Source of the DNA: Solimonas terrae
GTDB taxonomy: Bacteria > Pseudomonadota > Gammaproteobacteria > Nevskiales > Nevskiaceae
DNA length: 64,000 bases
Direction: 5' to 3'
NCBI RefSeq assembly: GCF_011067135.1
Contig: NZ_JAAMOW010000006.1
Location: forward strand, 248,001 to 312,000
The notes under the pieces were generated by a model, which saw only the letters and a list, made by a program, of their open reading frames with translations, ran no database searches and was not told the DNA's origin. Of the stretch, positions 1 through 64,000 are shown piece by piece. The position numbers and the translations under genes were made by a program. The number at the start of each line of letters is the position of its first letter. Within the stretch, counting starts at the first letter, position 1.

Positions 1-167
1 CTGTTGGCGCCGCGAGCATAGGAGCGGGCTTTGCGACGCATCCTCGTCTGAACTGAGATATGTGAAGTGACGAGCGGCGGCGCGCCGTCGCCATGTCTGC
101 ACTCGGACGAGGACGCCGCGCAGCACGCCGCGCAAGCTGCCCGACAGACCTGCCGCGGGAGCGCGCA

Positions 168-521
168 ATGAATGTCGACGCTGTGCTGATTCCGGTTCCG
201 GCCCTGGGCCCGGCACTGGCCGTGCTGCAGGAGGTGCTGGCGCTGCCGCTGCGGTTTCGCGACGGCGATCGTTATGCCGCGCTCGACGCCCGGCTGAAGC
301 TCGCGCTCGCGACCGGCGACGAGTGCATGGGCAAGGCGGCGGCGCTGGTCGTGCGCGTCGCCGATGTCGACGCCGCACTGCAGCGCCTGCTCGACGCAGG
401 CGCGCGACTGCGTCGGCACGCGGAACAGGGGCCGCACGAGCGCCGCGCGGCCGTGTCGCTGGCCGGTCTCGACATCGTGCTCAGCCAGCCGGCCTCCCGG
501 CCGCAGGTCACGGGAGCATGA
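168..521 (+). CDS. VOC (glyoxalase/bleomycin-resistance fold) family protein
   Basis: The protein is 117 aa, one VOC module in length. It shows the beta-alpha-beta pattern of that fold: an N-terminal 'VDAVLIPVPAL' strand, a helix, and a second half-module starting 'ALVVRVADVDAALQRLLDAGA'. The ATG at 168 is preferred over the one at 93 because a GCGGGA ribosome-binding site lies about 8 nt upstream and the extra N-terminus is Arg-rich and unlike the family. I do not see the usual metal-binding His/Glu set clearly; the last strand reads 'AAVSLAGLDIVL' instead of the common 'DPDGN' type. It may therefore be a non-catalytic or binding member. Its stop overlaps the next start (ATGA), so it is translationally coupled to the flavin reductase and SDR. 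Substrate unknown. Confidence 0.75.
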   Translation: MNVDAVLIPVPALGPALAVLQEVLALPLRFRDGDRYAALDARLKLALATGDECMGKAAALVVRVADVDAALQRLLDAGARLRRHAEQGPHERRAAVSLAGLDIVLSQPASRPQVTGA

Positions 522-1513
522 GCATGGGAACGGCATCCGGCTTCGACGCCCGCGCATTCCGCAGCGCGCTCGGCAGCTTCACCACCGGCGTCACCATCGT
601 CACGACGCGCGATCGCGACGGCGCGCCGGTCGGCATCACCGCCAACAGCTTCAATTCGGTTTCGCTCGATCCGCCGATGGTGCTGTGGAGCCTCGCCCGG
701 TCGGCGCGCAGCCTCGCGAGCTTCGCGAATGCGACGCACTGGGCGGTGCACATCCTGTCGGCGCAGCAGGAAGCGCTGTCGAATCGCTTCGCGAAAAGCG
801 GCAGCGACAAGTTCGCCGGGCTTGCTGTCGAAGCAGGTCACGGCGGCGCGCCGCTGCTCGCCGGCTGCGCCGCGCGCCTGCAATGCCGCAGTGCGTTCCA
901 GTACGAAGGCGGCGACCATCTGATCTTAGTCGGCGAGGTACTCGACTTCGACAGCTGCGAGCTGCCGCCGCTGGTGTTCCAGTCCGGTCGCTACGCCTTC
1001 GCCGCACGTCGCGCCGGTCAGCTCAGCGCCGCCGCCGATGCGTCGCCGGCGATCTGGCGCGAGGATCATCTCGGCTATCTGCTCGGCCGCGCCTGGTTCC
1101 AGTTCTACGGTCGCATCCGCGCGCGCCTCGACGCGCACGGCCTCTCGGACGCCGACTACTTCGCGCTGACGACACTGGTGCTGCAGGACGGCGCCAGCCT
1201 GGAAGGACTCAACGAGGTGTTCGCCTATTCCGGCGTGGCCGCGTCACGCGAGCGTCTGCAGGACCTGGCTGTCCGCGGTCTGCTGGAGACGCGCGGCGCA
1301 CACGACGCACCGCGTTTCCACATGACCGAGGCCGGACGCCGGCTGACGCTGGAACTGATCGCCGCCGCCGACGCGATCGAAGCCGACGCATTGCAGGCCT
1401 GTGGCAGCCTGGAAGCCGAGGCACTGCGGCATTCGCTGCGGCATCTGATCCGCAGCACCGATCCCGGCCTGCCCGATCTCTGGACGCCCGACTCGCAGCG
1501 AGCCGCGCCATGA
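518..1513 (+). CDS. Flavin reductase fused to a MarR-like domain (C1-type reductase component)
   Basis: The protein is 331 aa. Residues about 8-165 form a flavin-reductase-like FMN-binding split barrel ('FTTGVTIVTTRD', 'GITANSFNSVSLDPP', 'VLWSLARSA'). Residues about 175-320 look like a winged-helix MarR-type domain (helices, then 'GLLETRGAHDAPRFHMTEAGRRL'). The same architecture is known from the C1 reductase of two-component p-hydroxyphenylacetate hydroxylase, where the MarR-like tail binds the aromatic substrate and controls reduced-flavin supply. By analogy this enzyme would use NAD(P)H to reduce flavin for a monooxygenase. No oxygenase component is adjacent. It starts inside the stop of the VOC gene and its own stop overlaps the SDR start. 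A paralogue lies at 44902-45888. The family is clear; the partner and effector are unknown. Confidence 0.85.
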   Translation: MSMGTASGFDARAFRSALGSFTTGVTIVTTRDRDGAPVGITANSFNSVSLDPPMVLWSLARSARSLASFANATHWAVHILSAQQEALSNRFAKSGSDKFAGLAVEAGHGGAPLLAGCAARLQCRSAFQYEGGDHLILVGEVLDFDSCELPPLVFQSGRYAFAARRAGQLSAAADASPAIWREDHLGYLLGRAWFQFYGRIRARLDAHGLSDADYFALTTLVLQDGASLEGLNEVFAYSGVAASRERLQDLAVRGLLETRGAHDAPRFHMTEAGRRLTLELIAAADAIEADALQACGSLEAEALRHSLRHLIRSTDPGLPDLWTPDSQRAAP

Positions 1514-2334
1514 ACGACGAGCCCCTGCAGATCGACGGCGGCGTTGCCGTCATCACCGGCGCGGCCAGCGGCATCGGTGCCGGCCTGGTCCGCCACGCGC
1601 TGTCGCTCGGCATGCGCGTGGTCGCCGCCGACGTGGTCGCCGACAAATTGCGTGCGTCGGTCGCCGGCCTCGACGGCGAGGTGATCGCGGTGCCGACCGA
1701 TGTCACGCGGCCGGCGTCGGTCGATGCACTCGCCGACGCGGCATGGCGCGCCTTCGGTCAGGTCGACCTGCTGTTCAACAACGCCGGCATCATGGCCACC
1801 GGCTTTTCCTGGCAGATCGAAGCGGCGCGCTGGCAGCGCCTGCTCGACGTCAACATCGGCGGCACTGTCAACGGCATCCGCAGTTTCGTGCCGCATCTGC
1901 TCGGCGCCGGACGCGCCGCGCAGATCATCAATACCTCGTCGGTCGGCGGCTTTCTCGCCAGCCCGCTGATGGCGCCGTACTCGGCGACCAAGTTCGCGAT
2001 CGTCGCGCTGACCGAGTCGCTGCGCAGCGAGATGGAAATGCTGCAGGCGCCGATCGGCGTGTCGCTGCTCGCGCCCGGCCCGGTCATCACCGGCATCTTC
2101 GACGATCCGTTCGGCGCCACCGTCGATGCAGCCAGCGAGGGCTTCGTCGCGCAGATGCGGACCATGACACAGCAATACGGGGTGACACCGGACGTGTTCG
2201 CCGCACGCGTGTTCACGTCGCTGCGCAGACGCGAGTTCTGGATCGTGCCGCAGCCGGAGGCGCTCGACGACGCACTGCGAGCGAAGACCGACGGCATTCT
2301 TGCGCGCCGCAATCCGACGCTGCCGGCGTGGTGA
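1510..2334 (+). CDS. Short-chain dehydrogenase/reductase (SDR)
   Basis: The protein is 274 aa, a classical SDR. It has a Rossmann nucleotide site 'TGAASGIGAG' (residues about 15-24), the 'NNAG' motif near residue 90, catalytic Ser ('NTSSVGG') and the Tyr-x3-Lys pair ('YSATK'). An Asp after the second strand ('AADVVADK') suggests NAD(H) preference. It overlaps the flavin-reductase stop by 4 nt (ATGA), making it the third gene of a coupled operon. It ends 3 nt before the convergent GNAT gene. The substrate cannot be read from sequence; the setting suggests an alcohol/ketone in aromatic or steroid catabolism. Confidence 0.88.
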   Translation: MNDEPLQIDGGVAVITGAASGIGAGLVRHALSLGMRVVAADVVADKLRASVAGLDGEVIAVPTDVTRPASVDALADAAWRAFGQVDLLFNNAGIMATGFSWQIEAARWQRLLDVNIGGTVNGIRSFVPHLLGAGRAAQIINTSSVGGFLASPLMAPYSATKFAIVALTESLRSEMEMLQAPIGVSLLAPGPVITGIFDDPFGATVDAASEGFVAQMRTMTQQYGVTPDVFAARVFTSLRRREFWIVPQPEALDDALRAKTDGILARRNPTLPAW

Positions 2335-2337
2335 GCG

Positions 2338-2868
2338 TCAGGCCGGCACGAACAGCACGCTGACATCGCCCGGCATCGGCAGCTCGACTTCGCGATCGCG
2401 CTTCAGGCCGAGACGGCGCAGCAGGCGCATCGAACGTTCGTTGTCCGGCATGGTCAACGCGAGCACGCGCGTGATGCGGAGCCGGGCGCGGGCATCGGCG
2501 AGCACGGCGGCGGCGGCCTCGAACGCATAGCCCTGCCCTTCGTATCCGTGAAGAAAGGCAAAGCCGATATCCGGTGCATCCAGCGCCTCGCGCCTGAGCA
2601 GCCCGCAGATGCCGATCGGCGCCGCGCTGTCGTCGAGCACCACGACATACAGGCCGTAGCCGTGCCGCCAGTAATGATCGCGAAGCTTGCCGATGTAGCC
2701 GCGCGCGTCCTCCGGCGTACGCACCCTGCGGTCGCCGATGTAGCGGATGAAGCCGGGCTCGTTGAGCAGCGCGATGATGAAGTCGGCGTCGCCGTCGGCC
2801 GCCTCGCGCAAGTGCAGGCGCGCGCTGCGGATGATGCTTTTCGGCGGGGTTGCGGAGCGCTCGGTCAT
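2338..2868 (-). CDS. GNAT family N-acetyltransferase (RimJ/RimL type)
   Basis: The protein is 176 aa. It opens with the RimJ/L-like strand 'SARLHLREAADGDADFIIALLNEP'. The acetyl-CoA-binding stretch is 'GFAFLHGYEGQGYAFEAAAAVL', a variant of the Q/R-x-x-G-x-G/A loop, and it ends with the typical 'NERSMRLLRRLGLKRD' helix-strand. It should transfer an acetyl group to an amine of a small molecule or a protein N-terminus. It is the last of a minus-strand series with the NTF2-like and epimerase genes. Acceptor unknown. Confidence 0.85.
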   Translation of the reverse strand: MTERSATPPKSIIRSARLHLREAADGDADFIIALLNEPGFIRYIGDRRVRTPEDARGYIGKLRDHYWRHGYGLYVVVLDDSAAPIGICGLLRREALDAPDIGFAFLHGYEGQGYAFEAAAAVLADARARLRITRVLALTMPDNERSMRLLRRLGLKRDREVELPMPGDVSVLFVPA

Positions 2869-2914
2869 GGCGCGTCAGCATGCCTGAGACGTGGACGCCC
2901 GCCCAGCGAGCGGT

Positions 2915-3367
2915 TCAGCGGGTGATGATCTTGATCCGCTCCAGCCGCGTGGAGGCGATGCGCCAGCCGTCGGCCGTGCGCCGGTAGCGGTCGTGATAGC
3001 AGCCCCAGCCCTGCAGCTGCGCGAACGGCAGCGACGAGCGCGCGCGGTCCTCGACCCAGATCCGGTCGGTCATGCTCCAGCGCGCATGCGCTTCGTCCGC
3101 CGAATCGACGACGATCTCCGGCATGCTGCCGGCGTGCGCGGTGACGCAACCGTCGAGCACGCCCAGGGCGTTGCGCACGAACGCATCCGGATCACGCTGC
3201 AGCAGCCGCTCGTCGCCGTCGGGCGACTCGCTGCGGAAATCGGTGACGGCATCGTCGGTGAAGACACTGCGCAGCAATGCGGCGTCCTTGCTGTCGACGC
3301 CGCGGAAGTAGCGTGCCTTGAGCTGGCGGATGGCCTCGATCGCGACCAGTCGTTCGCTGTCATTCAT
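2915..3367 (-). CDS. NTF2-like / SnoaL-like domain protein
   Basis: The protein is 150 aa with the NTF2-like start 'EAIRQLKARYFRGVDSKDAALLRSVFTDDAV'. A central 'ARWSMTDRIWVEDR' strand and a late 'GWGCYHDRYRRTADGWRIASTRLERI' motif are typical of the SnoaL-like/ring-hydroxylating-dioxygenase-beta-like fold. Such proteins act as isomerases, dehydratases or ligand binders, often next to SDRs in steroid and polyketide pathways. A GGGAGA ribosome-binding site precedes the ATG by 5-6 nt. It lies 14 nt downstream of the epimerase-like gene on the same strand and is probably cotranscribed with it. Confidence 0.8.
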   Translation of the reverse strand: MNDSERLVAIEAIRQLKARYFRGVDSKDAALLRSVFTDDAVTDFRSESPDGDERLLQRDPDAFVRNALGVLDGCVTAHAGSMPEIVVDSADEAHARWSMTDRIWVEDRARSSLPFAQLQGWGCYHDRYRRTADGWRIASTRLERIKIITR

Positions 3368-3381
3368 CGGCTTCTCCCGGT

Positions 3382-4302
3382 TCAGGCGGCTTCGATCATC
3401 TGCTGCGCCTGCATCACGGCAGCGATGATCGCCGGCCGCACGTCATGTCGGCGATAGCCGAGCAGGGCCTGCTCGCCGGCGTCCGGCTCGTAATAGAACA
3501 GCGTGCCGCGGCCGGCATAGAGCATCGAGTCCGGCAGCAGGGGGTGTTCCTGATCGAGCGACGGCACGATTCGCGGCTTGCCGACGGTCTCGAAGAACAG
3601 GGACAGGTAATCGGCGAACGTCCAGTTCTCGTCGCCGACCAGATACGCCTTGCCCGATTCGCCGCGCAGGAGTGCGCCGGCGATCGCTTCCGACAGCGAA
3701 GCGGTGGAAATGAAGTTGACGCCGCCGGCCGGCGCATAGACCGGCATCGGGTCCATCTGGCCGAGCGCGTAACGCGTGTAGTAGTCGAACATGCCGACAT
3801 GCAGGCCCGGCACCGAACCGACCACGAACGGCGCGTTGACCGAGCATACGGCGAAGTCGCCGGTCGCCAGCGCGCGCGCGCCTTCGTCGGCGAGATGCCG
3901 CGAGCGCACGTACGGAATGCGATCGACAAGTTCCGGTTTCACCTGCGGATAGAAGCTGCCGACCAGCACCGCGCGACGGACGCCGGCCTCGCGCGCGAGC
4001 TTGAAGAAGCGCGGCACGCCGTCGATGTTGGCGCGCTGCCAGTGCGCGGCTTCGTCGGCGTTCTTGTCGAGATGACGGATGTCGTTGCCGGCAGCGAACA
4101 CCAGTGCATCGAAGCCGGCCAGTTGCTCGCGCGTGAAGTCGCCGGCGACGTAATCGCCGAGCAGGATCGGCAGTGCGGCGAGTGCACTTTGCGCTTGAGC
4201 GGATTTGCGTGCCGCAATCGTCACGTCGTGACCAAGGCTTTGCAGATGCAGCGCGGCATGGCCACCGATCAGGCCGGTGCCACCGACGACGAGAATCTTC
4301 AT
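3382..4302 (-). CDS. NAD-dependent epimerase/dehydratase family protein (extended-SDR fold)
   Basis: The protein is 306 aa. The N-terminal dinucleotide site 'VVGGTGLIGGHAALHL' (residues about 5-20) is followed by 'VFAAGNDIRH' and 'AVLVGSFYPQ' strands. A YxxxK dyad is not evident in its usual place, so it belongs with atypical or NmrA-like extended SDRs that may bind NAD(P) without classical catalysis. A good GGAGA site lies before the ATG. It is the first gene of the epimerase-NTF2-GNAT run. Between it and the FAD-dehydrogenase gene upstream lies a strongly folded repeat (4343-4440). Confidence 0.82.
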   Translation of the reverse strand: MKILVVGGTGLIGGHAALHLQSLGHDVTIAARKSAQAQSALAALPILLGDYVAGDFTREQLAGFDALVFAAGNDIRHLDKNADEAAHWQRANIDGVPRFFKLAREAGVRRAVLVGSFYPQVKPELVDRIPYVRSRHLADEGARALATGDFAVCSVNAPFVVGSVPGLHVGMFDYYTRYALGQMDPMPVYAPAGGVNFISTASLSEAIAGALLRGESGKAYLVGDENWTFADYLSLFFETVGKPRIVPSLDQEHPLLPDSMLYAGRGTLFYYEPDAGEQALLGYRRHDVRPAIIAAVMQAQQMIEAA

Positions 4303-4342
4303 GGCAGTCTCTCCTTCGTGCTTCGCAGCTCAAAAGCTTCAG

Positions 4343-4440
4343 CCGTTCGTCCCGAGTGCCGCGCCGCAAGGCGCGGTGTATAGAGGGCGCGCGCACGCCC
4401 CTCGATACGTTTCGCTACGCGAAACACTCGGGACGAACGG
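4343..4440. repeat. Cloverleaf-foldable palindromic repeat, copy 1
   Basis: A perfect 16-bp inverted repeat (4343-4358 with 4425-4440, beginning CCGTTCGTCCCGAGTG) encloses three further hairpins. These are a 7-bp stem with a GCAA loop (4359-4376), a longer imperfect stem (4379-4407) and a 6-bp stem with a TAC loop (4410-4424). The unit sits between two same-direction genes. A second copy with the same outer arm start and the same three-hairpin plan occurs at 19619-19714, so this is a repeat family and not a lone palindrome. It is REP/BIME-like in position, but the four-arm fold is more elaborate than a plain REP. Confidence 0.8.
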
Positions 4441-4468
4441 GTTCGTATGTCGCATTGGAGGCGCGCTG

Positions 4469-5959
4469 CTATACGCGCTGCTGCGCCGCGTTCAGACCCG
4501 CCTGACGGCCGAAGAAGGTCGCGTCGGCGAGCGACATGCCGGAGCTGTAGCCGGCACCCCAGCGCGGCAGGCCGCTGGTCGTGCGGCCTGCGGCGTAGAG
4601 GCCGGCGATCGGTTCACGGCTGGCGTCGAGCACTTCGCCGCTCGGCAGGGTTTCGAGGCCACCGAGCGTGAATGTGAAATAGGTGCAGTAGTCGATGCGG
4701 CAGTCGAGCGCGACGAACGGCGGCTTGTTCAGCGGCTTGAGCCATTTCGCGCCCTTGCGGAACAGCGGGTCCTCGCCGTTCGCGGCATGGCGGTTGTACA
4801 GCTCGACCGTTGCCATCAGCGCGCCTGCCGGTAGTTCCAGTTCCTTTTCGATTTCCTGCCAGCTGTCGCCGGCTGCGCCGATGCCGATCTTGGCGAACTC
4901 GCCGAACTCCGGCTCCCCGTAGGTTTCCTGATCGGCGAGCACGTAGAAGCGCGTGCCGCGCTGCTGCAGGATCATTTGCGCGGTGCGGCCGTGATAACAG
5001 TCCTCGTTGATGAAGCGCTGGCCCTGCTCGTTGATGAAGATGCCCTTGATCAGCGATTCCGGCGGATACCAGGGCAGGGTCACGAAGCCTTCGTTCATGT
5101 GGATCGCATGTGCACCGACGCTCTGGCCGAGCTGGATGCCGGAGCCGTCATCGACGGTGCCGATCGGCGTGTTGGCGCGCGCCAGATGCGGCGCGTGCTG
5201 CTGCACGAGGTGCCTGTTCATGATGAAGCCGCCGGCGCAGAGAATGACCCCCTTCATGGCGCGCACGAACTGGTCGCGACCTTCGCTGCGGATCACCAGG
5301 CCGACGACGCAATGACTCGCATCGACGATCAGCGCAACGGCGCGCGCGTCGAAGCGCACGTCGACCTCGAGATCGGCGACGCGCTTGGCAAGCACGTCCA
5401 TCAGGTACTTGCCGCCGCCGAGGCCCATCCATTGCGGCGTGTGGCCGCGCGGGCAGGGCTTCGCGCTTTCGCAGAACGGCCAGGCTTCCTCGCTGCCGCT
5501 CCAGATCAGGCAGTCGTCGGTGAACGGCTCGACGACGCGGGTCGGAATGAACGAGTTCTTGTAGACGACGCCCTGCGCGACCAGCCACTCGAAATGCGCG
5601 AGGCTGTGGTCGGCATAGAGGCGGCACTTGGCGGCATCGGCATCGGGGCCGCCAGCCATGCGCAGGTATTCGTAGAGATCATCGCTGCTGTCCGTGAAGC
5701 CGGCGCTGCGCTGGATCGGCGTGCCGCCGTTGCCGCCCATGTAGATCTCGCCGCCGGACAACGCCGAGGTGCCGCCGTGCCCCGAAGTCGCCTCGAACAG
5801 CGTGACTTTCGCGCCGGCATTCGCCGCCTCGATCGCGGCGCTGGCGCCGGCGGCGCCGAAGCCGACGATCGCGACCTCGGTCTGCAGGTCCCAATGTGCG
5901 ACGTCGCTGGCGCGGCAGGGACGATGGCGCGAATAGCCTGCGCTGGATGCCTCGGTCAT
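4469..5959 (-). CDS. FAD-dependent 3-oxosteroid dehydrogenase-like protein (fumarate reductase/KstD superfamily)
   Basis: The protein is 496 aa. An N-terminal FAD site reads 'VAIVGFGAAGASAAIEAANAG' in two parts (residues about 28-48), followed by a Glu that binds ribose ('LFEATSGHGGTSALSGG'). A C-terminal FAD loop reads 'AAGRTTSGL' then 'GAGYSSGMSLADA'. This Tyr-x2-Gly context resembles Delta4-(5alpha)-3-ketosteroid dehydrogenases more than Delta1-KstD, where the motif is 'YPGPG'. It should dehydrogenate a 3-oxosteroid ring, passing electrons from FAD to a quinone or other acceptor. No signal peptide is visible, so it is cytoplasmic. A generic fumarate-reductase-like flavoprotein is the alternative. 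Confidence 0.78.
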   Translation of the reverse strand: MTEASSAGYSRHRPCRASDVAHWDLQTEVAIVGFGAAGASAAIEAANAGAKVTLFEATSGHGGTSALSGGEIYMGGNGGTPIQRSAGFTDSSDDLYEYLRMAGGPDADAAKCRLYADHSLAHFEWLVAQGVVYKNSFIPTRVVEPFTDDCLIWSGSEEAWPFCESAKPCPRGHTPQWMGLGGGKYLMDVLAKRVADLEVDVRFDARAVALIVDASHCVVGLVIRSEGRDQFVRAMKGVILCAGGFIMNRHLVQQHAPHLARANTPIGTVDDGSGIQLGQSVGAHAIHMNEGFVTLPWYPPESLIKGIFINEQGQRFINEDCYHGRTAQMILQQRGTRFYVLADQETYGEPEFGEFAKIGIGAAGDSWQEIEKELELPAGALMATVELYNRHAANGEDPLFRKGAKWLKPLNKPPFVALDCRIDYCTYFTFTLGGLETLPSGEVLDASREPIAGLYAAGRTTSGLPRWGAGYSSGMSLADATFFGRQAGLNAAQQRV

Positions 5960-6283
5960 GCGGCTCTCTCCTCGGTGTCCGCACGTGTTGCCGCGGCGGA
6001 TCGTGCATCGCAGCCTAATCGCCCGGCACGCCGCAAAAATCGCTCATGCGGATGAGGTCGTCGCTTTTGCGGGGGCGGCGCGCGCCGCGACCCGCTCCGG
6101 ACTTCGGCTTCGCGACTTGCGTCGCTCCTGCACGAGCGGTTCGGCAACGGCGCGGGCCTGTCGGAGCGGCGCGAGCCACACCCCCCGCGCTTCGGCGTCG
6201 CCGATCGCCGGCGACGAATTCGCTACAGTCGTCGGTGCGCGGGCGGATCGCCGCGCGTCGTCACCCTGAAGGAGAAAGCGCAC
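5960..6283. other. Intergenic region between divergent FAD-dehydrogenase and marC genes
   Basis: This 324-nt gap separates divergently transcribed genes and must hold both promoters. I find no convincing ORF, repeat or terminator. The marC side carries a strong AAGGAGA ribosome-binding site at about 6270-6276 and a -10-like TACAGT at 6224-6229, without a recognisable -35. Confidence 0.5.
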
Positions 6284-6934
6284 ATGAGCCTGCTGCTGTC
6301 CGGTCTGCACACGCTGATCGGCCTGGTCGTGATCGTCAATCCGCTGCTCGGGGTGTCGGCGATCGCCGCGCTGACGGCCGGCGACAGCCGAGCGCATCGC
6401 GCCGTCACTGCGCGCTACGCGGCGATGACCATCGCGATCGTGCTGATCGCCTCGGCGCTCGCCGGCGAATTCCTGCTGTCGCTGTTCGGCATCGGCATTC
6501 CCGAATTCAAGGTCGGCGGCGGTATCCTGATCCTGCTGATGGCGATCTCCATGCTCAATGCGCGCATGGGCAATACCCGTCACACGCCGGAGGAAGCCGA
6601 CGAGGCGGCCGACAAGAATCAGGTCGGCGTCGTACCGCTCGGCATTCCGCTGCTGGCCGGCCCCGGCGCGATCAGCTCGGCGATCATCTACGCGCAGAAG
6701 GCCGGCAGCATCTGGGGCATGGGCGTGCTGTTGCTCGACATCGTCGTGGTCGCCCTGCTGACCTGGCTGGTGATGCGCTCCAGCGATCAGCTGACCCGCG
6801 TGATCGGCCAGACCGGCATCAACATCGCGACCCGCATCATGGGCCTGATCCTGTCGGCGATCGCGATCAGCTTCATGGCCGCCGGCCTGAAAACCCTGTT
6901 TCCGATACTCGGCCAGTCCGGCGCCCCGCTCTGA
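6284..6934 (+). CDS. MarC family (UPF0056) integral membrane protein
   Basis: The protein is 216 aa, the usual MarC length. It has about six hydrophobic segments, starting with 'LHTLIGLVVIVNPLLGVSAIAAL'. The family-typical 'IVNPLG'-like and 'VVPLGIPLLAGPGAISSAII' motifs are present. MarC proteins sit in the inner membrane; the old link to multiple antibiotic resistance has not held up and the transport role is unknown. The ribosome-binding site AAGGAGA is about 7 nt before the ATG. It stands alone between divergent and convergent neighbours. Confidence 0.9.
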   Translation: MSLLLSGLHTLIGLVVIVNPLLGVSAIAALTAGDSRAHRAVTARYAAMTIAIVLIASALAGEFLLSLFGIGIPEFKVGGGILILLMAISMLNARMGNTRHTPEEADEAADKNQVGVVPLGIPLLAGPGAISSAIIYAQKAGSIWGMGVLLLDIVVVALLTWLVMRSSDQLTRVIGQTGINIATRIMGLILSAIAISFMAAGLKTLFPILGQSGAPL

Positions 6935-7030
6935 AGGGACCTGCGCGGATGCGTCGCGAAGGCCACGGCGATCCGGACAGGCGCCGTGCAAACGACGCCT
7001 GCGGATCACCCCGGCCGGCTCGCCGAGCCG

Positions 7031-7690
7031 CTACGGTGCGTAGGCGTAGAAGTCGGCGATCGCGCTGCCGTTGTCGACCACGACATGGAAAGCCGCGTTC
7101 GACGCGTCCGGATCGAGGTAGGCAATGCCGTCGTAGTCGCCGTCGGCCGGACCGCCGCTCGCGGCGCAGCCGCTGAAGTTCAGCGCCGCCTCCGCAGCAG
7201 CAGCGAGATCGGCACCGGCGATCGTGCCGCCGACCCGGCAACCGTCGGCCGCCGCGGTCAGCTTGCCATCCGGTGCCAGCGTGAAACTCGTCACCGCCGT
7301 GCCGAGCAGCGCGCGGTACGCGGTCGCGGCGGCCGGCATCGTCCAGGCAGCGATCGTCAGCGGCGCATCGAGCGCGCCGGCAAGCTGCAGATCGCCGGTC
7401 GCCCGCGGCACGCGCTGCCACGCCGACGCCCCGTCGCGGCGACGGTAGATGACATTCGCCGCCGCGTTCGAATCGTCGGCGAACACCACGTAGGCCGCGC
7501 CCTTGCTGCCGACGAACTCGGTGCCGTCATGCGCTGCGCTGTCGCCGTCGACGACGATCGCGTGCGCGCCGGCTGCCAGCGCCGGCAGCTCGGTGCGGAA
7601 AGCGGGCGCGTGCCGGTCCTGGCTGCAGGCGATCAGCACAAGCGGCAGCAGCGCCGGCACGGCGCGCCGTGCGAGAACAGTCGGGTTCAT
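7031..7690 (-). CDS. Predicted lipoprotein of unknown function
   Basis: The protein is 219 aa. The N-terminus 'VPALLPLVLIACSQD' carries a lipobox (LIAC), so it is predicted to be lipidated and anchored in the periplasm or outer membrane. The rest is Ala/Asp-rich and strand-rich, with two Cys (in 'DGCRVGG' and 'FSGCAAS') that could form a disulfide. No family recognised; the domain resembles small beta-sandwich binding modules. It begins 11 nt after the stop of the SurE-like gene on the same strand, so the two are almost certainly cotranscribed. Confidence 0.7.
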   Translation of the reverse strand: MNPTVLARRAVPALLPLVLIACSQDRHAPAFRTELPALAAGAHAIVVDGDSAAHDGTEFVGSKGAAYVVFADDSNAAANVIYRRRDGASAWQRVPRATGDLQLAGALDAPLTIAAWTMPAAATAYRALLGTAVTSFTLAPDGKLTAAADGCRVGGTIAGADLAAAAEAALNFSGCAASGGPADGDYDGIAYLDPDASNAAFHVVVDNGSAIADFYAYAP

Positions 7691-7701
7691 GGCAGTCCCC
7701 T

Positions 7702-8742
7702 TCAGTTCGCGCTGTCGAGCAGCGACTGCAGGCGGATCCTGACCGGATCCTCGTTGCTGCGCCGCGCCTGCGGCACGCCTTCGAAGACGGTGACCGGGAT
7801 CGCGCCGTCGGCCAGCACGTTGGCCTCGGAACTCGCAGCGGTGTCGTCCGGCAGCACGACGCCGCTCGGCGGCGTGACGTTGCGGGTGACGATCGACACG
7901 CCCGGATACGGCGCTCCGGCACCGTACTGCACGGCGTTCGGGCTGTCGGCGAGGCTGGCGTAGAACACCGGCTGGTAGTCGGTCGCCAGACCCATGCGCG
8001 CGAACCGGAACTTCAGGCTCGATGCAGTGCCGGCGGCGAAGTTCGGCACATTGACGTTGAGGCCGACGCCGGGCGGCAGCAGGCGGCCGTCGCTGCCCTT
8101 GCCGGCGTCGAGCTGCGCGACCAGCCTGACGACCACGTCGGCCAGTTCGTACTCGCTGGCATCGTCGGTCAACGCGGTATACGAACGGCCATTGGTGCTC
8201 GCGGCGCTGACGGCGATCGCCGGGATGCCGCGGTTCACCGCATAGACGGCGTTGTTGAAGGTGCCGGAAGACGGATTGATCATGCCGAGGTTGCCGCCCT
8301 CGTTCGGCCCCGAGATCACCAGGTCCGGCTGCCCGCCCCAGCGCTGCGGCGCGACCACATCGAGGCCGTACAGCAGCGCCATCACCGGCGTGCCGTCGAC
8401 GTAATGGATGTCGGCATCGTCGGCTTCGCTGCCGACGCCGGGCGCGCCGGCCTTGACCGTGCCGAAGCGCGTGTCCCGGGTCAGCGGCGTGATCGGCTGC
8501 AGGAAGTTCATCGCGCCACCCTTGCCGCTGTTGTTCTGCGCCGGCGCGGACACCACCACGTCGTAGCCGGCGGCCTTGAGCTTCGCGTACAGCGCATGGA
8601 TGTTGGCGCTCTCGAAACCGTCGTCGTTCGACAGCACGATGTTCAGTGCCCAGCTCGGCGCCGACAGCGTGGTGCCGAGCAGCAGGGCGGCGGCAGCCAG
8701 CCAGCGCGAGGCGCGCGGATGGCGAATGGAATCTCCCGGCAT
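7702..8742 (-). CDS. Exported SurE-family 5'/3'-nucleotidase-like phosphatase
   Basis: The protein is 346 aa. A signal peptide ('WLAAAALLLGTTLSAPSWA') is followed directly by the SurE hallmark 'NIVLSNDDGFESANIHAL', whose DD pair binds the catalytic metal. Further SurE motifs are 'VVVSAPAQNNSGKGGAMNF' and 'PDLVISGPNEGGNLG', which supply the N/S metal ligands. Classical SurE is a cytoplasmic survival protein of about 250 aa that dephosphorylates nucleoside monophosphates. This longer, secreted form would act in the periplasm, perhaps in phosphate scavenging. It pairs with the lipoprotein immediately downstream. A GACGGCC/GGCCGTC hairpin lies in its leader (8769-8789). Confidence 0.85.
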   Translation of the reverse strand: MPGDSIRHPRASRWLAAAALLLGTTLSAPSWALNIVLSNDDGFESANIHALYAKLKAAGYDVVVSAPAQNNSGKGGAMNFLQPITPLTRDTRFGTVKAGAPGVGSEADDADIHYVDGTPVMALLYGLDVVAPQRWGGQPDLVISGPNEGGNLGMINPSSGTFNNAVYAVNRGIPAIAVSAASTNGRSYTALTDDASEYELADVVVRLVAQLDAGKGSDGRLLPPGVGLNVNVPNFAAGTASSLKFRFARMGLATDYQPVFYASLADSPNAVQYGAGAPYPGVSIVTRNVTPPSGVVLPDDTAASSEANVLADGAIPVTVFEGVPQARRSNEDPVRIRLQSLLDSAN

Positions 8743-8904
8743 GTCTCTCTCCCGTTCTTTTTGATGGAGACGGCCGTGCTCCGGCCGTCGGTCACTACCT
8801 TACGTCTGCGGCATCGGACGTCCCTGTCGAATGCCGGCCATGACCCGGGCCGATGCGGCCAGCGGCGCGCGCCGCTGGCCGATTGCACCCGGCGCGGGCC
8901 CGTT

Positions 8905-10050
8905 TCAGGCGGCGCGCCGCGTGCCCGGCTGCTTGCGGAAATGCGGAATCACGTGCGTGCCGATGTTCTTCAGCGTTTCGAGCTGCGCCCATTGCGGCAC
9001 GCTGCCCATCTGGCAGATGAAGAGGATCTCGTCGGCACCGGCATCGATCAGGCGCTGCACGTAGCCGATGCAGTCCTCGACCTTGCCGTAGGCGTGGTTC
9101 GGATTGAGCAGCATCATGGTCGGATCGGAGAAGTCGATCTCGACTTTCTCGGACGCGAAGCTGGTCCTGATCACGGCCTTGCCGGCCGCGTCGTGCGCGG
9201 TGATGTCGTCGCTCCACTGCGCCGGGTCCGGACGCGGCGCGCCGGTGTACCAGTGCGCGAGCGACTCCATGAAATAGCGCTGACCCTTGATGCCGATCTG
9301 TCGCGCCTTGACGCCGTCGTCGAGCACGATCGTCGGACACAGCGCGGCAAGATGCCGGTGCGGGCGAAAGCCGACCTGATCTTCCGGCTTGCGCGTGTTC
9401 CAGGCGCTTCGATAGACCTCGTTCTTCTTCGCCACGTCATCGGGCCCGCCGAAGCCGAGCACCAGCGCGCCCATGCCGCGCTGGCCGGCGCGCGTCAGCG
9501 TGTCGGTGTTGGTGCAGGCCAGATACATCGGCGGATGCGGGTCCTGGTAGGGCTTGGGATGCACCGGCCGCTTCGGAATCTTCACGAACTCGCCGTCGTG
9601 CTCGATCTCGTCCTGCGTCATGATCTTCGGGATCAGGTACATCGCCTCGTCGATCTGCGGATTCAGCGTCGCGAGGTCGTAGCCGAAGGTGCCGGATTCC
9701 TGCTGCGTGCCGCCTTTGCCGACACCGAAATGCACGCGGCCGTGACTGAGCAGGTCGAGTGTCGCAATGCGTTCGGCAACCTTGACCGGATGATTCATCG
9801 CCGGCGGCAGGCAGATCACACCATGCCCGAGATGGATGCGGCTGGTCTTGCCGGCGAGAAACGCCAGCATCGTCTCCGGCGCACTCATGTGCGAATAGTT
9901 CGTCAGCGCCGTGTGCTCGACGCACCAGACCACGTCGAAGCCCATCTGCTCGGCCAGCAACACCTGTTCGACGGTGTCGTCGAACACCTTGCGATCGCCG
10001 GCGCGGGTGGCGTCGGTGGTCTGCGCTTCGTAAATCAGTGAAAACTTCAT
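8905..10050 (-). CDS. LLM-class flavin-dependent oxidoreductase (luciferase-like monooxygenase)
   Basis: The protein is 381 aa and has the bacterial-luciferase TIM barrel: 'KVFDDTVEQVLLAEQMGFDVVWCVEHT' at the start, 'RIHLGHGVICLPPAMNHPVKVAERIATLDLLS' in two segments, and 'GRVHFGVGKGG'. These enzymes use reduced FMN supplied by a separate reductase to oxygenate a ketone, aldehyde or similar substrate. The flavin reductases at 518 and 44902 are possible suppliers (inference). The start at 10050 has a strong AGGAG site 7 nt upstream. It diverges from the esterase gene at 10192. Confidence 0.85.
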   Translation of the reverse strand: MKFSLIYEAQTTDATRAGDRKVFDDTVEQVLLAEQMGFDVVWCVEHTALTNYSHMSAPETMLAFLAGKTSRIHLGHGVICLPPAMNHPVKVAERIATLDLLSHGRVHFGVGKGGTQQESGTFGYDLATLNPQIDEAMYLIPKIMTQDEIEHDGEFVKIPKRPVHPKPYQDPHPPMYLACTNTDTLTRAGQRGMGALVLGFGGPDDVAKKNEVYRSAWNTRKPEDQVGFRPHRHLAALCPTIVLDDGVKARQIGIKGQRYFMESLAHWYTGAPRPDPAQWSDDITAHDAAGKAVIRTSFASEKVEIDFSDPTMMLLNPNHAYGKVEDCIGYVQRLIDAGADEILFICQMGSVPQWAQLETLKNIGTHVIPHFRKQPGTRRAA

Positions 10051-10191
10051 GGCGGGCTCCTCCGGGAATTCGGCGCCAGTGTGAAGAGCCCTCGGCTCGC
10101 AAACTTCGTCCGCCGCCATATCTGCATCCGGACGAGACGCGCGCCGCCGACGCGCCGCGACAATCGCCGCTCCCGTCACCGGAAGCCGCTC

Positions 10192-11130
10192 ATGTCGTCC
10201 GCATCGCAACCCGATCCCCAGGTCCAGGCCCTGCTTGCCGCGACGGCCGGCATGCCCGAGCCCGACTACGCGACGCTGACCGCGCCGCAGCTGCGCGCGG
10301 CGCTGGCGGCGAGCCCGGCGATGTTCGCGCCCGGCGATGACGTGGCCGAGATCCGCGATCGCACGATCCGCGTCGCGAATGGCGATCTGCGCCTGCGCTT
10401 CTATCGCCCGCACGGCGATGCGCGCTTGCCGGCCGTGCTGTATTTCCACGGCGGCGGCTTCGTCAGCTGCGGCCTCGACACGCACGACAACATCTGCCGC
10501 ACGCTCGCCGCGCGCAGTAAGGCCTTGGTGGTTTCCGTCGATTACGCACTGGCGCCGGAAGCGCCGTTTCCGGCGGCCGTCGAGGATGCCTTGTTCGCGC
10601 TCGACTGGCTCGATGCGAACGCGGCGAGCCTCGGCGTCGATGCCGCGCGTATCGCCGTTGCCGGCGACAGCGCCGGCGGCAATCTCGCGGCCGTGCTCGC
10701 CCAGCTCGCGCTACGCAGTGGCGCGCGGCTGCGTCATCAGCTGTTGCTGTATCCGGTGACGGATTGCGTGGCCGAAAGCGAGACCTACGCGCGCTACGCC
10801 AGCGGCTATTTCCTGACGCGCGATGCGATGCGCTGGTATCGCCGCCAGTATCTGGTCGACGCGAAGAACGCACATGATCCGCGCGCCTCGCCGCTGCATG
10901 CCGGCGATGTCACGGGGGTCACAGCCGCGACCATCGTCACCGCCGAGTTCGATCCGCTGCGCGGCGAAGGCGAAGCCTATGCGCGCAAACTCGAAGCCGC
11001 GGGTGTCGCCGTCGACTATCGCTGCTGGCCGGGCATGGTGCACGGCTTTGCCAGCATGCTCGGCGTGATCGACGCGGCCGACGCCGCGTTGACGCATGCC
11101 GCGCAGCGTCTGCGCGCCGCATGGCGTTGA
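10192..11130 (+). CDS. Alpha/beta hydrolase of the HSL (hormone-sensitive lipase) family
   Basis: The protein is 312 aa. It has the HSL oxyanion motif HGGG ('YFHGGGFVS'), the nucleophile elbow 'GDSAGGNLA', a catalytic Asp in 'EFDPLRGEG' and a catalytic His in 'MVHGFASM'. Length and motif spacing fit bacterial HSL carboxylesterases acting on short acyl esters. No signal peptide. The ATG at 10192 is chosen because upstream codons give an Arg-rich sequence outside the family. A second HSL esterase lies at 59402-60406. Confidence 0.88.
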   Translation: MSSASQPDPQVQALLAATAGMPEPDYATLTAPQLRAALAASPAMFAPGDDVAEIRDRTIRVANGDLRLRFYRPHGDARLPAVLYFHGGGFVSCGLDTHDNICRTLAARSKALVVSVDYALAPEAPFPAAVEDALFALDWLDANAASLGVDAARIAVAGDSAGGNLAAVLAQLALRSGARLRHQLLLYPVTDCVAESETYARYASGYFLTRDAMRWYRRQYLVDAKNAHDPRASPLHAGDVTGVTAATIVTAEFDPLRGEGEAYARKLEAAGVAVDYRCWPGMVHGFASMLGVIDAADAALTHAAQRLRAAWR

Positions 11131-11275
11131 GGACAATCGCCGCGCCGCGACGTCGGGGCGCCGGAACGGCCCGCGGCGAGGGCTTCGTGGCGCACCGTCT
11201 CCCCATCGCACGGCGATGGGGAGACGTTTCCACTTCAGCGCCGGAGGCCGGGCACTGGCAGCAGGCACATCCGAA

Positions 11276-11380
11276 TCAATAGCGGCCGGGCTGGCGCGCC
11301 ATCGACACGAGACTGTCGCCGATGTCGGCAAACAGCGCGGCTCCGGTTGCGGCGATCAACAGCGAGTAGAGGATGGTCAT
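11276..11380 (-). CDS. Small predicted membrane peptide (34 aa)
   Basis: A 34-codon frame reads MTILYSLLIAATGAALFADI followed by a short polar tail ending GRY. It has one hydrophobic segment of about 15 residues, and a GGAG motif sits 9 nt before the ATG. It diverges from tetR across the 18-bp repeat array, the usual position for a TetR-controlled target. It is too short for homology-based confidence. The orientation, ribosome-binding site and hydrophobic profile favour a real small protein. Confidence 0.45.
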   Translation of the reverse strand: MTILYSLLIAATGAALFADIGDSLVSMARQPGRY

Positions 11381-11424
11381 GGCGGAACTCCGTTCGGGGA
11401 AAAGCTGACGGACGTTAGTATCTC

Positions 11425-11496
11425 CAATATTGAGTTATTCGTCAATATTGATTTGAACGCCACTATAGAAAGAGACGGCAATATTGACTGGCGTGC
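11425..11496. promoter_or_regulatory. Four-unit 18-bp operator-like array upstream of tetR
   Basis: The palindrome CAATATTG occurs at 11425-11432, 11443-11450 and 11479-11486. A degenerate form (CACTATAG) sits at 11461-11468. All four are spaced by exactly 18 bp and each is followed by A. The stretch is strikingly A+T-rich against its surroundings. It lies between the divergent small-peptide gene and tetR, so it most likely holds overlapping promoters and operators bound by the TetR protein. Confidence 0.7.
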
Positions 11497-11538
11497 CAGC
11501 CCACCCGAAGATCGCGCCTCGCATACGGAGAATTCGCG

Positions 11539-12195
11539 ATGGCGGAATCGCTGACGCGCGGGCACAAGAAGCGGGCCCGGACACTGGAAGAACTGCTCGA
11601 GGCGGCGACGCGCGTGTTTTCGCGCAAGGAGGCGATCCTGACGACGTTCATGGAGATCGCCGACGAGGCGCGTGTCGCCAGCGGCACGGTGCACAACTAT
11701 TTCAAGAGCAAGGAAGAGCTGATCGAGGCAGCGGCGGTCAAGCTGGTCGATCGCATCAACGGCCCGGCCTGGCGCGATTGCGAGCGCATCGAGGACCCTG
11801 CCGCGCGACTCGCCACCATCGTCAAATCGACTTTCCAGCTGATGGCCGACGACCCGGACTGGGGCGCCGCGGTGCTGCGGCTGGTCGACGCCACGCATCG
11901 CACCACCGAAAAGCTGACCAACCTGATCCCGGATCTGCTCGCCGAGGGCCGCCGCAGCGGTCGCATGACGTTCCGCGATCCGGCGGCAGCACTGAACGTG
12001 GTCGCCGGCTCGATCCTCGCCGGCATGCGCAGCGTTCACGCCGGAGCCGCACCCGGCCCGCTGGGCGAACACCTGACCGAACACGTCCTGCTCGCGCTCG
12101 GCCTCAAGGCCCGCGACGCCCTGCGCATCGCACAGGACACGCGCGCGGCGGGCGCCACCGTCGACGCGCGTCCGGCCAGCCGGAAAGGACGCTAG
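11539..12195 (+). CDS. TetR/AcrR family transcriptional regulator
   Basis: The protein is 218 aa. The N-terminal TetR helix-turn-helix spans residues about 13-60 ('TLEELLEAATRVFSRKEAIL', then 'MEIADEARVASGTVHNYFKSKEEL'). The C-terminal ligand-binding half is helical ('DWGAAVLRLVDATHRTTEKL'). The ATG at 11539 is 42 nt past the four-unit 18-bp array, which I take to be its operator, implying autoregulation. The inducer is unknown; an acyl-CoA or steroid-like ligand would fit the surroundings. Confidence 0.9.
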   Translation: MAESLTRGHKKRARTLEELLEAATRVFSRKEAILTTFMEIADEARVASGTVHNYFKSKEELIEAAAVKLVDRINGPAWRDCERIEDPAARLATIVKSTFQLMADDPDWGAAVLRLVDATHRTTEKLTNLIPDLLAEGRRSGRMTFRDPAAALNVVAGSILAGMRSVHAGAAPGPLGEHLTEHVLLALGLKARDALRIAQDTRAAGATVDARPASRKGR

Positions 12196-12361
12196 GGCCT
12201 GTTGACGCCCTGGCAGCACCCCGCCGCCGGACCGTTCGGCGGCTTATCTCCATTCGGACGAGGAGGCGCCGGCGGCGCCCGCTATGCTCGGTCGGGTGGG
12301 CGTTCCGGGACTGGCGCGCCCGGCAGGCACCGGCCGACGCAGCCGGCGCGAGGAGATGAAG

Positions 12362-13567
12362 ATGGTGCAGATGACAGCGGCGGCGAAGGCCGGCAAAGCA
12401 CGGATCGAGGCGATACCCGGCATGCCCGTGCCGCAGGCGCAGCAGCTGGTCGAGTTCGAGCGGCTCAACAGCGTGTTCACGGCGATCTATGACGGCGCCA
12501 GCGAGGACCCGCCGCTGCACAGCTCGCTGCAGACCCTGCGCGAAGTGTTCGATGCCAAGCACACGACCCTGATCCTGCGACCGGCCACCGCGCAGAACGC
12601 CGGCGCCATCATCAATACCGATACCGTCAATGCCCACGCGTCGGAGTCCTATCGCACGCATTTCTACGCGCTGGACCCGTTCGTCGGCCTGCCCGACGGC
12701 GAGGTCGTGACGCCCGAAGAGCTGATGGGGCCGCGCTGGTCGAAGTCCACGTTCTATCGTCAGTTCATGGAACCGGTCGCGGTCGGTCATCTGCTCGGCG
12801 CGGACCTGCGCATGGGCGGCGGCAGCGAGTGCCGCTTCCGCGTCTCGCGCGGCATCGACGCTCTGGCGTTCACCGACGACGACAAGCGCTTCTGCCGCGT
12901 GCTGCTGCCGCACCTGAAACGCGCGATCCAGCTGCACACGCGCATCGACGATCTGGAAAGCGAGCGACAGCTGTTCGCCGGCACGCTGAACCGCATGCAG
13001 CTCGGCACCATCAGCATCACGCGCGACGGCACGGTGCTCGACCTCAACCCCGAAGCGCGGCGCATCCTCGAACAGCGCGACGGCCTGCTGCTCAGCGCCC
13101 AGCACCTGAGCACGGAAGGCGCGACCGAACGCCGCGAACTGCAACGCGTGCTGCGGACCGCGCTCGCCGACCAGAACGATGAAGGACCGGCTGTGATCGA
13201 CGCGATCTCGGTGACGCGGCCGTCCGGTCAGGCCAAGCTGTGTCTGGTGATCCGCCGCGTGCCGCAGGGCATCAGCCCGGAAAGCCGGCAGCGGCCGGCG
13301 GCGATCGTGTTCGTGCGCGATCCGGAAGCCACGCGCCTGAACGGCGCCAACGAGGTCGTCCGTCGTCTGTTCAATTTCACGCGCATGGAAGCGGCGCTGG
13401 CCCTGCATCTGGCCGACGGCCTGACGCTCGACGAGGCTGCCGAGAAACTCGGCGTGCGGCGCAATACCGCACGCACCTATCTGCGCTTCATCTTCTGCAA
13501 GACCGGCGCGACGCGACAGACGACGCTGGTGCGGATGATGCTGAACAGCGTCGTGTCGCTGGCCTGA
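12362..13567 (+). CDS. LuxR-family transcriptional regulator with N-terminal sensor region
   Basis: The protein is 401 aa from this start. The C-terminus carries a LuxR-type helix-turn-helix ('LTLDEAAEKLGVRRNTARTY', residues about 345-395). The region before it contains a PAS-like section ('LNRMQLGTISITRDGTVLDL', 'NPEARRILEQRDGLLLS'). The N-terminal 150 residues are unassigned. AGGAG sits 6 nt before ATG 12362; ATG 12356 overlaps the site too closely. LuxR-type activators such as TeiR control steroid catabolism in Comamonas, so a similar role is conceivable but unproven. No receiver domain or autoinducer-binding domain is recognisable. Confidence 0.82.
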   Translation: MVQMTAAAKAGKARIEAIPGMPVPQAQQLVEFERLNSVFTAIYDGASEDPPLHSSLQTLREVFDAKHTTLILRPATAQNAGAIINTDTVNAHASESYRTHFYALDPFVGLPDGEVVTPEELMGPRWSKSTFYRQFMEPVAVGHLLGADLRMGGGSECRFRVSRGIDALAFTDDDKRFCRVLLPHLKRAIQLHTRIDDLESERQLFAGTLNRMQLGTISITRDGTVLDLNPEARRILEQRDGLLLSAQHLSTEGATERRELQRVLRTALADQNDEGPAVIDAISVTRPSGQAKLCLVIRRVPQGISPESRQRPAAIVFVRDPEATRLNGANEVVRRLFNFTRMEAALALHLADGLTLDEAAEKLGVRRNTARTYLRFIFCKTGATRQTTLVRMMLNSVVSLA

Positions 13568-13627
13568 GCCGGGCGGGCGCGATCGAGGCGCGGCGGCGGT
13601 GGCCGAGCCGGCATGTCGATTTCATTT

Positions 13628-13728
13628 TGTCATTGCGACCCGCCGGCAGCGGCGAAGCGATCCAGGTACGTCACTCGATCCGGCGGAGCGGCCGGATTGC
13701 GTCGGTGCGATGCACCTCGCCATGACGG
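13628..13728. repeat. Intergenic GTCATTGCGA-type inverted repeat
   Basis: The left arm TGTCATTGCGACC (13628-13640) is answered by CCTCGCCATGACG (13715-13727), an imperfect reverse complement. In between are GCGAAGCGATCCAG and a GGATTGCGTCG segment, again roughly complementary. This matches the style of the widespread GTCATTGCGA...GAAGCAATCC intergenic repeats. It lies between convergent genes (LuxR and FGE) and could act as a transcript-end structure. Confidence 0.55.
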
Positions 13729-13752
13729 TGCATGGGGTTCTGCGGCGGCGCG

Positions 13753-14742
13753 CTACGGCGCAGCACTGATCGTGCGAAAGCCGATGTGCACCGTCGGCAG
13801 GTCGGCCTCCTGGCCCTGTCGCGACGACGCGCGTGCGCGTACGCAGTAGTTGTCGGCGCACAGATACGAGCCCCCCTTGATGACGCGCCGCGGCGCCGTA
13901 CCGCGCGCCGGCATCGCCGCCATCGCCGCGGTCTCGTCCGCCGTCGCATGGCCGTCGCGATAGACGTCGGTGGTCCATTCCCAGACGTTGCCGATCATGT
14001 CGTACAGCCCGTCCGGGTTGGCGGCGAAGCAGCCGACCGGCGCGCGGCCGGTGTAGCCGTCCTCGCCGCGGTTGTCGAGCGGAAACAGACCCTGCCAGAA
14101 GTTGGCGAGCGGATGGCCCCGCGCGTCGCGCAGCGCACGGTCGGCGTGTTCGTTGTCGCGGCCGGCCTTGGCGGCGAATTCCCATTGCGCCTCGCTCGGC
14201 AGTGCGCGCCCGAGCCAGTGCGCGTAGGCGAGCGCATCGGCATACGTGATATCGACGACCGGCTCGTTCGGCGCGCCGGCTTTCACGCCGTCAGGTCGGT
14301 GCCAGTTCGCATCGCGGCGCAGTTGCCACCAGCGGCCCGCATTCAGCGCATCGGCATCGTTCGCATCGGGTATGGCAAACACCACGGCACCGTCGCGCCG
14401 CTCGGCGTCGCTGACATAGCCGGTCGCCACGACGAAGCGCGCGAACTGCGCATTCGTGACCTCGGTGCGATCGATCCAGAAGGGCGCCAGCCCGGTCGCG
14501 ACCAGCGGCCGTTCCTCGGCATAACCGCGAAGGCTGCCGAGTTCGAAGCGGCCACCGGCGATGTATTGCATGCCGGCATGCGGTCCGTCGCCGGGGGGCA
14601 GGCCGTCATAGGCGGCGCAGCGCTGCGGCGTGCCGAGTGCCGCCGCCGGCGGGGCGGATGGTGATGCCTCGTGCCGGGCGCGCAGTGCGGCGACGGCGGC
14701 GAACATCACGGCGGCGAGCGCCGCCAGCACGCGCCACTTCAT
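13753..14742 (-). CDS. Formylglycine-generating enzyme (FGE/SUMF1) family protein, membrane-anchored or exported
   Basis: The protein is 329 aa. An N-terminal hydrophobic segment ('VLAALAAVMFAAVAAL') precedes an FGE-sulfatase domain: 'ELGSLRGYAEERP', 'IDRTEVTNAQFARFV', 'LPSEAQWEFAAKAGR', 'DMIGNVWEWTTD' and 'VIKGGSYLCADNYC'. Cys295 and Cys300 match the active-site pair of true FGEs, so it should be competent to oxidise a sulfatase Cys to formylglycine. Its start codon overlaps the sulfatase stop (ATGA), giving coupled translation with its presumed substrate. Oddity: well-studied bacterial FGEs act in the cytoplasm before export, whereas this one appears to be membrane-anchored or secreted. Confidence 0.87.
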   Translation of the reverse strand: MKWRVLAALAAVMFAAVAALRARHEASPSAPPAAALGTPQRCAAYDGLPPGDGPHAGMQYIAGGRFELGSLRGYAEERPLVATGLAPFWIDRTEVTNAQFARFVVATGYVSDAERRDGAVVFAIPDANDADALNAGRWWQLRRDANWHRPDGVKAGAPNEPVVDITYADALAYAHWLGRALPSEAQWEFAAKAGRDNEHADRALRDARGHPLANFWQGLFPLDNRGEDGYTGRAPVGCFAANPDGLYDMIGNVWEWTTDVYRDGHATADETAAMAAMPARGTAPRRVIKGGSYLCADNYCVRARASSRQGQEADLPTVHIGFRTISAAP

Positions 14743-16556
14743 TGGCCGATCGGGATGAGCTGCGGCGGAACGGTCGGGTTGATCGCATCGACGCGCTCGA
14801 CGTATTGCGCCCAGGCCTGCGTCAGCTTCTGGACCTCTTCGGGATTGTCCGCGGCGACATCGGTGGTCTCGCCGCGATCGGTGTCGATGTTGTACAGCTG
14901 CCATTGCCGCGGCAGCAGCAGCGCGGCGCTCGGGAAGAACGCGTTGGCGATCCGCGTCATCTTCCATGGACCCTGCCGCACATAGCGCTGCGCCGCGACT
15001 TCGTCGGCAAACACCGCGTCGTCCGTGTGCGCGGCGCTCGCGCGGCCCGTCAGCAACGGCAGCAGCGACGTGCCCTCGATCGGCGAGAGGCTGCGGCCGT
15101 CGTATTCGCTGTCCGGTGGCGCGACGCCGGTGAGTGCCAGCACGGTCGGCACGATATCCGTCAGCTGTGCATAGGCGCCACTCGGCGCCAGCGATTGACC
15201 GCCGGGCATCTTGACGATGGTCGGCACCGAGATACCGCCTTCGGACGGAAAGGACTTGAACAGGCGGAACGGCGCCGTGCCGACTTCCGCCCAGCGCGTC
15301 GAGCGGAAGATGAAGGAACCCTGCCGGCCGTAGTTGGCCAGCGAGTTGTCGATGTCGAGGTTCAGGTTGCTGTCGACGAACGGGATGAAGCCGTAGCCCA
15401 TGCCGTCGGCGCCATTGTCGGAGAAGAACACGATCATCGTGTTGTCGTATTCGCCGATCGACTTCAGGTAAGCGATGAGGCGGCCGACGTTGTCATCGAG
15501 ATTGGTCAGCATCGCCGCATAGACTTCCATGAGGCGCGCCTCGCTGGTCTGCTGGGCGGCCGTCAGTGCCGACCACGGCGTATTGGTCAGCACGCCCGGC
15601 TGGCCGAAGCGGGTCATCGTCACTTCATCGCCGGGGCTGGGCTTGAAGTCCTGCGGGATGATGCCGAGATCCTTCATGCGCTGGAGGCGCGCGTCGCGGA
15701 TGGCGTCATACCCGGCGTCGTAGACGCTCTTGTAGCACTTGGGCGTGCCTTGCGTGCAGTCGAGATACTTTGCCGGCGCCTGCAGCGGGAAGTGCGTCGC
15801 CTGAAACGGCAGGTAGGCGAAGAACGGCTTGCCGTCGCCATGCGCGGCGCCGATGTACTGCATCAGCTTGTCGGCGTAGTAATCGCTGGAGAAATAGTCG
15901 TCGGGCAGGCTGACTTCCTGTCCGTCTTCGTAGTGCGGCTCGTAGACCGGATAGGGCGGATTGGTCGCAAGGCCCGGCTTGTAGCCGGCCGGGGGCGCGA
16001 AATTGCTGGCGTAATCGGCGTTTGGATCGAGGTAGAAGGCGTGCTCGAATCCCTCGCCCTGCGGGCCCACGCCACCGATGCCCCACTTGCCCGCCATGTA
16101 CGTGTGATAGCCGGCGTCCTTGAGCATCTGCGCGATCGACAGACCGCGCGGATCGAACTGGCCCGCATAGTTCGGATTGCTCGCACCCGTGTACAGCAGC
16201 TTCATGCTGCCCATCTCGCCCATCCCGACCAGGTGATGATCGGCGCCGGTCAGCAGTTCGACGCGCGAGGTCGCACACAGCGGCGTGGTGTGGAAATTGG
16301 TCAGGATCTGGCCGGCGCGCGCCAGCGCATCGAGATTCGGCGTCTGGATCTCGCTGCCGAAGGCGCTGATGTCGGAATACCCGACATCGTCGGCGAGGAT
16401 CACGACCACATTCGGTCGCGCGTTCGCGCTGCCGCCATGGCCGCTGCCGGCATCGTCACCGATGCTGCTGGATTGCCCGCAGGCGGCCAGCAGCAGACAG
16501 GCCGCGATCGGCAGCAGCTGACGCCACGCGGCGCGGACTCGTGAAATTTCCCTCAT
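14739..16556 (-). CDS. Arylsulfatase-family lipoprotein
   Basis: The protein is 605 aa. A lipobox (LLAAC, Cys26) predicts a lipid-anchored periplasmic or outer-membrane protein. The sulfatase core starts 'PNVVVILADDVGYSD' (metal-binding DD), and the active-site segment is 'TTPLCATSRVELLTG' with Cys94. The canonical motif is C-x-P-x-R; here the third position is Thr (C-A-T-S-R). Later motifs include 'MAGKWGIGG' and 'IVFFSDNGADG'. It should hydrolyse sulfate esters, after conversion of Cys94 to formylglycine by the coupled FGE. The start at 16556 has a GGGAGA site and gives a proper signal peptide. Substrate unknown; steroid or aryl sulfates fit the locus. Confidence 0.9.
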   Translation of the reverse strand: MREISRVRAAWRQLLPIAACLLLAACGQSSSIGDDAGSGHGGSANARPNVVVILADDVGYSDISAFGSEIQTPNLDALARAGQILTNFHTTPLCATSRVELLTGADHHLVGMGEMGSMKLLYTGASNPNYAGQFDPRGLSIAQMLKDAGYHTYMAGKWGIGGVGPQGEGFEHAFYLDPNADYASNFAPPAGYKPGLATNPPYPVYEPHYEDGQEVSLPDDYFSSDYYADKLMQYIGAAHGDGKPFFAYLPFQATHFPLQAPAKYLDCTQGTPKCYKSVYDAGYDAIRDARLQRMKDLGIIPQDFKPSPGDEVTMTRFGQPGVLTNTPWSALTAAQQTSEARLMEVYAAMLTNLDDNVGRLIAYLKSIGEYDNTMIVFFSDNGADGMGYGFIPFVDSNLNLDIDNSLANYGRQGSFIFRSTRWAEVGTAPFRLFKSFPSEGGISVPTIVKMPGGQSLAPSGAYAQLTDIVPTVLALTGVAPPDSEYDGRSLSPIEGTSLLPLLTGRASAAHTDDAVFADEVAAQRYVRQGPWKMTRIANAFFPSAALLLPRQWQLYNIDTDRGETTDVAADNPEEVQKLTQAWAQYVERVDAINPTVPPQLIPIGQ

Positions 16557-16718
16557 CGCTCTCCCCCGGACCCGTCGTCGCGCCGCCGATTCACGGCCGC
16601 TCGCAACGGATATCTGTTGATCCATCGTCCTGCGCGCTTTCGCGTCCGCCAATCTACGGCTGTACTGGCCACGCACGGAAGGGGCGCGGCGACGAACCCG
16701 CCGGGGGCAAAGCGGCCA

Positions 16719-17768
16719 TCAGGCCGGCATCGCCCGGCCGCGCGGCGCAGACCCGGTCCAGCGCTTGTACGCGCGGCGCAGTTCGCGCTCGTCGCTGTAG
16801 CCCAGTTCGAGCGCCGCCGCGGCAACGCTGCAGCGCGGATCGCCGAGCAGCACCTGTGCGCGCTCGGCGCGCAACTCGTCGTGCAGCGCGCGGAAGCTGC
16901 TGTGTGCGTCGGCAAGACGCCGTCGCAGGGTGCGCTCGCCGATCCGCAATTCGCGTGCGGCGTCGGCGATGCGCGGGTTCCGGCCGAGCCGCGGCCGCAG
17001 CCATGCGCGCAGCGCTTCGACGACATCGTCGTGCTCGGACGGCGGCGGCAGCCGCGCCTGCAAGAGACGCAGGCTCTCGGCGTGCGCGCTCGCGCTGTGC
17101 GTCGCGATCCGGCGACGCAGGATGGCCGGGTCCGAATACAGGCGATCGGCCGGCGCGTTGAAGCGGATCGGACAAGCGAAATAGCGGTGGTAGTCGGCGA
17201 CGCAACTCGGTTCGCCGTAGCGCAGTTCAAGGCGCAGCGGCCGGTAGTCGGCACCGGCCAGCGCGCGCACCACGACCAGTGCGCTGCCGAACAGCTTCTC
17301 GCAGAGAAAACGTTGCAGGGCCGGCTCGGCGAAGCGTTCGATGCCTTCGAGGACCAGCTCGCCGTTGCGGACGAAGCAGCGCACGTCGGTCAACGCGCCG
17401 GCCGCTGGGTAATATTGTTCGCCGACGCGCGCGGCGGCCGTCAGGTCCGGCGCCGCCATCAACGAAAAGCCGAGCACGCCGAGCGACGGCAGCGTCAGCC
17501 GCGCGGCGGCTTCCAGGCCGAGCGGCGCGTCGGGAAATTCGCGCAGCGCTTCCTGCACGATCGCGACGACATTGGCGTACGACAGGCGCCCGTCGGGATC
17601 GGCGCAGATCGCGGTGCGCAGGCCGGCGGCGGCAAACCAGCGTTCGGGATCGGTGCCGCGTGCGCGCGCCGCTTCGATCAGGCCGGCGAGATTCGCGGCT
17701 CGGATGTTGGCGACCCGGTACGCCGGCTGGCCGCCCAGTTGCCCCCGCCATTCCGCCGCGCCGGCCAT
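16719..17768 (-). CDS. AraC-family transcriptional regulator
   Basis: The protein is 349 aa. The N-terminal two thirds is the arabinose-binding-type domain common in AraC regulators of catabolic genes ('LAGLIEAARARGTDPERWFA', 'GVLGFSLMAAPDLTAAARVG'). The C-terminal helix-turn-helix pair lies at residues about 255-345 ('RIADAARELRIGERTLRRRL', 'VAAAALELGYSDERELRRAY'). ATG 17768 is chosen because upstream codons overlap the SDR gene and give Arg/Pro-rich sequence. It starts 7 nt after the SDR stop on the same strand, so SDR and regulator are probably cotranscribed. Confidence 0.87.
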   Translation of the reverse strand: MAGAAEWRGQLGGQPAYRVANIRAANLAGLIEAARARGTDPERWFAAAGLRTAICADPDGRLSYANVVAIVQEALREFPDAPLGLEAAARLTLPSLGVLGFSLMAAPDLTAAARVGEQYYPAAGALTDVRCFVRNGELVLEGIERFAEPALQRFLCEKLFGSALVVVRALAGADYRPLRLELRYGEPSCVADYHRYFACPIRFNAPADRLYSDPAILRRRIATHSASAHAESLRLLQARLPPPSEHDDVVEALRAWLRPRLGRNPRIADAARELRIGERTLRRRLADAHSSFRALHDELRAERAQVLLGDPRCSVAAAALELGYSDERELRRAYKRWTGSAPRGRAMPA

Positions 17769-17775
17769 CACGCTT

Positions 17776-18540
17776 TCAGCCCTTGTTGACGGTCGCGGCG
17801 TCGAGAAAGGCCGGGCGCTCGCCGCCGCCGTGCAGCAGCAGATTGCTGCCGGACAGGTAAGCCGCAGCCGCGGACGATACCCAGACGCAGGCGGCACCGA
17901 CGTCGGCCGGCATCGCCATGCGCCGCATGGGGATCGTTCTCTCGACGGCAGCGATGCCCGCTGCATCGCCATAGTGAAGCTCGGCCTGTTCGGTCAGCAC
18001 CGGTCCCGGGCTGACGGCGACGACGCGCACCTTCGGCGCCCATTCGACCGCGAGTGACTGCACTAGGCTCAAGGTCGCCGCCTTGGCCGCGCCATAGGCC
18101 GCCGTACCCGGCGACGGGCGCAGCGCGCTGACGCTGCCGATGAACACGATGGTGCCGCCGTCGCGCGCCTGCATCAGTGCATTGGCTTTCTGTGCGAGAT
18201 GAAATGGCGCCAGCAGATTCAGTGCAAAGATCTTCTCGTGGAAGCGCGGCGAGGCCTTGTCGGCCATCGCGAACGGCGCACCGCCGGCATTGTTGACGAG
18301 CACATCGAGCCGGCCATAGCGCTCGGTGATCTGCGTAAACAGAGCATCGACAGCTGCCGTGTCGCGAATGTCGACCGCAAGAAATTCCGCTTTTCGGTCG
18401 CCGACCGCCGGCAATGTTTCGGGCGCCTCGCGCCCGCAAACCAGCACCTGATCGCCATTGGCGAGAAAGCTTTCGCTGATACCGCGGCCGACGCCCTTGG
18501 CGCCGCCGGTGACGAGGATGATGCGTTGCGGGTTCGACAC
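17776..18540 (-). CDS. Short-chain dehydrogenase/reductase (SDR)
   Basis: The protein is 254 aa. The nucleotide-binding motif is 'TGGAKGVGRGI'; it also has 'NNAGG' near residue 85, catalytic Ser in 'FIGSVSALRP' and 'YGAAK' for Tyr/Lys. The tail 'YLSGSNLLLHGGG' is typical of FabG-like SDRs. It is divergent from the ring-cleavage hydrolase gene at 18767, with a 226-nt shared upstream region, and is followed by the AraC gene. It probably oxidises or reduces a hydroxyl in the same pathway; substrate not determinable. Confidence 0.88.
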   Translation of the reverse strand: MSNPQRIILVTGGAKGVGRGISESFLANGDQVLVCGREAPETLPAVGDRKAEFLAVDIRDTAAVDALFTQITERYGRLDVLVNNAGGAPFAMADKASPRFHEKIFALNLLAPFHLAQKANALMQARDGGTIVFIGSVSALRPSPGTAAYGAAKAATLSLVQSLAVEWAPKVRVVAVSPGPVLTEQAELHYGDAAGIAAVERTIPMRRMAMPADVGAACVWVSSAAAAYLSGSNLLLHGGGERPAFLDAATVNKG

Positions 18541-18766
18541 GGGATTCCGTCCTCTGGCTCACCGCGATTGTCGCCCAGATGGCGCGCGGCGGAAGTCGTC
18601 AGCTTGGACGAGCCGCGGCGGCTCGCGCGGGTCAGGCCGAGCGCGTGAGGCGATGCCCCGATGTCATGGCTTCATGCGCTCACCCAAAAGGACGAAGAGT
18701 CGCAGGGGGCCGCTGCGGGACCATGCACGCCTGCGCCAACGCGCCCCGCCGAAGAACGCCCCGAAC

Positions 18767-19594
18767 ATGAGCAAACCCGTTCCCGAAGGGAAATACGCCA
18801 CGCTGCCGAATGGCTACCGCATCCACTATCTCGACGAGGGCCAGGGTCCGGTCGTGGTCTTTCTGCATGGCTCCGGTTCCGGCGCCTGCGGTTACTCGAA
18901 TTTCAAGGGCAACTATCCTGCGCTGGTGAAGGCCGGTTATCGCGTGATCCTGCCGGACCTGATCGGTTACGGGTATTCCGACAAGCCGGCCGACGTCGAA
19001 TACCCGCTGTCGTTCTTCATCGAATGCGTGAAGCAGACACTCGATGCGATCGGCGTTTCCAAGTACACGCTGATCGGTAATTCTCTGGGCGGCGCGATCG
19101 CGCTCGGTTTTGCGCTGGCGCATCCGCAGAACGTCGAGAAGCTGGTGCTGATGGCGCCGGGCGGCGTCGAGGACCAGCCGGACTATTTCAAGATGCCGGG
19201 CATGGCGGTCATGAAGGAAATCTTCATGTCGGCCGAACCGGTGACGCCGGCACGCCTGCGCTATTTCATGGAAAACGCGCTGGTGTACGACAAGGCGCAC
19301 ATCGATGACGAACTGGTCGCCGAGCGGCACGCGCTGATGCTGACGCAGAACCCGCAGGTCGTGAAGACCATGGTCGTGCCGAACATGACCTCGCGCCTGC
19401 CGGAGATCCAGTGCCCGGCACTCGGCTTCTGGGGCATCAACGAAAAGATGATGCCGGAGACCGGCATCCTCAAGCTCGCCAAGGGCGTGCCGAATCTTCG
19501 CATGATCACGGTGCCGAACTGCGGCCACTGGGTGATGGTCGAACATCGCGAGATGTTCAACCGCGCCGTCATCGATTTCCTGAAAAATGACTGA
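18767..19594 (+). CDS. hsaD: Meta-cleavage product hydrolase (HsaD/TesD/BphD-like)
   Basis: The protein is 275 aa, an alpha/beta hydrolase. The oxyanion region is 'VVVFLHGSGSGACGYSNFKG', the nucleophile elbow is 'GNSLGGAIALG' (Ser106), and the catalytic His lies in 'VPNCGHWVMVEH'. 'GSGSGACGYSNF' is the C-C bond hydrolase signature. These enzymes split the ring-cleavage product into a dienoate plus an acid; in steroid degradation HsaD acts on 4,9-DSHA. It leads the operon with hydratase, aldehyde dehydrogenase and aldolase, supporting the role. Steroid versus biphenyl-type substrate rests on the wider context. Confidence 0.82.
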   Translation: MSKPVPEGKYATLPNGYRIHYLDEGQGPVVVFLHGSGSGACGYSNFKGNYPALVKAGYRVILPDLIGYGYSDKPADVEYPLSFFIECVKQTLDAIGVSKYTLIGNSLGGAIALGFALAHPQNVEKLVLMAPGGVEDQPDYFKMPGMAVMKEIFMSAEPVTPARLRYFMENALVYDKAHIDDELVAERHALMLTQNPQVVKTMVVPNMTSRLPEIQCPALGFWGINEKMMPETGILKLAKGVPNLRMITVPNCGHWVMVEHREMFNRAVIDFLKND

Positions 19595-19618
19595 GCCGAT
19601 GCGCATTGCAACCCTGCC

Positions 19619-19714
19619 CGTTCGTCCCGAGTGCGCCGCGCAGCGGCGTGTATCGAGGGACGCACCCCGGCCCCTCGATACACCGCGCCTGCGGTACGGC
19701 ACGCGGGGCGAACG
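19619..19714. repeat. Cloverleaf-foldable palindromic repeat, copy 2 (inside the meta-cleavage operon)
   Basis: Outer arms 19619-19634 and 19699-19714 pair at 14 of 16 positions plus one G-U. Inside are three hairpins: GCCGC/GCGGC (19635-19647), a perfect 12-bp stem (19648-19659 with 19672-19683) and a 4-bp stem (about 19683-19694). The arm start and three-hairpin plan match copy 1 at 4343-4440, although loops and arms have diverged. It fills the gap between hydrolase and hydratase genes, so it is transcribed with the operon. Confidence 0.75.
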
Positions 19715-19747
19715 CGGCCGGCCGGGCGATGCGACCGTGGGGACAGC

Positions 19748-20545
19748 ATGAGCCTTCCCCAGACCCGCATCGTCGAACTTGGTGACGAGTTGTTCGATGC
19801 GCTGCGCGCGCGCCGTACGCTGGCACCGCTGATCGAGCGCGTCGCCGGCATCGACATCGACGATGCCTACAACATCTCGCTGCGTTTCCTCGAGCGGCGG
19901 ACGGCCGACGGCGAACGCGTGATCGGCAAGAAGATCGGCGTCACGTCGAAACCCGTGCAGGACATGCTCGGCGTGCATCAGCCGGATTTCGGCTTTCTCA
20001 CCGATCGCATGCAGGTGGGCAACGGCAAGGTCATCAGCATTGCCGGCAGCGGCCTGATCCAGCCGCGCGCCGAAGGCGAGATCGCCTTCGTGCTGAAGAA
20101 GGATCTGAAAGGTCCGGGCGTGACCGAGGACCAGGTGCTCGATGCCACCGACTACGTGCTGCCGTGCTTCGAGATCGTCGACTCGCGCATCCACGACTGG
20201 AAGATCAGGATCCAGGACACGGTGTCAGACAATGCATCCTGCGGCGTGTTCGTCATCGGCGACGATCGCGTCAAGCCGCACGCGCTCGACCTGGCCACCG
20301 TGAAGATGGACATCAGCAAGAACGGCGTGCATATGGCCTCCGGTCTCGGCTCGGCCGTGCAGGGTCATCCAGCGACGGCGGTTGCCTGGCTCGCCAATAC
20401 GCTCGGTCGCTACGGCATTCCGTTTCTGAAGGGCGAAATCATCCTGTCCGGTTCGCTGGCGCCGCTGCTGCCGGCGGTGCCGGGCGACCGTTTCCACATG
20501 ACGCTGGCCGACATCGGCGAAGCGTCGATCGGCTTCGAGGCTTAA
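19748..20545 (+). CDS. hsaE: 2-hydroxypenta-/hexa-2,4-dienoate hydratase
   Basis: The protein is 265 aa, the usual size for MhpD/XylJ/HsaE hydratases. Family motifs are '[18 protein letters not shown]' (residues about 58-75), '[10 protein letters not shown]', '[11 protein letters not shown]' with the metal-binding Glu, and 'ALEIVDSRI'-type '[14 protein letters not shown]'. It hydrates the dienoate from the hydrolase to a 4-hydroxy-2-oxo acid. It is separated from the hydrolase by the cloverleaf repeat and followed 2 nt later by the aldehyde dehydrogenase. Confidence 0.92.
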
Positions 20546-20547
20546 TC

Positions 20548-21459
20548 GTGTCCAAGATCAAGTGCGCCATCATCGGTCCCGGCAACATCGGCACCGACCT
20601 GCTCTACAAGCTGCAGCGCTCCAAGGTGCTCGAACCGGTGTGGATGGTCGGCGTCGATCCGACGTCCGAAGGTCTGGCGCGGGCGCGCGAACACGGCCTG
20701 AAGACCACCGACAAGGGCGTCGACGGCATGCTGGCGCACGTCAAGGCCGATGGCGTGCAGATCGCCTTCGACGCGACCAGTGCCTACGTGCACAAGGAAA
20801 ACTCCGACAAGCTCAACGCACTCGGCGTGATGATGATCGATCTCACGCCGGCCGCCATCGGTCCGTACTGCGTGCCGCCGATCAATCTGAAAGAACACGC
20901 CGGCAAGCGCGAGATGAACGTCAACATGGTCACCTGCGGCGGCCAGGCGACGATCCCGATGGTCTACGCCGTCTCGCGCGTGCAGAAGGTGAAATATGCC
21001 GAGATCGTCGCGACCGTGGCGTCGAAGTCGGTCGGCCCGGGGACGCGCAAGAACATCGACGAGTTCACGCGCACGACAGCCGGCGCGGTCGCCAGGGTCG
21101 GCGGCGCCGATGAAGGCAAGGCGATCATCGTCATCAATCCGGCCGAGCCGCCGATGATCATGCGCGACACGATCCACTGCCTGACCGTCGACGCCCCGAA
21201 GCAGAAGGAGATCGAGCAGTCCGTGCAGGACATGCTCGCCGAGGTGCAGAAGTACGTGCCGGGCTATCGGCTCGTCAACGGCCCGGTGTTCGACGGCAAC
21301 CGCGTGACGACATTCATGCAGGTCGAGGGGCTCGGCGATTTCCTGCCGAAGTACGCCGGCAATCTCGACATCATGACGGCCAGCGCGACCCGCACCGCGG
21401 AAATGTTCGCCGAGGAAATCCTCGCCGGCCGGCTGACGCTCGAAGCGGTTGCGGCCTGA
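20548..21459 (+). CDS. hsaG: Acetaldehyde/propanal dehydrogenase (acylating)
   Basis: The protein is 303 aa, starting at GTG 20548 immediately after the hydratase stop. The NAD site is '[15 protein letters not shown]' (residues about 7-21). The catalytic Cys lies in '[14 protein letters not shown]'. The C-terminal half binds the aldolase partner. It converts the aldehyde released by the aldolase to its CoA ester, with channeling in the aldolase-dehydrogenase complex. In steroid pathways the substrate is propanal, in phenol-type pathways acetaldehyde; sequence alone does not decide. Confidence 0.93.
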
Positions 21460-21460
21460 G

Positions 21461-21802
21461 ATGAACGCATCGATCGAAGCGGACCTGGCCGCGCGCATGC
21501 TCGAAGCCGAAGCGCTGTGGCGGCAGGGCGATGCCCGGGTCACCGCCGGCGAGGGTGCCGAGGCATACCGGCTCTACACGCAGGCGCATGACCTGATCAT
21601 GGACTGCCCGTCGCTGCACGAGCGGGCGCATCGCAAGCTCGCCCGCGTCTCGGCGCGGCATGGACACCGCGGCGAGATCATCATCGACAAGTTGCTCGTC
21701 TGGCTGGCGCCGCTCGGTGTCTTCGAGGCGATCGCCGCCGCCCAGCGTTCGACGGTCGCCGGACTTGCGGCCTGCCGTCGTCGCATTGCTGCCACTCACT
21801 GA
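21461..21802 (+). CDS. Uncharacterised 113-aa protein embedded in the meta-cleavage operon
   Basis: The ATG follows the dehydrogenase stop by 1 nt and its own stop is 10 nt before the aldolase start, so it belongs to the operon. The sequence is helical and Ala/Arg-rich: '[20 protein letters not shown]', then '[20 protein letters not shown]', which resembles a single TPR-like helical pair. No catalytic motif or signal peptide. I do not recognise a family. Its place between the channeling dehydrogenase and aldolase makes a role linked to that complex worth considering. Confidence 0.75.
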
Positions 21803-21812
21803 AGAAACCGAC

Positions 21813-22862
21813 ATGAGCACTCATCTCGAAGGCATCCAGATCAAGGTTCACGACATGTCGTTGCGCGACGGCATGCATCCGAAGCGCCACCAGATCACGA
21901 TCGAACAGATGAAGTCGATCGCCCGCGGTCTCGACGAGGCGGGCTGCCCGCTGATCGAGGTCACGCACGGCGACGGCCTCGGCGGCGCGTCCGTCAACTA
22001 CGGCTTCCCGGCGGCGACCGACGAGGAATATCTGCGCGCGGTCATCCCGCTGCTGAAGAAGGCCAAGGTTTCGGCACTGCTGCTGCCGGGCATCGGCACT
22101 GTCGATCACCTGCGCATGGCGGCCGATTGCGGCGTGACGACGATTCGTGTCGCCACGCACTGCACCGAAGCCGACGTCTCCGAGCAGCACATCAATCTCG
22201 GCCGCAAGATGGGCCTCGACACCGTCGGCTTCCTGATGATGGCGCACATGATCGAGCCGGCGCAGCTCGTCGAACAGGCGCTGCTGATGGAAAGCTACGG
22301 CGCGAACTGCATCTACGCGACCGACTCGGCCGGCTACATGCTGCCGGACGACGTCACGGCGCGGATCGCCCTGCTGCGCGAGAAGCTCAAGCCGGAAACC
22401 GAAATCGGTTTCCACGGCCATCACAACCTGTCGATGGGTGTCGCCAATTCGATCGCGGCGGTCGCCGCCGGTGCGCGTCGCATCGACTGCGCCTGCGGCG
22501 GTATGGGCGCCGGTGCCGGCAACACGCCGATGGAAGTGTTCGTCGCGGTCTGCAATCGCATGGGGATCGAGACCGGCGTCGACGTGTTCAAGATCAGCGA
22601 TGTCGCCGAAGATCTCGTCACGCCGATCATGGATTTTCCGGTGCGCATCGACCGCAACTCGCTGACGCTGGGCTACGCCGGCGTCTATTCGAGCTTCCTG
22701 CTGTTCGCGCGCCGCGCCGAAGCCAAGTACGGCATCCCGGCGCGCGAGATCCTGCTCGAGCTCGGCCGCCAGAAGATGGTCGGCGGCCAGGAAGACATGA
22801 TCGAGGACACCGCCCTGACGATGGCGCGCGAGCGCGGCCTGCTGAAAGCCAGCGCCGCCTGA
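21813..22862 (+). CDS. hsaF: 4-hydroxy-2-oxovalerate/-hexanoate aldolase
   Basis: The protein is 349 aa, an HMGL-type TIM barrel. The signature '[17 protein letters not shown]' (residues about 13-29) gives the Arg-Asp metal/substrate site. '[15 protein letters not shown]' provides the two metal-binding His residues, and '[14 protein letters not shown]' closes the site. The C-terminal ~60 residues are the DmpG-like communication domain that docks the dehydrogenase. It cleaves the 4-hydroxy-2-oxo acid to pyruvate and an aldehyde. Last gene of the operon. Confidence 0.93.
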
Positions 22863-22986
22863 ATCGGCACGAAGTCGCCCGTCCACGAACCGGTGGGGCC
22901 GTCCCCCGGCAACGTTCGTCGCCCGTTTGCGCCCCCCGGCCTGCGGGTCGCCTACGGTGGCCGCTCGAACTTTCCGAGTCAGGCCC

Positions 22987-24429
22987 ATGCGTCCCGTTCC
23001 GCTGTTTGCCGCGCTGTTCTGCACCACCGTTCTGCTGACCGCCTGCGGCGGCGGCGGCCCGAGCGCAACGGCCGAGGGTGACGTCGGCGGCGGCGGCACC
23101 ACGGGAAGCACCGCGGGCGGATCGACGACCGGTGGCGACACCGGTGGCAGCACCGCGGGTGGTGACACGACCGGCGGGGCGACCACCGGCGGCAGCACGA
23201 CCGGTGGCGACACCGGCGGAACCACCACCGGGGGCACAACGACGGGTGGCAGCACGGCCGGCGGCGATACGACTGGCGGCACGACAACTGGTGGCAACAG
23301 CACGGGCGGCGATACGGCCGGTGGCGCGACCACGGGTGGATCGACGACCGGCGGCGATACCACCGGCGGGACCACGACCGGCGGTTCGACGACCGGCGGC
23401 AGCACGACCGGCGGCGACACGACGGGTGGCACCACCACCGGCGGAACCACCACGGGTGGCGATCCCGGCACGCCGCCGAGCTACGACTGGTCGGCGCTCG
23501 GCGCGACACTCGACGGCTATGTCAGCAGCGGCCAGATCCAGGGCTACAGCTTTGCACTCGACGTCGGTGGCGAGACGGTCTACACGCGCGGCGGCGGCAA
23601 CCTGCCAGCCAATGCGATCATCCCGATCGCGTCGGCCGCCAAGGCACCGTCGGCGGCAATCATCCTGTCGCTGGTCGACGACGGCCTGCTCGATCTCGAC
23701 ACGCCGGTCGCACAATATTTCGGCGCGACGTTCGACTGGCCCGCCGACAAGGCGGCGATCACGCTGCGCATGCTGCTCAATCACACGTCGGGGTTGCCGT
23801 TCAGCTCGCCCTGTCTCGACGACGACAGCACCACACTGGAAGCCTGTGCGCAGGAGATCGCCCATACCGATCTCAATTTCCGGCCGGGCGCGTTCTTCGG
23901 CTACAGCGGCGCCGGCTATCAGCTTGCCGGCTATCTGGCGACGGTAGTCAGCGGCAAGTCCTGGGGCACGCTGGTCGACGAGCGTCTCGCAACGCCGCTG
24001 CACATGCGCTATTTCAGCTACGGCACCAGCGACAATCCGCGCATTGCCGGCGGCTTGATCACCTGCGCCGCCGATTACCTGAAGTTCACCCAGCTCTACC
24101 TCGACGGCGGCGGCGCGGCGGTATCGGCAGCGCAGACCGCCCTGGTCCAGGACGATCAGGCGGCCGGCCTGCCGGTCTACTACAAGCCGGTGCCGGCGAG
24201 CAGCGGCCTCAACGGCTACAGCTTCGGCTGGTGGATTGCCGATCCCGGCAATCATCCGGGCAGCGCCGGACCGGAGCTCGGCGATCCCGGCCTGTTCGGC
24301 ACGACGCCGTGGCTGGACTTCGACCAGCGCTACACGGCGATCATCCTGATCACCAGCTCCACCGATACCGGCATCGCCATGTGGAACGACGCGCGCCGCG
24401 ACATCCTCGCGCAGCTCACCTCACCATAG
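22987..24429 (+). CDS. Serine beta-lactamase-like hydrolase lipoprotein with Thr/Gly pentapeptide-repeat linker
   Basis: The protein is 480 aa. A lipobox (LLTAC) is followed by about 125 residues of a Thr/Gly-rich repeat of the form x-T-T-G-G (x = S, D, A, T or N). The class-C-beta-lactamase/esterase-type domain starts near residue 160 ('YDWSALGATLDGYVSSG'). The catalytic S-x-x-K is in 'ASAAKAPSAAIIL', and 'FGYSGAGYQLAGYL' stands at the usual YxN position. The long linker would hold the enzyme off the membrane. It is a tandem paralogue of the next gene, which lacks the linker. Likely an esterase or peptidase in the periplasm or at the cell surface; substrate unknown. Confidence 0.85.
   Translation: MRPVPLFAALFCTTVLLTACGGGGPSATAEGDVGGGGTTGSTAGGSTTGGDTGGSTAGGDTTGGATTGGSTTGGDTGGTTTGGTTTGGSTAGGDTTGGTTTGGNSTGGDTAGGATTGGSTTGGDTTGGTTTGGSTTGGSTTGGDTTGGTTTGGTTTGGDPGTPPSYDWSALGATLDGYVSSGQIQGYSFALDVGGETVYTRGGGNLPANAIIPIASAAKAPSAAIILSLVDDGLLDLDTPVAQYFGATFDWPADKAAITLRMLLNHTSGLPFSSPCLDDDSTTLEACAQEIAHTDLNFRPGAFFGYSGAGYQLAGYLATVVSGKSWGTLVDERLATPLHMRYFSYGTSDNPRIAGGLITCAADYLKFTQLYLDGGGAAVSAAQTALVQDDQAAGLPVYYKPVPASSGLNGYSFGWWIADPGNHPGSAGPELGDPGLFGTTPWLDFDQRYTAIILITSSTDTGIAMWNDARRDILAQLTSP
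23092..23466 (+). repeat. 15-bp tandem repeat encoding a Thr/Gly pentapeptide array
   Basis: About 25 in-frame 15-bp units of general form ACSRCSRGCGGN encode x-T-T-G-G. They lie within the lipoprotein gene at 22987. Units are imperfect at wobble positions, which suggests ageing but still allows slippage. It is a candidate length-variable region. Confidence 0.8.
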
Positions 24430-24496
24430 CCGCGCGCACGGCGGCGGTTCAGCTGACGCTGGCTACAGTCCGGCGAAACCCGACTCGTGTTTCGCC

Positions 24497-25573
24497 ATGC
24501 GCCCACGCCTGCTGCTGTCCGCTTCGATCGCGCTCGCCGTTTCCGTCCTGTCCGCCTGCAGCGGCAACCAGGACGGCGAGCCCCAGCCGGTCTATGACTG
24601 GTCCGCGCTGGCGACGACGCTCGACAGCTTCATCGGCAACCGCAATGACGAGGTCAGCGGCTACAGCTTCGCCCTGCGGGTCGGCGGTCAGACCGTGTTC
24701 ACGGATGCCGGCGGCGATCTGACGAGCGATTCGGTGGTGGCGATCGCCTCGGCGAGCAAGGCCCCTTCGGCCGCCGTCATCCTGAGCCTGGTGCGCGACG
24801 GCAAGATCGATCTCGACGTACCGGTCGGCAACTACATCGGCAATGCGATCAGCTGGCCCGCCGACAAGGCCGCGATCACGATGCGCATGCTGCTGAACCA
24901 CACCTCCGGCATCCCGTTCAACTCGCCGTGCATGGACGATGACAGCACGACACTGAGCGCCTGTGCCCAGGAGATCGCCGATACGGATCTGAACTTCACG
25001 CCGGGCACGAAGTTCGGCTACAGCGGCGCGGCGTACCAGATCGCCGGACTCGTCGCCGAGCAGGTCAGCGGCCAGTCATGGGCGACACTGGTGCAGCAAC
25101 GCCTGACGACGCCGCTCGACATGCCGAGCTTCACCTACGGCGATACCGGAAATCCGCGTCTCGCCGGCGGCGCGCTCTGCAATGCGGCCGACTACCTGAA
25201 GTTCACGCAAATGATTCTGGACGGCGGCAAGGTCGGCAAGACCCGGATTCTCGATTCGTCACAGATTGCCGCCATGCAGGTCAACCAGGTCCAGAATCTG
25301 CCGGTGTTCTATTCGCCGGTGCCGTCCGACAGCGGCCTCAATGGCTACAGCTTCGGCTGGTGGATTTCCGACGATGCGAATCACCCGGGCAGCGCCGGCC
25401 CCGAGCTCAGCGATCCCGGCATGTTCGGCAGCACGCCGTGGCTGGACTTCGATCAGCGCTACACGGCGATCATCCTGATCACGAGCTCGACCGACACCGG
25501 CATTGCCATGTGGAATGCCGTGCGGCCGGACATCCTCGACCAGCTCAACGGCACCGGCAGCAGCGGCGGCTGA
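24497..25573 (+). CDS. Serine beta-lactamase-like hydrolase lipoprotein (paralogue without linker)
   Basis: The protein is 358 aa. The N-terminus 'VSVLSACSGNQDG' has a lipobox. The catalytic domain begins only about 15 residues later with 'YDWSALATTLDSFIGN'. Catalytic S-x-x-K lies in 'ASASKAPSAAVIL', and 'FGYSGAAYQIAGLV' matches the neighbour. The closing stretch 'LDFDQRYTAIILITSSTDTG' is identical in both paralogues. It arose by tandem duplication with its upstream neighbour, from which it differs chiefly by lacking the 125-residue repeat linker. Hydrolase activity is inferred from the fold. Confidence 0.87.
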   Translation: MRPRLLLSASIALAVSVLSACSGNQDGEPQPVYDWSALATTLDSFIGNRNDEVSGYSFALRVGGQTVFTDAGGDLTSDSVVAIASASKAPSAAVILSLVRDGKIDLDVPVGNYIGNAISWPADKAAITMRMLLNHTSGIPFNSPCMDDDSTTLSACAQEIADTDLNFTPGTKFGYSGAAYQIAGLVAEQVSGQSWATLVQQRLTTPLDMPSFTYGDTGNPRLAGGALCNAADYLKFTQMILDGGKVGKTRILDSSQIAAMQVNQVQNLPVFYSPVPSDSGLNGYSFGWWISDDANHPGSAGPELSDPGMFGSTPWLDFDQRYTAIILITSSTDTGIAMWNAVRPDILDQLNGTGSSGG

Positions 25574-25576
25574 GGC

Positions 25577-25605
25577 CGACGGCTCCGATCCTCGATCGGG
25601 GCCGT
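25577..25605. terminator. Hairpin between convergent genes, possible bidirectional terminator
   Basis: A 13-bp stem (GACGGCTCCGATC with GATCGGGGCCGTC, one G-U) with a 3-nt loop starts 4 nt after the serine-hydrolase stop. It is 12 nt from the end of the convergent aldo/keto reductase gene. There is no T-run, so termination efficiency is uncertain. Confidence 0.45.
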
Positions 25606-25616
25606 CGTGTCGCCGA

Positions 25617-26648
<1,032 letters not shown>

Positions 26649-27031
26649 CGTGCTTCCTTTGCGGATTTCCGGGGGATGGCGTTGCGCAACGCAACGCTGT
26701 ACCGATCGGTAACATCGACAGTGTACGCGCAGTCGCGACGAATTTCAGCGGCGTCCGCCAGCCAGCGCGGATGCCACGATCGGCGCCCGTCGTGCACTGC
26801 GTGAAGGCGCTGCGCGCCGGACGTCACCGCAGGCGGCGCGGCGCGCCAGAAGTCAGCTGAATCAGCCGAACCTGCCAGGGCAGCAATGCGTCGCCGATCT
26901 TCGGCTGCCCGCAATGTCGGCCGTCAATGCGGGCGCAGGTGCGGAGCCGTCACGCGGCAGCCGCGCGACAAGCGGCACCTGCCTGCGGCGAGGTCACGGC
27001 ATGGAGCCGGCGACCTCGCCGCCCCCGCCCC
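26649..27031. other. Intergenic region upstream of the aldo/keto reductase
   Basis: No supportable gene lies in these 383 nt. The part next to the reductase carries two perfect palindromes (26679-26692 and 26700-26711). The remainder is G+C-rich with minor inverted repeats and ends at the convergently placed 3' end of the DUF2383 gene. I see no intrinsic terminator. Confidence 0.5.
26679..26711. promoter_or_regulatory. Two adjacent perfect palindromes, operator candidates
   Basis: GCGTTGCGCAACGC (14 bp, 26679-26692) and TACCGATCGGTA (12 bp, 26700-26711) are both perfect palindromes separated by 7 bp. They stand just upstream of the aldo/keto reductase start at 26648. The second has the look of a TetR-family operator, but no regulator gene is adjacent. 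Confidence 0.55.
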
Positions 27032-27481
27032 TCAATGCACCTGCGCGTGCTCGCGCCATTCTCGGATCTGCCCGTGATGACGCTGCGCTTCGGCGTACTG
27101 GCGCTCGAGCAGTGCATGAATCGCCGGCGGTGTTTCCTCGTGCACCGCCGTGGCGAGGCGATACTCGGCTTCATCCTCGTCACGCTCGGTTTCGTCGAGG
27201 ATCACCTGCTCGTCACGCCCCAGCGCCGTCGCCTTGAGATGCATCCAGGTGCGGTGCAGGGTATGCCCGAAAGTGCCGATCTCCTTCGGATGACCGCCAA
27301 GGTCGCGCACTGCCTGTTGCAGTTCGCCGGCCGCTTCGCCGAAGAAGCGTGCGTAGTCGAACAGCGCCGCCTTCAATTCGGCATGGTGGGCTTCCTCGGC
27401 GGCCGCGCGCAGGCCGCGCTCGCCGTCCTTGGACGTGACGATCAGCTTGTTCAGCAATTCGATGGTATCGACCGTGTTCAT
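27032..27481 (-). CDS. DUF2383 / PA2169-family four-helix-bundle protein
   Basis: The protein is 149 aa and almost entirely helical. It starts 'TVDTIELLNKLIVTSKDGER' and has 'FGEAAGELQQAVRDLGGHP' and 'ERDEDEAEYRLATAV' typical of DUF2383, a ferritin-like four-helix bundle. Glu/His-rich helices ('AEEAHHAELKAAL') could bind metal as in ferritin-like proteins, though this is untested here. AGGAG lies 7 nt before ATG 27481. Such proteins are often stress-induced. It diverges from the pseudouridine synthase gene. Confidence 0.83.
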   Translation of the reverse strand: MNTVDTIELLNKLIVTSKDGERGLRAAAEEAHHAELKAALFDYARFFGEAAGELQQAVRDLGGHPKEIGTFGHTLHRTWMHLKATALGRDEQVILDETERDEDEAEYRLATAVHEETPPAIHALLERQYAEAQRHHGQIREWREHAQVH

Positions 27482-27662
27482 GGCGTTTCTCCTCATGCAG
27501 CCGGACAGATGCCGGGCCTGACGGATGCCATGACGAGCCGCGATGCACCGGAGGCGTTGCGGAAGGGTCCGGCATCGCAGGGGCGGCACCCCCAGCCTAG
27601 CGCGATCGTCGTTCGCTGCAAGGTCATTTCATCGGCTGGTCCGGGCATACTCGGCAACGATC

Positions 27663-28565
27663 ATGCAAGTGGCCGACGACACGGTGAAAATTCCGGCGAT
27701 GCGCGATGGCGTCGGCGCCAGTTCGGTGCGCCTGCCACCCGGCCGCTGGCTGCGGCTGATCGATTTTCTCGATCAGCACTTTGCCGACGTCGGACGCGAG
27801 GCCTGGCAGTCGCGCATGCGGCGCGGTCTGGTGCTGAGCGCATCCGGCGCCGCGCTGTCGGCGGATACGCCTTACGTGCCGGGCGACATCGTTCACTACT
27901 ACCGCGAACTCGAGCACGAGCCGGAAATCCCGTTCGAGGCGGATGTCCTCTACCGCAACGCGCACCTGCTGATCGCCGACAAGCCGCATTTCCTGCCGGT
28001 CGTGCCGTCCGGCCGTTTTCTGCAACAGAGCCTGCTGGTGCGTCTGCGCCGGTTGACGGGGCTCGACGGACTTTCGCCTCTGCATCGCATCGATCGCGGG
28101 ACTGCCGGACTCGTGGCGTTTTCGGTCGATCCCGACACCCGCGGTCGTTACCAGGCCCTGTTCGCGACGCGTCGCATCGAGAAAGTCTACGAGGCGCTGG
28201 CCCCCGCGAACGAGACCCTGGCACTTCCGTTCATGCGGCAGACACGCATCGTGCGCGGCGATCCGTTCTTCCTGTCGCAGGAGGTCGATGGGGCACCGAA
28301 CAGCGAAACCGTATTCGAGTCCGCGACGCCGTACGCTGCTTCGTGGCTGTATCGGCTGCGGCCGCTGACCGGCAAGAAACACCAGCTGCGCCTGCACATG
28401 GCCGCAGTCGGCGTACCGATCGACAACGATCCGCTGTACCCACAACTGCGTGACGATCTCGCCGACGACTACAGCCGTCCGCTGAAGTTGCTGGCGCGAT
28501 CGCTGGTGTTTGTCGATCCGCTGAGCGGCAAGCGATGCGTGTTCGAGAGTCGACGAAATCTTTAG
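27663..28565 (+). CDS. RluA-family RNA pseudouridine synthase
   Basis: The protein is 300 aa. An S4-like N-terminal part is suggested by 'RLIDFLDQHFADVGREAWQSRM'. The catalytic signature is 'SPLHRIDRGTAGLVAFS', where Asp is the nucleophile. 'LLIADKPHFLPVVPSG' and the C-terminal 'GKKHQLRLHMAAVGVPI' complete the family pattern. It isomerises a uridine in rRNA or tRNA to pseudouridine; which site is not clear. The non-coding repeat element begins about 80 nt after its stop. Confidence 0.9.
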   Translation: MQVADDTVKIPAMRDGVGASSVRLPPGRWLRLIDFLDQHFADVGREAWQSRMRRGLVLSASGAALSADTPYVPGDIVHYYRELEHEPEIPFEADVLYRNAHLLIADKPHFLPVVPSGRFLQQSLLVRLRRLTGLDGLSPLHRIDRGTAGLVAFSVDPDTRGRYQALFATRRIEKVYEALAPANETLALPFMRQTRIVRGDPFFLSQEVDGAPNSETVFESATPYAASWLYRLRPLTGKKHQLRLHMAAVGVPIDNDPLYPQLRDDLADDYSRPLKLLARSLVFVDPLSGKRCVFESRRNL

Positions 28566-28643
28566 CGCGGCAGTGATGCGCTGTGGTGTGCTGTGGTGAA
28601 TGAGGTTTTTGTTTTTTGATCGGGCTTTTTGTTTCGCGCTGTG

Positions 28644-29168
28644 GCGCGACTTACTTTTCTTTGCGTGCCCAAAGAGAAGGAACCAAGAGAAAGGGCATCC
28701 TGGCTCACGCGTCCCGGCCCTCGCCAGAGGCTCGGGCGTTCGTCGGGGCGGATTGCCATTTAGGCAATCCGCTTGTTCCCGACTCACCCCTGCGATGCTC
28801 GAACGGCAGGCCGTGCCTGAAACTCGCGGCTGCGCCGCTCAGACAGTCAGGCCCGGACAGCCCCTGCCGTCCTGCGCTTCTCGGCGCTTCGCAAAGGGCC
28901 GGGAACGTCAACAGCGGGAGCGAACGCACGCTGTTGCGGTTCGCTTTCGGGGTCCCCTTAGGGCCGCACCGAGCAGCGCAGCGCGCGCAGTGGGGCGGCG
29001 CGCCAGGACGGCGCGCCGAGTCGTCGTCGCGGCAGGGACGCCGCGTCGGCGACGACCCCGAGCACGGGAGCAGCGCAGGCTCCGCTCGCATAGCGAGCGG
29101 TGCGGTACTCAGGGGTGTGCTTTCTTTTGCGTACTTTGCTTTGCACAAGCAAAGAAAAGTACGTCGCG
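28644..29168. mobile_element. Non-coding ~525-bp element with terminal inverted repeats
   Basis: The left end GCGCGACTTACTTTTCTTTG (28644-28663) matches the reverse complement of the right end around 29145-29168 (GCGCGACGTACTTTTCTTTG). Imperfect homology continues inward for about 15 nt. The interior lacks a plausible gene despite open frames. It contains a perfect 10-bp hairpin (28748-28772, loop ATTTA) and further inverted segments. T-rich DNA flanks the left end. The layout resembles a MITE or the large palindromic intergenic elements of xanthomonad-type genomes. No transposase in the window. Confidence 0.6.
28748..28772. repeat. Perfect 10-bp hairpin inside the non-coding element
   Basis: GCGGATTGCC and GGCAATCCGC flank an ATTTA loop. 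It is the most regular secondary structure in the element. Confidence 0.65.
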
Positions 29169-29250
29169 CCGCAGCGCGAACCCAAAGGCCGGATCGAGAA
29201 CGGCCCCGGGTGCAGAGGCCCTTGGTCCGGGCAACCGACGCAGACCCGAC

Positions 29251-29284
29251 AAAAAACCGGCGGCGCTTCGGCAAGCGCCGCCGG
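29251..29284 (-). terminator. Rho-independent terminator of the beta-helix/cytochrome gene
   Basis: Read on the minus strand, a perfect 12-bp G+C-rich stem (29273-29284 with 29257-29268, 4-nt loop) is followed by six T. It lies 22 nt after the stop at 29306, so it terminates the large lipoprotein transcript before the non-coding element. Confidence 0.88.
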
Positions 29285-29305
29285 TCAAGACTGCCTACTA
29301 CTTGC

Positions 29306-32300
29306 TCAGCGCGCGCAGCTCGTCGAGCCCGGGTACTGCGTCTCGTCGGCATGCACGACGTTCTGGATCCACTGCTGGATCAGCGCGTGGCCTTCCTCGT
29401 CGACAACGCTGCGCGCCAGCGGCGGCATGCGCGCGGCCGGTGTGGTCGCGGTCGGGCCGATGCGGAACTCCATGATCGAATCAGCAGAGTCGCCCGGGTG
29501 GATGTCGTAGCGGCGGTTGTCGCTGCCTTCCTCGCCCGTCGCGGTCGGCCGCTTGCAGACGCCGTAGGTGGTGTCGACCTTGCGCAGCGAGTCGAGATAG
29601 AAGCCCGTGCTCGCAGCGAAGCCGCTGACGTTGTGGCAATGCTGGCAGTTGGCTTCCAGCCACGACCGCGCACGCGCCTCGATGTCCTGCGGCGAACCGG
29701 CCGGGAAGCCGGCGTCGCCAGGCTTGTTGAAGGTCGGTACGCGCTCGATCTTGGTCGCGATCTGGGTGACCGGATCGACGCCGAGATCGCCGGGGCAGCC
29801 GATCATCAGACCGTGCGTGCACCAGTACTGGATCTGGTTGACGCCGGCGACCGCGCTCTTGCTCTGTGCCGTCACACGCGTCGATTCCGTGTGATAGGCC
29901 TTGTTGAGATTGCGGATGCGCGGGCCGATCGGCGCCGTGCCGGCTTCCTGGTCGGCTCGCGAATGGCAGCTCAGGCACTGGTTCGCGTTCGGCACCAGGT
30001 AGCTGTCGGTCGACCCGGTGTGGACGATGCCGGAATCGACGTCGGTGGTCTGCCAGTGCGTCGACACCGTGGCACCGCCGAGCGTGAGCTTGGCGACGTG
30101 CTTGCCGTTCTCGGTGCTCCACACGTAGGCGAGGCCATCCCAGCGTGCGACGCCCTTGTTGTTGACGCGCTTGATCAGCAGGCGCGTTTCGACCGGCGTC
30201 TCCGTGTCGTTGCCTTCGTCGCGGAACGAGAAGGTCTTGGCGATGATCGTGCCGCTCGGGAACACGACGACCGCATTGGTGCCGTCGGTCTTGGCGTCGC
30301 GATAGACCGCCTTGGTGCCGGTCGGCAGGAACAGCACGCGGTACTTCACGGCGTAGTCGGAGAACAGCTTGGTGTTCAGCGAGTACGGCAGGCCATCGCC
30401 GTTCGGCGCGCTGGTCGGATCTTCCGCGTCGGCGAACAGATGGTACTGATCGAGCGTCGGGCAGTTGACCTTGGCCGCCTCGAAGTTGACTTCGCCCTGC
30501 TTCACGCTGGCACCGCAGAGCTTGGCAATCTGATCGGCGGTCGGCGCCGGATCGTAGTCACCGCTGCGGTGGAACGGCGGAATCACCACGTCCGGCAGCG
30601 GCGGCAGATTCTTGCCGTACTGCTGCACGCACTTGTGCGACGACATGTCGAAGTCCGACGGGAACTGCGCGAGCGCAGCCGGATCGAGATTGCTGGAGAT
30701 GATCAGCTCCAGGCCCTTGGTGCCGTGGAAGTTGGCGTAGGTGATGCTGTCGTTGCTGAACGTGTTGTCGTCGTCGATGCACGAGTACCAATCCGGCAGG
30801 ATGCGCGGCTTGTCGGACTTGGTCTGGTCGAACTTGTACTGGTTGTAGTGGCAGGACGGATCCGGCACTTCGTTGGTCATGATCGGCTTGCCGCGCTCGT
30901 CGTGCGGCACGTCTTCGCCATTGGCGTCCTTCGGATACGGACAGTCCGGGTCGTTCACGTCGAGCAGGCCGTCCCAGAGGATGTGCGCGCCGCGGATATT
31001 GAGCAGCGCCGGCGGGCTTGCCTGCAGCAGGGGCGCCGGGCACTTCAGCAGGTTCTGCGGCAGCAGGCAGCCGGCCTGGTTCTTGAGGCCGACGATCGCC
31101 GGCAGCAGCTTGGAGATTTCCTGCGACGTGATGTTCTGGATGGTCGGCAGCGTCAGCTGGTTGCCGTTGTTCTTGAAGGTGTTGTGCCAGATGTGCAGAC
31201 CTTCGGTGTACCAGTCGATGCGGTGTTCGCTCGGCCGGCCGGCGCCGACCGGGAAGATCTCGTAGCTGGTGTGGATGATGCCGGCGGTGTTGTTGTCCTC
31301 GAACACGTTGTCGTGCACATCGATGCGATCGTACGCGAGCGTGATCATGCCGCTGCCGGCCGGCACGTTGCCGACGATGCCGCCGGACGTGAAGTTGTAG
31401 GTGTTGTTCATCCGCGAGATGTTGTTCTTCATCACGGAGCGGTCGCCGTACTGGCGCAGATTGTCGAGGTCGTAGATCAGGAAGCCACCGGTGTTGCATT
31501 CGGCGGTGTTGCTGTCGTACTCGCCACCGCGCACGTTCTCGATCTCGAAGCCGAACACGTTGTAGCGCGAGAGGCTGTTCTTGATGATCGCGGTATTGGT
31601 CTGGCCGACGTAGATGCCGGCGTCGGACGCGCCGATCGAGATCGCGTCGTCGATCAGGATGTTCTCGGACGAGACCGGATAGATGCCGTAGCGACCGGAC
31701 AGCTTGCTGACGGTGTAGTCCGGCGAGCTGGTGTCGCCGAGAATGTTCTGCGGATCGTCCGGGTCCTGCGTTGCCGGATCGGTGCACGGCACATTGAGCA
31801 GGCGCGCGTCGTTGCTGAACGCGTTGTCGGCGGTGATCGGCGTCGCGCTCTGGCGACCACCGCCCGACGACCAGATCGCCCGCACGTGCTGCAGGGTGCC
31901 GTGATCGACGCCGCGCAGCTCGATGCCGTTGCCGCCGGTGTCGAGCACCGTCAGATCCTGCACGGTCAGGCCCTGCACGTTGACGGCGAGAATGCCTTCC
32001 GGCGAATTGTTGTGCTTGAACGACAGCACGGTCTTGTCGCGGCCGCAGCCCTTGACCAGCACGTCTTCGGTATTGGTCAGCTGCAGCGACGACGTCAGCT
32101 CGAAATAGCCGCAGCCGAACTCGATGGTGTCGCCGGGTGCGGCCTGCACCATCGCCGCGACCATCTCGCCGGTGGCCGAATCGCCCGGTTCGACCTTGAA
32201 CACGCGGCCGGTCGGCCCGGTCTGTCCGTCACCGCCACCGTCGCTGCCGGACGGTGACTTGGCCTTGCCGCTGCTGCCGCCGCAGGCGGCGAGCACCAGT

Positions 32301-32347
32301 GAGAGCGCCGCGCACAGCGCAGCGAGCCTGATCTGTCGAAATGACAT
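29306..32347 (-). CDS. Lipoprotein with parallel beta-helix domain fused to a diheme c-type cytochrome-like domain
   Basis: The protein is 1013 aa. The lipobox 'LVLAAC' predicts a lipid-anchored protein. Residues about 50-420 form a right-handed parallel beta-helix ('LAVNVQGLTVQDLTVLDTGG', 'GIYVGQTNTAIIKNSLSRYN'). The C-terminal half has two CxxCH heme motifs, 'NQCLSCHSRAD' and 'NCQHCHNVSG'. It resembles the families TIGR03805 (beta_helix_1) and TIGR03806 (HNE_0200), known as adjacent-gene pairs or fusions of unknown function. The start at 32347 has an AGAAGG site and gives the signal peptide. Its own terminator follows. It diverges from the Rieske oxygenase gene. Role unknown; an extracytoplasmic redox or surface function is plausible. 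Confidence 0.85.
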   Translation of the reverse strand: MSFRQIRLAALCAALSLVLAACGGSSGKAKSPSGSDGGGDGQTGPTGRVFKVEPGDSATGEMVAAMVQAAPGDTIEFGCGYFELTSSLQLTNTEDVLVKGCGRDKTVLSFKHNNSPEGILAVNVQGLTVQDLTVLDTGGNGIELRGVDHGTLQHVRAIWSSGGGRQSATPITADNAFSNDARLLNVPCTDPATQDPDDPQNILGDTSSPDYTVSKLSGRYGIYPVSSENILIDDAISIGASDAGIYVGQTNTAIIKNSLSRYNVFGFEIENVRGGEYDSNTAECNTGGFLIYDLDNLRQYGDRSVMKNNISRMNNTYNFTSGGIVGNVPAGSGMITLAYDRIDVHDNVFEDNNTAGIIHTSYEIFPVGAGRPSEHRIDWYTEGLHIWHNTFKNNGNQLTLPTIQNITSQEISKLLPAIVGLKNQAGCLLPQNLLKCPAPLLQASPPALLNIRGAHILWDGLLDVNDPDCPYPKDANGEDVPHDERGKPIMTNEVPDPSCHYNQYKFDQTKSDKPRILPDWYSCIDDDNTFSNDSITYANFHGTKGLELIISSNLDPAALAQFPSDFDMSSHKCVQQYGKNLPPLPDVVIPPFHRSGDYDPAPTADQIAKLCGASVKQGEVNFEAAKVNCPTLDQYHLFADAEDPTSAPNGDGLPYSLNTKLFSDYAVKYRVLFLPTGTKAVYRDAKTDGTNAVVVFPSGTIIAKTFSFRDEGNDTETPVETRLLIKRVNNKGVARWDGLAYVWSTENGKHVAKLTLGGATVSTHWQTTDVDSGIVHTGSTDSYLVPNANQCLSCHSRADQEAGTAPIGPRIRNLNKAYHTESTRVTAQSKSAVAGVNQIQYWCTHGLMIGCPGDLGVDPVTQIATKIERVPTFNKPGDAGFPAGSPQDIEARARSWLEANCQHCHNVSGFAASTGFYLDSLRKVDTTYGVCKRPTATGEEGSDNRRYDIHPGDSADSIMEFRIGPTATTPAARMPPLARSVVDEEGHALIQQWIQNVVHADETQYPGSTSCAR

Positions 32348-32596
32348 GAACCCTTCTCCAACAGCCGCGCTGCGGCTGCCTCTATATTTATGGAAATCCC
32401 CGCGCCAGTATATCGGTGCCGCGCGTAGGGCCGCCCGGCCCGGACAGGTAAATTCTGCCCAGAGGGAAACCCGCAGAAACGCACGCCCCTTCACCCGGAC
32501 GGACTAAGACGAAGCAGGGACTTGCGGCGACCATACCGCTCACGCTCAGGCCGGCAGCCGGGCGGTCTCATCCCTGTTTTCTGGAGGCGGGTCGCA

Positions 32597-33616
32597 ATGG
32601 GTGATCAAATCAATCTCAAGGTTCTGCTCGAGTCGCAGACGCTGGAACGCTGCCCGTTCCCGATTCCGACCGGCTGGTACTTCGTCGACTACGCGGACAC
32701 GCTGAAGGCCGGCGAGATGCGCAATGTCACCTTGTTCGGACAGGAGTGGGTGTTGTTCCGCACCGAATCCGGCAAGCCCGGCATGTCCGATCCGTACTGC
32801 CCGCATCTGGGCGCGCACATGGGCCACGGCGGCAAGGTCTGTGGCGAACACATCCGCTGCCCGTTCCATCACTGGGAGTACGACACCGCCGGCTGGTGCA
32901 AGAACATCCCGTACGCCAAGGTCACGCCGCCGATCGTCAAGAAGCAGGCGATCCTGCGCACGCTGCCGATGGTCGAGAAGTACGGAATGATGTGGGCCTG
33001 GTATCACCCGCTGTGCGAAGCGCCGAGCTTCGAGCTGCCCTACATCCCCGAGATCGAGGACGCCACCGGCTACACCGGTTCGCGTCGCGGCTCGTGGACG
33101 GCCGACACCTGCATCCAGGAAATCGCCGAGAACGGCGTCGACGTCGCACATCTGAAGTTCCTGCACGGCGCGCCGGGCATCCCGCCGGTCAGCGCCAGCT
33201 ACGACGGCCCGGTGATGAAGCTCGACATCGGCCAGGGGTACATCGTCGGCACCGCCTACGGCCCGGGCCTCAACGTCATGCGCTTCAACCAGCACGGCAT
33301 CACCGCGACGATGATCTCGTACACGCAGCCGATCAGCGCCGAGCAGAGCCGCATGAACATGAGCTTCCGCCATGTCGACTACGCGGAAGGCACGCCGGAG
33401 CTGCACGCCTCGAAGAAGGTCATCGATCACATGATCGGTGCCGCCGAAGGCGAGGAAAGCGCCGGCTTCGAAAGCGTCGACTTCATCGTCTGGAACAACA
33501 AGAAGTACCGTCCGAACCCGCTGCTCTGCGACGGCGACGGCCCGGTGCTGCAGTTCCGCAAATGGTTCAAGCAGTTCTATCCGGCTGCCGACGCGGCGAC
33601 GCTCGCCAAGATCTGA
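32597..33616 (+). CDS. Rieske [2Fe-2S] oxygenase (KshA / Neverland-like terminal component)
   Basis: The protein is 339 aa. The Rieske ligands are Cys68-x-His70 ('YCPHLGAHMGHGG') and Cys88-x2-His91 ('RCPFHHWEYD'). The mononuclear iron site shows 'ENGVDVAHLKFLHG' with Asp182, His185 and His190. Single-subunit enzymes of this type include 3-ketosteroid 9alpha-hydroxylase KshA and the sterol 7-desaturase Neverland/DAF-36; the 'WYHPLCEAPSFELPYIPEI' segment fits both. It would need electrons from a ferredoxin, and one is encoded 205 nt downstream. GGAGG precedes ATG 32597. A steroid substrate is inferred from context. Confidence 0.85.
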   Translation: MGDQINLKVLLESQTLERCPFPIPTGWYFVDYADTLKAGEMRNVTLFGQEWVLFRTESGKPGMSDPYCPHLGAHMGHGGKVCGEHIRCPFHHWEYDTAGWCKNIPYAKVTPPIVKKQAILRTLPMVEKYGMMWAWYHPLCEAPSFELPYIPEIEDATGYTGSRRGSWTADTCIQEIAENGVDVAHLKFLHGAPGIPPVSASYDGPVMKLDIGQGYIVGTAYGPGLNVMRFNQHGITATMISYTQPISAEQSRMNMSFRHVDYAEGTPELHASKKVIDHMIGAAEGEESAGFESVDFIVWNNKKYRPNPLLCDGDGPVLQFRKWFKQFYPAADAATLAKI

Positions 33617-33668
33617 GGAAACGCCGGGCGAGCTGCTGCACTCGGCCTCTCGCACAAGGCGGTGCTCA

Positions 33669-33821
33669 ATGTCCTCGCGTACTGCCGTGTACGCTGCGGC
33701 TTCTGCTCTGCTCCTCGTGCGGCCTGCCTTCGCTCGCGACGCTTGCTCGGTGTTTCCCAGGGACAATACGCTGCACGCCCCGGTCGCAGGACCGGGGCAT
33801 TTTTTTGATGGAGTGGTTTGA
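33669..33821 (+). CDS. Possible 50-codon leader ORF ending at the ferredoxin start
   Basis: The frame begins with a signal-peptide-like stretch ('AVYAAASALLLVRPAFA'), runs through the terminator hairpin and stops in TGATG overlapping the ferredoxin ATG. It could be a leader peptide coupling translation to the ferredoxin, or merely an open frame in G+C-rich DNA. No clear ribosome-binding site is visible. Confidence 0.25.
   Translation: MSSRTAVYAAASALLLVRPAFARDACSVFPRDNTLHAPVAGPGHFFDGVV
33777..33806 (+). terminator. Intrinsic terminator directly upstream of the ferredoxin gene
   Basis: A perfect 8-bp stem GCCCCGGT/ACCGGGGC with a 6-nt loop (CGCAGG) is followed by seven T. It ends only 14 nt before the ferredoxin ATG at 33821. 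It may terminate the Rieske transcript, or work as an attenuator in the ferredoxin leader. Confidence 0.85.
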
Positions 33822-34144
33822 TGACGGCAGTACGGGTAAAAGGCCGCGACGGCACCGAACAGACGGTCGATGCAACGGACGGCATGGCGCTGATGGAATC
33901 GCTGCGCGACGCCGGCCTTGGCGTTGAAGGCACCTGTGGCGGGGCGATGTCCTGCGGCACCTGCCATGTCTACGTTGCCGCAGCCTGGGCGGACCGGCTG
34001 CCGGCCCGCAGCCAGGACGAAGCCGACATGATCGAAGCGCTCGCCGACTTCGTCGAACTGCGCCCGACCTCGCGCCTGTCATGCCAGATTCCGGTCGACG
34101 CCGGCGTTGAAGGTCTGAGCGTCGAAATCGCGCCGCAGGTCTGA
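33821..34144 (+). CDS. [2Fe-2S] ferredoxin, adrenodoxin/putidaredoxin type
   Basis: The protein is 107 aa. The cluster ligands are Cys39, Cys45 and Cys48 ('GTCGGAMSCGTCH') plus Cys88 ('SRLSCQIPV'), the pattern C-x5-C-x2-C...C of vertebrate-type/putidaredoxin ferredoxins. It should carry single electrons to an oxygenase, most simply the Rieske enzyme just upstream or a P450. GGAG lies about 7 nt before the ATG. The terminator at 33777-33806 leaves little room for its own promoter. A paralogue is at 54538-54858. Confidence 0.92.
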   Translation: MTAVRVKGRDGTEQTVDATDGMALMESLRDAGLGVEGTCGGAMSCGTCHVYVAAAWADRLPARSQDEADMIEALADFVELRPTSRLSCQIPVDAGVEGLSVEIAPQV

Positions 34145-34245
34145 ATCTTCATCACCCGCCGCGATCGCGATCCGTCGCGATTTCGCGGGCTTGCATGCCG
34201 GACCATTGCCGCGCACCGCGCGCTGGTCTCCAATACGCGGCGCCG

Positions 34246-34974
34246 ATGCCGCCCCTTCCCGCCCCTGCCGAGCTGCATGCCACGCTGGTCAGAGAAGGCC
34301 ATGTCTTCCTGCGCCGCAGCGACATGCTGCAGCAGCTCGCGCCGCATGGTCCGCCGGGCGACTGGACGGCGTTTGCCGCCAGCTGGAACGACATGCCGCT
34401 CGACGCCTACATGGCCGACGGTGGCCGCTACCGGCGGCGGCGCTACGGCGTGTTCAGCGCGTACGCCGACGGCAGCATCGTCCGCGAGGCACATCAGCCG
34501 CACTGGCAGAGCATCGACTACAACCCGCTGAACGGCGATGTCGCGCGCTGGTTCGAGCCGATCCCCGACGCGGTCGGCGACAGCCTGCAGACCGTGCTGC
34601 GCTTTTGCCACGCGACATTCTCGGCGCTGGCACCGGACGTGGCGCACTGGCACGTCGAGGCCCATCAATTCCGCATCGAGGCGGCACCCGATCTCGCCGG
34701 TCAGCCAACGCCCGAAGGCGTGCATCGCGACGGCGTCGACTACGTGCTGGTGCTGCTGATCCGGCGCGACAACATCGCCAGCGGCACGACCACGATCCAC
34801 ACGCCGGACGGCAGCCTGCTCGGCAGCTTCACGCTGACCGAGCCCGGCGATGCGACCCTGCTCGACGACGCGCGCGTGTTCCACGGCGTGACGCCGGTCG
34901 TCCCGGTCGACGCACGCGAGCCCGCCTATCGCGACGTGCTGGTCCTCACGTTCCGCCGCACCCGCCCGCTGTAG
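34246..34974 (+). CDS. 2OG-Fe(II) dioxygenase family protein (amino-acid hydroxylase-like)
   Basis: The protein is 242 aa from this start; an ATG at 34195 would add 17 residues, and neither start has a strong ribosome-binding site. The iron ligands are in 'EGVHRDGVDYVLVLL' (His-x-Asp) and 'ARVFHGVTPVVP' (distal His). The N-terminal 'RRRRYGVFSAY' is typical of the 2OG-Fe dioxygenase family that includes L-isoleucine 4-hydroxylase. It would hydroxylate a small molecule using 2-oxoglutarate and O2. No obvious operon partner. Confidence 0.82.
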   Translation: MPPLPAPAELHATLVREGHVFLRRSDMLQQLAPHGPPGDWTAFAASWNDMPLDAYMADGGRYRRRRYGVFSAYADGSIVREAHQPHWQSIDYNPLNGDVARWFEPIPDAVGDSLQTVLRFCHATFSALAPDVAHWHVEAHQFRIEAAPDLAGQPTPEGVHRDGVDYVLVLLIRRDNIASGTTTIHTPDGSLLGSFTLTEPGDATLLDDARVFHGVTPVVPVDAREPAYRDVLVLTFRRTRPL

Positions 34975-35036
34975 CCGCGCGCCCGGCACGCGCCACCCGC
35001 CGGATCCGTTGGCCGGCCGCCCGCGCGCAGTCGCGC

Positions 35037-35714
35037 TCAGGGTTCGCGGCCGTCGATCTGCCGCACGCCGGGCAACGCCTGCAGGCGCGCGAGGATTTCG
35101 GCGGACTCGCGGGCACCGGCCCCGGCCAGCACGATCGTCGCGTCGCCGTGATCGCGCGCCTTGTCGCTCGGCGTGACGATGTATTGCCGGATGTACTTGG
35201 CGCGGCCGCCGAGCCGCGCGGTGACGTTGTCGTAGCACAGGCTGGCCTGCGGCCCGCGCAGCTGCAGCAGGCGCGTGCCGCGCCGCTCGAGATAGCGCCG
35301 CTCCAGAGGCTTCAGCGCCAGAAGGATGAACAGCATGATCAGCGTCGCCGCACTCGCCGCGCCATAGAGCCCGCCGCCGACCGCCAGACCGAGCGCCGCG
35401 ACCGCCCACAGACTGGCCGCCGTGGTCAGGCCGCGCACGACCCCGCGCCGCATCAGGATCGCGCCGGCACCGAGGAAGCCGATACCGGAGGCGACTTGGG
35501 CGGCGACCCGCGACGGATCGAATGAAGCATGCGGCTGCTGCAGCGCGTCGGCGAAACCCTCGGTCGAGACGATCATGAACAGTGCCGCGCCGACGCAGAC
35601 CAGCATGTGCGTGCGCAGCCCCGCCCATGACAGGCGTTCCCGCTCGAAGCCGATGACGCCGCCGAACAGGGCCGCCGCCAACAGGCGGACGACGATTTCC
35701 ATTTCATCGAGCAT
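35037..35714 (-). CDS. MgtC/SapB family membrane protein
   Basis: The protein is 225 aa. The family signature 'AALFGGVIGFERE' is in the first helix. 'GLRTHMLVCVGAALFMIVS', 'VASGIGFLGAGAILMRRG' and 'LTTAASLWAVAALGLAVGGG' form the following membrane segments. The soluble C-terminal ACT-like tail starts near residue 145. MgtC proteins modulate Mg2+/phosphate homeostasis and F-type ATP synthase in pathogens; the role in free-living bacteria is less clear. Monocistronic by position. Confidence 0.92.
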   Translation of the reverse strand: MLDEMEIVVRLLAAALFGGVIGFERERLSWAGLRTHMLVCVGAALFMIVSTEGFADALQQPHASFDPSRVAAQVASGIGFLGAGAILMRRGVVRGLTTAASLWAVAALGLAVGGGLYGAASAATLIMLFILLALKPLERRYLERRGTRLLQLRGPQASLCYDNVTARLGGRAKYIRQYIVTPSDKARDHGDATIVLAGAGARESAEILARLQALPGVRQIDGREP

Positions 35715-35830
35715 CGTGGCCTCCTACTCTGCCTTCGGCGCCGCAATGCACCCGTTCGGACGAGGCTGGATCGCGGCCCGACGTTCAGCCTAGAACCTTC
35801 CGGGTGTATGCCCGCTTTCTCGGCCAATCC

Positions 35831-37066
35831 ATGGATCTCCCACAAGCCACGACCGCCAGGGTCTTCACACCGCTGCAGATCGGGCCGCTCAGGCTGCGCA
35901 ACCGCTTCATCAAGTCGGCGACCAACGAGGGCATGGCCAAGGGCGGCGTGCCGTCGAAGATGCTGGTCGAACATCACCGCCGCATCGCTGCCGGCGGCGT
36001 CGGCATGACCACGGTCGCCTATTGCGCGGTCAGTCCGGACGGCCGCACCTTCGAAGACCAGGTGTCGCTGAATCGCGAGAGCCTGCCGCACCTGCGCGCG
36101 CTGACCGACGCCGTGCATCGCGAAGGCGCGGCGATCTGCGCGCAGATCACGCACGGCGGCGCGTTCACCTTCGTGCCGAAACTGACGACGAAATATCCGC
36201 GCTCGGCATCGGGCGGCTTCAATGCCGCCGGCGTGCTCAGCGGCCGCCTGTTCCGTACGGCGATGACACGTCTCGAGATGGAGGCGGTGATCGGTGAGTT
36301 CGCCGCCGCCGCCCGGCTGGCGCGCGAAGCCGGCTTCGACGCCGTCGAAATCCACATGGGCCACGGCTATCTGCTCAGCCAGTTCCTGTCGCCGATGTAC
36401 AACAAGCGCCGCGATGCCTGGGGCGGCACGACCGAGAAACGCGCGCGCTTCCCGGCCGAGGTGCTGCGCGCCGTGCTCGACGCCGTCGGCAACGATCTGG
36501 CCGTGACCTGCAAGATCTGCGTGACCGAAGGTGTGAAGAAGGGCGCGAGCGCCGAGGACGCGGCGATCGTCGCCCGCGTGCTGGAAAGCACGGGCGCGCA
36601 TCTGCTGGTGCTGAGCGGTGGCATGAACGTCGAGTCGCCGTGGGCAATCTTCGGCAGCAAGATGCCGGACGAAGCGGTATCGAGCATCCAGAACACGGTG
36701 GTCCGCGTCGCGACCAGGCTGATGCGGCTGTTCGAGCCGAAGATCGAGTTCCGCGAACTGTACTTCCGCGAGCACTCGCAGAAGGTGCGCGCGGCAGTGA
36801 CGATGCCGCTGGCCTACCTGGGCGGCGCCAAGTCACTGGCCGGCGTCGGGACGGTGATGGCCGACGGCTTCGATGCCGTGGTCATGGGCCGCGCACTGAT
36901 CCACGACGCCGGGCTGGTCAACAAGTTCCGCGACGGCAGCACCACCGTGTCCGGCTGCACGGCCTGCAATCATTGCGTGGTGATGATGTACACGGCCGGC
37001 GGCACCAGCTGCGTGCTGTTCCCGCCGAACGATCCGGAGCTGAACCGCACGCCGGCCGCGGCCTGA
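35831..37066 (+). CDS. Old-yellow-enzyme-type NADH:flavin oxidoreductase with a four-Cys C-terminal motif
   Basis: The protein is 411 aa. It is an FMN TIM barrel: 'FTPLQIGPLRLRNRFIKSAT', 'AQITHGGAF', 'AGFDAVEIHMGHGYLLSQFL' and 'GFDAVVMGRALIHDAG'. The tail contains Cys376, Cys379, Cys382 and Cys394 ('CTACNHCV...TSC'), close to the 4Fe-4S site of 2,4-dienoyl-CoA-reductase-type enzymes. The FAD/NAD domains of those longer enzymes are absent. It probably reduces an enone or dienoyl substrate; steroid enone reduction would fit. The start is uncertain, since a GTG at 35804 is also possible and neither has a good ribosome-binding site. Confidence 0.83.
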   Translation: MDLPQATTARVFTPLQIGPLRLRNRFIKSATNEGMAKGGVPSKMLVEHHRRIAAGGVGMTTVAYCAVSPDGRTFEDQVSLNRESLPHLRALTDAVHREGAAICAQITHGGAFTFVPKLTTKYPRSASGGFNAAGVLSGRLFRTAMTRLEMEAVIGEFAAAARLAREAGFDAVEIHMGHGYLLSQFLSPMYNKRRDAWGGTTEKRARFPAEVLRAVLDAVGNDLAVTCKICVTEGVKKGASAEDAAIVARVLESTGAHLLVLSGGMNVESPWAIFGSKMPDEAVSSIQNTVVRVATRLMRLFEPKIEFRELYFREHSQKVRAAVTMPLAYLGGAKSLAGVGTVMADGFDAVVMGRALIHDAGLVNKFRDGSTTVSGCTACNHCVVMMYTAGGTSCVLFPPNDPELNRTPAAA

Positions 37067-37249
37067 GCGCGCCGCCGGCCGGGTTTGCCGCAGCAGACCG
37101 CGGCAGAACCGGCCAGTCTCCTACATAGGGGTGAGGCGTCGCCCGGCTCAGGCCGCACAATCTGCCGTGCTTGGGCAAGAGATCGCCACGCCGCGCAGCG
37201 GCAGAGGCGATCCGGGGATGACGGCGACGCCCGTCGGGGGGAACGTGCA

Positions 37250-39100
37250 ATGAAGTTCAGATGGATGCTGGCGGTGCTGGCCGCCGTCGCCGCGCTGGCG
37301 GGGCTGGGGTATCTGCTGCGCATGACGCAGGGCCTCGACACCAATCTGCATCGTGACCGCCTGACGATGCTGCGCACGGCCGACAACCTCGACGTCTCGC
37401 TGAATCGCGCATTCACGCAGACCCGCGCCAGTTCGCTGACCGACGCGGCTGCCGACCGCTCGAAGATCACGGCCGATCTCGGCGCGACACTCGACGCCAT
37501 GGACAAGGGCCCGCAATCGCTGCGCGGCCTGACGCCGGATCTCGACAAGAAGCTCGACACCTTCCTCGACACCATCGACTCGAAATTCGAACTGGGTTTC
37601 GACTTCGAGGCACGCAGCACGCTGCTGACCCAGCGCGCGATCAACGCGATCGACGCCGTGCCGCCCGACATCGCCGCGGTCCGTGCCGCGCTGCCGAAGG
37701 ACACGCCCGACGATATCCGCGTCCAGCTCGATCACCTGCAGTCGCAGATCACCAACTACGGGGTCAGTCCGACGCCGACCAACGAGCCGGAAATCCGCGC
37801 GACGATGAAGGCGCTCGACGATTTCGCCGCCGGCAAGTCCGAGGCGCTGGTCACCAGCACCCACGATCTCGGCGTGCTGATCGACGACCTGCTCGAAGAC
37901 AAGGGCGACCTGGTGCGCATGTACCACGAGTTCCTCAACCGGCCGACCGGCGAACAGTTGCAGGCGGTCGAGCAGGCGTATCTGGGCTGGTACGAAAAGC
38001 AGCTCGCGGTCATCAATCAGTACCGTCTGTACCTCGGCGCCTATGCGGCGATCCTGCTGCTGATTCTCGGCTGGCTGGGCCTGCGCCTGCGCCGCAGCTT
38101 CAGCGAACTCGACCGCGCCCATGCCGACCTGCTGCACGCCAACGAACATCTGGAAGAACAGGTCGAAGCGCGCACGCATGACCTGTCCGCGGCCCTCAAC
38201 GATCTGCAGGCTTCACAGGCACAGCTGGTGCAATCGGAGAAGATGGCGTCGCTCGGCCAGATGGTCGCGGGCGTCGCACACGAGATCAACACGCCGCTCG
38301 GGTATGCGCGCAGCAATGCCGACATCGTGCGCACCTCGCTCGCCGACATCCGCCAGCTGTGCGGCGCGCAGAGCAAGGCGCTGCACCTGCTGACCAGCGA
38401 AGAAGCACGGGAAGAAGACGTCGCGCATGCGCTGAGCGCGGCGCAGGCGCTTGGCGAATCGATCAACGCCGAGGAGCTGGCCGGCGATCTCGACGGCCTG
38501 CTGGCGGATACCGATCACGGTCTGTCGCAGATCGCCGAACTGGTCGGCAGCCTCAAGGACTTCTCGCGCGTCGACCGCTCGCGCAGCGATCTGTTCAACG
38601 TCAACGACGGCCTCGACGCGGCGTTGAAGATCTGCCACAACCAGCTCAAGGGGCGTGTCGAGGTCGTGCGCCAGTACGGAGAACTGCCGCAGATCGAGTG
38701 CTCACCGTCGCAGCTCAACCAGATCTTCCTCAATCTGATCACCAACGCCGGCCAGGCGATCGAGAACAGCGGCCGCATCTACCTGCACACGCAGGCCGAG
38801 GCCGACGGCGTCGCGATCCGCATTCTCGACAACGGCATCGGCATGAGCGAAGACGTGCGGGCACGCATCTTCGAGCCGTTCTTCACCACCAAGCCGGTTG
38901 GCAAGGGCACGGGCCTCGGCTTGTCGATCGTGTTCCGCATCATCGAAGATCATGGCGGCAGCATCGAAGTGCGCTCGGCACCCGGCAAGGGCAGTGCGTT
39001 TACGATCCGCCTGCCCTTGCGCCAGAATCGCAAGTCCGGGACCGTTGCCGAAAGCAGTCCCCCCGACGACGTCGCCGTCGCCGTCGCCGTCGCCGCCTGA
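37250..39100 (+). CDS. Membrane-bound sensor histidine kinase
   Basis: The protein is 616 aa. The first membrane helix is at residues about 5-23 and the second at about 262-283 ('[17 protein letters not shown]'). They flank a helical periplasmic sensor of about 240 residues. A coiled-coil linker ('[20 protein letters not shown]') leads to the H-box '[13 protein letters not shown]' (His344). The ATP lid has '[10 protein letters not shown]', 'DNGIGMSE' and 'GTGLGLSIV'. It is followed 26 nt later by its response regulator. The last residues are Val-Ala dipeptides encoded by a GCCGTC hexanucleotide repeat. Signal unknown. Confidence 0.92.
39069..39098 (+). repeat. GCCGTC hexanucleotide repeat at the kinase C-terminus
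   Basis: About four tandem GCCGTC units encode Val-Ala pairs just before the kinase stop. Slippage would change only the extreme C-terminus. Confidence 0.7.
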
Positions 39101-39126
39101 ACCTGACGCACCGAGTGACCGACATC

Positions 39127-40089
39127 ATGACTGAAGCTCCAGCCGCCAAAGCCCGCGTCCTGTTCGTCGATGACGAGCCACGCGTGCTGACGACGATGCG
39201 CATCCTGTTCCGCGCCCGCTACGAGGTGTTCTTCGCGGAAAGTGGCGCCGCCGCGCTGGAACTGCTGAAGTCGCAGCCGGTCGACGTCATCGTCAGCGAC
39301 CAGCGCATGCCGGGCATGACCGGCATCGAAATGCTGCGCACCGCACGCGAGCTGAATCCCAATGCGATGCGCATCCTGCTGACCGGCTACTCGGACCTGA
39401 ATGCGATCATCGGTTCGATCAACGAAGGCGAGATCTTCCGTTTCATCAACAAGCCGTGGTCGAACGACGATCTGACGACCACCGTCGCGCGCGCCGTCAG
39501 CGCGGCACGCGCCACGCAGGCGGTGGCCGCCAGGGCCGGCGATCCGAACGCCGTCGCGGCGATGGCCGCCGACAGCGCCAGCGGCACGCCCGGCGTGCTG
39601 GTGCTCGACGACGATCCGGCCGTGCCACCGAAAATCCAGGCCATCCTCGGCGGCGACTTCCGTGTGTTCGGCGCAACCTCGATGGACGCCGCCGTCACGC
39701 ATCTGGAGAAAGAGGCGATCGGCGTCGTGATTTCCGATACGCGCGTCAAGGACAATGCCGTCGTCAGCCTGATCGGCACGCTCAAGCAGCATCGGCCGGA
39801 ACTGGTGTCGGTGATCCTCACCGAACGGGCCGACGCCGGCAGTGCAATCGAACTGATCAACCAGGGTCAGATCTATCGCTTCATCACCAAGCCGATCCAC
39901 GACAGCCAGTGCAAGATCGCCGTCAATTCGGCGCAGAAACAGCACCAGCGCCTCGCGCAAAGCCCCGAGCTGACACGGCGCTACGAAGTCGAGCAGACCC
40001 CCGAACCGCCGCCCGGCACCGCGACGGTCAATGTCGGCCTGCTGGAACGCGTGAAGACCCTGCGCAGCTGGGCCCGCCGCTGGGTGTGA
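39127..40089 (+). CDS. Response regulator with two tandem receiver domains and no DNA-binding output
   Basis: The protein is 320 aa. The first receiver (residues about 9-125) has the acidic pair 'VDDEP', phospho-acceptor Asp58 ('IVSDQRMPG') and the 'NKPW' Lys. The segment 'LLTGYSDLNAIIGSINEGEI' is typical of RpfG-like receivers. The second receiver (about 155-275) keeps 'LDDDP', Asp204 ('VISDTR') and 'ITKP'. No helix-turn-helix, GGDEF, EAL or HD-GYP domain follows; the tail is about 45 polar residues. It likely acts through protein-protein contacts or as a phosphate relay with the upstream kinase. Confidence 0.88.
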   Translation: MTEAPAAKARVLFVDDEPRVLTTMRILFRARYEVFFAESGAAALELLKSQPVDVIVSDQRMPGMTGIEMLRTARELNPNAMRILLTGYSDLNAIIGSINEGEIFRFINKPWSNDDLTTTVARAVSAARATQAVAARAGDPNAVAAMAADSASGTPGVLVLDDDPAVPPKIQAILGGDFRVFGATSMDAAVTHLEKEAIGVVISDTRVKDNAVVSLIGTLKQHRPELVSVILTERADAGSAIELINQGQIYRFITKPIHDSQCKIAVNSAQKQHQRLAQSPELTRRYEVEQTPEPPPGTATVNVGLLERVKTLRSWARRWV

Positions 40090-40092
40090 GCC

Positions 40093-40124
40093 GGCGCCGC
40101 CCCGCTTGCGGAACCGGCGGCGCC
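40093..40124 (+). terminator. G+C-rich hairpin after the two-component operon
   Basis: GGCGCCGCC (40093-40101) and GGCGGCGCC (40116-40124) form a perfect 9-bp stem 3 nt after the regulator stop. A TTTT run appears only about 13 nt downstream, so it is a weak terminator candidate. Confidence 0.4.
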
Positions 40125-40348
40125 TGCCGACGCCGATCTTTTCAGAAGCAGAGAGAAGCCCGTCGCCTCGCAAGGCAAATAAGGGCCGGATCAAGTCACG
40201 TCGCCATCGAGACGAGCCAGGCACTCACCCGCCGCCGCCGCAAGGCCGCCCCCGCCCCGACAGGCACTAGTTCAAACAGATGAAGCCGCGTTCTGCGGCC
40301 GCGCCTACTGTCGTTCGCTCATCAAGAACGAACGAGGAGAACGGCGCG

Positions 40349-41470
40349 ATGAGTGCTGAACACGACGTCGTCAGCGGTGCGGTCTGGGATCAGTTCTGCG
40401 ACACGCTCAAGCGTGCCGGCCAGCAGATTCTCCGACCGGAAGCGGCCAGCAGTCCGCTCGATCGCGCCGAAGGCTGGCGCTATCTGACGCGCCTGCTGCG
40501 CATCGGCCTGGAGATGCATCTGGAATTCGCCGACCCGGACTTTCCCGGCTTCTTCCTGCCCTCGCACGAGACCGGCAAGATCGGCGCCGACAACCCGGAC
40601 AATCTCTACGCGTTCGCCAAGGTCAAGGGCGACAACGACTACGTGATCCGCGGCAATCGCGGCACGGTCTCGTACCTGAGCATCGGTACCCAGAAAGGCG
40701 GCTACGAAACCGACGGCAAGATGGAACCGACCGGCTTCATCGACGTCAAGGATCTGCAGCTCGATGCCGACGGCAATTTCGAAGTCCGCGTCAGCCGCCA
40801 CAAGCCGGCGCACGGCAACTGGCTGCCGATGGAAAGCGCCAGCAACGCGGTGATCGTTCGCCAGACCTTCCTCGACCGCAAGTCGGAAAGCCCGGCGATC
40901 CTGGCAATCTCGCGCGATGGCAGCGATGCGCAGCCGGCGCCGCTGTCGGCCGAACGGCTGGCTGCGGGCCTCGCCAATACCGCGCGCTTCGTCGAAGGCA
41001 CGGCGACCGTGTTCGCAAACTGGGCGCAGGGTTATCTGCCGAACGAGAACAAGCTGCCGCCCGCCGATCAGGCGGTCTGCCAGGCCACCGGCGGTGATCC
41101 GAACATCTTCTACTACCACGCCGCCTGGAAGCTGGCGCCGGACGAGGCGCTGGTGATCCGCATTCCGCGCATTCCCGATTGCCGCTTCTGGAACCTGCAG
41201 ATCAACAACTGGTGGATGGAGTCGCTCGACTACCGATACCACGACATTCACGTCAACAAGCACAGCGCGCGGATCGCGGCGGACGGCTCCTGCACGATCG
41301 TGCTCTCGCATCGCGATCCGGGTGTCGCCAACTGGCTGGAGACCGCCGGCCACGAGCGCGGCACGATGTGCATGCGCTGGGTCGGCGCCAGCGAACACGT
41401 GCATCCGAGCACCCGGCTCGTCAAACACGATCAGCTCGGTCCGCTGCTCGCAGGAGCCCTCGCGGCATGA
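40349..41470 (+). CDS. DUF1214 domain protein
   Basis: The protein is 373 aa and matches the DUF1214 style in its C-terminal half: 'EALVIRIPRIPDCRFWNLQI', then 'NWWMESLDYRYHDIHVNKHS' and 'GSCTIVLSHRDPGVANWLET'. The function of the family is unknown; members often occur near steroid and hydrocarbon catabolism genes. No signal peptide is evident here. GAGGAGA lies before the ATG. Its stop overlaps the sulfotransferase start (ATGA), indicating coupled expression. Confidence 0.82.
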   Translation: MSAEHDVVSGAVWDQFCDTLKRAGQQILRPEAASSPLDRAEGWRYLTRLLRIGLEMHLEFADPDFPGFFLPSHETGKIGADNPDNLYAFAKVKGDNDYVIRGNRGTVSYLSIGTQKGGYETDGKMEPTGFIDVKDLQLDADGNFEVRVSRHKPAHGNWLPMESASNAVIVRQTFLDRKSESPAILAISRDGSDAQPAPLSAERLAAGLANTARFVEGTATVFANWAQGYLPNENKLPPADQAVCQATGGDPNIFYYHAAWKLAPDEALVIRIPRIPDCRFWNLQINNWWMESLDYRYHDIHVNKHSARIAADGSCTIVLSHRDPGVANWLETAGHERGTMCMRWVGASEHVHPSTRLVKHDQLGPLLAGALAA

Positions 41471-42645
41471 CACAGAACACTTTCATCGCCGATGAACTGA
41501 TCGCCGAAGCGCGCGCCGCCAATGACGGGCTCGTCGATTTCGGCACCCCCGATGTGCGCCCAGGCCTCGAAAAGCTCTGCGCGGCGCTGGACAGCGACGC
41601 CAGGCTGACCGACACCGGCCGCTATCTGATGCGGCAGAAGATCGTCACGCAGCTCGGCAACCGCCTGCGCATCGAAGACTACTTCGCGAAGCACCCGGAG
41701 ATCGCCGACGAACAGATCGCGGCGCCGATCGTTATCGTCGGCGTGCCGCGCACCGGCACGACCAAGCTGCATCGCCTGCTGTCGCGTGATCCGCGCTTCT
41801 ACTGGATGTCGTTCTGGGAATCGCAGTTTCCGGTGCCGTTCGCCAGCGAAACGCTGACCGAACCGAATGCGCGCATCAGGGAAGGCCGCGCGATGTGCGA
41901 TCTGATGACCACCGCGATGCCGAAGCTTGCGGCCATGCATCCGATGTATGCCGACGAAGCCGACGAGGAGGTGATGCTGACCGAGCACACGTTCATGTCC
42001 GCCTACAACGCCTATGCCGACGTGCCGAGCTACATGCGCTGGCTCGACGCGCAGGACCAGACCGTCGTCTATCGCTTCCTGCGTCGCGGCCTGCAGTTCC
42101 TGCAGTGGCAGAAGCGCCAGCGCGGCGTCACCGCCGAACGCTGGGTGCTGAAAGCGCCGCATCATCTGCTGCGCATGGACATCCTGCTCAAGGTGTTTCC
42201 GGGTGCCAAAGTCATCATCACGCATCGCGATCCGCTGCAGAGCATTCCGTCGATCGCCAGTTTCATTCACACCCTGTGGTGCATCTACAGCGATCAAGCC
42301 AGCGCCGAACGCGCCGGCCACGAGTGGAGCGAGCTGATGCAGCGCGCACTGACGCACGCCACCCGCGTCCGCGAACGCATGCCCGCGCAGTTCCTCGACG
42401 TGCAATTCCGCGACACCGTCAAGCGCCCGATGGACGTCGTGCACGACATCTATCGCTGGCTCGATCTGCCCTTGCCCGCCGACGCCGAGCTGGCGATGCG
42501 GACCTGGCTGGCGGCCGACGAGAAGACGCACCAGGGCGGCCACAACTACACCGCCCCGCAGTTCGGGCTCTCCGACGAACAGCTGCGCCGCGATTTTGCC
42601 GACTACCGCGCGCACTACGTCGAAGTCGCGGCCAGCACGGCCTGA
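41467..42645 (+). CDS. Sulfotransferase family protein
   Basis: The protein is 392 aa. The PAPS 5'-phosphosulfate loop is 'IVIVGVPRTGTTKLHRLLS' (residues about 88-106). The 3'-phosphate-binding Arg/Ser lie in 'VIITHRDPLQSIPSIASF', and 'WVLKAPHHLLRMDILLKVFP' supports the fold. It would transfer sulfate from PAPS to a hydroxyl, such as that of a sterol, bile-acid-like or lipid substrate. It is coupled to the DUF1214 gene by ATGA overlap. With the sulfatase at 14739 the window holds both sulfation and desulfation functions. Acceptor unknown. Confidence 0.87.
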   Translation: MTQNTFIADELIAEARAANDGLVDFGTPDVRPGLEKLCAALDSDARLTDTGRYLMRQKIVTQLGNRLRIEDYFAKHPEIADEQIAAPIVIVGVPRTGTTKLHRLLSRDPRFYWMSFWESQFPVPFASETLTEPNARIREGRAMCDLMTTAMPKLAAMHPMYADEADEEVMLTEHTFMSAYNAYADVPSYMRWLDAQDQTVVYRFLRRGLQFLQWQKRQRGVTAERWVLKAPHHLLRMDILLKVFPGAKVIITHRDPLQSIPSIASFIHTLWCIYSDQASAERAGHEWSELMQRALTHATRVRERMPAQFLDVQFRDTVKRPMDVVHDIYRWLDLPLPADAELAMRTWLAADEKTHQGGHNYTAPQFGLSDEQLRRDFADYRAHYVEVAASTA

Positions 42646-42740
42646 GGAGCGAGCAGCAGTTCGCCAACGCACGCAGTGGTGAATCCGGATCGATTCCCGC
42701 TCCGCCTTTGGAGTCGGTGGTTTTGGATAAGTTGGAGCGT

Positions 42741-43049
42741 TCGAGAGCGGTCGGCTTGCAAAGGCACCCACCTCCCCTGGCCCCTCCGCCCGGAGGGCAG
42801 AGGGGAAATGATGGACTGGCGGAAGTCTGGGTCCGTGATCCAACGTCACCTCCTCTCCACCCGTGCGGAGAGGTTGGTGGGAGAGACGGGTCGGTCGAGC
42901 GGGGTTCGACTTGCGGAGGCGCCCACCTCCCCTGGCTCCTTGGCCCGGAAGGCCGAAGGGCAATGATGGGCCGCCGGTAGAGGTTGGGGTCTGTGACCCG
43001 GTCACTCCCTCTCCGCCCGGGCGGAGAGGGTTGGGGTGAGGTGGGCGCG
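42741..43049. repeat. Tandem ~155-bp intergenic repeat of REP-like hairpins
   Basis: Two copies of a composite unit fill most of this gap. Element A (GGC-CCCACCTCCCCTGG core) is at 42761-42814 and 42913-42969. Element B (CTCTCC-rich arm pairing with GGAGAGG-TTGG) is at 42847-42885 and 43003-43040. Spacing between like elements is 154-156 bp. Element B folds into a hairpin of the CCCTCTCC...GGAGAGGG type common in intergenic repeats. No ORF is credible here. Confidence 0.75.
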
Positions 43050-43130
43050 CTCGAAGAGCGCCATCACCCCGCAAGGATCTGGCAGCACGCATTGCGCATC
43101 ACCACGACATTACGAACCGAGGAGTCATCC

Positions 43131-43916
43131 ATGTTGCTGAAGGACAAGATCGTCATCGTTTCCGGCATCGGCCCGGGCCTGGGTGTGAAGCTTGCGGTCG
43201 AAGCGGCACGCGAGGGCGCCAAGGGCGTCGTCGTCGCGGCGCGTTCGCAGGACAAGCTCGACGATGCCGAGGCACGCATCAAGGCGCTGGGGGGCAAGAC
43301 CGAGATTCTCAAGCAGACCTGCGACATCACCAGCCGGGAGCAGTGCGACGCGCTGGCGGCAGCGGCGGCGAAGCGCTTCGGCAAGGTCGACGCGCTCGTC
43401 AACAGCGCCTTCGTGCACGGCGACATGGATTACGCCTCGACCGCGAATCTCGACAGCTGGCGCGACACGCTGGAAACCAATCTGCTCGGCACCCTGCGCC
43501 TGACACAGGCGACCGTGCCGCACATCGGCCGCGGCGGTGCGATCGTCATGATCAACACCATGGCCGCGCGCAAGATTCCGCCGCTCGGCGAAGCCGGTTA
43601 CGCGGCCTCGAAGGCGGCGCTCGGCAATTCGGTGAAATGGCTGGCCAAGGAACTCGGCCCCAAGGGCATCCGCGTCAATTCCGTGCACATGGGCTGGATG
43701 TGGGGCGCGCCGGTCGAGGGCTACGTCAACTGGCAGGCGCAGGAACACAAGATCCCGGTCGAGACGCTGAAGGCGCAGATCGCCGCCGACATTCCGCTCG
43801 GCCACATTCCCACCGACGACGACTGCGCCAAGGCGGCGCTGTTCATGGTGTCCGACTACGCGGCGGCGGTCACCGGCGCGGCGCTCGACGCCAACGGCGG
43901 CGCGTTCATGCCCTGA
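43131..43916 (+). CDS. Short-chain dehydrogenase/reductase (SDR)
   Basis: The protein is 261 aa. The cofactor site is 'VSGIGPGLGVKLAVEA', a variant with Pro in the glycine loop. The usual NNAG is replaced by 'NSAFVHG'. Catalytic Ser/Thr is expected in 'MINTMAARK', with Thr where Ser is usual, and Tyr/Lys are in 'AGYAASKAAL'. The tail 'VTGAALDANGG' is FabG-like. GAGGAG precedes the ATG. The altered motifs place it in a subgroup annotated in steroid/aromatic degraders. It is followed 61 nt later by the EthD-like gene. Confidence 0.86.
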   Translation: MLLKDKIVIVSGIGPGLGVKLAVEAAREGAKGVVVAARSQDKLDDAEARIKALGGKTEILKQTCDITSREQCDALAAAAAKRFGKVDALVNSAFVHGDMDYASTANLDSWRDTLETNLLGTLRLTQATVPHIGRGGAIVMINTMAARKIPPLGEAGYAASKAALGNSVKWLAKELGPKGIRVNSVHMGWMWGAPVEGYVNWQAQEHKIPVETLKAQIAADIPLGHIPTDDDCAKAALFMVSDYAAAVTGAALDANGGAFMP

Positions 43917-43977
43917 TTTTCCGCCGTATGCCGCCGCGGCCACTCCGGCCGCGGCGGCGATGCGATATACAGGCAGC

Positions 43978-44682
43978 ATGGAAAAGATCATCTATCTGCT
44001 GTGGCGCGATCCGCAGCAAGACCGGGCGGCCCATGCCGCGCAGCTCCGTGAACAGCTGGCGCCGGCACTGCAGCGGGCCGGCGCGCGCAGCGTGCGTCTC
44101 AATCTCGACGACGCCGACGTCGGCGCGGCGGCCGGCCTGCGCCAGAAGGCGTTCAATGTGCAGCCGGACGCCTTTGCGCAGGTCTGGGTGGACAGCGCGA
44201 TCGGCTTCCTGCGTCAGGACATCGACGCAGCGATCCGCGCCAATGTCGCCAGCTACGCCGGCTACCTGGTCACCGAATCGGCGGCCATCGTCAATCGCGC
44301 ACATCCGCCGACGCCCGGCCTGCGCACCTACGGCTTCGCGCAAATGGCGATCCTGCGTCGGCCGGCGCGCCTCAGCCATGCGCAATGGCTGGACGTCTGG
44401 CACAACACGCACACCATCGTCGGCATCGAGACGCAGTCGAACTTCGAGTACATCCAGAACGTCGTCGTGCAGCCACTGCGCGACCGCGCGCCGGCGCTGG
44501 AGGCCTTCGTCGAGGAATGCTTCCCGCCGGAAGCGATGAACGATCCTTACGTGTTCTTCGATGCGGTCGGCGACGAAGCGAAGTTCAAACGCAATCTCGA
44601 CCGGATGATGGAAAGCGTGCATCGCTTCATCGACATGGACTCGATCGACGTGCTGCCGACCAGCCAGTATCAGATGTTCTGA
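43978..44682 (+). CDS. EthD-like dimeric alpha-beta barrel protein
   Basis: The protein is 234 aa. It appears to contain two ferredoxin-like (dimeric alpha-beta barrel) repeats. The N-terminal one is 'KIIYLLWRDPQQDRAAHAAQ' and the C-terminal one 'MAILRRPARLSHAQWLDVWH', where 'WLDVWHNTHTIVG' is the EthD-type signature. Members assist or catalyse steps in ether, aromatic and polyketide metabolism; the function here is unknown. It follows the SDR on the same strand, 61 nt away, and is probably cotranscribed. Confidence 0.8.
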   Translation: MEKIIYLLWRDPQQDRAAHAAQLREQLAPALQRAGARSVRLNLDDADVGAAAGLRQKAFNVQPDAFAQVWVDSAIGFLRQDIDAAIRANVASYAGYLVTESAAIVNRAHPPTPGLRTYGFAQMAILRRPARLSHAQWLDVWHNTHTIVGIETQSNFEYIQNVVVQPLRDRAPALEAFVEECFPPEAMNDPYVFFDAVGDEAKFKRNLDRMMESVHRFIDMDSIDVLPTSQYQMF

Positions 44683-44901
44683 GAATCCGTCTTTCCGACT
44701 GCGTGCAGCAGCCGATATTTCGCTGCCGGCGCTTGCGGCGCCGCGAGCACCGGGACTGAAGCAGCCAGACCGGTGACGGTCTGAACAAGGACCGGCTTCG
44801 TCACGGCAGAAAGCCGAAGGCGACGATGCAATCCGGCGGCCTCCCTGCGCAAACGGTGCATCCGGATCGCCGCGGCCGCTGGCGGCCCCGCGATGACGGA
44901 C

Positions 44902-45888
44902 TTATTCGGCGGCTCTCTGGGCGGCCGGGTCCTGCCAGATCGCGGCGGCGGTCGGATCGATCTCGGCGAGCAGGCGATTGAGCAGCGACTTCAGCACCGG
45001 CGCGTCCGGGCCCAGACGTTCGAGCACCTGCGACTCCAGCGCCTTGGCGCGCGAGATCAGGCGCAGCGCGACATCGCGGCCGTGCTCGGTCAGCTCGTAG
45101 GCGACGCCGTCGCGATTGCGGGCCGCGGCGAGCGTGCGCGCGACCAGCGAATCGAGCGCCTGCTTGCGGCGGTCGTCCAGCACGCCGGCCATGCCTTCGG
45201 CGAGTTCCTGCGCGGTCAGCACCGGCTTCAGGGTCAGCGTCGACAGGACGTAGAACTCCATGTCGTTGATGCCTTCGGCGTCGAGCGCGTCGCGCAGCTC
45301 GGCAAAGAAGCGGAAGTGGCTGCGGCCGAGCAGGTAGCCGAGAAAGTCTTCCGAGAAACTGCCGGCCAGATGCGCGGCGCGCGGTTTCACGTCGGGCGCA
45401 TCGCGGCGCGTCGCGTGTGCGTAACGGCCGCCGTGGAACACCAGCGGGGCGCTTTCGGCGCGATCGAAGCCCAGCACTTCGCCGACGAAGATCTGATGAT
45501 CGCCGCCCTCGTACTGGAACGCCGTGCGGCACTGGAAGCGCGCGGTACAGCCGCGCAGCAGGGGCGTGTTGCCGTGCCCGGTTTCGATGTCGAGACCGGC
45601 GAACTTGTCGATGCCGCGCCTGGCGAAGCGCGCCGACAGTTCTTCCTGATCGGTGGCCAGCACATGCACCGCCCAGTACTCGGCGGCGCGGAACACATCG
45701 AGGCTGGCGGAGGTGTTGGCAAGGCTCCACAGCACCAGCGGCGGCGTTAGCGAAACCGAGTTGAAACTGTTGGCGGTGAGACCGATCGGCGTCCCGTCGG
45801 CCGCGCGCGCGGTGATGATGGTGACACCGGTCGCGAACGTGCCGAGCGCCTTGCGGAATTCCGTCGGGTCAAAAGCCTGGGCCGTCAT
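44902..45888 (-). CDS. Flavin reductase fused to a MarR-like domain (paralogue)
   Basis: The protein is 328 aa. It is colinear with the protein at 518-1513: the split barrel ('FATGVTIITARAADGTPIGL', 'LTANSFNSVSLTPPLVLWSL') covers residues about 8-165. A MarR-like winged helix ('INDMEFYVLSTLTLKPVLTA', 'VAYELTEHGRDVAL') follows. The C1 reductase of p-hydroxyphenylacetate hydroxylase has this layout, with substrate binding in the tail. It should supply reduced flavin to a separate monooxygenase, for instance an HsaA/TesA2-type enzyme (inference). It stands alone, 104 nt upstream of the DUF1302 gene stop. Confidence 0.86.
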   Translation of the reverse strand: MTAQAFDPTEFRKALGTFATGVTIITARAADGTPIGLTANSFNSVSLTPPLVLWSLANTSASLDVFRAAEYWAVHVLATDQEELSARFARRGIDKFAGLDIETGHGNTPLLRGCTARFQCRTAFQYEGGDHQIFVGEVLGFDRAESAPLVFHGGRYAHATRRDAPDVKPRAAHLAGSFSEDFLGYLLGRSHFRFFAELRDALDAEGINDMEFYVLSTLTLKPVLTAQELAEGMAGVLDDRRKQALDSLVARTLAAARNRDGVAYELTEHGRDVALRLISRAKALESQVLERLGPDAPVLKSLLNRLLAEIDPTAAAIWQDPAAQRAAE

Positions 45889-45992
45889 CGATCTACCGTT
45901 TGCAAATCGTTGCCGCGAAAAGCGTCTGCGCGGCGGGAGGAGGCCTACCGCGCAGACCAGACCCGACGCACCTGCGCCGGGCTAATCGGGAA

Positions 45993-47918
45993 CTAGAAGT
46001 TGTATTTGACGTTGAGCGTCGCGTAGTCACGGTCCGCATACGGGTTGGCGGCCAGCGTGCTGTCCTTGATGGTCTTGGCCGGATTGCCGAAGAACCAGTT
46101 GTAGCTGACGCCGATCTCGGTGTTCTCCAGATAGGTCATGCTGATGCCGAGGCTGGCGCGCATGTCGCCGTCGCCGTACAGCGCGCCGAACGCACCCGCC
46201 ATGGCCGGGTTGCCCTTCAGGTACGCGAAGGTCACCGGCATGCTCAGATCCCAGGCCGGCAGGATGTTGTGCGCCGTCGGAATCATCAGCAGGTTGCCGC
46301 CGTAGGAGTTGCGGTTGTAGAACAGCTTGTCGCCGTTGTCGACGACTTCGATGCCCGGCGACGAATCGACGTGCTCGACGCCATTCACGTGCAGGTAGCC
46401 GACTTCACCGACGACTGCGAGATCGTCGAAGAACAGACGCGGATTGGTGACGTACAGGCCCGACATCAGCACCTGGCTGATGTTGCCGCGCGTGTAGACG
46501 GGGCTCAGGTGCCCCGAGATCACCGTCTCGATCGGCGTCGACGCGCCATGGCGATAGTTGAACTCGCCGGCGACGTTGATGCCGCCGATCACCGTCGTGT
46601 ACGCCAGCGAGGTCAGATCGATGCCGCCGAAGTACTCGACGTTGTAGGTGACCGGCACCAGCTGATTGATGATCTGCGTCGTGACCGGCTGACCCGCAAC
46701 ATAGCCGAACGGCGCGTAGCCGACGTTCAGGCGCACGGACGGGTTCGGATCGTTGTAGCGCAGATGGTAGAGCGCGACGTTGGTGATTGACGTGAGCTGA
46801 TACTTGAGGCCCACGCCCCATTGTCCGTAGGTGCTCGGATTGATGTCCTTGCCGCGGTACGTGTAGATGTACGGCGGCGCATCGGTCAGGGCGCCGACCG
46901 GTGCGAGGATCACGTTGCAGACCGTGTTCTCGAGCGCCGGCGTCGCCGGTGTCGAGACGCTGCCGATATGGAAGTTGGTCAGCAGGCCCTGGCAGCTGCC
47001 CGGACCGCCGTACAGCGGATTGGCCGAACCGTAGACGAAGCGCGCGCCCGGACCGACGACATCCGCCGGCGAGAAGTAGTCGCCCACCGGGAAGATTTCG
47101 TTCGGCCGGAAATCGAGCTTGTAGTAGCCGAGCACCGTGATGTCATTGGTGATCGCCGCGTTCAGCGCGACCTGATTGGTCGGCAGCAGGATGTCCTTGA
47201 TTTCCGTGCCGGGCACGAAGGCCTTGGTGGCATCGGCCTGGCTCTGCGCGCTGGCGACGCCGGACAGGAACAGGCTTTCGCCCCAGGCCACGAGCTGCTG
47301 GCCGAGACGCAGGTTGATGCTGCCTTCGTCGCCGACATACCAGGTGCCGTAGATGTAGGCCTCGAGCAGGCGCGCACGCTGGCCGTCACGGAAGCGTGTC
47401 TCGCTGGTGAACTTGCGGTAATCCGGGTCCGGCGTGGTCATGCCGTCCGGGCCGAGCTTGTTCACGGTGTTCGGCGCATCGTTGTCGTTCTGGTGATGAT
47501 AGACATCGTCGTAGAACGCCGAGCCGCTGAGCACCGCACCGAAATCCTGGTGATGCAGCTGCAGCTCGCCGTAGATGCTGAGACGGTTGTGGATCAGTGC
47601 GCCCTTCTTGAAGTTGCGATCGCCGTCATCCGAGTTGATCGACTGCGACAGGCCCTGACGCTCGAAGCGGAACACCTGCGTCGGCTGGTCGGGCGGCGTA
47701 TCCGGAAACAGGTAGGACTGGAACTCCTCGACCGGTGCATTGATCAGCCGCTGGTCCGGGTCGCGGGTGCGGATCGCGAGGCCGTAGTTTGCGGTCGCCT
47801 TGAAATCCAGCGAGGTGTCATCGCTGATCTCGAACGAACCGGCGCGGGCCTGCAAGGCCACCGCCGCCGCCATCGCACAAAGTCCTCCCGCCAGATGGCG
47901 CGCAGTCATTTTCTTCAT
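45993..47918 (-). CDS. DUF1302 family outer-membrane protein
   Basis: The protein is 641 aa. The signal peptide 'LAGGLCAMAAAVALQARA' is followed by 'FEISDDTSLDFKATANYGLA', the DUF1302 opening. Alternating aromatic beta strands run throughout, ending in 'YADRDYATLNVKYNF' with the C-terminal Phe expected of an outer-membrane barrel. DUF1302 proteins are abundant in steroid- and hydrocarbon-degrading bacteria, typically with a DUF1329 partner; no DUF1329 gene is seen here. A transport or substrate-uptake role is likely but unproven. The ATG at 47918 has a GGGAGA site. Confidence 0.87.
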   Translation of the reverse strand: MKKMTARHLAGGLCAMAAAVALQARAGSFEISDDTSLDFKATANYGLAIRTRDPDQRLINAPVEEFQSYLFPDTPPDQPTQVFRFERQGLSQSINSDDGDRNFKKGALIHNRLSIYGELQLHHQDFGAVLSGSAFYDDVYHHQNDNDAPNTVNKLGPDGMTTPDPDYRKFTSETRFRDGQRARLLEAYIYGTWYVGDEGSINLRLGQQLVAWGESLFLSGVASAQSQADATKAFVPGTEIKDILLPTNQVALNAAITNDITVLGYYKLDFRPNEIFPVGDYFSPADVVGPGARFVYGSANPLYGGPGSCQGLLTNFHIGSVSTPATPALENTVCNVILAPVGALTDAPPYIYTYRGKDINPSTYGQWGVGLKYQLTSITNVALYHLRYNDPNPSVRLNVGYAPFGYVAGQPVTTQIINQLVPVTYNVEYFGGIDLTSLAYTTVIGGINVAGEFNYRHGASTPIETVISGHLSPVYTRGNISQVLMSGLYVTNPRLFFDDLAVVGEVGYLHVNGVEHVDSSPGIEVVDNGDKLFYNRNSYGGNLLMIPTAHNILPAWDLSMPVTFAYLKGNPAMAGAFGALYGDGDMRASLGISMTYLENTEIGVSYNWFFGNPAKTIKDSTLAANPYADRDYATLNVKYNF

Positions 47919-48128
47919 CGTTCTCCCGGCCCGATTTGGCATCGGCGCTCCTCCCAAGAATCTTCTAGGTACCCACTTCGCTAACGTATGGGCAGAGCGT
48001 CGCTGGAGCCTCACCCGAAATGATTAGCCAACTCGCATGGCGCTCGCGCATCATCACGGCAATGCGCGATTTCTGCGCAGACGGAATCGCCGATGACAGA
48101 GCGAACGACAAACAGAACGGGGGATGTC

Positions 48129-49628
48129 ATGCAGCACCTGAATCCGATCGATGCCGCGTTCCTGCAGATGGAATCGCCGCGCACGCCGATGCACGTCGGC
48201 GGCCTGCTGACGTTCCGTCTGCCCGACAATGCACCGCCCGATTTCCTGCGCGCCCTGTTCGCGCAGCAGCGCGCGCAACTGCCGACCACCGCGCCGTTCA
48301 ACCAGCGCCTGGTGCCCAAGCGCATGCCCAAGCTGTCGCCGGCCTGGGAAACGGCGACCAACATCGACATCGACTACCACCTGCGCCACGCCGCGCTGCC
48401 GTATCCCGGCGGCGAGCGCGAACTCGGCGTGCTGGTCGCGCGGCTGCATTCACACCCGCTGGACCTGCATCGTCCACCCTGGGAGATCACGCTGATCGAA
48501 GGCCTGGAGAACCGTCGCTTCGCGTTCTTCTTCAAGGTCCACCACAGCGCCGTCGACGGCATGGGCGCGCTCAAGTTCGTGCGCCGCTGGCTGAGCAAGG
48601 ACCCGAGCCTGCTCGATCCACCCGCGCTGTGGGCATTGCCGCCGCAGGAGCATGATGCCGCCGACGAAGCCGACCGCAAGGCCGCCGCGAGCCGCTTCCG
48701 CAAAACACTGGCCAGCGTGCGCACGCAGACCCGCGCAGCCGGCGAGCTGGCCGGCACCCTGCGCCGCATGGCGCGCAAGCGCGACAACCCGGAGGGCGGC
48801 ATCCTCTCCGCGTTCGCGACGCCGGCCACGCCGCTCAATGTCGCGATCACGCCGCAGCGCCGGCTCGCCACGCAGCTGTTCGAACTGAGCCGCATCAAGG
48901 CGCTCAGCGCGAGCACCGGCACCACCGTCAACGATGTCTCGCTGGCCTTGATCGCCGGCGCCGTGCGTCGCTACCTGCTCGAACTCGGCGGCCTGCCGAA
49001 GACCGCGCTGATCGCCTCGGTGCCGGTCGGCCTGCCACGCGCCGACGGCAAGCCCGGCAATGCCGTCGCCGGTTTCGTCGTGCCGCTGGAAACCCAGCAC
49101 GAAGATCCGCTGGCGCGCCTGCGCGTGGTGCGCGCCGTCACCCAGCGCACCAAGGAGCAGCTCAAGAGCATGTCGCCGGAGGCGCTCGGCCAGTTCACGC
49201 TGCTGGGCCTGTCGCCGCTGATTCTCGGCCAGCTCGGCCGCGTGCTCTCGCACCTGCCGCCGATCTTCAACTTCGTCGTGTCCAACGTCGTCGCATCGAA
49301 GGAGCCGCTCTACATCGCCGGCGCCGAACTCGAGGCGATGTACCCGATCTCGGTGCTGTTCGACGGCTACGCCCTCAACGTCACCATCGTCGGCTATCAC
49401 GACAAGCTCGCGCTCGGCTTCACCGGCTGCCGCGACGCCCTGCCCTCGCTGCAACGCCTCGCCGTCTACTCGATCGAATCGCTGGAAGAACTGGAGCGCG
49501 CAGCCGGCATTGCCGCGTCGGCCACGGCCGCGACGCGCGGGAAAGCGAACGCATCACGCCCCGGGAGCCCGGGCGCACCCGCTCGAACCGCCAGAAAGGC
49601 GACCAGGCGAAAAGCGCGATCGACATGA
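48129..49628 (+). CDS. Wax ester synthase/diacylglycerol acyltransferase (WS/DGAT) family protein
   Basis: The protein is 499 aa. It starts 'MQHLNPIDAAFLQMESPRTP' as in WS/DGAT enzymes. The active-site motif HHxxxDG is in 'FKVHHSAVDGMGALKF' (near residue 140). The second conserved region is 'LPPIFNFVVSNVVASKEPLY'. It would esterify acyl-CoA with a fatty alcohol or diacylglycerol for storage lipid. The tail after residue about 470 is Ala/Arg/Lys-rich, ending 'RKATRRKARST', which is not part of the catalytic fold. The ATG at 48129 is chosen by homology. It diverges from the DUF1302 gene. Confidence 0.92.
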   Translation: MQHLNPIDAAFLQMESPRTPMHVGGLLTFRLPDNAPPDFLRALFAQQRAQLPTTAPFNQRLVPKRMPKLSPAWETATNIDIDYHLRHAALPYPGGERELGVLVARLHSHPLDLHRPPWEITLIEGLENRRFAFFFKVHHSAVDGMGALKFVRRWLSKDPSLLDPPALWALPPQEHDAADEADRKAAASRFRKTLASVRTQTRAAGELAGTLRRMARKRDNPEGGILSAFATPATPLNVAITPQRRLATQLFELSRIKALSASTGTTVNDVSLALIAGAVRRYLLELGGLPKTALIASVPVGLPRADGKPGNAVAGFVVPLETQHEDPLARLRVVRAVTQRTKEQLKSMSPEALGQFTLLGLSPLILGQLGRVLSHLPPIFNFVVSNVVASKEPLYIAGAELEAMYPISVLFDGYALNVTIVGYHDKLALGFTGCRDALPSLQRLAVYSIESLEELERAAGIAASATAATRGKANASRPGSPGAPARTARKATRRKARST

Positions 49629-49901
49629 TTTCGGCACGACCCGCGATCTGGCGACCGGACGCCCGGGCACCTCACCGCGAAACGCCGCGAATGGGCCGGT
49701 GGCCGAGACAGCAAGGATGAAAGGGTTTCGTTTTCGAGCCTGTCGAGCCCCGTGTCAAGACGTGCGCGCTCTGGCTTCAGCGCGTGAGCGCACGATGTCC
49801 GATCATCGCTTGCATTCTGGGATGATGCCGCGTCGCGCGTCATCGGCGCCGTGATGCGCCCTCGATCGTCACGCTCGTAGCTTCCGCAGGAATTGAACAT
49901 C

Positions 49902-50240
49902 ATGAGCACTGCACTTTTCCGCGCTTTGGTCGCCGTCATCGGCGCGCTGTTCACGCTGGCGTTTTTCGTGATCGTGGTGCCGCCGCTGGTTCATGATCCG
50001 GACGTGATCGGCGCCTTTGCGGCGGGTTTCGTCAATCCGTTTGCTTCGGGGTATTCGCTCGACACGGTGGCGTGCTGGTGCCTGCTGGCGGTGTGGGTCT
50101 CGTTCGAAGCCAGGGCGAAGGGCATTCGCCACGGCTGGATCGCGCTGGTACTCGGCGTGGTTCCGGGTGTGGCCGCGGGCCTGTCGGTTTACCTGCTCAT
50201 GCGGCTCGGGCAGGAGCGCGGCGGCGGCCGTCGGGCCTAG
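49902..50240 (+). CDS. DUF2834-like small membrane protein
   Basis: The protein is 112 aa with three predicted membrane helices: 'LVAVIGALFTLAFFVIVVPP', 'DTVACWCLLAVWVSFEARAK' and 'WIALVLGVVPGVAAGLSVYL'. The 'GYSLD' motif before the second helix and the length match DUF2834. Function unknown. AGGAA precedes the ATG by about 11 nt. Isolated gene. Confidence 0.72.
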   Translation: MSTALFRALVAVIGALFTLAFFVIVVPPLVHDPDVIGAFAAGFVNPFASGYSLDTVACWCLLAVWVSFEARAKGIRHGWIALVLGVVPGVAAGLSVYLLMRLGQERGGGRRA

Positions 50241-50464
50241 AACGGGCCGACGAGGTCATGGCGACACCGGCGCGGACGTCGACGCAACCCGGCAACAGCG
50301 CCCTGCAGACATCGCCCCGGATTGCCACGACCGCGATCGATTGATGGCGGGCCGGGGCGGATGGGATCATGATCCGCCGCACGTTCCCGAACGGGCGCAG
50401 TGTCCCCCGTCAAGCCAGCGGACCATCGTTCATTGTCCTGCATCGATCCGGAGGGTTTTGCCAC

Positions 50465-50980
50465 ATGAGCACCGAGTCCGGCTTTCCGCTCGAAGGCGGT
50501 TGTGACTGCAAGGCCGTGCGCTACCGCATGGAGAGCGCCCCCTTGTTCGTGCACTGTTGTCACTGCCGCTGGTGCCAGCGCGAGTCCGGCGCTTCGTTTG
50601 CGCTGAACGCGATGATCGAGGCGGACCGGGTGACGAATCTCGGCGTGGCACCGGAAGTGGTGCACACGCCGTCGAACAGCGGCAAGGGGCAGGACATCGC
50701 GCGCTGTCCGAGCTGTCGCGTCGCGGTCTGGAGCCACTACGCGGGCGGCGGGCCGCTGATTCGCTTCGTCCGCGTCGGCACGCTCGACCAACCGGATGCG
50801 CTGCAGCCGGACATCCATATCTTCACGCAATCCAAGCAGCCCTGGGTGATCCTGCCGCCGCAGGTGCCGAGCGTTCCCGAATACTACGATCGCGAACAGT
50901 ACTGGCCGCAGGAAAGCCTAGCGCGGCGGCGGGCGTTCCTGCCGGCGCTCGAGGCCTATCAGGCATCCCTGACACGATGA
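50465..50980 (+). CDS. GFA / CENP-V family zinc protein
   Basis: The protein is 171 aa. Zinc-binding clusters are 'EGGCDCKAVRYRM', 'VHCCHCRWCQRESG' and 'IARCPSCRVAVWSHY', the glutathione-dependent formaldehyde-activating enzyme (GFA) pattern. Most members are not proven GFA enzymes, so a formaldehyde role is not claimed. Its stop overlaps the next start (ATGA), coupling it to the 169-aa gene. Confidence 0.88.
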   Translation: MSTESGFPLEGGCDCKAVRYRMESAPLFVHCCHCRWCQRESGASFALNAMIEADRVTNLGVAPEVVHTPSNSGKGQDIARCPSCRVAVWSHYAGGGPLIRFVRVGTLDQPDALQPDIHIFTQSKQPWVILPPQVPSVPEYYDREQYWPQESLARRRAFLPALEAYQASLTR

Positions 50981-51486
50981 GCACCGCCGCCGCGATCTCG
51001 GTGTGCGAGGTCCCGCAGGCTTCGCTGCTCGATGCCTGCCGCCGGCAAGGCCATTACACGGACTGCTACACGACACGGATACCCGGCACGATCTCGCAGG
51101 CCGAATACGTCGAGGCTTTCTATACGACCGCGCTGTTCAAGCTGGAACGCCGGCTGCTGCGCTGGCTCGCGGCGGCACCGTCCAGCGACGACGAAGCCCG
51201 GGCGCTCGCGAGGGCGGAGCGCAATCGCTTTGCCGCCTGGCAAGTCGAGGCGCGCAGCCCCGATCAATTGCTGCTGGCCGCCGGACGCACGAAGTCCTGG
51301 CTGATGGTGCGGCCGCAGGGCGGCACGACCCGGCTGTACTTCGGCTCGGCCGTGGTGCCCGGCCGCTCACGCGCCGGGCGTAGCGGCCTCGGGCCGACCT
51401 TTGCCGCGCTGCTCGGCTTCCACAAGCTGTATTCGCGGGCGCTGCTGCGGGCGGCCCGCAGACGGCTCGCGAAATTCCATGACTGA
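50977..51486 (+). CDS. Uncharacterised 169-aa protein coupled to the GFA-like gene
   Basis: It starts in the stop of the GFA-like gene (ATGA). The sequence has 'HYTDCYTTRIPGTISQAEYV', a helical 'KLERRLLRWLAA' stretch and 'KSWLMVRPQGGTTRLYFGSA', suggesting an alpha/beta ligand-binding or START-like fold. It resembles DUF2867-type proteins, but I cannot assign it with confidence. No signal peptide; a basic C-terminus. Confidence 0.75.
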   Translation: MSTAAAISVCEVPQASLLDACRRQGHYTDCYTTRIPGTISQAEYVEAFYTTALFKLERRLLRWLAAAPSSDDEARALARAERNRFAAWQVEARSPDQLLLAAGRTKSWLMVRPQGGTTRLYFGSAVVPGRSRAGRSGLGPTFAALLGFHKLYSRALLRAARRRLAKFHD

Positions 51487-51689
51487 AGTCATGCCGCCGT
51501 CGCGCTGCGACGACGCAAAGCGCGTCACGGCAACATCCGGCAGGGCGTCGAGGTGGAACCGACGAGGGCCGTGAGCGCCGCATTCGTGCGTTGGCACGCG
51601 CGAGCGTCGGCAAGTTTCTTTATGCTAGCGCCGCTTTGCGCACGACCCCTGCCGCTCGGGGCACAACAATTTCACGTAAGGAGGGAGAC

Positions 51690-53132
51690 ATGTCACTTAC
51701 CCCGCACAAACCGCTGGGTCGGTTTCTGCTGCTCGCCGCGGCTGGCGCGTGCCCGCTCGCAGCGCACGCCGGTGCCGGCCCGTACATCGGCCTGGAAGGC
51801 GGCCTCAATCTGGTCGACAACCAGAGCCTGTATGCCTACGGCTTCCCGCGCACGGCCGACGGCAGCCGTTACGGCACGGTCGAATATTCGAACGGCTGGC
51901 TCGGCGGCCTGACGGCGGGCTACAGCTTCGACGACGGCTTCCGCCCGGAACTGTCGATCACGCATCGCCGCAATTCGTTCCAGCGCCTGGAACTGACCAC
52001 ACCGACGCTGTTGAGCACCCGGACGGTCGACACCACCGATGTCAGCGGCTACGGCATGGTCGACACCGCGATGCTCAACCTCTGGTATCAGCTGCCGATC
52101 TCGTCGCAGATCCATCCGTACATCGGCGCCGGCGCCGGTGCGGCGCGTGTTGCGCTGAACGACGGCCGCTACAACACGAACGAGCTGCGCAGCCAGTTCG
52201 ACGTCATGTTCGCGTGGCAGGCCGGTGCCGGTTTCGCGTTCGACTTCACCAAGCACATCACCGCGTCGCTGGATTACCGTTTCCTGCAGACCGATCGCGG
52301 TCATTTCAATCTGCTGGACGACGATCCGACGACCTACTCGCGCGCGCGCTACCGCTCGAATTCGGTGCAGTTCGGACTGCGCTATTCGTTCGGTGGCGAA
52401 GAAGCGCCGCCGCCACCGCCGCCGCCGGAACCGGTCGCCGTGGTGCCGGTCGTGCAGGCACCGCCGCCGCCACCGCCACCGCCGCCGCCTTGCGTGGTGC
52501 CGACGGACGGCACGGCGCCGAACTTCGACGGTTGCAAGCTGGGCGACACGCTGGTGCTGCGCGGCGTCAACTTCGAGTTCGACAAGTCGCGGCTGACGGT
52601 CAATGCCAAGACCCTGCTTGATCAGGTGGCCGACGCGCTGCAGAAGCGCGCCGACATCAAGATCGAACTGGACGGCTACACCGACAGCAAGGGCAGCGAC
52701 GCCTACAACCAGAACCTGTCCCAGCACCGCGCGGTATCGGTCAAGGACTATCTGGTCGGCCGCGGCATTGCCGACGATCGCATCACCACGGCCGGCTTCG
52801 GCGAGGCCTCGCCGGTCGCCGACAACAACACCGACGAGGGCCGCGAGCTCAATCGTCGCGTCGAGTTGAAGGTGACCGACGCGACCGACCCGGTTTCGGT
52901 GGCGCCAGTCGATTCCGGAACTGTCGACGCTGGCAGCGCGCCGGCCGACAGCAGCGCGGCACCGGATCTGGCGCCGGTCGACGACACGACGGCACCGGCC
53001 ACCGACGCCGCGCCGGCCGACAGCGGCGCACCGGCTGACATGACCGACGTCCCGGCCGACACCAGTGCCCCGGCGGCCGACACGACCGAGGCCCCGGCCA
53101 CGGACGTGGCGCCGGACAACGGCGGACAGTAA
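51690..53132 (+). CDS. OmpA-family outer-membrane protein with poly-Pro hinge and long acidic tail
   Basis: The protein is 480 aa. A signal peptide ('FLLLAAAGACPLAAHA') leads into an eight-strand beta-barrel (residues about 28-235; 'YIGLEGGLNLVDNQ', 'VQFGLRYSFGG'). A double poly-proline hinge follows (about 240-270). The peptidoglycan-binding OmpA-C domain ('VNFEFDKSRLTVNAKTLLDQ', 'GYTDSKGSDAYN', 'NRRVEL') covers about 285-395. About 80 residues of Asp/Ala/Pro-rich low-complexity tail end the protein, which most OmpA proteins lack. It should tether the outer membrane to peptidoglycan. AAGGAGGGA is an excellent ribosome-binding site, suggesting high expression. Confidence 0.93.
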   Translation: MSLTPHKPLGRFLLLAAAGACPLAAHAGAGPYIGLEGGLNLVDNQSLYAYGFPRTADGSRYGTVEYSNGWLGGLTAGYSFDDGFRPELSITHRRNSFQRLELTTPTLLSTRTVDTTDVSGYGMVDTAMLNLWYQLPISSQIHPYIGAGAGAARVALNDGRYNTNELRSQFDVMFAWQAGAGFAFDFTKHITASLDYRFLQTDRGHFNLLDDDPTTYSRARYRSNSVQFGLRYSFGGEEAPPPPPPPEPVAVVPVVQAPPPPPPPPPPCVVPTDGTAPNFDGCKLGDTLVLRGVNFEFDKSRLTVNAKTLLDQVADALQKRADIKIELDGYTDSKGSDAYNQNLSQHRAVSVKDYLVGRGIADDRITTAGFGEASPVADNNTDEGRELNRRVELKVTDATDPVSVAPVDSGTVDAGSAPADSSAAPDLAPVDDTTAPATDAAPADSGAPADMTDVPADTSAPAADTTEAPATDVAPDNGGQ

Positions 53133-53161
53133 GCAAGTCCGAACCGCAGCCGCGGTTCACG

Positions 53162-53194
53162 AACGCCGATGGTCTTGCGACCATCGGCGTTTTT
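53162..53194 (+). terminator. Rho-independent terminator of the OmpA-like gene
   Basis: A perfect 12-bp stem (AACGCCGATGGT with ACCATCGGCGTT), 6-nt loop and T-run (53190-53194) lie 30 nt after the stop. It also stands between convergent genes. Confidence 0.9.
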
Positions 53195-53213
53195 CATTGC
53201 GCGTCGGAAACGG

Positions 53214-54515
53214 TCAGGCGACGCGCGGACAGGCGTCGGCAACGGCCAGCAGCACGCCGATGATGCGCGTGAATGCGGCCGGCGCGAGCGCCTTGCCGGT
53301 GTTGAGCAGCGACACGGAGATATCGCGCGCCGGATCGGCCCAGCACAGGACGGTCAGAAAGCCGAGGTGGCCGAACGCGGCGCCGGAGCCCGGGCCGTAC
53401 AGGCCGACCGGGTTCTGGCCGAGCATGAAACCCGGCGAGTAGCGCATCGGCAGCAGAAGTTTGCGATCGAGCTGCAACGGCCCGACGGGCCGGATCGCGT
53501 CCGCCACGGTTTCCGGCTTGAAGATGCGCACGCCGTCGAGTTCGCCGCCGTTGAGCAGCATCTGGAACACGCGACAGCTGTCGTCGGCGCTCGCGTAGAT
53601 GTTGCCGGCCGGCACGACCTGCGACAGGAAGGCCTCGTCGTTGGACGCGCGCACGGCGGCCTGCATCGGCACGCCGACCACGCGCTTGATGTACTGGTTG
53701 GCCGGCCAGAACGGCCGGGGTCCGGTGCGGGCATTGACCGGCGCCAGATGGCGCAGCTCGGGCGCCAGGCCGAAGGTCATGTAGCGCAGCTTCAGCGGCC
53801 TGGCGATCCAGTCATGCAGCACGTCCGGCAGTTCGCGGCCGCTGGCGCGACGCACGATTTCGCCGATGATGAAACCGGCCGTCAGCGCGTGATAGGCCTG
53901 CTTGCTGAAATCCGGATCGAAGGGCTTGGCGGCGCACAGCAGTTCGATGATGCGGTCCCACTCGTGCAGCAGTTGCGGCGTCGGCTCGACGTGCGGCACG
54001 TCGGGGATGCCGGCGCGATGCGCGAGCAGACCGCGGATCGTGATGCGGTCCTTGCCGTGCGGGGCGAACTCCGGAATGTAGTCGACAACGCGATCGTCGA
54101 GCGACAGCACACCGTCGTCGACGAGCTTGTGGATCAGCAGCGAGGAAATCGATTTGGACGCCGAGAACAGGCTGACCGGCGAATCCGGCGTGATCACCAC
54201 CGGCGTTTCGGTGTCGCCCGGCAGGTTGCCGTGCACACAGCCGATCGAGCGCTTGAGCACGATCTTGCCGCGCCGGCGGATTTCCATCGTGATCGCGGGA
54301 TGCACGCCACCGCGGAAAAGGTGTTCGACCGCGGCCCAGATCCGTTCGCGGCCGGCGACGCTCATGTCGGCCTCGCGCGGATCGACTTCCGCGGCGCGAT
54401 CGACGCGCGTCACGGCGGTGAGGTCATCCGGCACCCGCACGCTGGTCCACAGACAGCGGCCGACGGCGTCCAGCGCAGGCGCGGCAAGCGGCACGCGCGG
54501 CAGGCTCAGTTGCAT
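53214..54515 (-). CDS. Serine beta-lactamase-like hydrolase (class C / EstB-type esterase)
   Basis: The protein is 433 aa. The catalytic S-x-x-K is in 'VSLFSASKSISSLLIHKLVD' (near residue 120). 'HRAGIPDVP' follows as the fold's LLxHxSG region ('RGLLAHRAGI'), and 'AYHALTAGFIIGEIV' holds the Tyr at the YxN position. The C-terminal 'GHLGFLTVLCWADPARDISV' replaces KTG with HLG, as in esterases. No signal peptide is visible, so it is cytoplasmic, unlike the two lipoprotein relatives at 23-25.5 kb. It probably hydrolyses an ester. It is followed upstream on the strand by a ferredoxin gene 22 nt away. Confidence 0.87.
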   Translation of the reverse strand: MQLSLPRVPLAAPALDAVGRCLWTSVRVPDDLTAVTRVDRAAEVDPREADMSVAGRERIWAAVEHLFRGGVHPAITMEIRRRGKIVLKRSIGCVHGNLPGDTETPVVITPDSPVSLFSASKSISSLLIHKLVDDGVLSLDDRVVDYIPEFAPHGKDRITIRGLLAHRAGIPDVPHVEPTPQLLHEWDRIIELLCAAKPFDPDFSKQAYHALTAGFIIGEIVRRASGRELPDVLHDWIARPLKLRYMTFGLAPELRHLAPVNARTGPRPFWPANQYIKRVVGVPMQAAVRASNDEAFLSQVVPAGNIYASADDSCRVFQMLLNGGELDGVRIFKPETVADAIRPVGPLQLDRKLLLPMRYSPGFMLGQNPVGLYGPGSGAAFGHLGFLTVLCWADPARDISVSLLNTGKALAPAAFTRIIGVLLAVADACPRVA

Positions 54516-54537
54516 GACGTGATGTCCGTGCAGGAGT

Positions 54538-54858
54538 TCAGAACTGCGCCTTGGGCACGTGCGCGACGATGCCGTCGAGTTCGTCCTTGACCAGTACCTG
54601 GCAGCCGAGGCGGCTGGTCGGGCCGGGATCGATCGCGCCCTCGATCATCGCTTCTTCCATTTCATCACGCGGCGGCAGCTTCGCGTACCAGGCCTCGTCG
54701 ATGTACAGGTGGCAGGTCGCGCAGGAGCATGAACCGCCGCATTCGCCGACGATGCCGCGCACGAAGTTGTTGGTGGCCGCTTCCATCAGCGACTGGCCGA
54801 CGGGCGCTTCGACGGTCTGGCTGCTGCCGTCGGGCTGGATGAAGACAATCTTGGGCAT
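54538..54858 (-). CDS. [2Fe-2S] ferredoxin, adrenodoxin/putidaredoxin type (second copy)
   Basis: The protein is 106 aa. Ligands are Cys40, Cys46, Cys49 ('GECGGSCSCATCH') and Cys86 ('SRLGCQVLV'); Cys44 is extra. It is homologous to the protein at 33821-34144 but clearly diverged. It lies 22 nt before the esterase gene and should donate electrons to a P450 or Rieske enzyme encoded elsewhere. No ferredoxin reductase gene is in the window. Confidence 0.92.
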   Translation of the reverse strand: MPKIVFIQPDGSSQTVEAPVGQSLMEAATNNFVRGIVGECGGSCSCATCHLYIDEAWYAKLPPRDEMEEAMIEGAIDPGPTSRLGCQVLVKDELDGIVAHVPKAQF

Positions 54859-55147
54859 GTTCGTAAAAGAGCCGTATCGGACGGCGGTCAGGACATCGTG
54901 GCGTACAGCCCGGCGCCCGGCGTCCGATATCGGACCGGCGGCGCCTGAAGGCAGACGAGGGCGGTTACGCGACGAAGCTGCTGCGCGCTTCCGGCGGAAC
55001 AGTGTGGCGCCAATGATCGCACAGTCACTTCGGCCATATGCAGTAAGGGTCCGGCCGGTGCCGCTCCGCCCGCGGTCGAACCCGGCAGCGCCGGACGCGC
55101 TGCGGAGCAGCAAGCCGACGGCCGGGCGATCATGCGATACGGCCGCC

Positions 55148-55573
55148 TCACTCGCCGCGGTAGCTCGCCCAGTTCTTGTCGGTCTCGTGCAGCGTCAGCT
55201 CGTGCATCAGCGCGCCGAAGCGCGGCTGCAGGGTGTTCCAGAACAGCACGGCGAGATTCTCGACGGTCGGATTGAGGCCGCGGCACAGCGGCGAGTCGAG
55301 ATTCAGATGGCGATGATCGACCTGGTCGAGGATCAGCTCCTGGATCGCGTCGCGCATTTCGGTGATGTTGACGACCACGCCGGTCTTCGGATCGATGCCG
55401 CCGCGCAGCGTCAGTTCCAGCACGTAGTTGTGGCCGTGTCCGTGTTCGCGTGCGCAGGGACCGAACAGCGCGTGGTTCTGTTCTGCGCTGAGTTCGTCCG
55501 ACCACAGGCGATGCGCGGCCGCGAAGCTCTCGCGCCGCGTCAGATAGACCACGGGATGTTTGTCAGTCGTCAT
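55148..55573 (-). CDS. 6-pyruvoyl-tetrahydropterin synthase / QueD family enzyme
   Basis: The protein is 141 aa. Zinc ligands and the catalytic Cys lie in 'FAAAHRLWS' (His) and 'FGPCAREHGHGHNYVLEL' (Cys and the HGH pair). The second catalytic part is 'LDQVDHRHLNLD', and 'PTVENLAVLFWNTL' carries the substrate Glu region. The 'C-x4-HGHNY' region looks like PTPS proper, but QueD (queuosine) enzymes are close. It overlaps the SDR gene by 11 nt, suggesting a pterin pathway in which the SDR acts like sepiapterin reductase; this is an inference. Confidence 0.86.
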   Translation of the reverse strand: MTTDKHPVVYLTRRESFAAAHRLWSDELSAEQNHALFGPCAREHGHGHNYVLELTLRGGIDPKTGVVVNITEMRDAIQELILDQVDHRHLNLDSPLCRGLNPTVENLAVLFWNTLQPRFGALMHELTLHETDKNWASYRGE

Positions 55574-56267
55574 TGCAATGCACCTCGACGATGGTGCCGG
55601 TGATCGGCGCCGAGCGCTTGCGATCGAGCAGAAAGGAAACGGTCGGCGCGATGTCGCCGGGCAGCGTGCGTGCTTCCACGCCGAGCGCTTCGATCATCGC
55701 CGTCTTCATCGTGCCCGGCGCGATGGCATTGACACGAATGCCGTACGGCTTGCCTTCCAGCGCCAGGGCTTCGGTGAGGCCGACGACCGCGTGCTTGGAC
55801 GTGGCATACGCACCGAAGCCGCTGAAGCGCTGCATGCCGCGCAGCCCGCCGAGCGAGGACACGTTGACGATGTCGCCGGGCGTGCCGGCTTCGCGCCACT
55901 GGCGCATCGCGGCGCGGCAGGCGTTGAAGGTGCCGCCGACGTTGATCGCCATCACCTCGGCAAAGCGCTCGGGCGTCAGCTCGTCCCAGATCGCGCCGCG
56001 GCCGAGTATGGCGGCGCTGCAGACCAGCGCATCGGGGGCGAAGTCACGCAGCGCGCCTTCCAGCTGCGGCGCGTCGCTGACATCGAGCGCATAGGTTTCG
56101 ACGCGCGCACCGTCGTCGCGAAGTTCGCGGGCCAGGCTTTCGAGCGGCGCCGCGCGCCGGCCGCAGAGACCGACGCGCCGGCCTTCGCGTGCCAGTTCAC
56201 GCGCGACCGCGGCACCCAGTCCGGAGCCGCCGCCGGTGATGAACACCGATGTCTGTTTGCCATCCAT
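55563..56267 (-). CDS. Short-chain dehydrogenase/reductase overlapping the PTPS-like gene
   Basis: The protein is 234 aa. The cofactor motif is 'ITGGGSGLGAAVARELAREG', followed by 'LCGRRAAPL' with Arg residues suited to NADP(H). Catalytic Ser is in 'NVSSLGGLRG' and Tyr/Lys in 'GAYATSKHAVVGL'. Its last 11 nt overlap the PTPS/QueD-like gene, so the two are coupled. An SDR beside PTPS suggests sepiapterin- or dihydromonapterin-type reduction, but many SDRs look alike and the substrate is open. Confidence 0.87.
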   Translation of the reverse strand: MDGKQTSVFITGGGSGLGAAVARELAREGRRVGLCGRRAAPLESLARELRDDGARVETYALDVSDAPQLEGALRDFAPDALVCSAAILGRGAIWDELTPERFAEVMAINVGGTFNACRAAMRQWREAGTPGDIVNVSSLGGLRGMQRFSGFGAYATSKHAVVGLTEALALEGKPYGIRVNAIAPGTMKTAMIEALGVEARTLPGDIAPTVSFLLDRKRSAPITGTIVEVHCNDD

Positions 56268-56380
56268 GCCGGGATTGTCGCACGGTCGCCGCGCAGGTCG
56301 TCATGCAGACGCGGGAGGGCTCGACGCCGCTTACACGATCGCCGAACATTCCGGACCTCTTCCCCAACCACGAGGTCGCC

Positions 56381-57322
56381 ATGCATCGCTCGCACCTTTC
56401 CCTCGCCCTTGCCGCTGCCGTGCTGGCCCTGTGTGGCGCGACGACCGTCGCTGCAGGCCCGACCGCGATTCGGACGCAGGCGCCGAGCATGGCCGCGGCC
56501 GGCTTCTATCGCCTGCCGCTCGGCAAGTTCACGGTCACCGCGCTCGCCGACGGCAGCTTCGACATGCCGGCGCCGAAACTGCTGATCGAGGACCAGCCGG
56601 GCATCGTCAAGCAACTGCTCGGCGCCGCCGGTTACGGCGACACCGTGCCGACCTCGATCAACGGCTTCCTGATCGATACCGGCAGCAAGCGCGTGCTGAT
56701 CGACACCGGCAGCGGCGGCGCGATGGGACCGACGACCGGCAAGCTGCTCGAACATCTGCGCGCGGCCGGCTACGACCCCGCACAGATCGACGAGATCCTG
56801 ATCACGCATCTGCATCCGGATCATTTCGGCGGGCTCACGCATGACGGCAGGATGGTGTTTCCGAATGCCGTGCTGCGGATGTCGGCGGCCGAACTGAAGT
56901 TCTGGGTCGACGACGCGAAAACCGCGTCCGCCGACGCCAGGGCGGCACTCGCGCCATACCGCGCCGCAGGACATCTGCAGCCGTTCGCCGCCGGCGCGAC
57001 GCTGGACCCCGGCATCACCGCCGTCGACACCAGGGGGCACACCGCCGGCCACAGCAGCTACCGGATCGAAAGCGAGGGTAAGACGCTGCTGGTCTGGGGG
57101 GATCTGCTGCACGTCGCCGCCGTGCAGTTCGCCGATCCGAAAGTGACGATCCAGTACGACACCACGCCGACCGCAGCCGAAGCGCAACGCGAGAAAGTGC
57201 TCGCCGACGCCGCCCGCAGCGGCGAGTGGATTGCCGCCGCGCACATCGCGTTCCCGGGCATCGGCCATGTCGTCAAGGCCGGCGACGAGTACGCCTGGCA
57301 GCCGATCGAAACAAAACCCTGA
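56381..57322 (+). CDS. Exported metallo-beta-lactamase-fold hydrolase
   Basis: The protein is 313 aa. A signal peptide ('LALAAAVLALCGATTVAA') leads to an MBL fold. The zinc motif 'ITHLHPDHFGGL' (HxHxDH) is complete, with further ligands in 'TRGHTAGHSSY' and 'VWGDLLH', and a last His in 'AAAHIAFPGIGH'. The layout is that of AhlD/lactonase-like MBL proteins ('NGFLIDTGSKRVLIDTGSGG'). Lactone or ester hydrolysis in the periplasm is likely; quorum-quenching activity cannot be claimed from this. It diverges from the pterin gene pair. Confidence 0.9.
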   Translation: MHRSHLSLALAAAVLALCGATTVAAGPTAIRTQAPSMAAAGFYRLPLGKFTVTALADGSFDMPAPKLLIEDQPGIVKQLLGAAGYGDTVPTSINGFLIDTGSKRVLIDTGSGGAMGPTTGKLLEHLRAAGYDPAQIDEILITHLHPDHFGGLTHDGRMVFPNAVLRMSAAELKFWVDDAKTASADARAALAPYRAAGHLQPFAAGATLDPGITAVDTRGHTAGHSSYRIESEGKTLLVWGDLLHVAAVQFADPKVTIQYDTTPTAAEAQREKVLADAARSGEWIAAAHIAFPGIGHVVKAGDEYAWQPIETKP

Positions 57323-57348
57323 TCGCGCCGCTGGCGCGAACACCGGGT

Positions 57349-59241
57349 TCAGCGCTTCGTGCGGAGCGCGGCGCCGATTTCGACGAGCACCTGCGGGTCG
57401 TCGATGGTGGCCGGCATCGCGTAGTCCTTGCCGTCGGCGATCGCGCGCATGGTGGCGCGCAGGACCTTGCCAGAACGCGTCTTCGGCAGGCGTGCGACGA
57501 CGGCGATCTGCTTGAGCGCGGCGACGGCGCCGATCTGCTCGCGCATGCGCGCGACCAGTTCCCCGGCGATCTGCTCGTGGCTCTTGCCGACACCGGTCTT
57601 CAGCACCACCAGCCCGATCGGCACCTGCCCTTTCAGCGCATCGGCAGCGCCGATCACGGCGCACTCGGCGACGTCCGGGTGACTGGCGAGCACCTCTTCC
57701 ATGGCGCCGGTCGACAGGCGATGACCGGCGACGTTGATGATGTCGTCGATGCGTGACATCACCCAGAAGTAACCGTCGTCGTCGACATAACCGGCATCGC
57801 CGGCAAGGTAGTAGCCCGGATAGCGCGTCAGGTAGTTGTCGATGTAGCCCTGCTCGTTGTTCCACATCGTCGTCAGCGTGCCCGGCGGCAACGGCAGCTT
57901 GATCGCGACATTGCCGATCTCGCCCTTCGCCGCGACCTGGCCGTCGGCGTCGAGCACCTGCACATCGAAGCCGGGCACCGGCACGCTGGCCGAACCGGCC
58001 TTCACCGGCAGCGCTTCGATGCCGCGCGGATTGGCGATCGCCGGCCAGCCCAGTTCGGTCTGCCACCAGTTGTCGATCACCGGCCGCTGCAGCTGTGCGG
58101 CCGCCCAGTCGATGGTGTCCGGATCGCAGCGTTCGCCGGCCAGGTACAAGGTGCGGAACTGCGACAGGTCGTACTGCTTCAGCAGTTCGCCGCGCGGGTC
58201 TTCCTTCTTGATCGCGCGAAACGCGGTCGGTGCGGTAAAGAAACTTTTCACCTTGTGCTGCGAAATCACGCGCCAGAACGCGCCGGCGTCCGGCGTGCCG
58301 ACCGGCTTGCCTTCGTAGAGGATGGTCGTGCAGCCGGCCAGCAGCGGGCCGTAGACGATGTACGAGTGGCCGACCACCCAGCCGACATCGGAGGCGGCCC
58401 AGAACACGTCGCCGGTACCGCAGTCGTAGACCGCGCCCATCGAGTAGCGCATCGCCACGGCATGACCGCCGTTGTCGCGCACCACGCCTTTCGGCTTGCC
58501 CGTGGTGCCGGAGGTATACAGCACGTACAGCGGATCGGTGGCGGCGACCGGCACGCACGCTGCCGGTTGCGCGGCGGCGACGGCGTCCTGCCAGTCGACA
58601 TCGCGACCCGCCGTCATCGCCGCGAGGCTTTGCGGACGCTGCAGGATGATCGTGCGCCGCACCTTGTGCGTGGCCAGCTCGATCGCCTGATCGAGCAAGG
58701 GCTTGTATTCGACGATGCGGCCGGGCTCGATGCCGCACGACGCCGACACGATCAGCACCGGCTCGGCGGCATCGATGCGTTTGGCGAGTTCCGGCGCGGC
58801 GAAGCCGCCGAACACCACCGAGTGCACGGCGCCGATGCGCGCGCAGGCCAGCATCGCGATCGCCGCTTCCGGCACCATCGGCATGTAGATGACGACGCGG
58901 TCGCCGGTGTCGACGCCGTTGGCGCGCAAGGCGCCGGCGAACCGGGCGACGCGATCGCGCAGCTGGCGATAGCTGAACGTGGTCTGCGTGCCGGTCAGCG
59001 GGCTGTCGTAGATCAGCGCGGCCTGCTCGCCGCGGCCCTCGTCGATCCAGCGGTCGAGCGCGTTGTCGCAGGTGTTCAGTTCGCCACCGGCGAACCAGTG
59101 CCAGGTCGGGCGCGACGGCGAGCTGCCGGCGTCAAGCACCCGCTGCCATTTTTTCGACCAGCGCAGCGTCGCCGCCTGTTCGGCCCAGAAGGCTTCCGGA
59201 TCGGCGATCGAGCGGCGGTAGGTTTCGGCGTAGGCACTCAT
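57349..59241 (-). CDS. prpE: Propionyl-CoA synthetase (PrpE-like acyl-CoA synthetase)
   Basis: The protein is 630 aa, typical PrpE/ACSS3 length. The ATP-binding P-loop is 'YTSGTTGKPKGVVRDNGGHA'; adenylation motifs are 'WWQTELGWP' and 'GYVDDDGYFWVMSRIDDIIN'. The C-terminal catalytic Lys is in 'LPKTRSGKVLRATMRAI'. The start 'AYAETYRRSIADPEAFWAEQ' is characteristic of PrpE. It activates propionate to propionyl-CoA and would recover propionate formed during steroid side-chain or ring degradation (inference). Acetate may also be used. Confidence 0.9.
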   Translation of the reverse strand: MSAYAETYRRSIADPEAFWAEQAATLRWSKKWQRVLDAGSSPSRPTWHWFAGGELNTCDNALDRWIDEGRGEQAALIYDSPLTGTQTTFSYRQLRDRVARFAGALRANGVDTGDRVVIYMPMVPEAAIAMLACARIGAVHSVVFGGFAAPELAKRIDAAEPVLIVSASCGIEPGRIVEYKPLLDQAIELATHKVRRTIILQRPQSLAAMTAGRDVDWQDAVAAAQPAACVPVAATDPLYVLYTSGTTGKPKGVVRDNGGHAVAMRYSMGAVYDCGTGDVFWAASDVGWVVGHSYIVYGPLLAGCTTILYEGKPVGTPDAGAFWRVISQHKVKSFFTAPTAFRAIKKEDPRGELLKQYDLSQFRTLYLAGERCDPDTIDWAAAQLQRPVIDNWWQTELGWPAIANPRGIEALPVKAGSASVPVPGFDVQVLDADGQVAAKGEIGNVAIKLPLPPGTLTTMWNNEQGYIDNYLTRYPGYYLAGDAGYVDDDGYFWVMSRIDDIINVAGHRLSTGAMEEVLASHPDVAECAVIGAADALKGQVPIGLVVLKTGVGKSHEQIAGELVARMREQIGAVAALKQIAVVARLPKTRSGKVLRATMRAIADGKDYAMPATIDDPQVLVEIGAALRTKR

Positions 59242-59401
59242 GCGGCACTCCTCACGGATGTCCTCGCCCGCAGGCAGGAGCTTCTTCGGATGGCCTCAGT
59301 GTATCGGCAGCCCGCGCAGCGACCTCATGCATTCTGGCGAGATCGCCGACCGCGGCGCGCGCCGACGCCGCGGCGGTGACGCCGCCCGATGCGAGCTTGC
59401 G

Positions 59402-60406
59402 CTACAGCGTGCTGCGCGCGAACGCGACGATGTCCTCGCGCGCCTGTCGCACTTCCGGATACAGCGCGCCGAACAGCGGGAAAGCATGCGGCAGCACCGG
59501 CCAGATCTCGAACCGCACGTCGACGCCGGCGGCCTTCGCGCGGCGCGCAAACAGCACGGTGTCGTCCAGCAGCACTTCGGCATCGCTCGCCAGCAGATAC
59601 ATCGGCGGGAACCCGCGGCAGTCGGCGTACAGCGGCGACAGTTCGGGATCGCAGGCATCGTGGCCGCCGGCGTACATCTCGTCGACGCGCTGCAGCGACG
59701 CGATCGGCAGGATCGGATCACTTTTCATGCGCAGCGTGCGCGACGGCGGCGCGTGCACGCGGCCCAGCTCGGTGGCCGGCGACACCGGGATCGCGCAGGC
59801 CGGCATCGGCCAGCCTTTCCGGCGAATGCGCTGCAGCAGGCCGAGCACCAGATTGCCGCCCGCCGATTCGCCGGCAAGCACGATGCGCGGACCCGCGAAG
59901 CCGAGATCAAGCAGGGCCTTGTAGGCGCGCTCGCAATCGTCGAGCGCCGCCGGAAAGCGGTTGAACGGTGCGAGCCGGTAGTCCGGCAGGAATCCCACCG
60001 CATCGAGTTCGCGGCACAGCTGGGCGACCAGCCTGACGTGGATTTCCGGCGCCGCCGGCAGCACGAAGGCGCCGCCGTGCAACCACAGCACGACCGGCTT
60101 GCCGGTCTGGTCGAGATGACCGACGACATGACCGGGCACGCCGGCGTCCGGTGCACCGATCACGTCGTAGTCGAGATCGAAGCCGCAGGCGTCCTTGCAG
60201 ACACGGCTCGCGGTCAGCAGTTGCAGTCGCGCGATACGTTCGTAGGAACCGTGCAGCGCCCACTTCAGCCACGGCCGCATGAAGCGCCGCAGCAGCCAGG
60301 TGATGAGGCGGCTGCGACGGCTGATGAACACGTTCTTCAGTGTCGGCGTCCCGGTCTCGGTCGTCGGCAGGCGCGCGCGCTGCAGCTCATGGGCTTCGGC
60401 TTTCAT
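59402..60406 (-). CDS. Alpha/beta hydrolase of the HSL family (second)
   Basis: The protein is 334 aa. The HGG motif is in 'VVLWLHGGAFVLPAAPE', the nucleophile elbow in 'VLAGESAGGNLVLGLL', catalytic Asp in 'YLLASDAEVLLDD' and His in 'VLPHAFPLF'. It is closer to the cholesteryl-ester-hydrolase-like GESAGG subgroup than the GDSAGG esterase at 10192. A carboxylesterase acting on a lipophilic ester is likely. No signal peptide. Confidence 0.88.
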   Translation of the reverse strand: MKAEAHELQRARLPTTETGTPTLKNVFISRRSRLITWLLRRFMRPWLKWALHGSYERIARLQLLTASRVCKDACGFDLDYDVIGAPDAGVPGHVVGHLDQTGKPVVLWLHGGAFVLPAAPEIHVRLVAQLCRELDAVGFLPDYRLAPFNRFPAALDDCERAYKALLDLGFAGPRIVLAGESAGGNLVLGLLQRIRRKGWPMPACAIPVSPATELGRVHAPPSRTLRMKSDPILPIASLQRVDEMYAGGHDACDPELSPLYADCRGFPPMYLLASDAEVLLDDTVLFARRAKAAGVDVRFEIWPVLPHAFPLFGALYPEVRQAREDIVAFARSTL

Positions 60407-60443
60407 CGCCGCAGTCTAAGCAAATGCACGGCCCCGCGCCCGC

Positions 60444-61121
60444 TCAGCGCCCGAGCGCCAGCGCCGGCAGGCCGCCAACCACCGCCGGGCCATGACTGCC
60501 AGCGAACAAGGGCTTGACCATCCACGCCGCGCAGACGATCAGCAGCGAGGCCATTGCCAGGCCGAACGCGATCTGCACCGATGGCCGCGACAGATGCCGC
60601 CGCAGCTGGGCGCCGAGCGCCGCCCAGGCGAGGATGCACGGCAGATTGACGGCACCGAACACGATCACCAGCATCGCGATGCGTGCGGCGCCAGGCAGTT
60701 CGACGCGCGCGATCAGGGTGGCGCCGGCAACGGCCATCGACCAGGCCTTGGGATTGATCCACTGGAACAGCACGGCTTCACCGAAGCGCATCGGCCGCGC
60801 CTCCGCCGCGCCGGCGTCCGGCACGCCAGCCGCGATCGGGTTCAACATCTTCGCCGCCAGCCACAGCAGATAGATCGCGCACAGCACCGCGGCGACGTTC
60901 TGCAGCGTCGGCCAGCGGGCGATCAGGGCGCCGAGGCCGAGTGCGCCGGCCGCCAGCAGCACGCAGAAGCCGATCGAGACGCCGGCCAGATGACCGAGCG
61001 TGCGGCGCAGGCCGAAGCGCACGCCGGACTGCATCAGCATGATGTTGTTCGGGCCGGGCGTGATCGAACTGACGAACGCCAGTGACGCCAGTGCCGTGAG
61101 AAAACCAGGTGCGGATTCCAT
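60444..61121 (-). CDS. LysE-family translocator
   Basis: The protein is 225 aa with six hydrophobic segments. The family start 'FVSSITPGPNNIMLMQSGVR' contains the conserved TPGP. 'WINPKAWSMAVAGATLI' is the typical second motif. It exports amino acids or related small metabolites across the inner membrane. It diverges from a MocR-type regulator with a ~100-nt shared promoter region, a frequent regulator-exporter arrangement. Confidence 0.9.
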   Translation of the reverse strand: MESAPGFLTALASLAFVSSITPGPNNIMLMQSGVRFGLRRTLGHLAGVSIGFCVLLAAGALGLGALIARWPTLQNVAAVLCAIYLLWLAAKMLNPIAAGVPDAGAAEARPMRFGEAVLFQWINPKAWSMAVAGATLIARVELPGAARIAMLVIVFGAVNLPCILAWAALGAQLRRHLSRPSVQIAFGLAMASLLIVCAAWMVKPLFAGSHGPAVVGGLPALALGR

Positions 61122-61176
61122 CGCGCGCACTCCACGGTGTTGAATGGCCGCACATTGTCGTGATCGGGCGGCAGGT

Positions 61177-61188
61177 GATACAGATACA
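61177..61188. promoter_or_regulatory. GATACA direct repeat between lysE-like and mocR-like genes
   Basis: Two abutting GATACA hexamers lie in the divergent promoter region, 36 nt before the MocR start. MocR regulators often bind direct repeats, so this is a plausible operator. Confidence 0.4.
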
Positions 61189-61223
61189 CTGCGCGTGAAT
61201 TTCGGCAATAACAGTTGGTCGCC

Positions 61224-62663
61224 ATGGAGCAAGCCTCGACAGCGGATCGCGACACGCCGCGCTATGTCGGTGTCGCCAACGAGATTGCCGCGCAGATCGC
61301 CAGCGGCCAGCTGGCCGTCGGCGAACGCGTGCCGTCGGTCCGCGCACTCGCTCGACAGAAACGGCTGAGTCCGACCACCGCGCTCGCGGCGCTGCGCCAC
61401 CTCGAGCAAAGGGGCGAGATCGAGGCGCGGCCGCAGTCCGGTTACTACGTGCGGCAGCGCCCGCAGCTTCTGCCGTCGCTGGACATGAGCCGCACGGCGA
61501 AGCGGCCGCGCGCGGTCGCCGTCAACAGCCTGTTCGCGCGCCTCGTCAACGACGTCGCCAGCCCGGAACTGATCCCGCTCGGCTCGGCGGTGCCGGAGCA
61601 TGACTGGTATCCGGCGCGCCTGTTGCAGCGCGCACTGGCGTCGGCGACCCGGCGGCGGCCGCAGTGGCTGTCCGAATACGGCTACTACTTCGGCGTCGAC
61701 AGCCTGCGCCACGAGATCGCGCGCCTGTACGCGGGGCTCGGCTGCACGGTCGATGCCGACGAGGTGCTGATCACCAATGGCTGCATGGAGGCGCTCAATC
61801 TCGCGCTGCGCGCGGTCGCCCGGCCCGGCGACGTGATCGCCGTGGAATCACCGACCTTCTTCGGTTTCCTGCAGATCATCGAAAGTCTCGGCATGAAGGC
61901 GCTGGAGATCGCCACGCATCCACGCGACGGCCTGTCGATCGACGCGCTGCGGCAGGTGCTGGAGAACAGCGAGACGCCGGTGCGGGCCTTGCTGGTCGCA
62001 GCCAATGTCGGCAATCCACTCGGCACGACGATCCCGCCCGAGCGCCGTCGCGAGCTGTTGCGCCTGTGCGCGCGACACCGGGTCGTCATCGTCGAAGACG
62101 ATGTCTATGGCGATCTGCATTTCGCAGCGAGCCGGCCGCCACCGCTGCGCGCGCTCGATCCGGATGCCCAGGTGCTGCTCTGCGCATCGTTCTCGAAGAC
62201 GCTCGCGCCGGGCATGCGCATCGGCTGGGTGATCGGCGGCGCGATGACCGAGTCGCTGCGTCTGGCAAAGTTCGTCAATTCGGTGGCGACGCCCGCGGCC
62301 CTGCAGCAGGCGGTGGCCGATGTGCTCAAGCGCCGCACGCATGCGCGTCATCTGCAGGGTCTGCGACGCGCCTGCCAGCAGCAGATCGGCCGATTCTCGG
62401 AGTTGATCGAGCAGGGCTTTCCGGCCGGTACGCGCCTGAGCCGGCCGCAGGGCGGTTTCGTGCTGTGGCTGGAACTGCCGGCCTGCATCGACGTACTCGA
62501 ACTGCACGAACGCGCGTTGCTCGACAACATCAGCTTCGCGCCCGGCCCGCTGTTTTCGAGCAGCGGCCGCTACCGCAATGCCCTGCGCCTGAACTGCGGC
62601 CGCGAGCTGACGCCGCCGGTGATCAAGGCGCTGCGCCGGCTCGGTCAGCTCGCCGGCCGGTAG
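61224..62663 (+). CDS. MocR-type regulator (GntR DNA-binding domain + aminotransferase-like domain)
   Basis: The protein is 479 aa. The N-terminal GntR winged helix covers residues about 12-80 ('RVPSVRALARQKRLSPTTAL', 'GEIEARPQSGYYV'). The rest is a fold-type I aminotransferase domain: 'ITNGCMEALNLALRAVARPG', 'SPTFFGFLQIIE', and the PLP Lys in 'CASFSKTLAPGMRIGW'. It probably senses PLP and an amino compound and controls the divergent lysE gene. The ATG at 61224 is preferred to the TTG at 61215. Confidence 0.92.
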   Translation: MEQASTADRDTPRYVGVANEIAAQIASGQLAVGERVPSVRALARQKRLSPTTALAALRHLEQRGEIEARPQSGYYVRQRPQLLPSLDMSRTAKRPRAVAVNSLFARLVNDVASPELIPLGSAVPEHDWYPARLLQRALASATRRRPQWLSEYGYYFGVDSLRHEIARLYAGLGCTVDADEVLITNGCMEALNLALRAVARPGDVIAVESPTFFGFLQIIESLGMKALEIATHPRDGLSIDALRQVLENSETPVRALLVAANVGNPLGTTIPPERRRELLRLCARHRVVIVEDDVYGDLHFAASRPPPLRALDPDAQVLLCASFSKTLAPGMRIGWVIGGAMTESLRLAKFVNSVATPAALQQAVADVLKRRTHARHLQGLRRACQQQIGRFSELIEQGFPAGTRLSRPQGGFVLWLELPACIDVLELHERALLDNISFAPGPLFSSSGRYRNALRLNCGRELTPPVIKALRRLGQLAGR

Positions 62664-62713
62664 CCGCCGCACGGCAAAGCAGGCAGGCTGCGGTTTTCAG
62701 CCGCGAGCCTCTC

Positions 62714-63136
62714 ATGCCCGACTACGTTGATCCGAGCAAGGAACAGTTCGCCGCGTTTCGCGAACTCGGCGGTGACGGCGTCATCCACATGCTCAACCTG
62801 ATCCGCCTGCGCGAACACGCCGCCTACGAGGACGGCCGCCGCGCCAGCGGCCGCGAGGCCTATCGGGCCTACGGCCGCGAGACCGAGCCGATCTTCCGCC
62901 GGCTCGGCGGCAGACAGTTCTGGATCGGCACGCCGGAGCTGATGGTGATCGGGCCGAGCGATCGACAGTGGGACCTCATCTTCATCGCCGAGTATCCGAG
63001 CCCGCAGGCCTTCGTCGACATGCTGCGCGATCCGGAGTACCGCATCGCCGTCAAGCATCGACAGGCCGCGGTTGCCGACTCACGCCTCATCCGCCTGCGT
63101 CCGCAGCCGCCGGGCCGCAGCTTCGGCGAGTTCTGA
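62714..63136 (+). CDS. DUF1330 domain protein
   Basis: The protein is 140 aa. 'VIHMLNLIRLREHAAYEDGR' and 'WDLIFIAEYPSPQAFVDMLR' are hallmarks of DUF1330, a ferredoxin-like dimeric alpha-beta barrel of unknown function. It starts 50 nt after the MocR stop on the same strand and may be cotranscribed. Confidence 0.85.
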   Translation: MPDYVDPSKEQFAAFRELGGDGVIHMLNLIRLREHAAYEDGRRASGREAYRAYGRETEPIFRRLGGRQFWIGTPELMVIGPSDRQWDLIFIAEYPSPQAFVDMLRDPEYRIAVKHRQAAVADSRLIRLRPQPPGRSFGEF

Positions 63137-63241
63137 GTCGTGCCCTCCACGCGGGGGCCCGCGCCTTCAAGGCGACGGCATCGACGCGCAGCGTGGCGGC
63201 CGGGCTGCCGTAACAACGCGGCGACAGGGGTGAGCCCAGGC

Positions 63242-64000
63242 TCAGTGGGGCGCCGCGATCCTGAACGCGGTCAAGGCGTTTCCGTTCGGCACCACCAGCA
63301 GATTGTCACCCGCGGTCATCGCGGGCCCGAAGCCATGGCCCCATCCGATACCGGGCTCAGTGCCATTGGACAGATGGGTGTCCCATAGCTGCTGCCCGGT
63401 GGTGGTGTCCACGGCGTAGAGGTTGCCGTTGGTCGATACGGCAAACATCACCTGATTTACCAGCACCGGTGCGGCCGCAAGCTGGCCGTCACCGCTGAAA
63501 CTCCAGGCCAGTGCATTGGTGGAGAGATTGACCTTCTGGATGCTGCCGCTCTTCACCATATAGCCATATTTGCCACTGAGCGCAGGTGGCGTTTCCGAAA
63601 AGTAGGTGTTGATCAGAGCGCCGGTGCCGCTGTCGAGGTAGTCACCGGCATAGGAGCCGAAGCCGTCGGGCATGACGGCACCGACACTACCGACAACCGC
63701 GACACCGCCGCCGCCGCCATCGCAGCCACCGCCGTGATACCAGACCAGGCCACCGGTGGTGGGATCGAAATCGTAGGCCTGGCAGGGATATGCCACGTAG
63801 AGCCCCGAGTCCGTGACCGCTGGCGTGCTGTTGTCACCACCGGCGACACCGGCGGCCCAGGCCAGGCTGCCGTCGCTCTCGCGCAACGCGTACACCGTAC
63901 CGCCCGAGCCGGCTGCGGAGGTGTAGACCAAGCCGTTGCGGGCGGTGGCCGCGGCATCGAACACATATTGATATGGCATCGCGCCCGTCCACCTGAGCGC
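63242..64000 (-). CDS. PQQ-type beta-propeller protein, 5' end beyond the window
   Basis: The frame is open to the window edge, so only the C-terminal ~252 residues are seen. Propeller blades show the repeating '...VYALRESDGSLAWA', 'LYAVDTTTGQQLWD' and 'GLVWYHGGG' pattern of PQQ/BamB-type repeats. The visible part ends 'GHGFGPAMTAGDNLLVVPNG'. Members are BamB-like assembly factors or extracytoplasmic dehydrogenase-like proteins; the missing N-terminus prevents a choice. Confidence 0.8.
   Translation of the reverse strand, partial: ALRWTGAMPYQYVFDAAATARNGLVYTSAAGSGGTVYALRESDGSLAWAAGVAGGDNSTPAVTDSGLYVAYPCQAYDFDPTTGGLVWYHGGGCDGGGGGVAVVGSVGAVMPDGFGSYAGDYLDSGTGALINTYFSETPPALSGKYGYMVKSGSIQKVNLSTNALAWSFSGDGQLAAAPVLVNQVMFAVSTNGNLYAVDTTTGQQLWDTHLSNGTEPGIGWGHGFGPAMTAGDNLLVVPNGNALTAFRIAAPH

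Follow-up and report, generated by a model that had tools for sequence, protein, structure and literature searches.

CxPxR is given in the literature as the motif recognized by FGE. In PMC4505483 the prokaryotic FGE is described as cytosolic and the human enzyme is placed in the endoplasmic reticulum. A cytosolic location does not strictly define FGEs. Cys-type sulfatases are typically cytosolic according to one review (PMC3920027), and exported sulfatases, nearly all of the Cys type, have been reported from PVC bacteria (PMC6388578). The updated catalytic pattern of the S1 sulfatases is [CS]-x-[PA]-x-R, with proline at the +2 position in 87%, alanine in 369 of 4058 and each other residue in less than 1% (PMC5066984). 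Exceptions to Pro/Ala are thus known, since these other residues, rare as each is, do occur.

The window analysed here, a 64,000-nucleotide stretch of Solimonas terrae DNA, carries a sulfatase gene and an FGE gene on its minus strand. The sulfatase gene (14739-16556, minus strand, 605 aa) matched PF00884 at 2.3e-52, and the fold model of its product matched 1hdh, the P. aeruginosa arylsulfatase that is its closest solved relative, at 1.2e-54 in Foldseek. The FGE gene (13753-14742, minus strand, 329 aa) matched the SUMF1 domain, PF03781, at 6.9e-62 (209.8 bits against a cut-off of 23.3). Fold models of the window proteins match FGE and PAS structures, that of the FGE being poor across much of residues 255-317. 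The original prediction had noted that the FGE gene overlaps the sulfatase stop codon, as it does by the four bases ATGA (14739-14742, minus strand; FGE ATG, sulfatase TGA), an arrangement also present in the closest relative, G042. It had further described a sulfatase active site without proline and an FGE with both catalytic cysteines, and the translations agree. The formylglycine motif of the sulfatase is C94-A-T-S-R98 (16263-16277, minus strand), in the context TTPLC94ATSRVELLTG, and departs from the updated pattern. In the FGE, Cys295 (13858-13860, minus strand) and Cys300 (13843-13845, minus strand) stand in KGGSYLC295ADNYC300 and align with the copper-binding cysteines of known FGEs. 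A cysteine pair five residues apart near the C-terminus was found in 49 of 49 rows of the FGE alignment, the comparison rows of which had been pre-filtered for its presence.

The clade of the window sulfatase reads CATSR, CATTR or CSTTR in 16 of its 17 members, the window included. Since the threonine is kept in this way, and since comparison with G042 gives a dN/dS of 0.20 (sulfatase) and 0.19 (FGE), CATSR is not a chance occurrence. A literature search returned no papers writing CxTxR or CxAxR as motifs. The clade of the window FGE also includes partners of CSPTR sulfatases (in Acinetobacter, Massilia and Marinobacterium) and of CAITR or CAVTR sulfatases (in Burkholderiales). A sulfatase tree was built with the motif columns included and only matches of at least 33% identity over more than 400 residues placed in it; L143, identical with L043, was left out, as were L050, which lacks the motif region, and L198, in which the site has no cysteine. 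With L146, L170 and L210 counted as FGE-linked, the proline-bearing rows of this tree comprise 14 linked and 52 unlinked sulfatases, and the tree requires at least 7 changes in proline and 12 in linkage.

Both partners carry N-termini of an exported type. In the sulfatase, a signal peptide read by eye (residues 1-25; 16482-16556, minus strand) ends at the lipobox LLAA-C26, as in a lipoprotein, and the C26 column is at least 90% conserved in an 18-row sulfatase alignment. The membrane-targeting N-terminus originally proposed for the FGE, MKWRVLAALAAVMFAAVAAL, is indeed hydrophobic, with a 15-residue Kyte-Doolittle maximum of 2.62; residues 5-20 (14683-14730, minus strand) would form a signal anchor or a signal peptide. 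Positive charges flank this segment on both sides, and the charge pattern alone leaves its orientation unfixed. Hydrophobic N-termini were found in all 40 rows of the FGE clade at a 15-residue maximum of at least 1.5, a threshold chosen after the values were known and for which untrimmed values of 1.78 and 2.37 were used for L158 and L172, where the trimming rule gave 0.5. Lipoboxes were seen by eye on four FGEs of relatives (L147, L182, L165 and L056), and together with the hydrophobic N-terminus here they are predicted to point outside the cytosol. An arylsulfatase of A. baumannii, with CNDNDSQE at P1'-P8', is tabulated among verified or putative lipoprotein substrates of the T2SS, with an OMV citation (PMC12802150); L147 and L182 read CNDNDNQE at that stretch.

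Among the sulfatases, an FGE was linked to 24 of the 64 whose N-terminus is hydrophobic and to none of the 14 others (Fisher p 0.004, in a test that uses the same threshold, chosen with the values known, and ignores phylogeny); when L188, whose signal probably escaped the window used, is reassigned, the latter count becomes none of 13 (p 0.007). Two further cysteines are specific to the FGE clade, Cys238 (14029-14031, minus strand) in 40 of 40 rows and Cys42 (14617-14619, minus strand), its proposed disulfide partner, in 37 of 40. As a general mark of export this pair was rejected, which counts against an envelope location: five FGEs of the same order (L100, L101, L103, L138 and L140) have hydrophobic, signal-like N-termini and no Cys238. 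The comparison set of eight consisted of these five and three likely cytosolic FGEs, those of S. coelicolor, T. curvata (the sequence used contains no N-terminus) and L089.

Comparison of the relatives suggests that both sulfatase and FGE are probably exported. Export also seems to predate the loss of proline, because the exported-type FGE clade is paired with CSPTR and CAITR/CAVTR sulfatases as well. The idea that the FGE acts after export is supported by this comparison as regards the export of both partners. No exported or periplasmic bacterial FGE was found in the literature searched, which does not prove absence.

Genomes with a single FGE bear on whether the threonine motif is converted. 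The genome of the window has one FGE-type PF03781 gene, its other PF03781 gene being EgtB-like, and no match to anSME was found there. None of 12 relative genomes had an anSME match over the cut-off, with weak matches below it in G052 (3.5e-17) and G058 (8e-4). Two relatives assembled in one contig each, G045 and G050 (98% and 99% complete), have a single PF03781 gene, that of the clade FGE. Each has four PF00884 places, exactly one of them with a formylglycine motif (CATSR and CSTTR respectively); we read the other three as PEtN-transferase-like, LtaS-like or of a motif-less type. Because in these genomes a CxTxR enzyme is the sole formylglycine sulfatase and the clade FGE the sole SUMF1-domain protein encoded, conversion of CxTxR by the clade FGE is the best reading of the sequences. 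An envelope location is harder to reconcile with a CSPSR sulfatase also encoded in the genome of the window: given its Tat-like start, this protein would already be folded when exported, and a periplasmic FGE could serve it only with difficulty.

The main reading, to which we give a probability of roughly 0.65, is that of an envelope-located formylglycine system of two genes in which the +2 position is relaxed and threonine tolerated. The sulfatase would leave the cytoplasm as a lipoprotein, and the FGE would be held by its N-terminal hydrophobic anchor, or by a lipid anchor in some relatives, facing the periplasm. There it would oxidize Cys94 of the still-unfolded sulfatase to formylglycine, using Cu(I) on Cys295/Cys300 and O2, after which the sulfatase would fold and act in the periplasm or at the cell surface. 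With proline, threonine, isoleucine and valine all found at +2 in the paired lineage, threonine would be tolerated there and would need no special enzyme to read it. The sequences show gene content, motif, cysteines, N-termini, conservation and pairing; that the FGE faces the periplasm, that the reaction takes place and when, and that the sulfatase is catalytically active are inferred.

A bolder and doubtful version is that a periplasmic formylglycine machine evolved parallel to that of the endoplasmic reticulum, in which the pairs of FGE and lipoprotein sulfatase co-evolved away from proline, one branch to CxTxR, with an FGE pocket widened by replacement of Tyr303 with Ala/Ser, and another to Cx[IV]TR. 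If true, such co-evolved FGEs would offer tag specificities unlike those in use.

Alternatively, the sulfatase may stay unconverted, or be converted without ordinary sulfatase action, the pair having drifted to another role. We consider this unlikely, even though the motif has no proline and Gly159 (16080-16082, minus strand) replaces the histidine of KWH, which all aligned relatives keep except the sister G042, where glycine is also found. Because glycine sits at a near-universal active-site histidine position, the catalytic activity of the window sulfatase is uncertain; the loss of this histidine is also an observation against the envelope system. The other active-site and calcium residues checked are all kept, however (D56, D57, C94, R98, K157, H255, D380, N381 and K434), with roles presumably as in PAS. 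The dN/dS of the sulfatase likewise argues against such drift, and other CxTxR relatives in the 18-row alignment have the full set, histidine included. Roles of these positions are partly given in PMC5066984, which permits [HLGN] at the position corresponding to 159.

The original prediction had proposed a dedicated FGE adapted to a proline-less motif. Its pocket would then be altered for threonine, for example by a change from tyrosine to alanine or serine at residue 303, beside Cys300. This is distinctly unlikely. Residue 303, Ala303 in the window (13834-13836, minus strand), is alanine or serine in all 10 FGEs of the CxTxR-linked clade, one of which, L228, has its partner motif beyond the end of the contig, and tyrosine or phenylalanine in all 39 other FGEs aligned. 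When FGE columns were scanned for separation of P, I/V and T partners, many proved to track phylogeny, and only 303 separated them completely. The CxTxR-linked and I/V-linked FGE clades are moreover each a single branch of the FGE tree (98/91 and 99/96). The change at 303 is nevertheless one event on that tree, and Tyr303 is found in the FGE of G049, G051 and G052, the three genomes whose CSTTR sulfatase is unlinked. Similarly, in G043 two CATSR sulfatases occur alongside an FGE that has Tyr303 and is linked to a CAITR sulfatase. In G059 (94% complete) a single SUMF1-domain gene, with Ala303, accompanies CATSR, CATTR, CSPTR and CSPSR sulfatases. Loss of proline was also not associated with a linked FGE in independent pairs (five pairs, median p 1, low power). 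Dedication is thus not favoured, given these genomes, the CxPxR partners within the FGE clade and the CSPSR sulfatase of the window's own genome, although use of the clade FGE on CxTxR is supported by the relatives. What remains is a hint, resting on one evolutionary event, of possible adaptation at residue 303 in the CxTxR-linked clade.

Least probable is a membrane-anchored FGE that has its domain on the cytoplasmic side and acts on the sulfatase ahead of export, as other bacterial FGEs do: the cytosolic location described for prokaryotic FGE (PMC4505483) and the positive charges on both sides of the segment would suit it, but the lipoboxes on relatives' FGEs and the clade-specific cysteines fit the periplasm, and linkage to an FGE goes with exported sulfatases.

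If FGE and sulfatase are indeed exported as a pair, with Thr, Ile or Val in place of the usual proline, the statements on cytosolic FGE and on CxPxR would need revision. Such a pair would provide naturally exported FGEs and new candidate aldehyde-tag sequences, and the paired clades render the +2 requirement of FGE directly testable.

Among known systems, AtsA/PAS of P. aeruginosa (S1_4, P51691, 1hdh), which is not known to have a signal peptide, is a full-length relative of the window sulfatase (phmmer 2e-115; Foldseek TM 0.81/0.93, 39% identity), with identical residues at the checked active-site positions except 159. Its motif contains proline (ASPTR in the printed chain, preceded by Cys51 in the numbering of PMC5066984), where the window has CATSR. 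Unlike PAS, the window sulfatase has a lipobox, a linked FGE and Gly159. The window FGE shares its SUMF1 domain with PvdO, GldK/PorK and EgtB, of which PvdO and GldK are envelope proteins, and falls below the NCBIfam cut-off for each of the eight families matched. With the FGE/SUMF1 proteins of S. coelicolor (2q17/6muj), T. curvata (6s07) and human (1y1e) it has in common the SUMF1 fold and the GGS-x-LC-xxxx-C pair; it differs from them in its N-terminal export segment, Cys42/Cys238 and Ala303, and the prokaryotic FGE described in PMC4505483 is cytosolic. The human enzyme of the endoplasmic reticulum would be a parallel in its mode of working, an FGE that needs copper and oxygen and modifies secreted sulfatases outside the cytosol; its anchoring and cysteines are different, and the window pair would reside in the bacterial envelope.

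The sulfatase and the FGE form a real and conserved pair, which, as judged from sequence, is probably located in the cell envelope and works with a relaxed motif. The sulfatase gene (16556 to 14739, minus strand) translates to 605 aa with a lipoprotein-like signal, recognized by eye (LLAAC26), and the motif region TTPLC94ATSRVELLTG. The FGE gene (14742 to 13753, minus strand; 329 aa) starts inside the sulfatase stop codon, with ATGA as the overlap, and its product contains Cys295 and Cys300 within KGGSYLCADNYC. Pfam detected PF00884 and PF03781 in the pair and nothing else. The sulfatase model (mean pLDDT 84.9) matched best to the P. aeruginosa arylsulfatase (PAS; 1hdh). The best matches of the FGE model, whose mean pLDDT was 76.9 with poor values across much of 255-317, were the S. 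coelicolor and T. curvata FGEs; by these models, both folds are as expected. The dN/dS values of 0.20 for the sulfatase and 0.19 for the FGE place both genes under purifying selection.

The sulfatase also carries Gly159 (16080-16082) where a KWH His, part of the PAS active site, is expected. KWG occurs elsewhere only in the 87% identical sister from genome G042; the other 16 rows of the 18-row alignment that includes the window protein, and the other 27 rows of a further sulfatase alignment (A3), have KWH. The SulfAtlas pattern permits H, L, G or N here (PMC5066984). Since both genes are under purifying selection, KWG is not simple decay, and a change of catalytic mechanism is possible.

The genome encodes two PF03781 proteins, the window FGE and an EgtB-like protein; thus, the exported-looking window FGE is its sole FGE. 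A search for the radical SAM maturase anSME gave no match in this genome. PF00884 was matched in six places: the window sulfatase, a CSPSR sulfatase, three proteins judged PEtN-transferase-like, and a weak match below the cut-off that lacks a formylglycine (FGly) motif. The CSPSR sulfatase has a Tat-like start (G000:C11:770251-771324; L006, L237), which would be hard to reconcile with maturation by the exported-looking sole FGE. Its 37% identical homologue in G042 (L233, 1779-3773) has CSTAR, so the CxTxR motif also occurs outside the PAS-like family. The seven neighbours scanned (10081-20545) encode alpha/beta hydrolases, TetR, LuxR-like and AraC regulators, an SDR and a FAA-hydrolase-type protein, and point to no clear sulfated substrate.

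Sulfatase matches at 1e-40 were found in 21 of 85 genomes of the order, and FGE matches at 1e-30 in 22 of 85, own genome included in both. The motifs, read from 31 aligned frames in which three genes appear twice, were CATSR, CATTR and CSTTR in near relatives, CAITR in others, and CSPTR and CSPSR in the remainder. An FGE adjoins the sulfatase in 11 of the 20 wider regions fetched, and all 11 FGEs have a hydrophobic N-terminus. Additional CxTxR sulfatases lie in tandem or without an adjoining FGE in G059, G058 and G043. Tandem sulfatase pairs were seen in G059 (L046) and G043 (L047); the former sets CATTR beside CSPTR, a natural test for one FGE.

FGE tolerates some change at the proline position (+2) in vitro. 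Two relatives, G045 and G050, have a single PF03781 gene each, and of their four PF00884 places each, one encodes an FGly sulfatase (CATSR and CSTTR respectively) and three lack the FGly motif. No anSME was found over the cut-off in any of the 12 genomes searched, with weak matches in G052 and G058. This gene content is the strongest comparative evidence that the FGE would act on CxTxR, since otherwise the FGE of G045 and G050 would be left without a known substrate.

The original prediction proposed an exported FGE, dedicated to the proline-less motif and perhaps active after export. Dedication is possible but not favoured, because the 40-row FGE clade contains CxPxR-linked members and because G059 (94% complete) has a single PF03781 gene against CATSR, CATTR, CSPTR and CSPSR sulfatases. 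G043 has an exported-looking FGE against one CAITR and two CATSR sulfatases; its second PF03781 gene was matched in two pieces, like the EgtB-like gene of the own genome. All 10 FGEs of the CxTxR-linked clade have Ala or Ser at residue 303, and the remaining 39 have Tyr or Phe. For L228, one of these ten, the contig does not reach the partner motif, whose Thr was assumed from a sulfatase fragment of 55% identity. Three FGEs from genomes with CSTTR sulfatases retain Tyr, so this change is not required for CxTxR.

The trees are consistent with a relaxed motif in an older, probably envelope-located pair. In the 102-row sulfatase tree, built with the motif columns included, most FGE-linked sulfatases fall in one 39-row clade (SH-aLRT 100). 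Proline is absent from 31 of 39 rows inside it versus 5 of 63 outside, these rows being related; at least seven changes between Pro and non-Pro are needed, and proline loss was not associated with FGE linkage in five independent pairs, a comparison of low power. In the 49-row FGE tree, CxTxR-linked FGEs form one clade (98/91) and Ile/Val-linked FGEs another (99/96). Both nest inside the 40-row clade, the rest of which is CxPxR-linked or consists of three unlinked FGEs (from G049, G051 and G052); export and pairing therefore appear older than proline loss in this unrooted tree.

All 40 members of this clade have Cys238 and 37 have Cys42; the three exceptions (L219, L232, L233) have a nearby, unaligned Cys. 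None of the eight comparison FGEs has Cys238, and one (L103) has Cys42. A Cys42-Cys238 disulfide is proposed for the clade. Five of the eight also have hydrophobic N-termini, which rules out the Cys pair as a mark of export and leaves it as a mark of the clade. These five (L100, L101, L103, L138, L140) belong to a distant second FGE group of the order, with GGSFLCDPxxCYG and without Cys238. FGE export may extend beyond a single clade.

A collection-wide scan took the best 80 of more than 80 loci. Among these, Pro was commonest at +2, with Ile in Burkholderia, Paraburkholderia, Collimonas, Ralstonia and one Pseudomonas, Val in Cupriavidus, two Algoriphagus and one gammaproteobacterial MAG, Ala in one MAG and Thr in a Desulfobacteria MAG. 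Among the matches listed, CSPTR sulfatases with a linked FGE occur in Acinetobacter, Massilia, Azohydromonas, Marinobacterium and others, and these FGEs have hydrophobic N-termini or lipoboxes. Class-wide, FGE matches at 1e-55 were found in 6 of 370 genomes including the own, where no more than five candidates were scored in each. In a Hyphomonadaceae sulfatase relative (L198, 5602-7596), the position aligned with the motif reads PLSR, without a Cys.

Usable rows were available for 78 named loci (from the best 80 listed; L143 left out); an FGE lies in the fetched flank of 24 of these, L210 being cut by a contig end. Hydrophobic sulfatase N-termini were found in 24 of 24 FGE-linked loci versus 40 of 54 others (Fisher p 0.004, at a hydrophobicity threshold of 1.5 chosen after the values were seen); reclassifying L188, one of the 14 low values, whose signal probably lay outside the residues scored, gives p 0.007. 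A published table of T2SS lipoprotein substrates, verified or putative, lists an A. baumannii arylsulfatase with CNDNDSQE after its lipobox and gives it a citation on OMVs (PMC12802150). Two loci, L147 and L182, have CNDNDNQE at this place, and we infer that they are orthologous to it. Secretins were matched three times in the own genome.

In SulfAtlas, Pro accounts for 87% at +2, Ala for 369 of 4058 and each other residue for <1% (PMC5066984). Among the papers listed in the literature search, none described an exported bacterial FGE; the FGE of prokaryotes has been termed cytosolic (PMC4505483). In MAGs from mats, exported sulfatases are paired with FGE genes, in a passage silent on FGE location (PMC9723792). 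Cys-type sulfatases have been termed typically cytosolic (PMC3920027). Counter to this, two Kiritimatiellales strains encode hundreds of sulfatases, most of which carry signal peptides and almost all of which are of the Cys type, besides 20 and 11 PF03781 genes, in a passage likewise silent on FGE location (PMC6388578).
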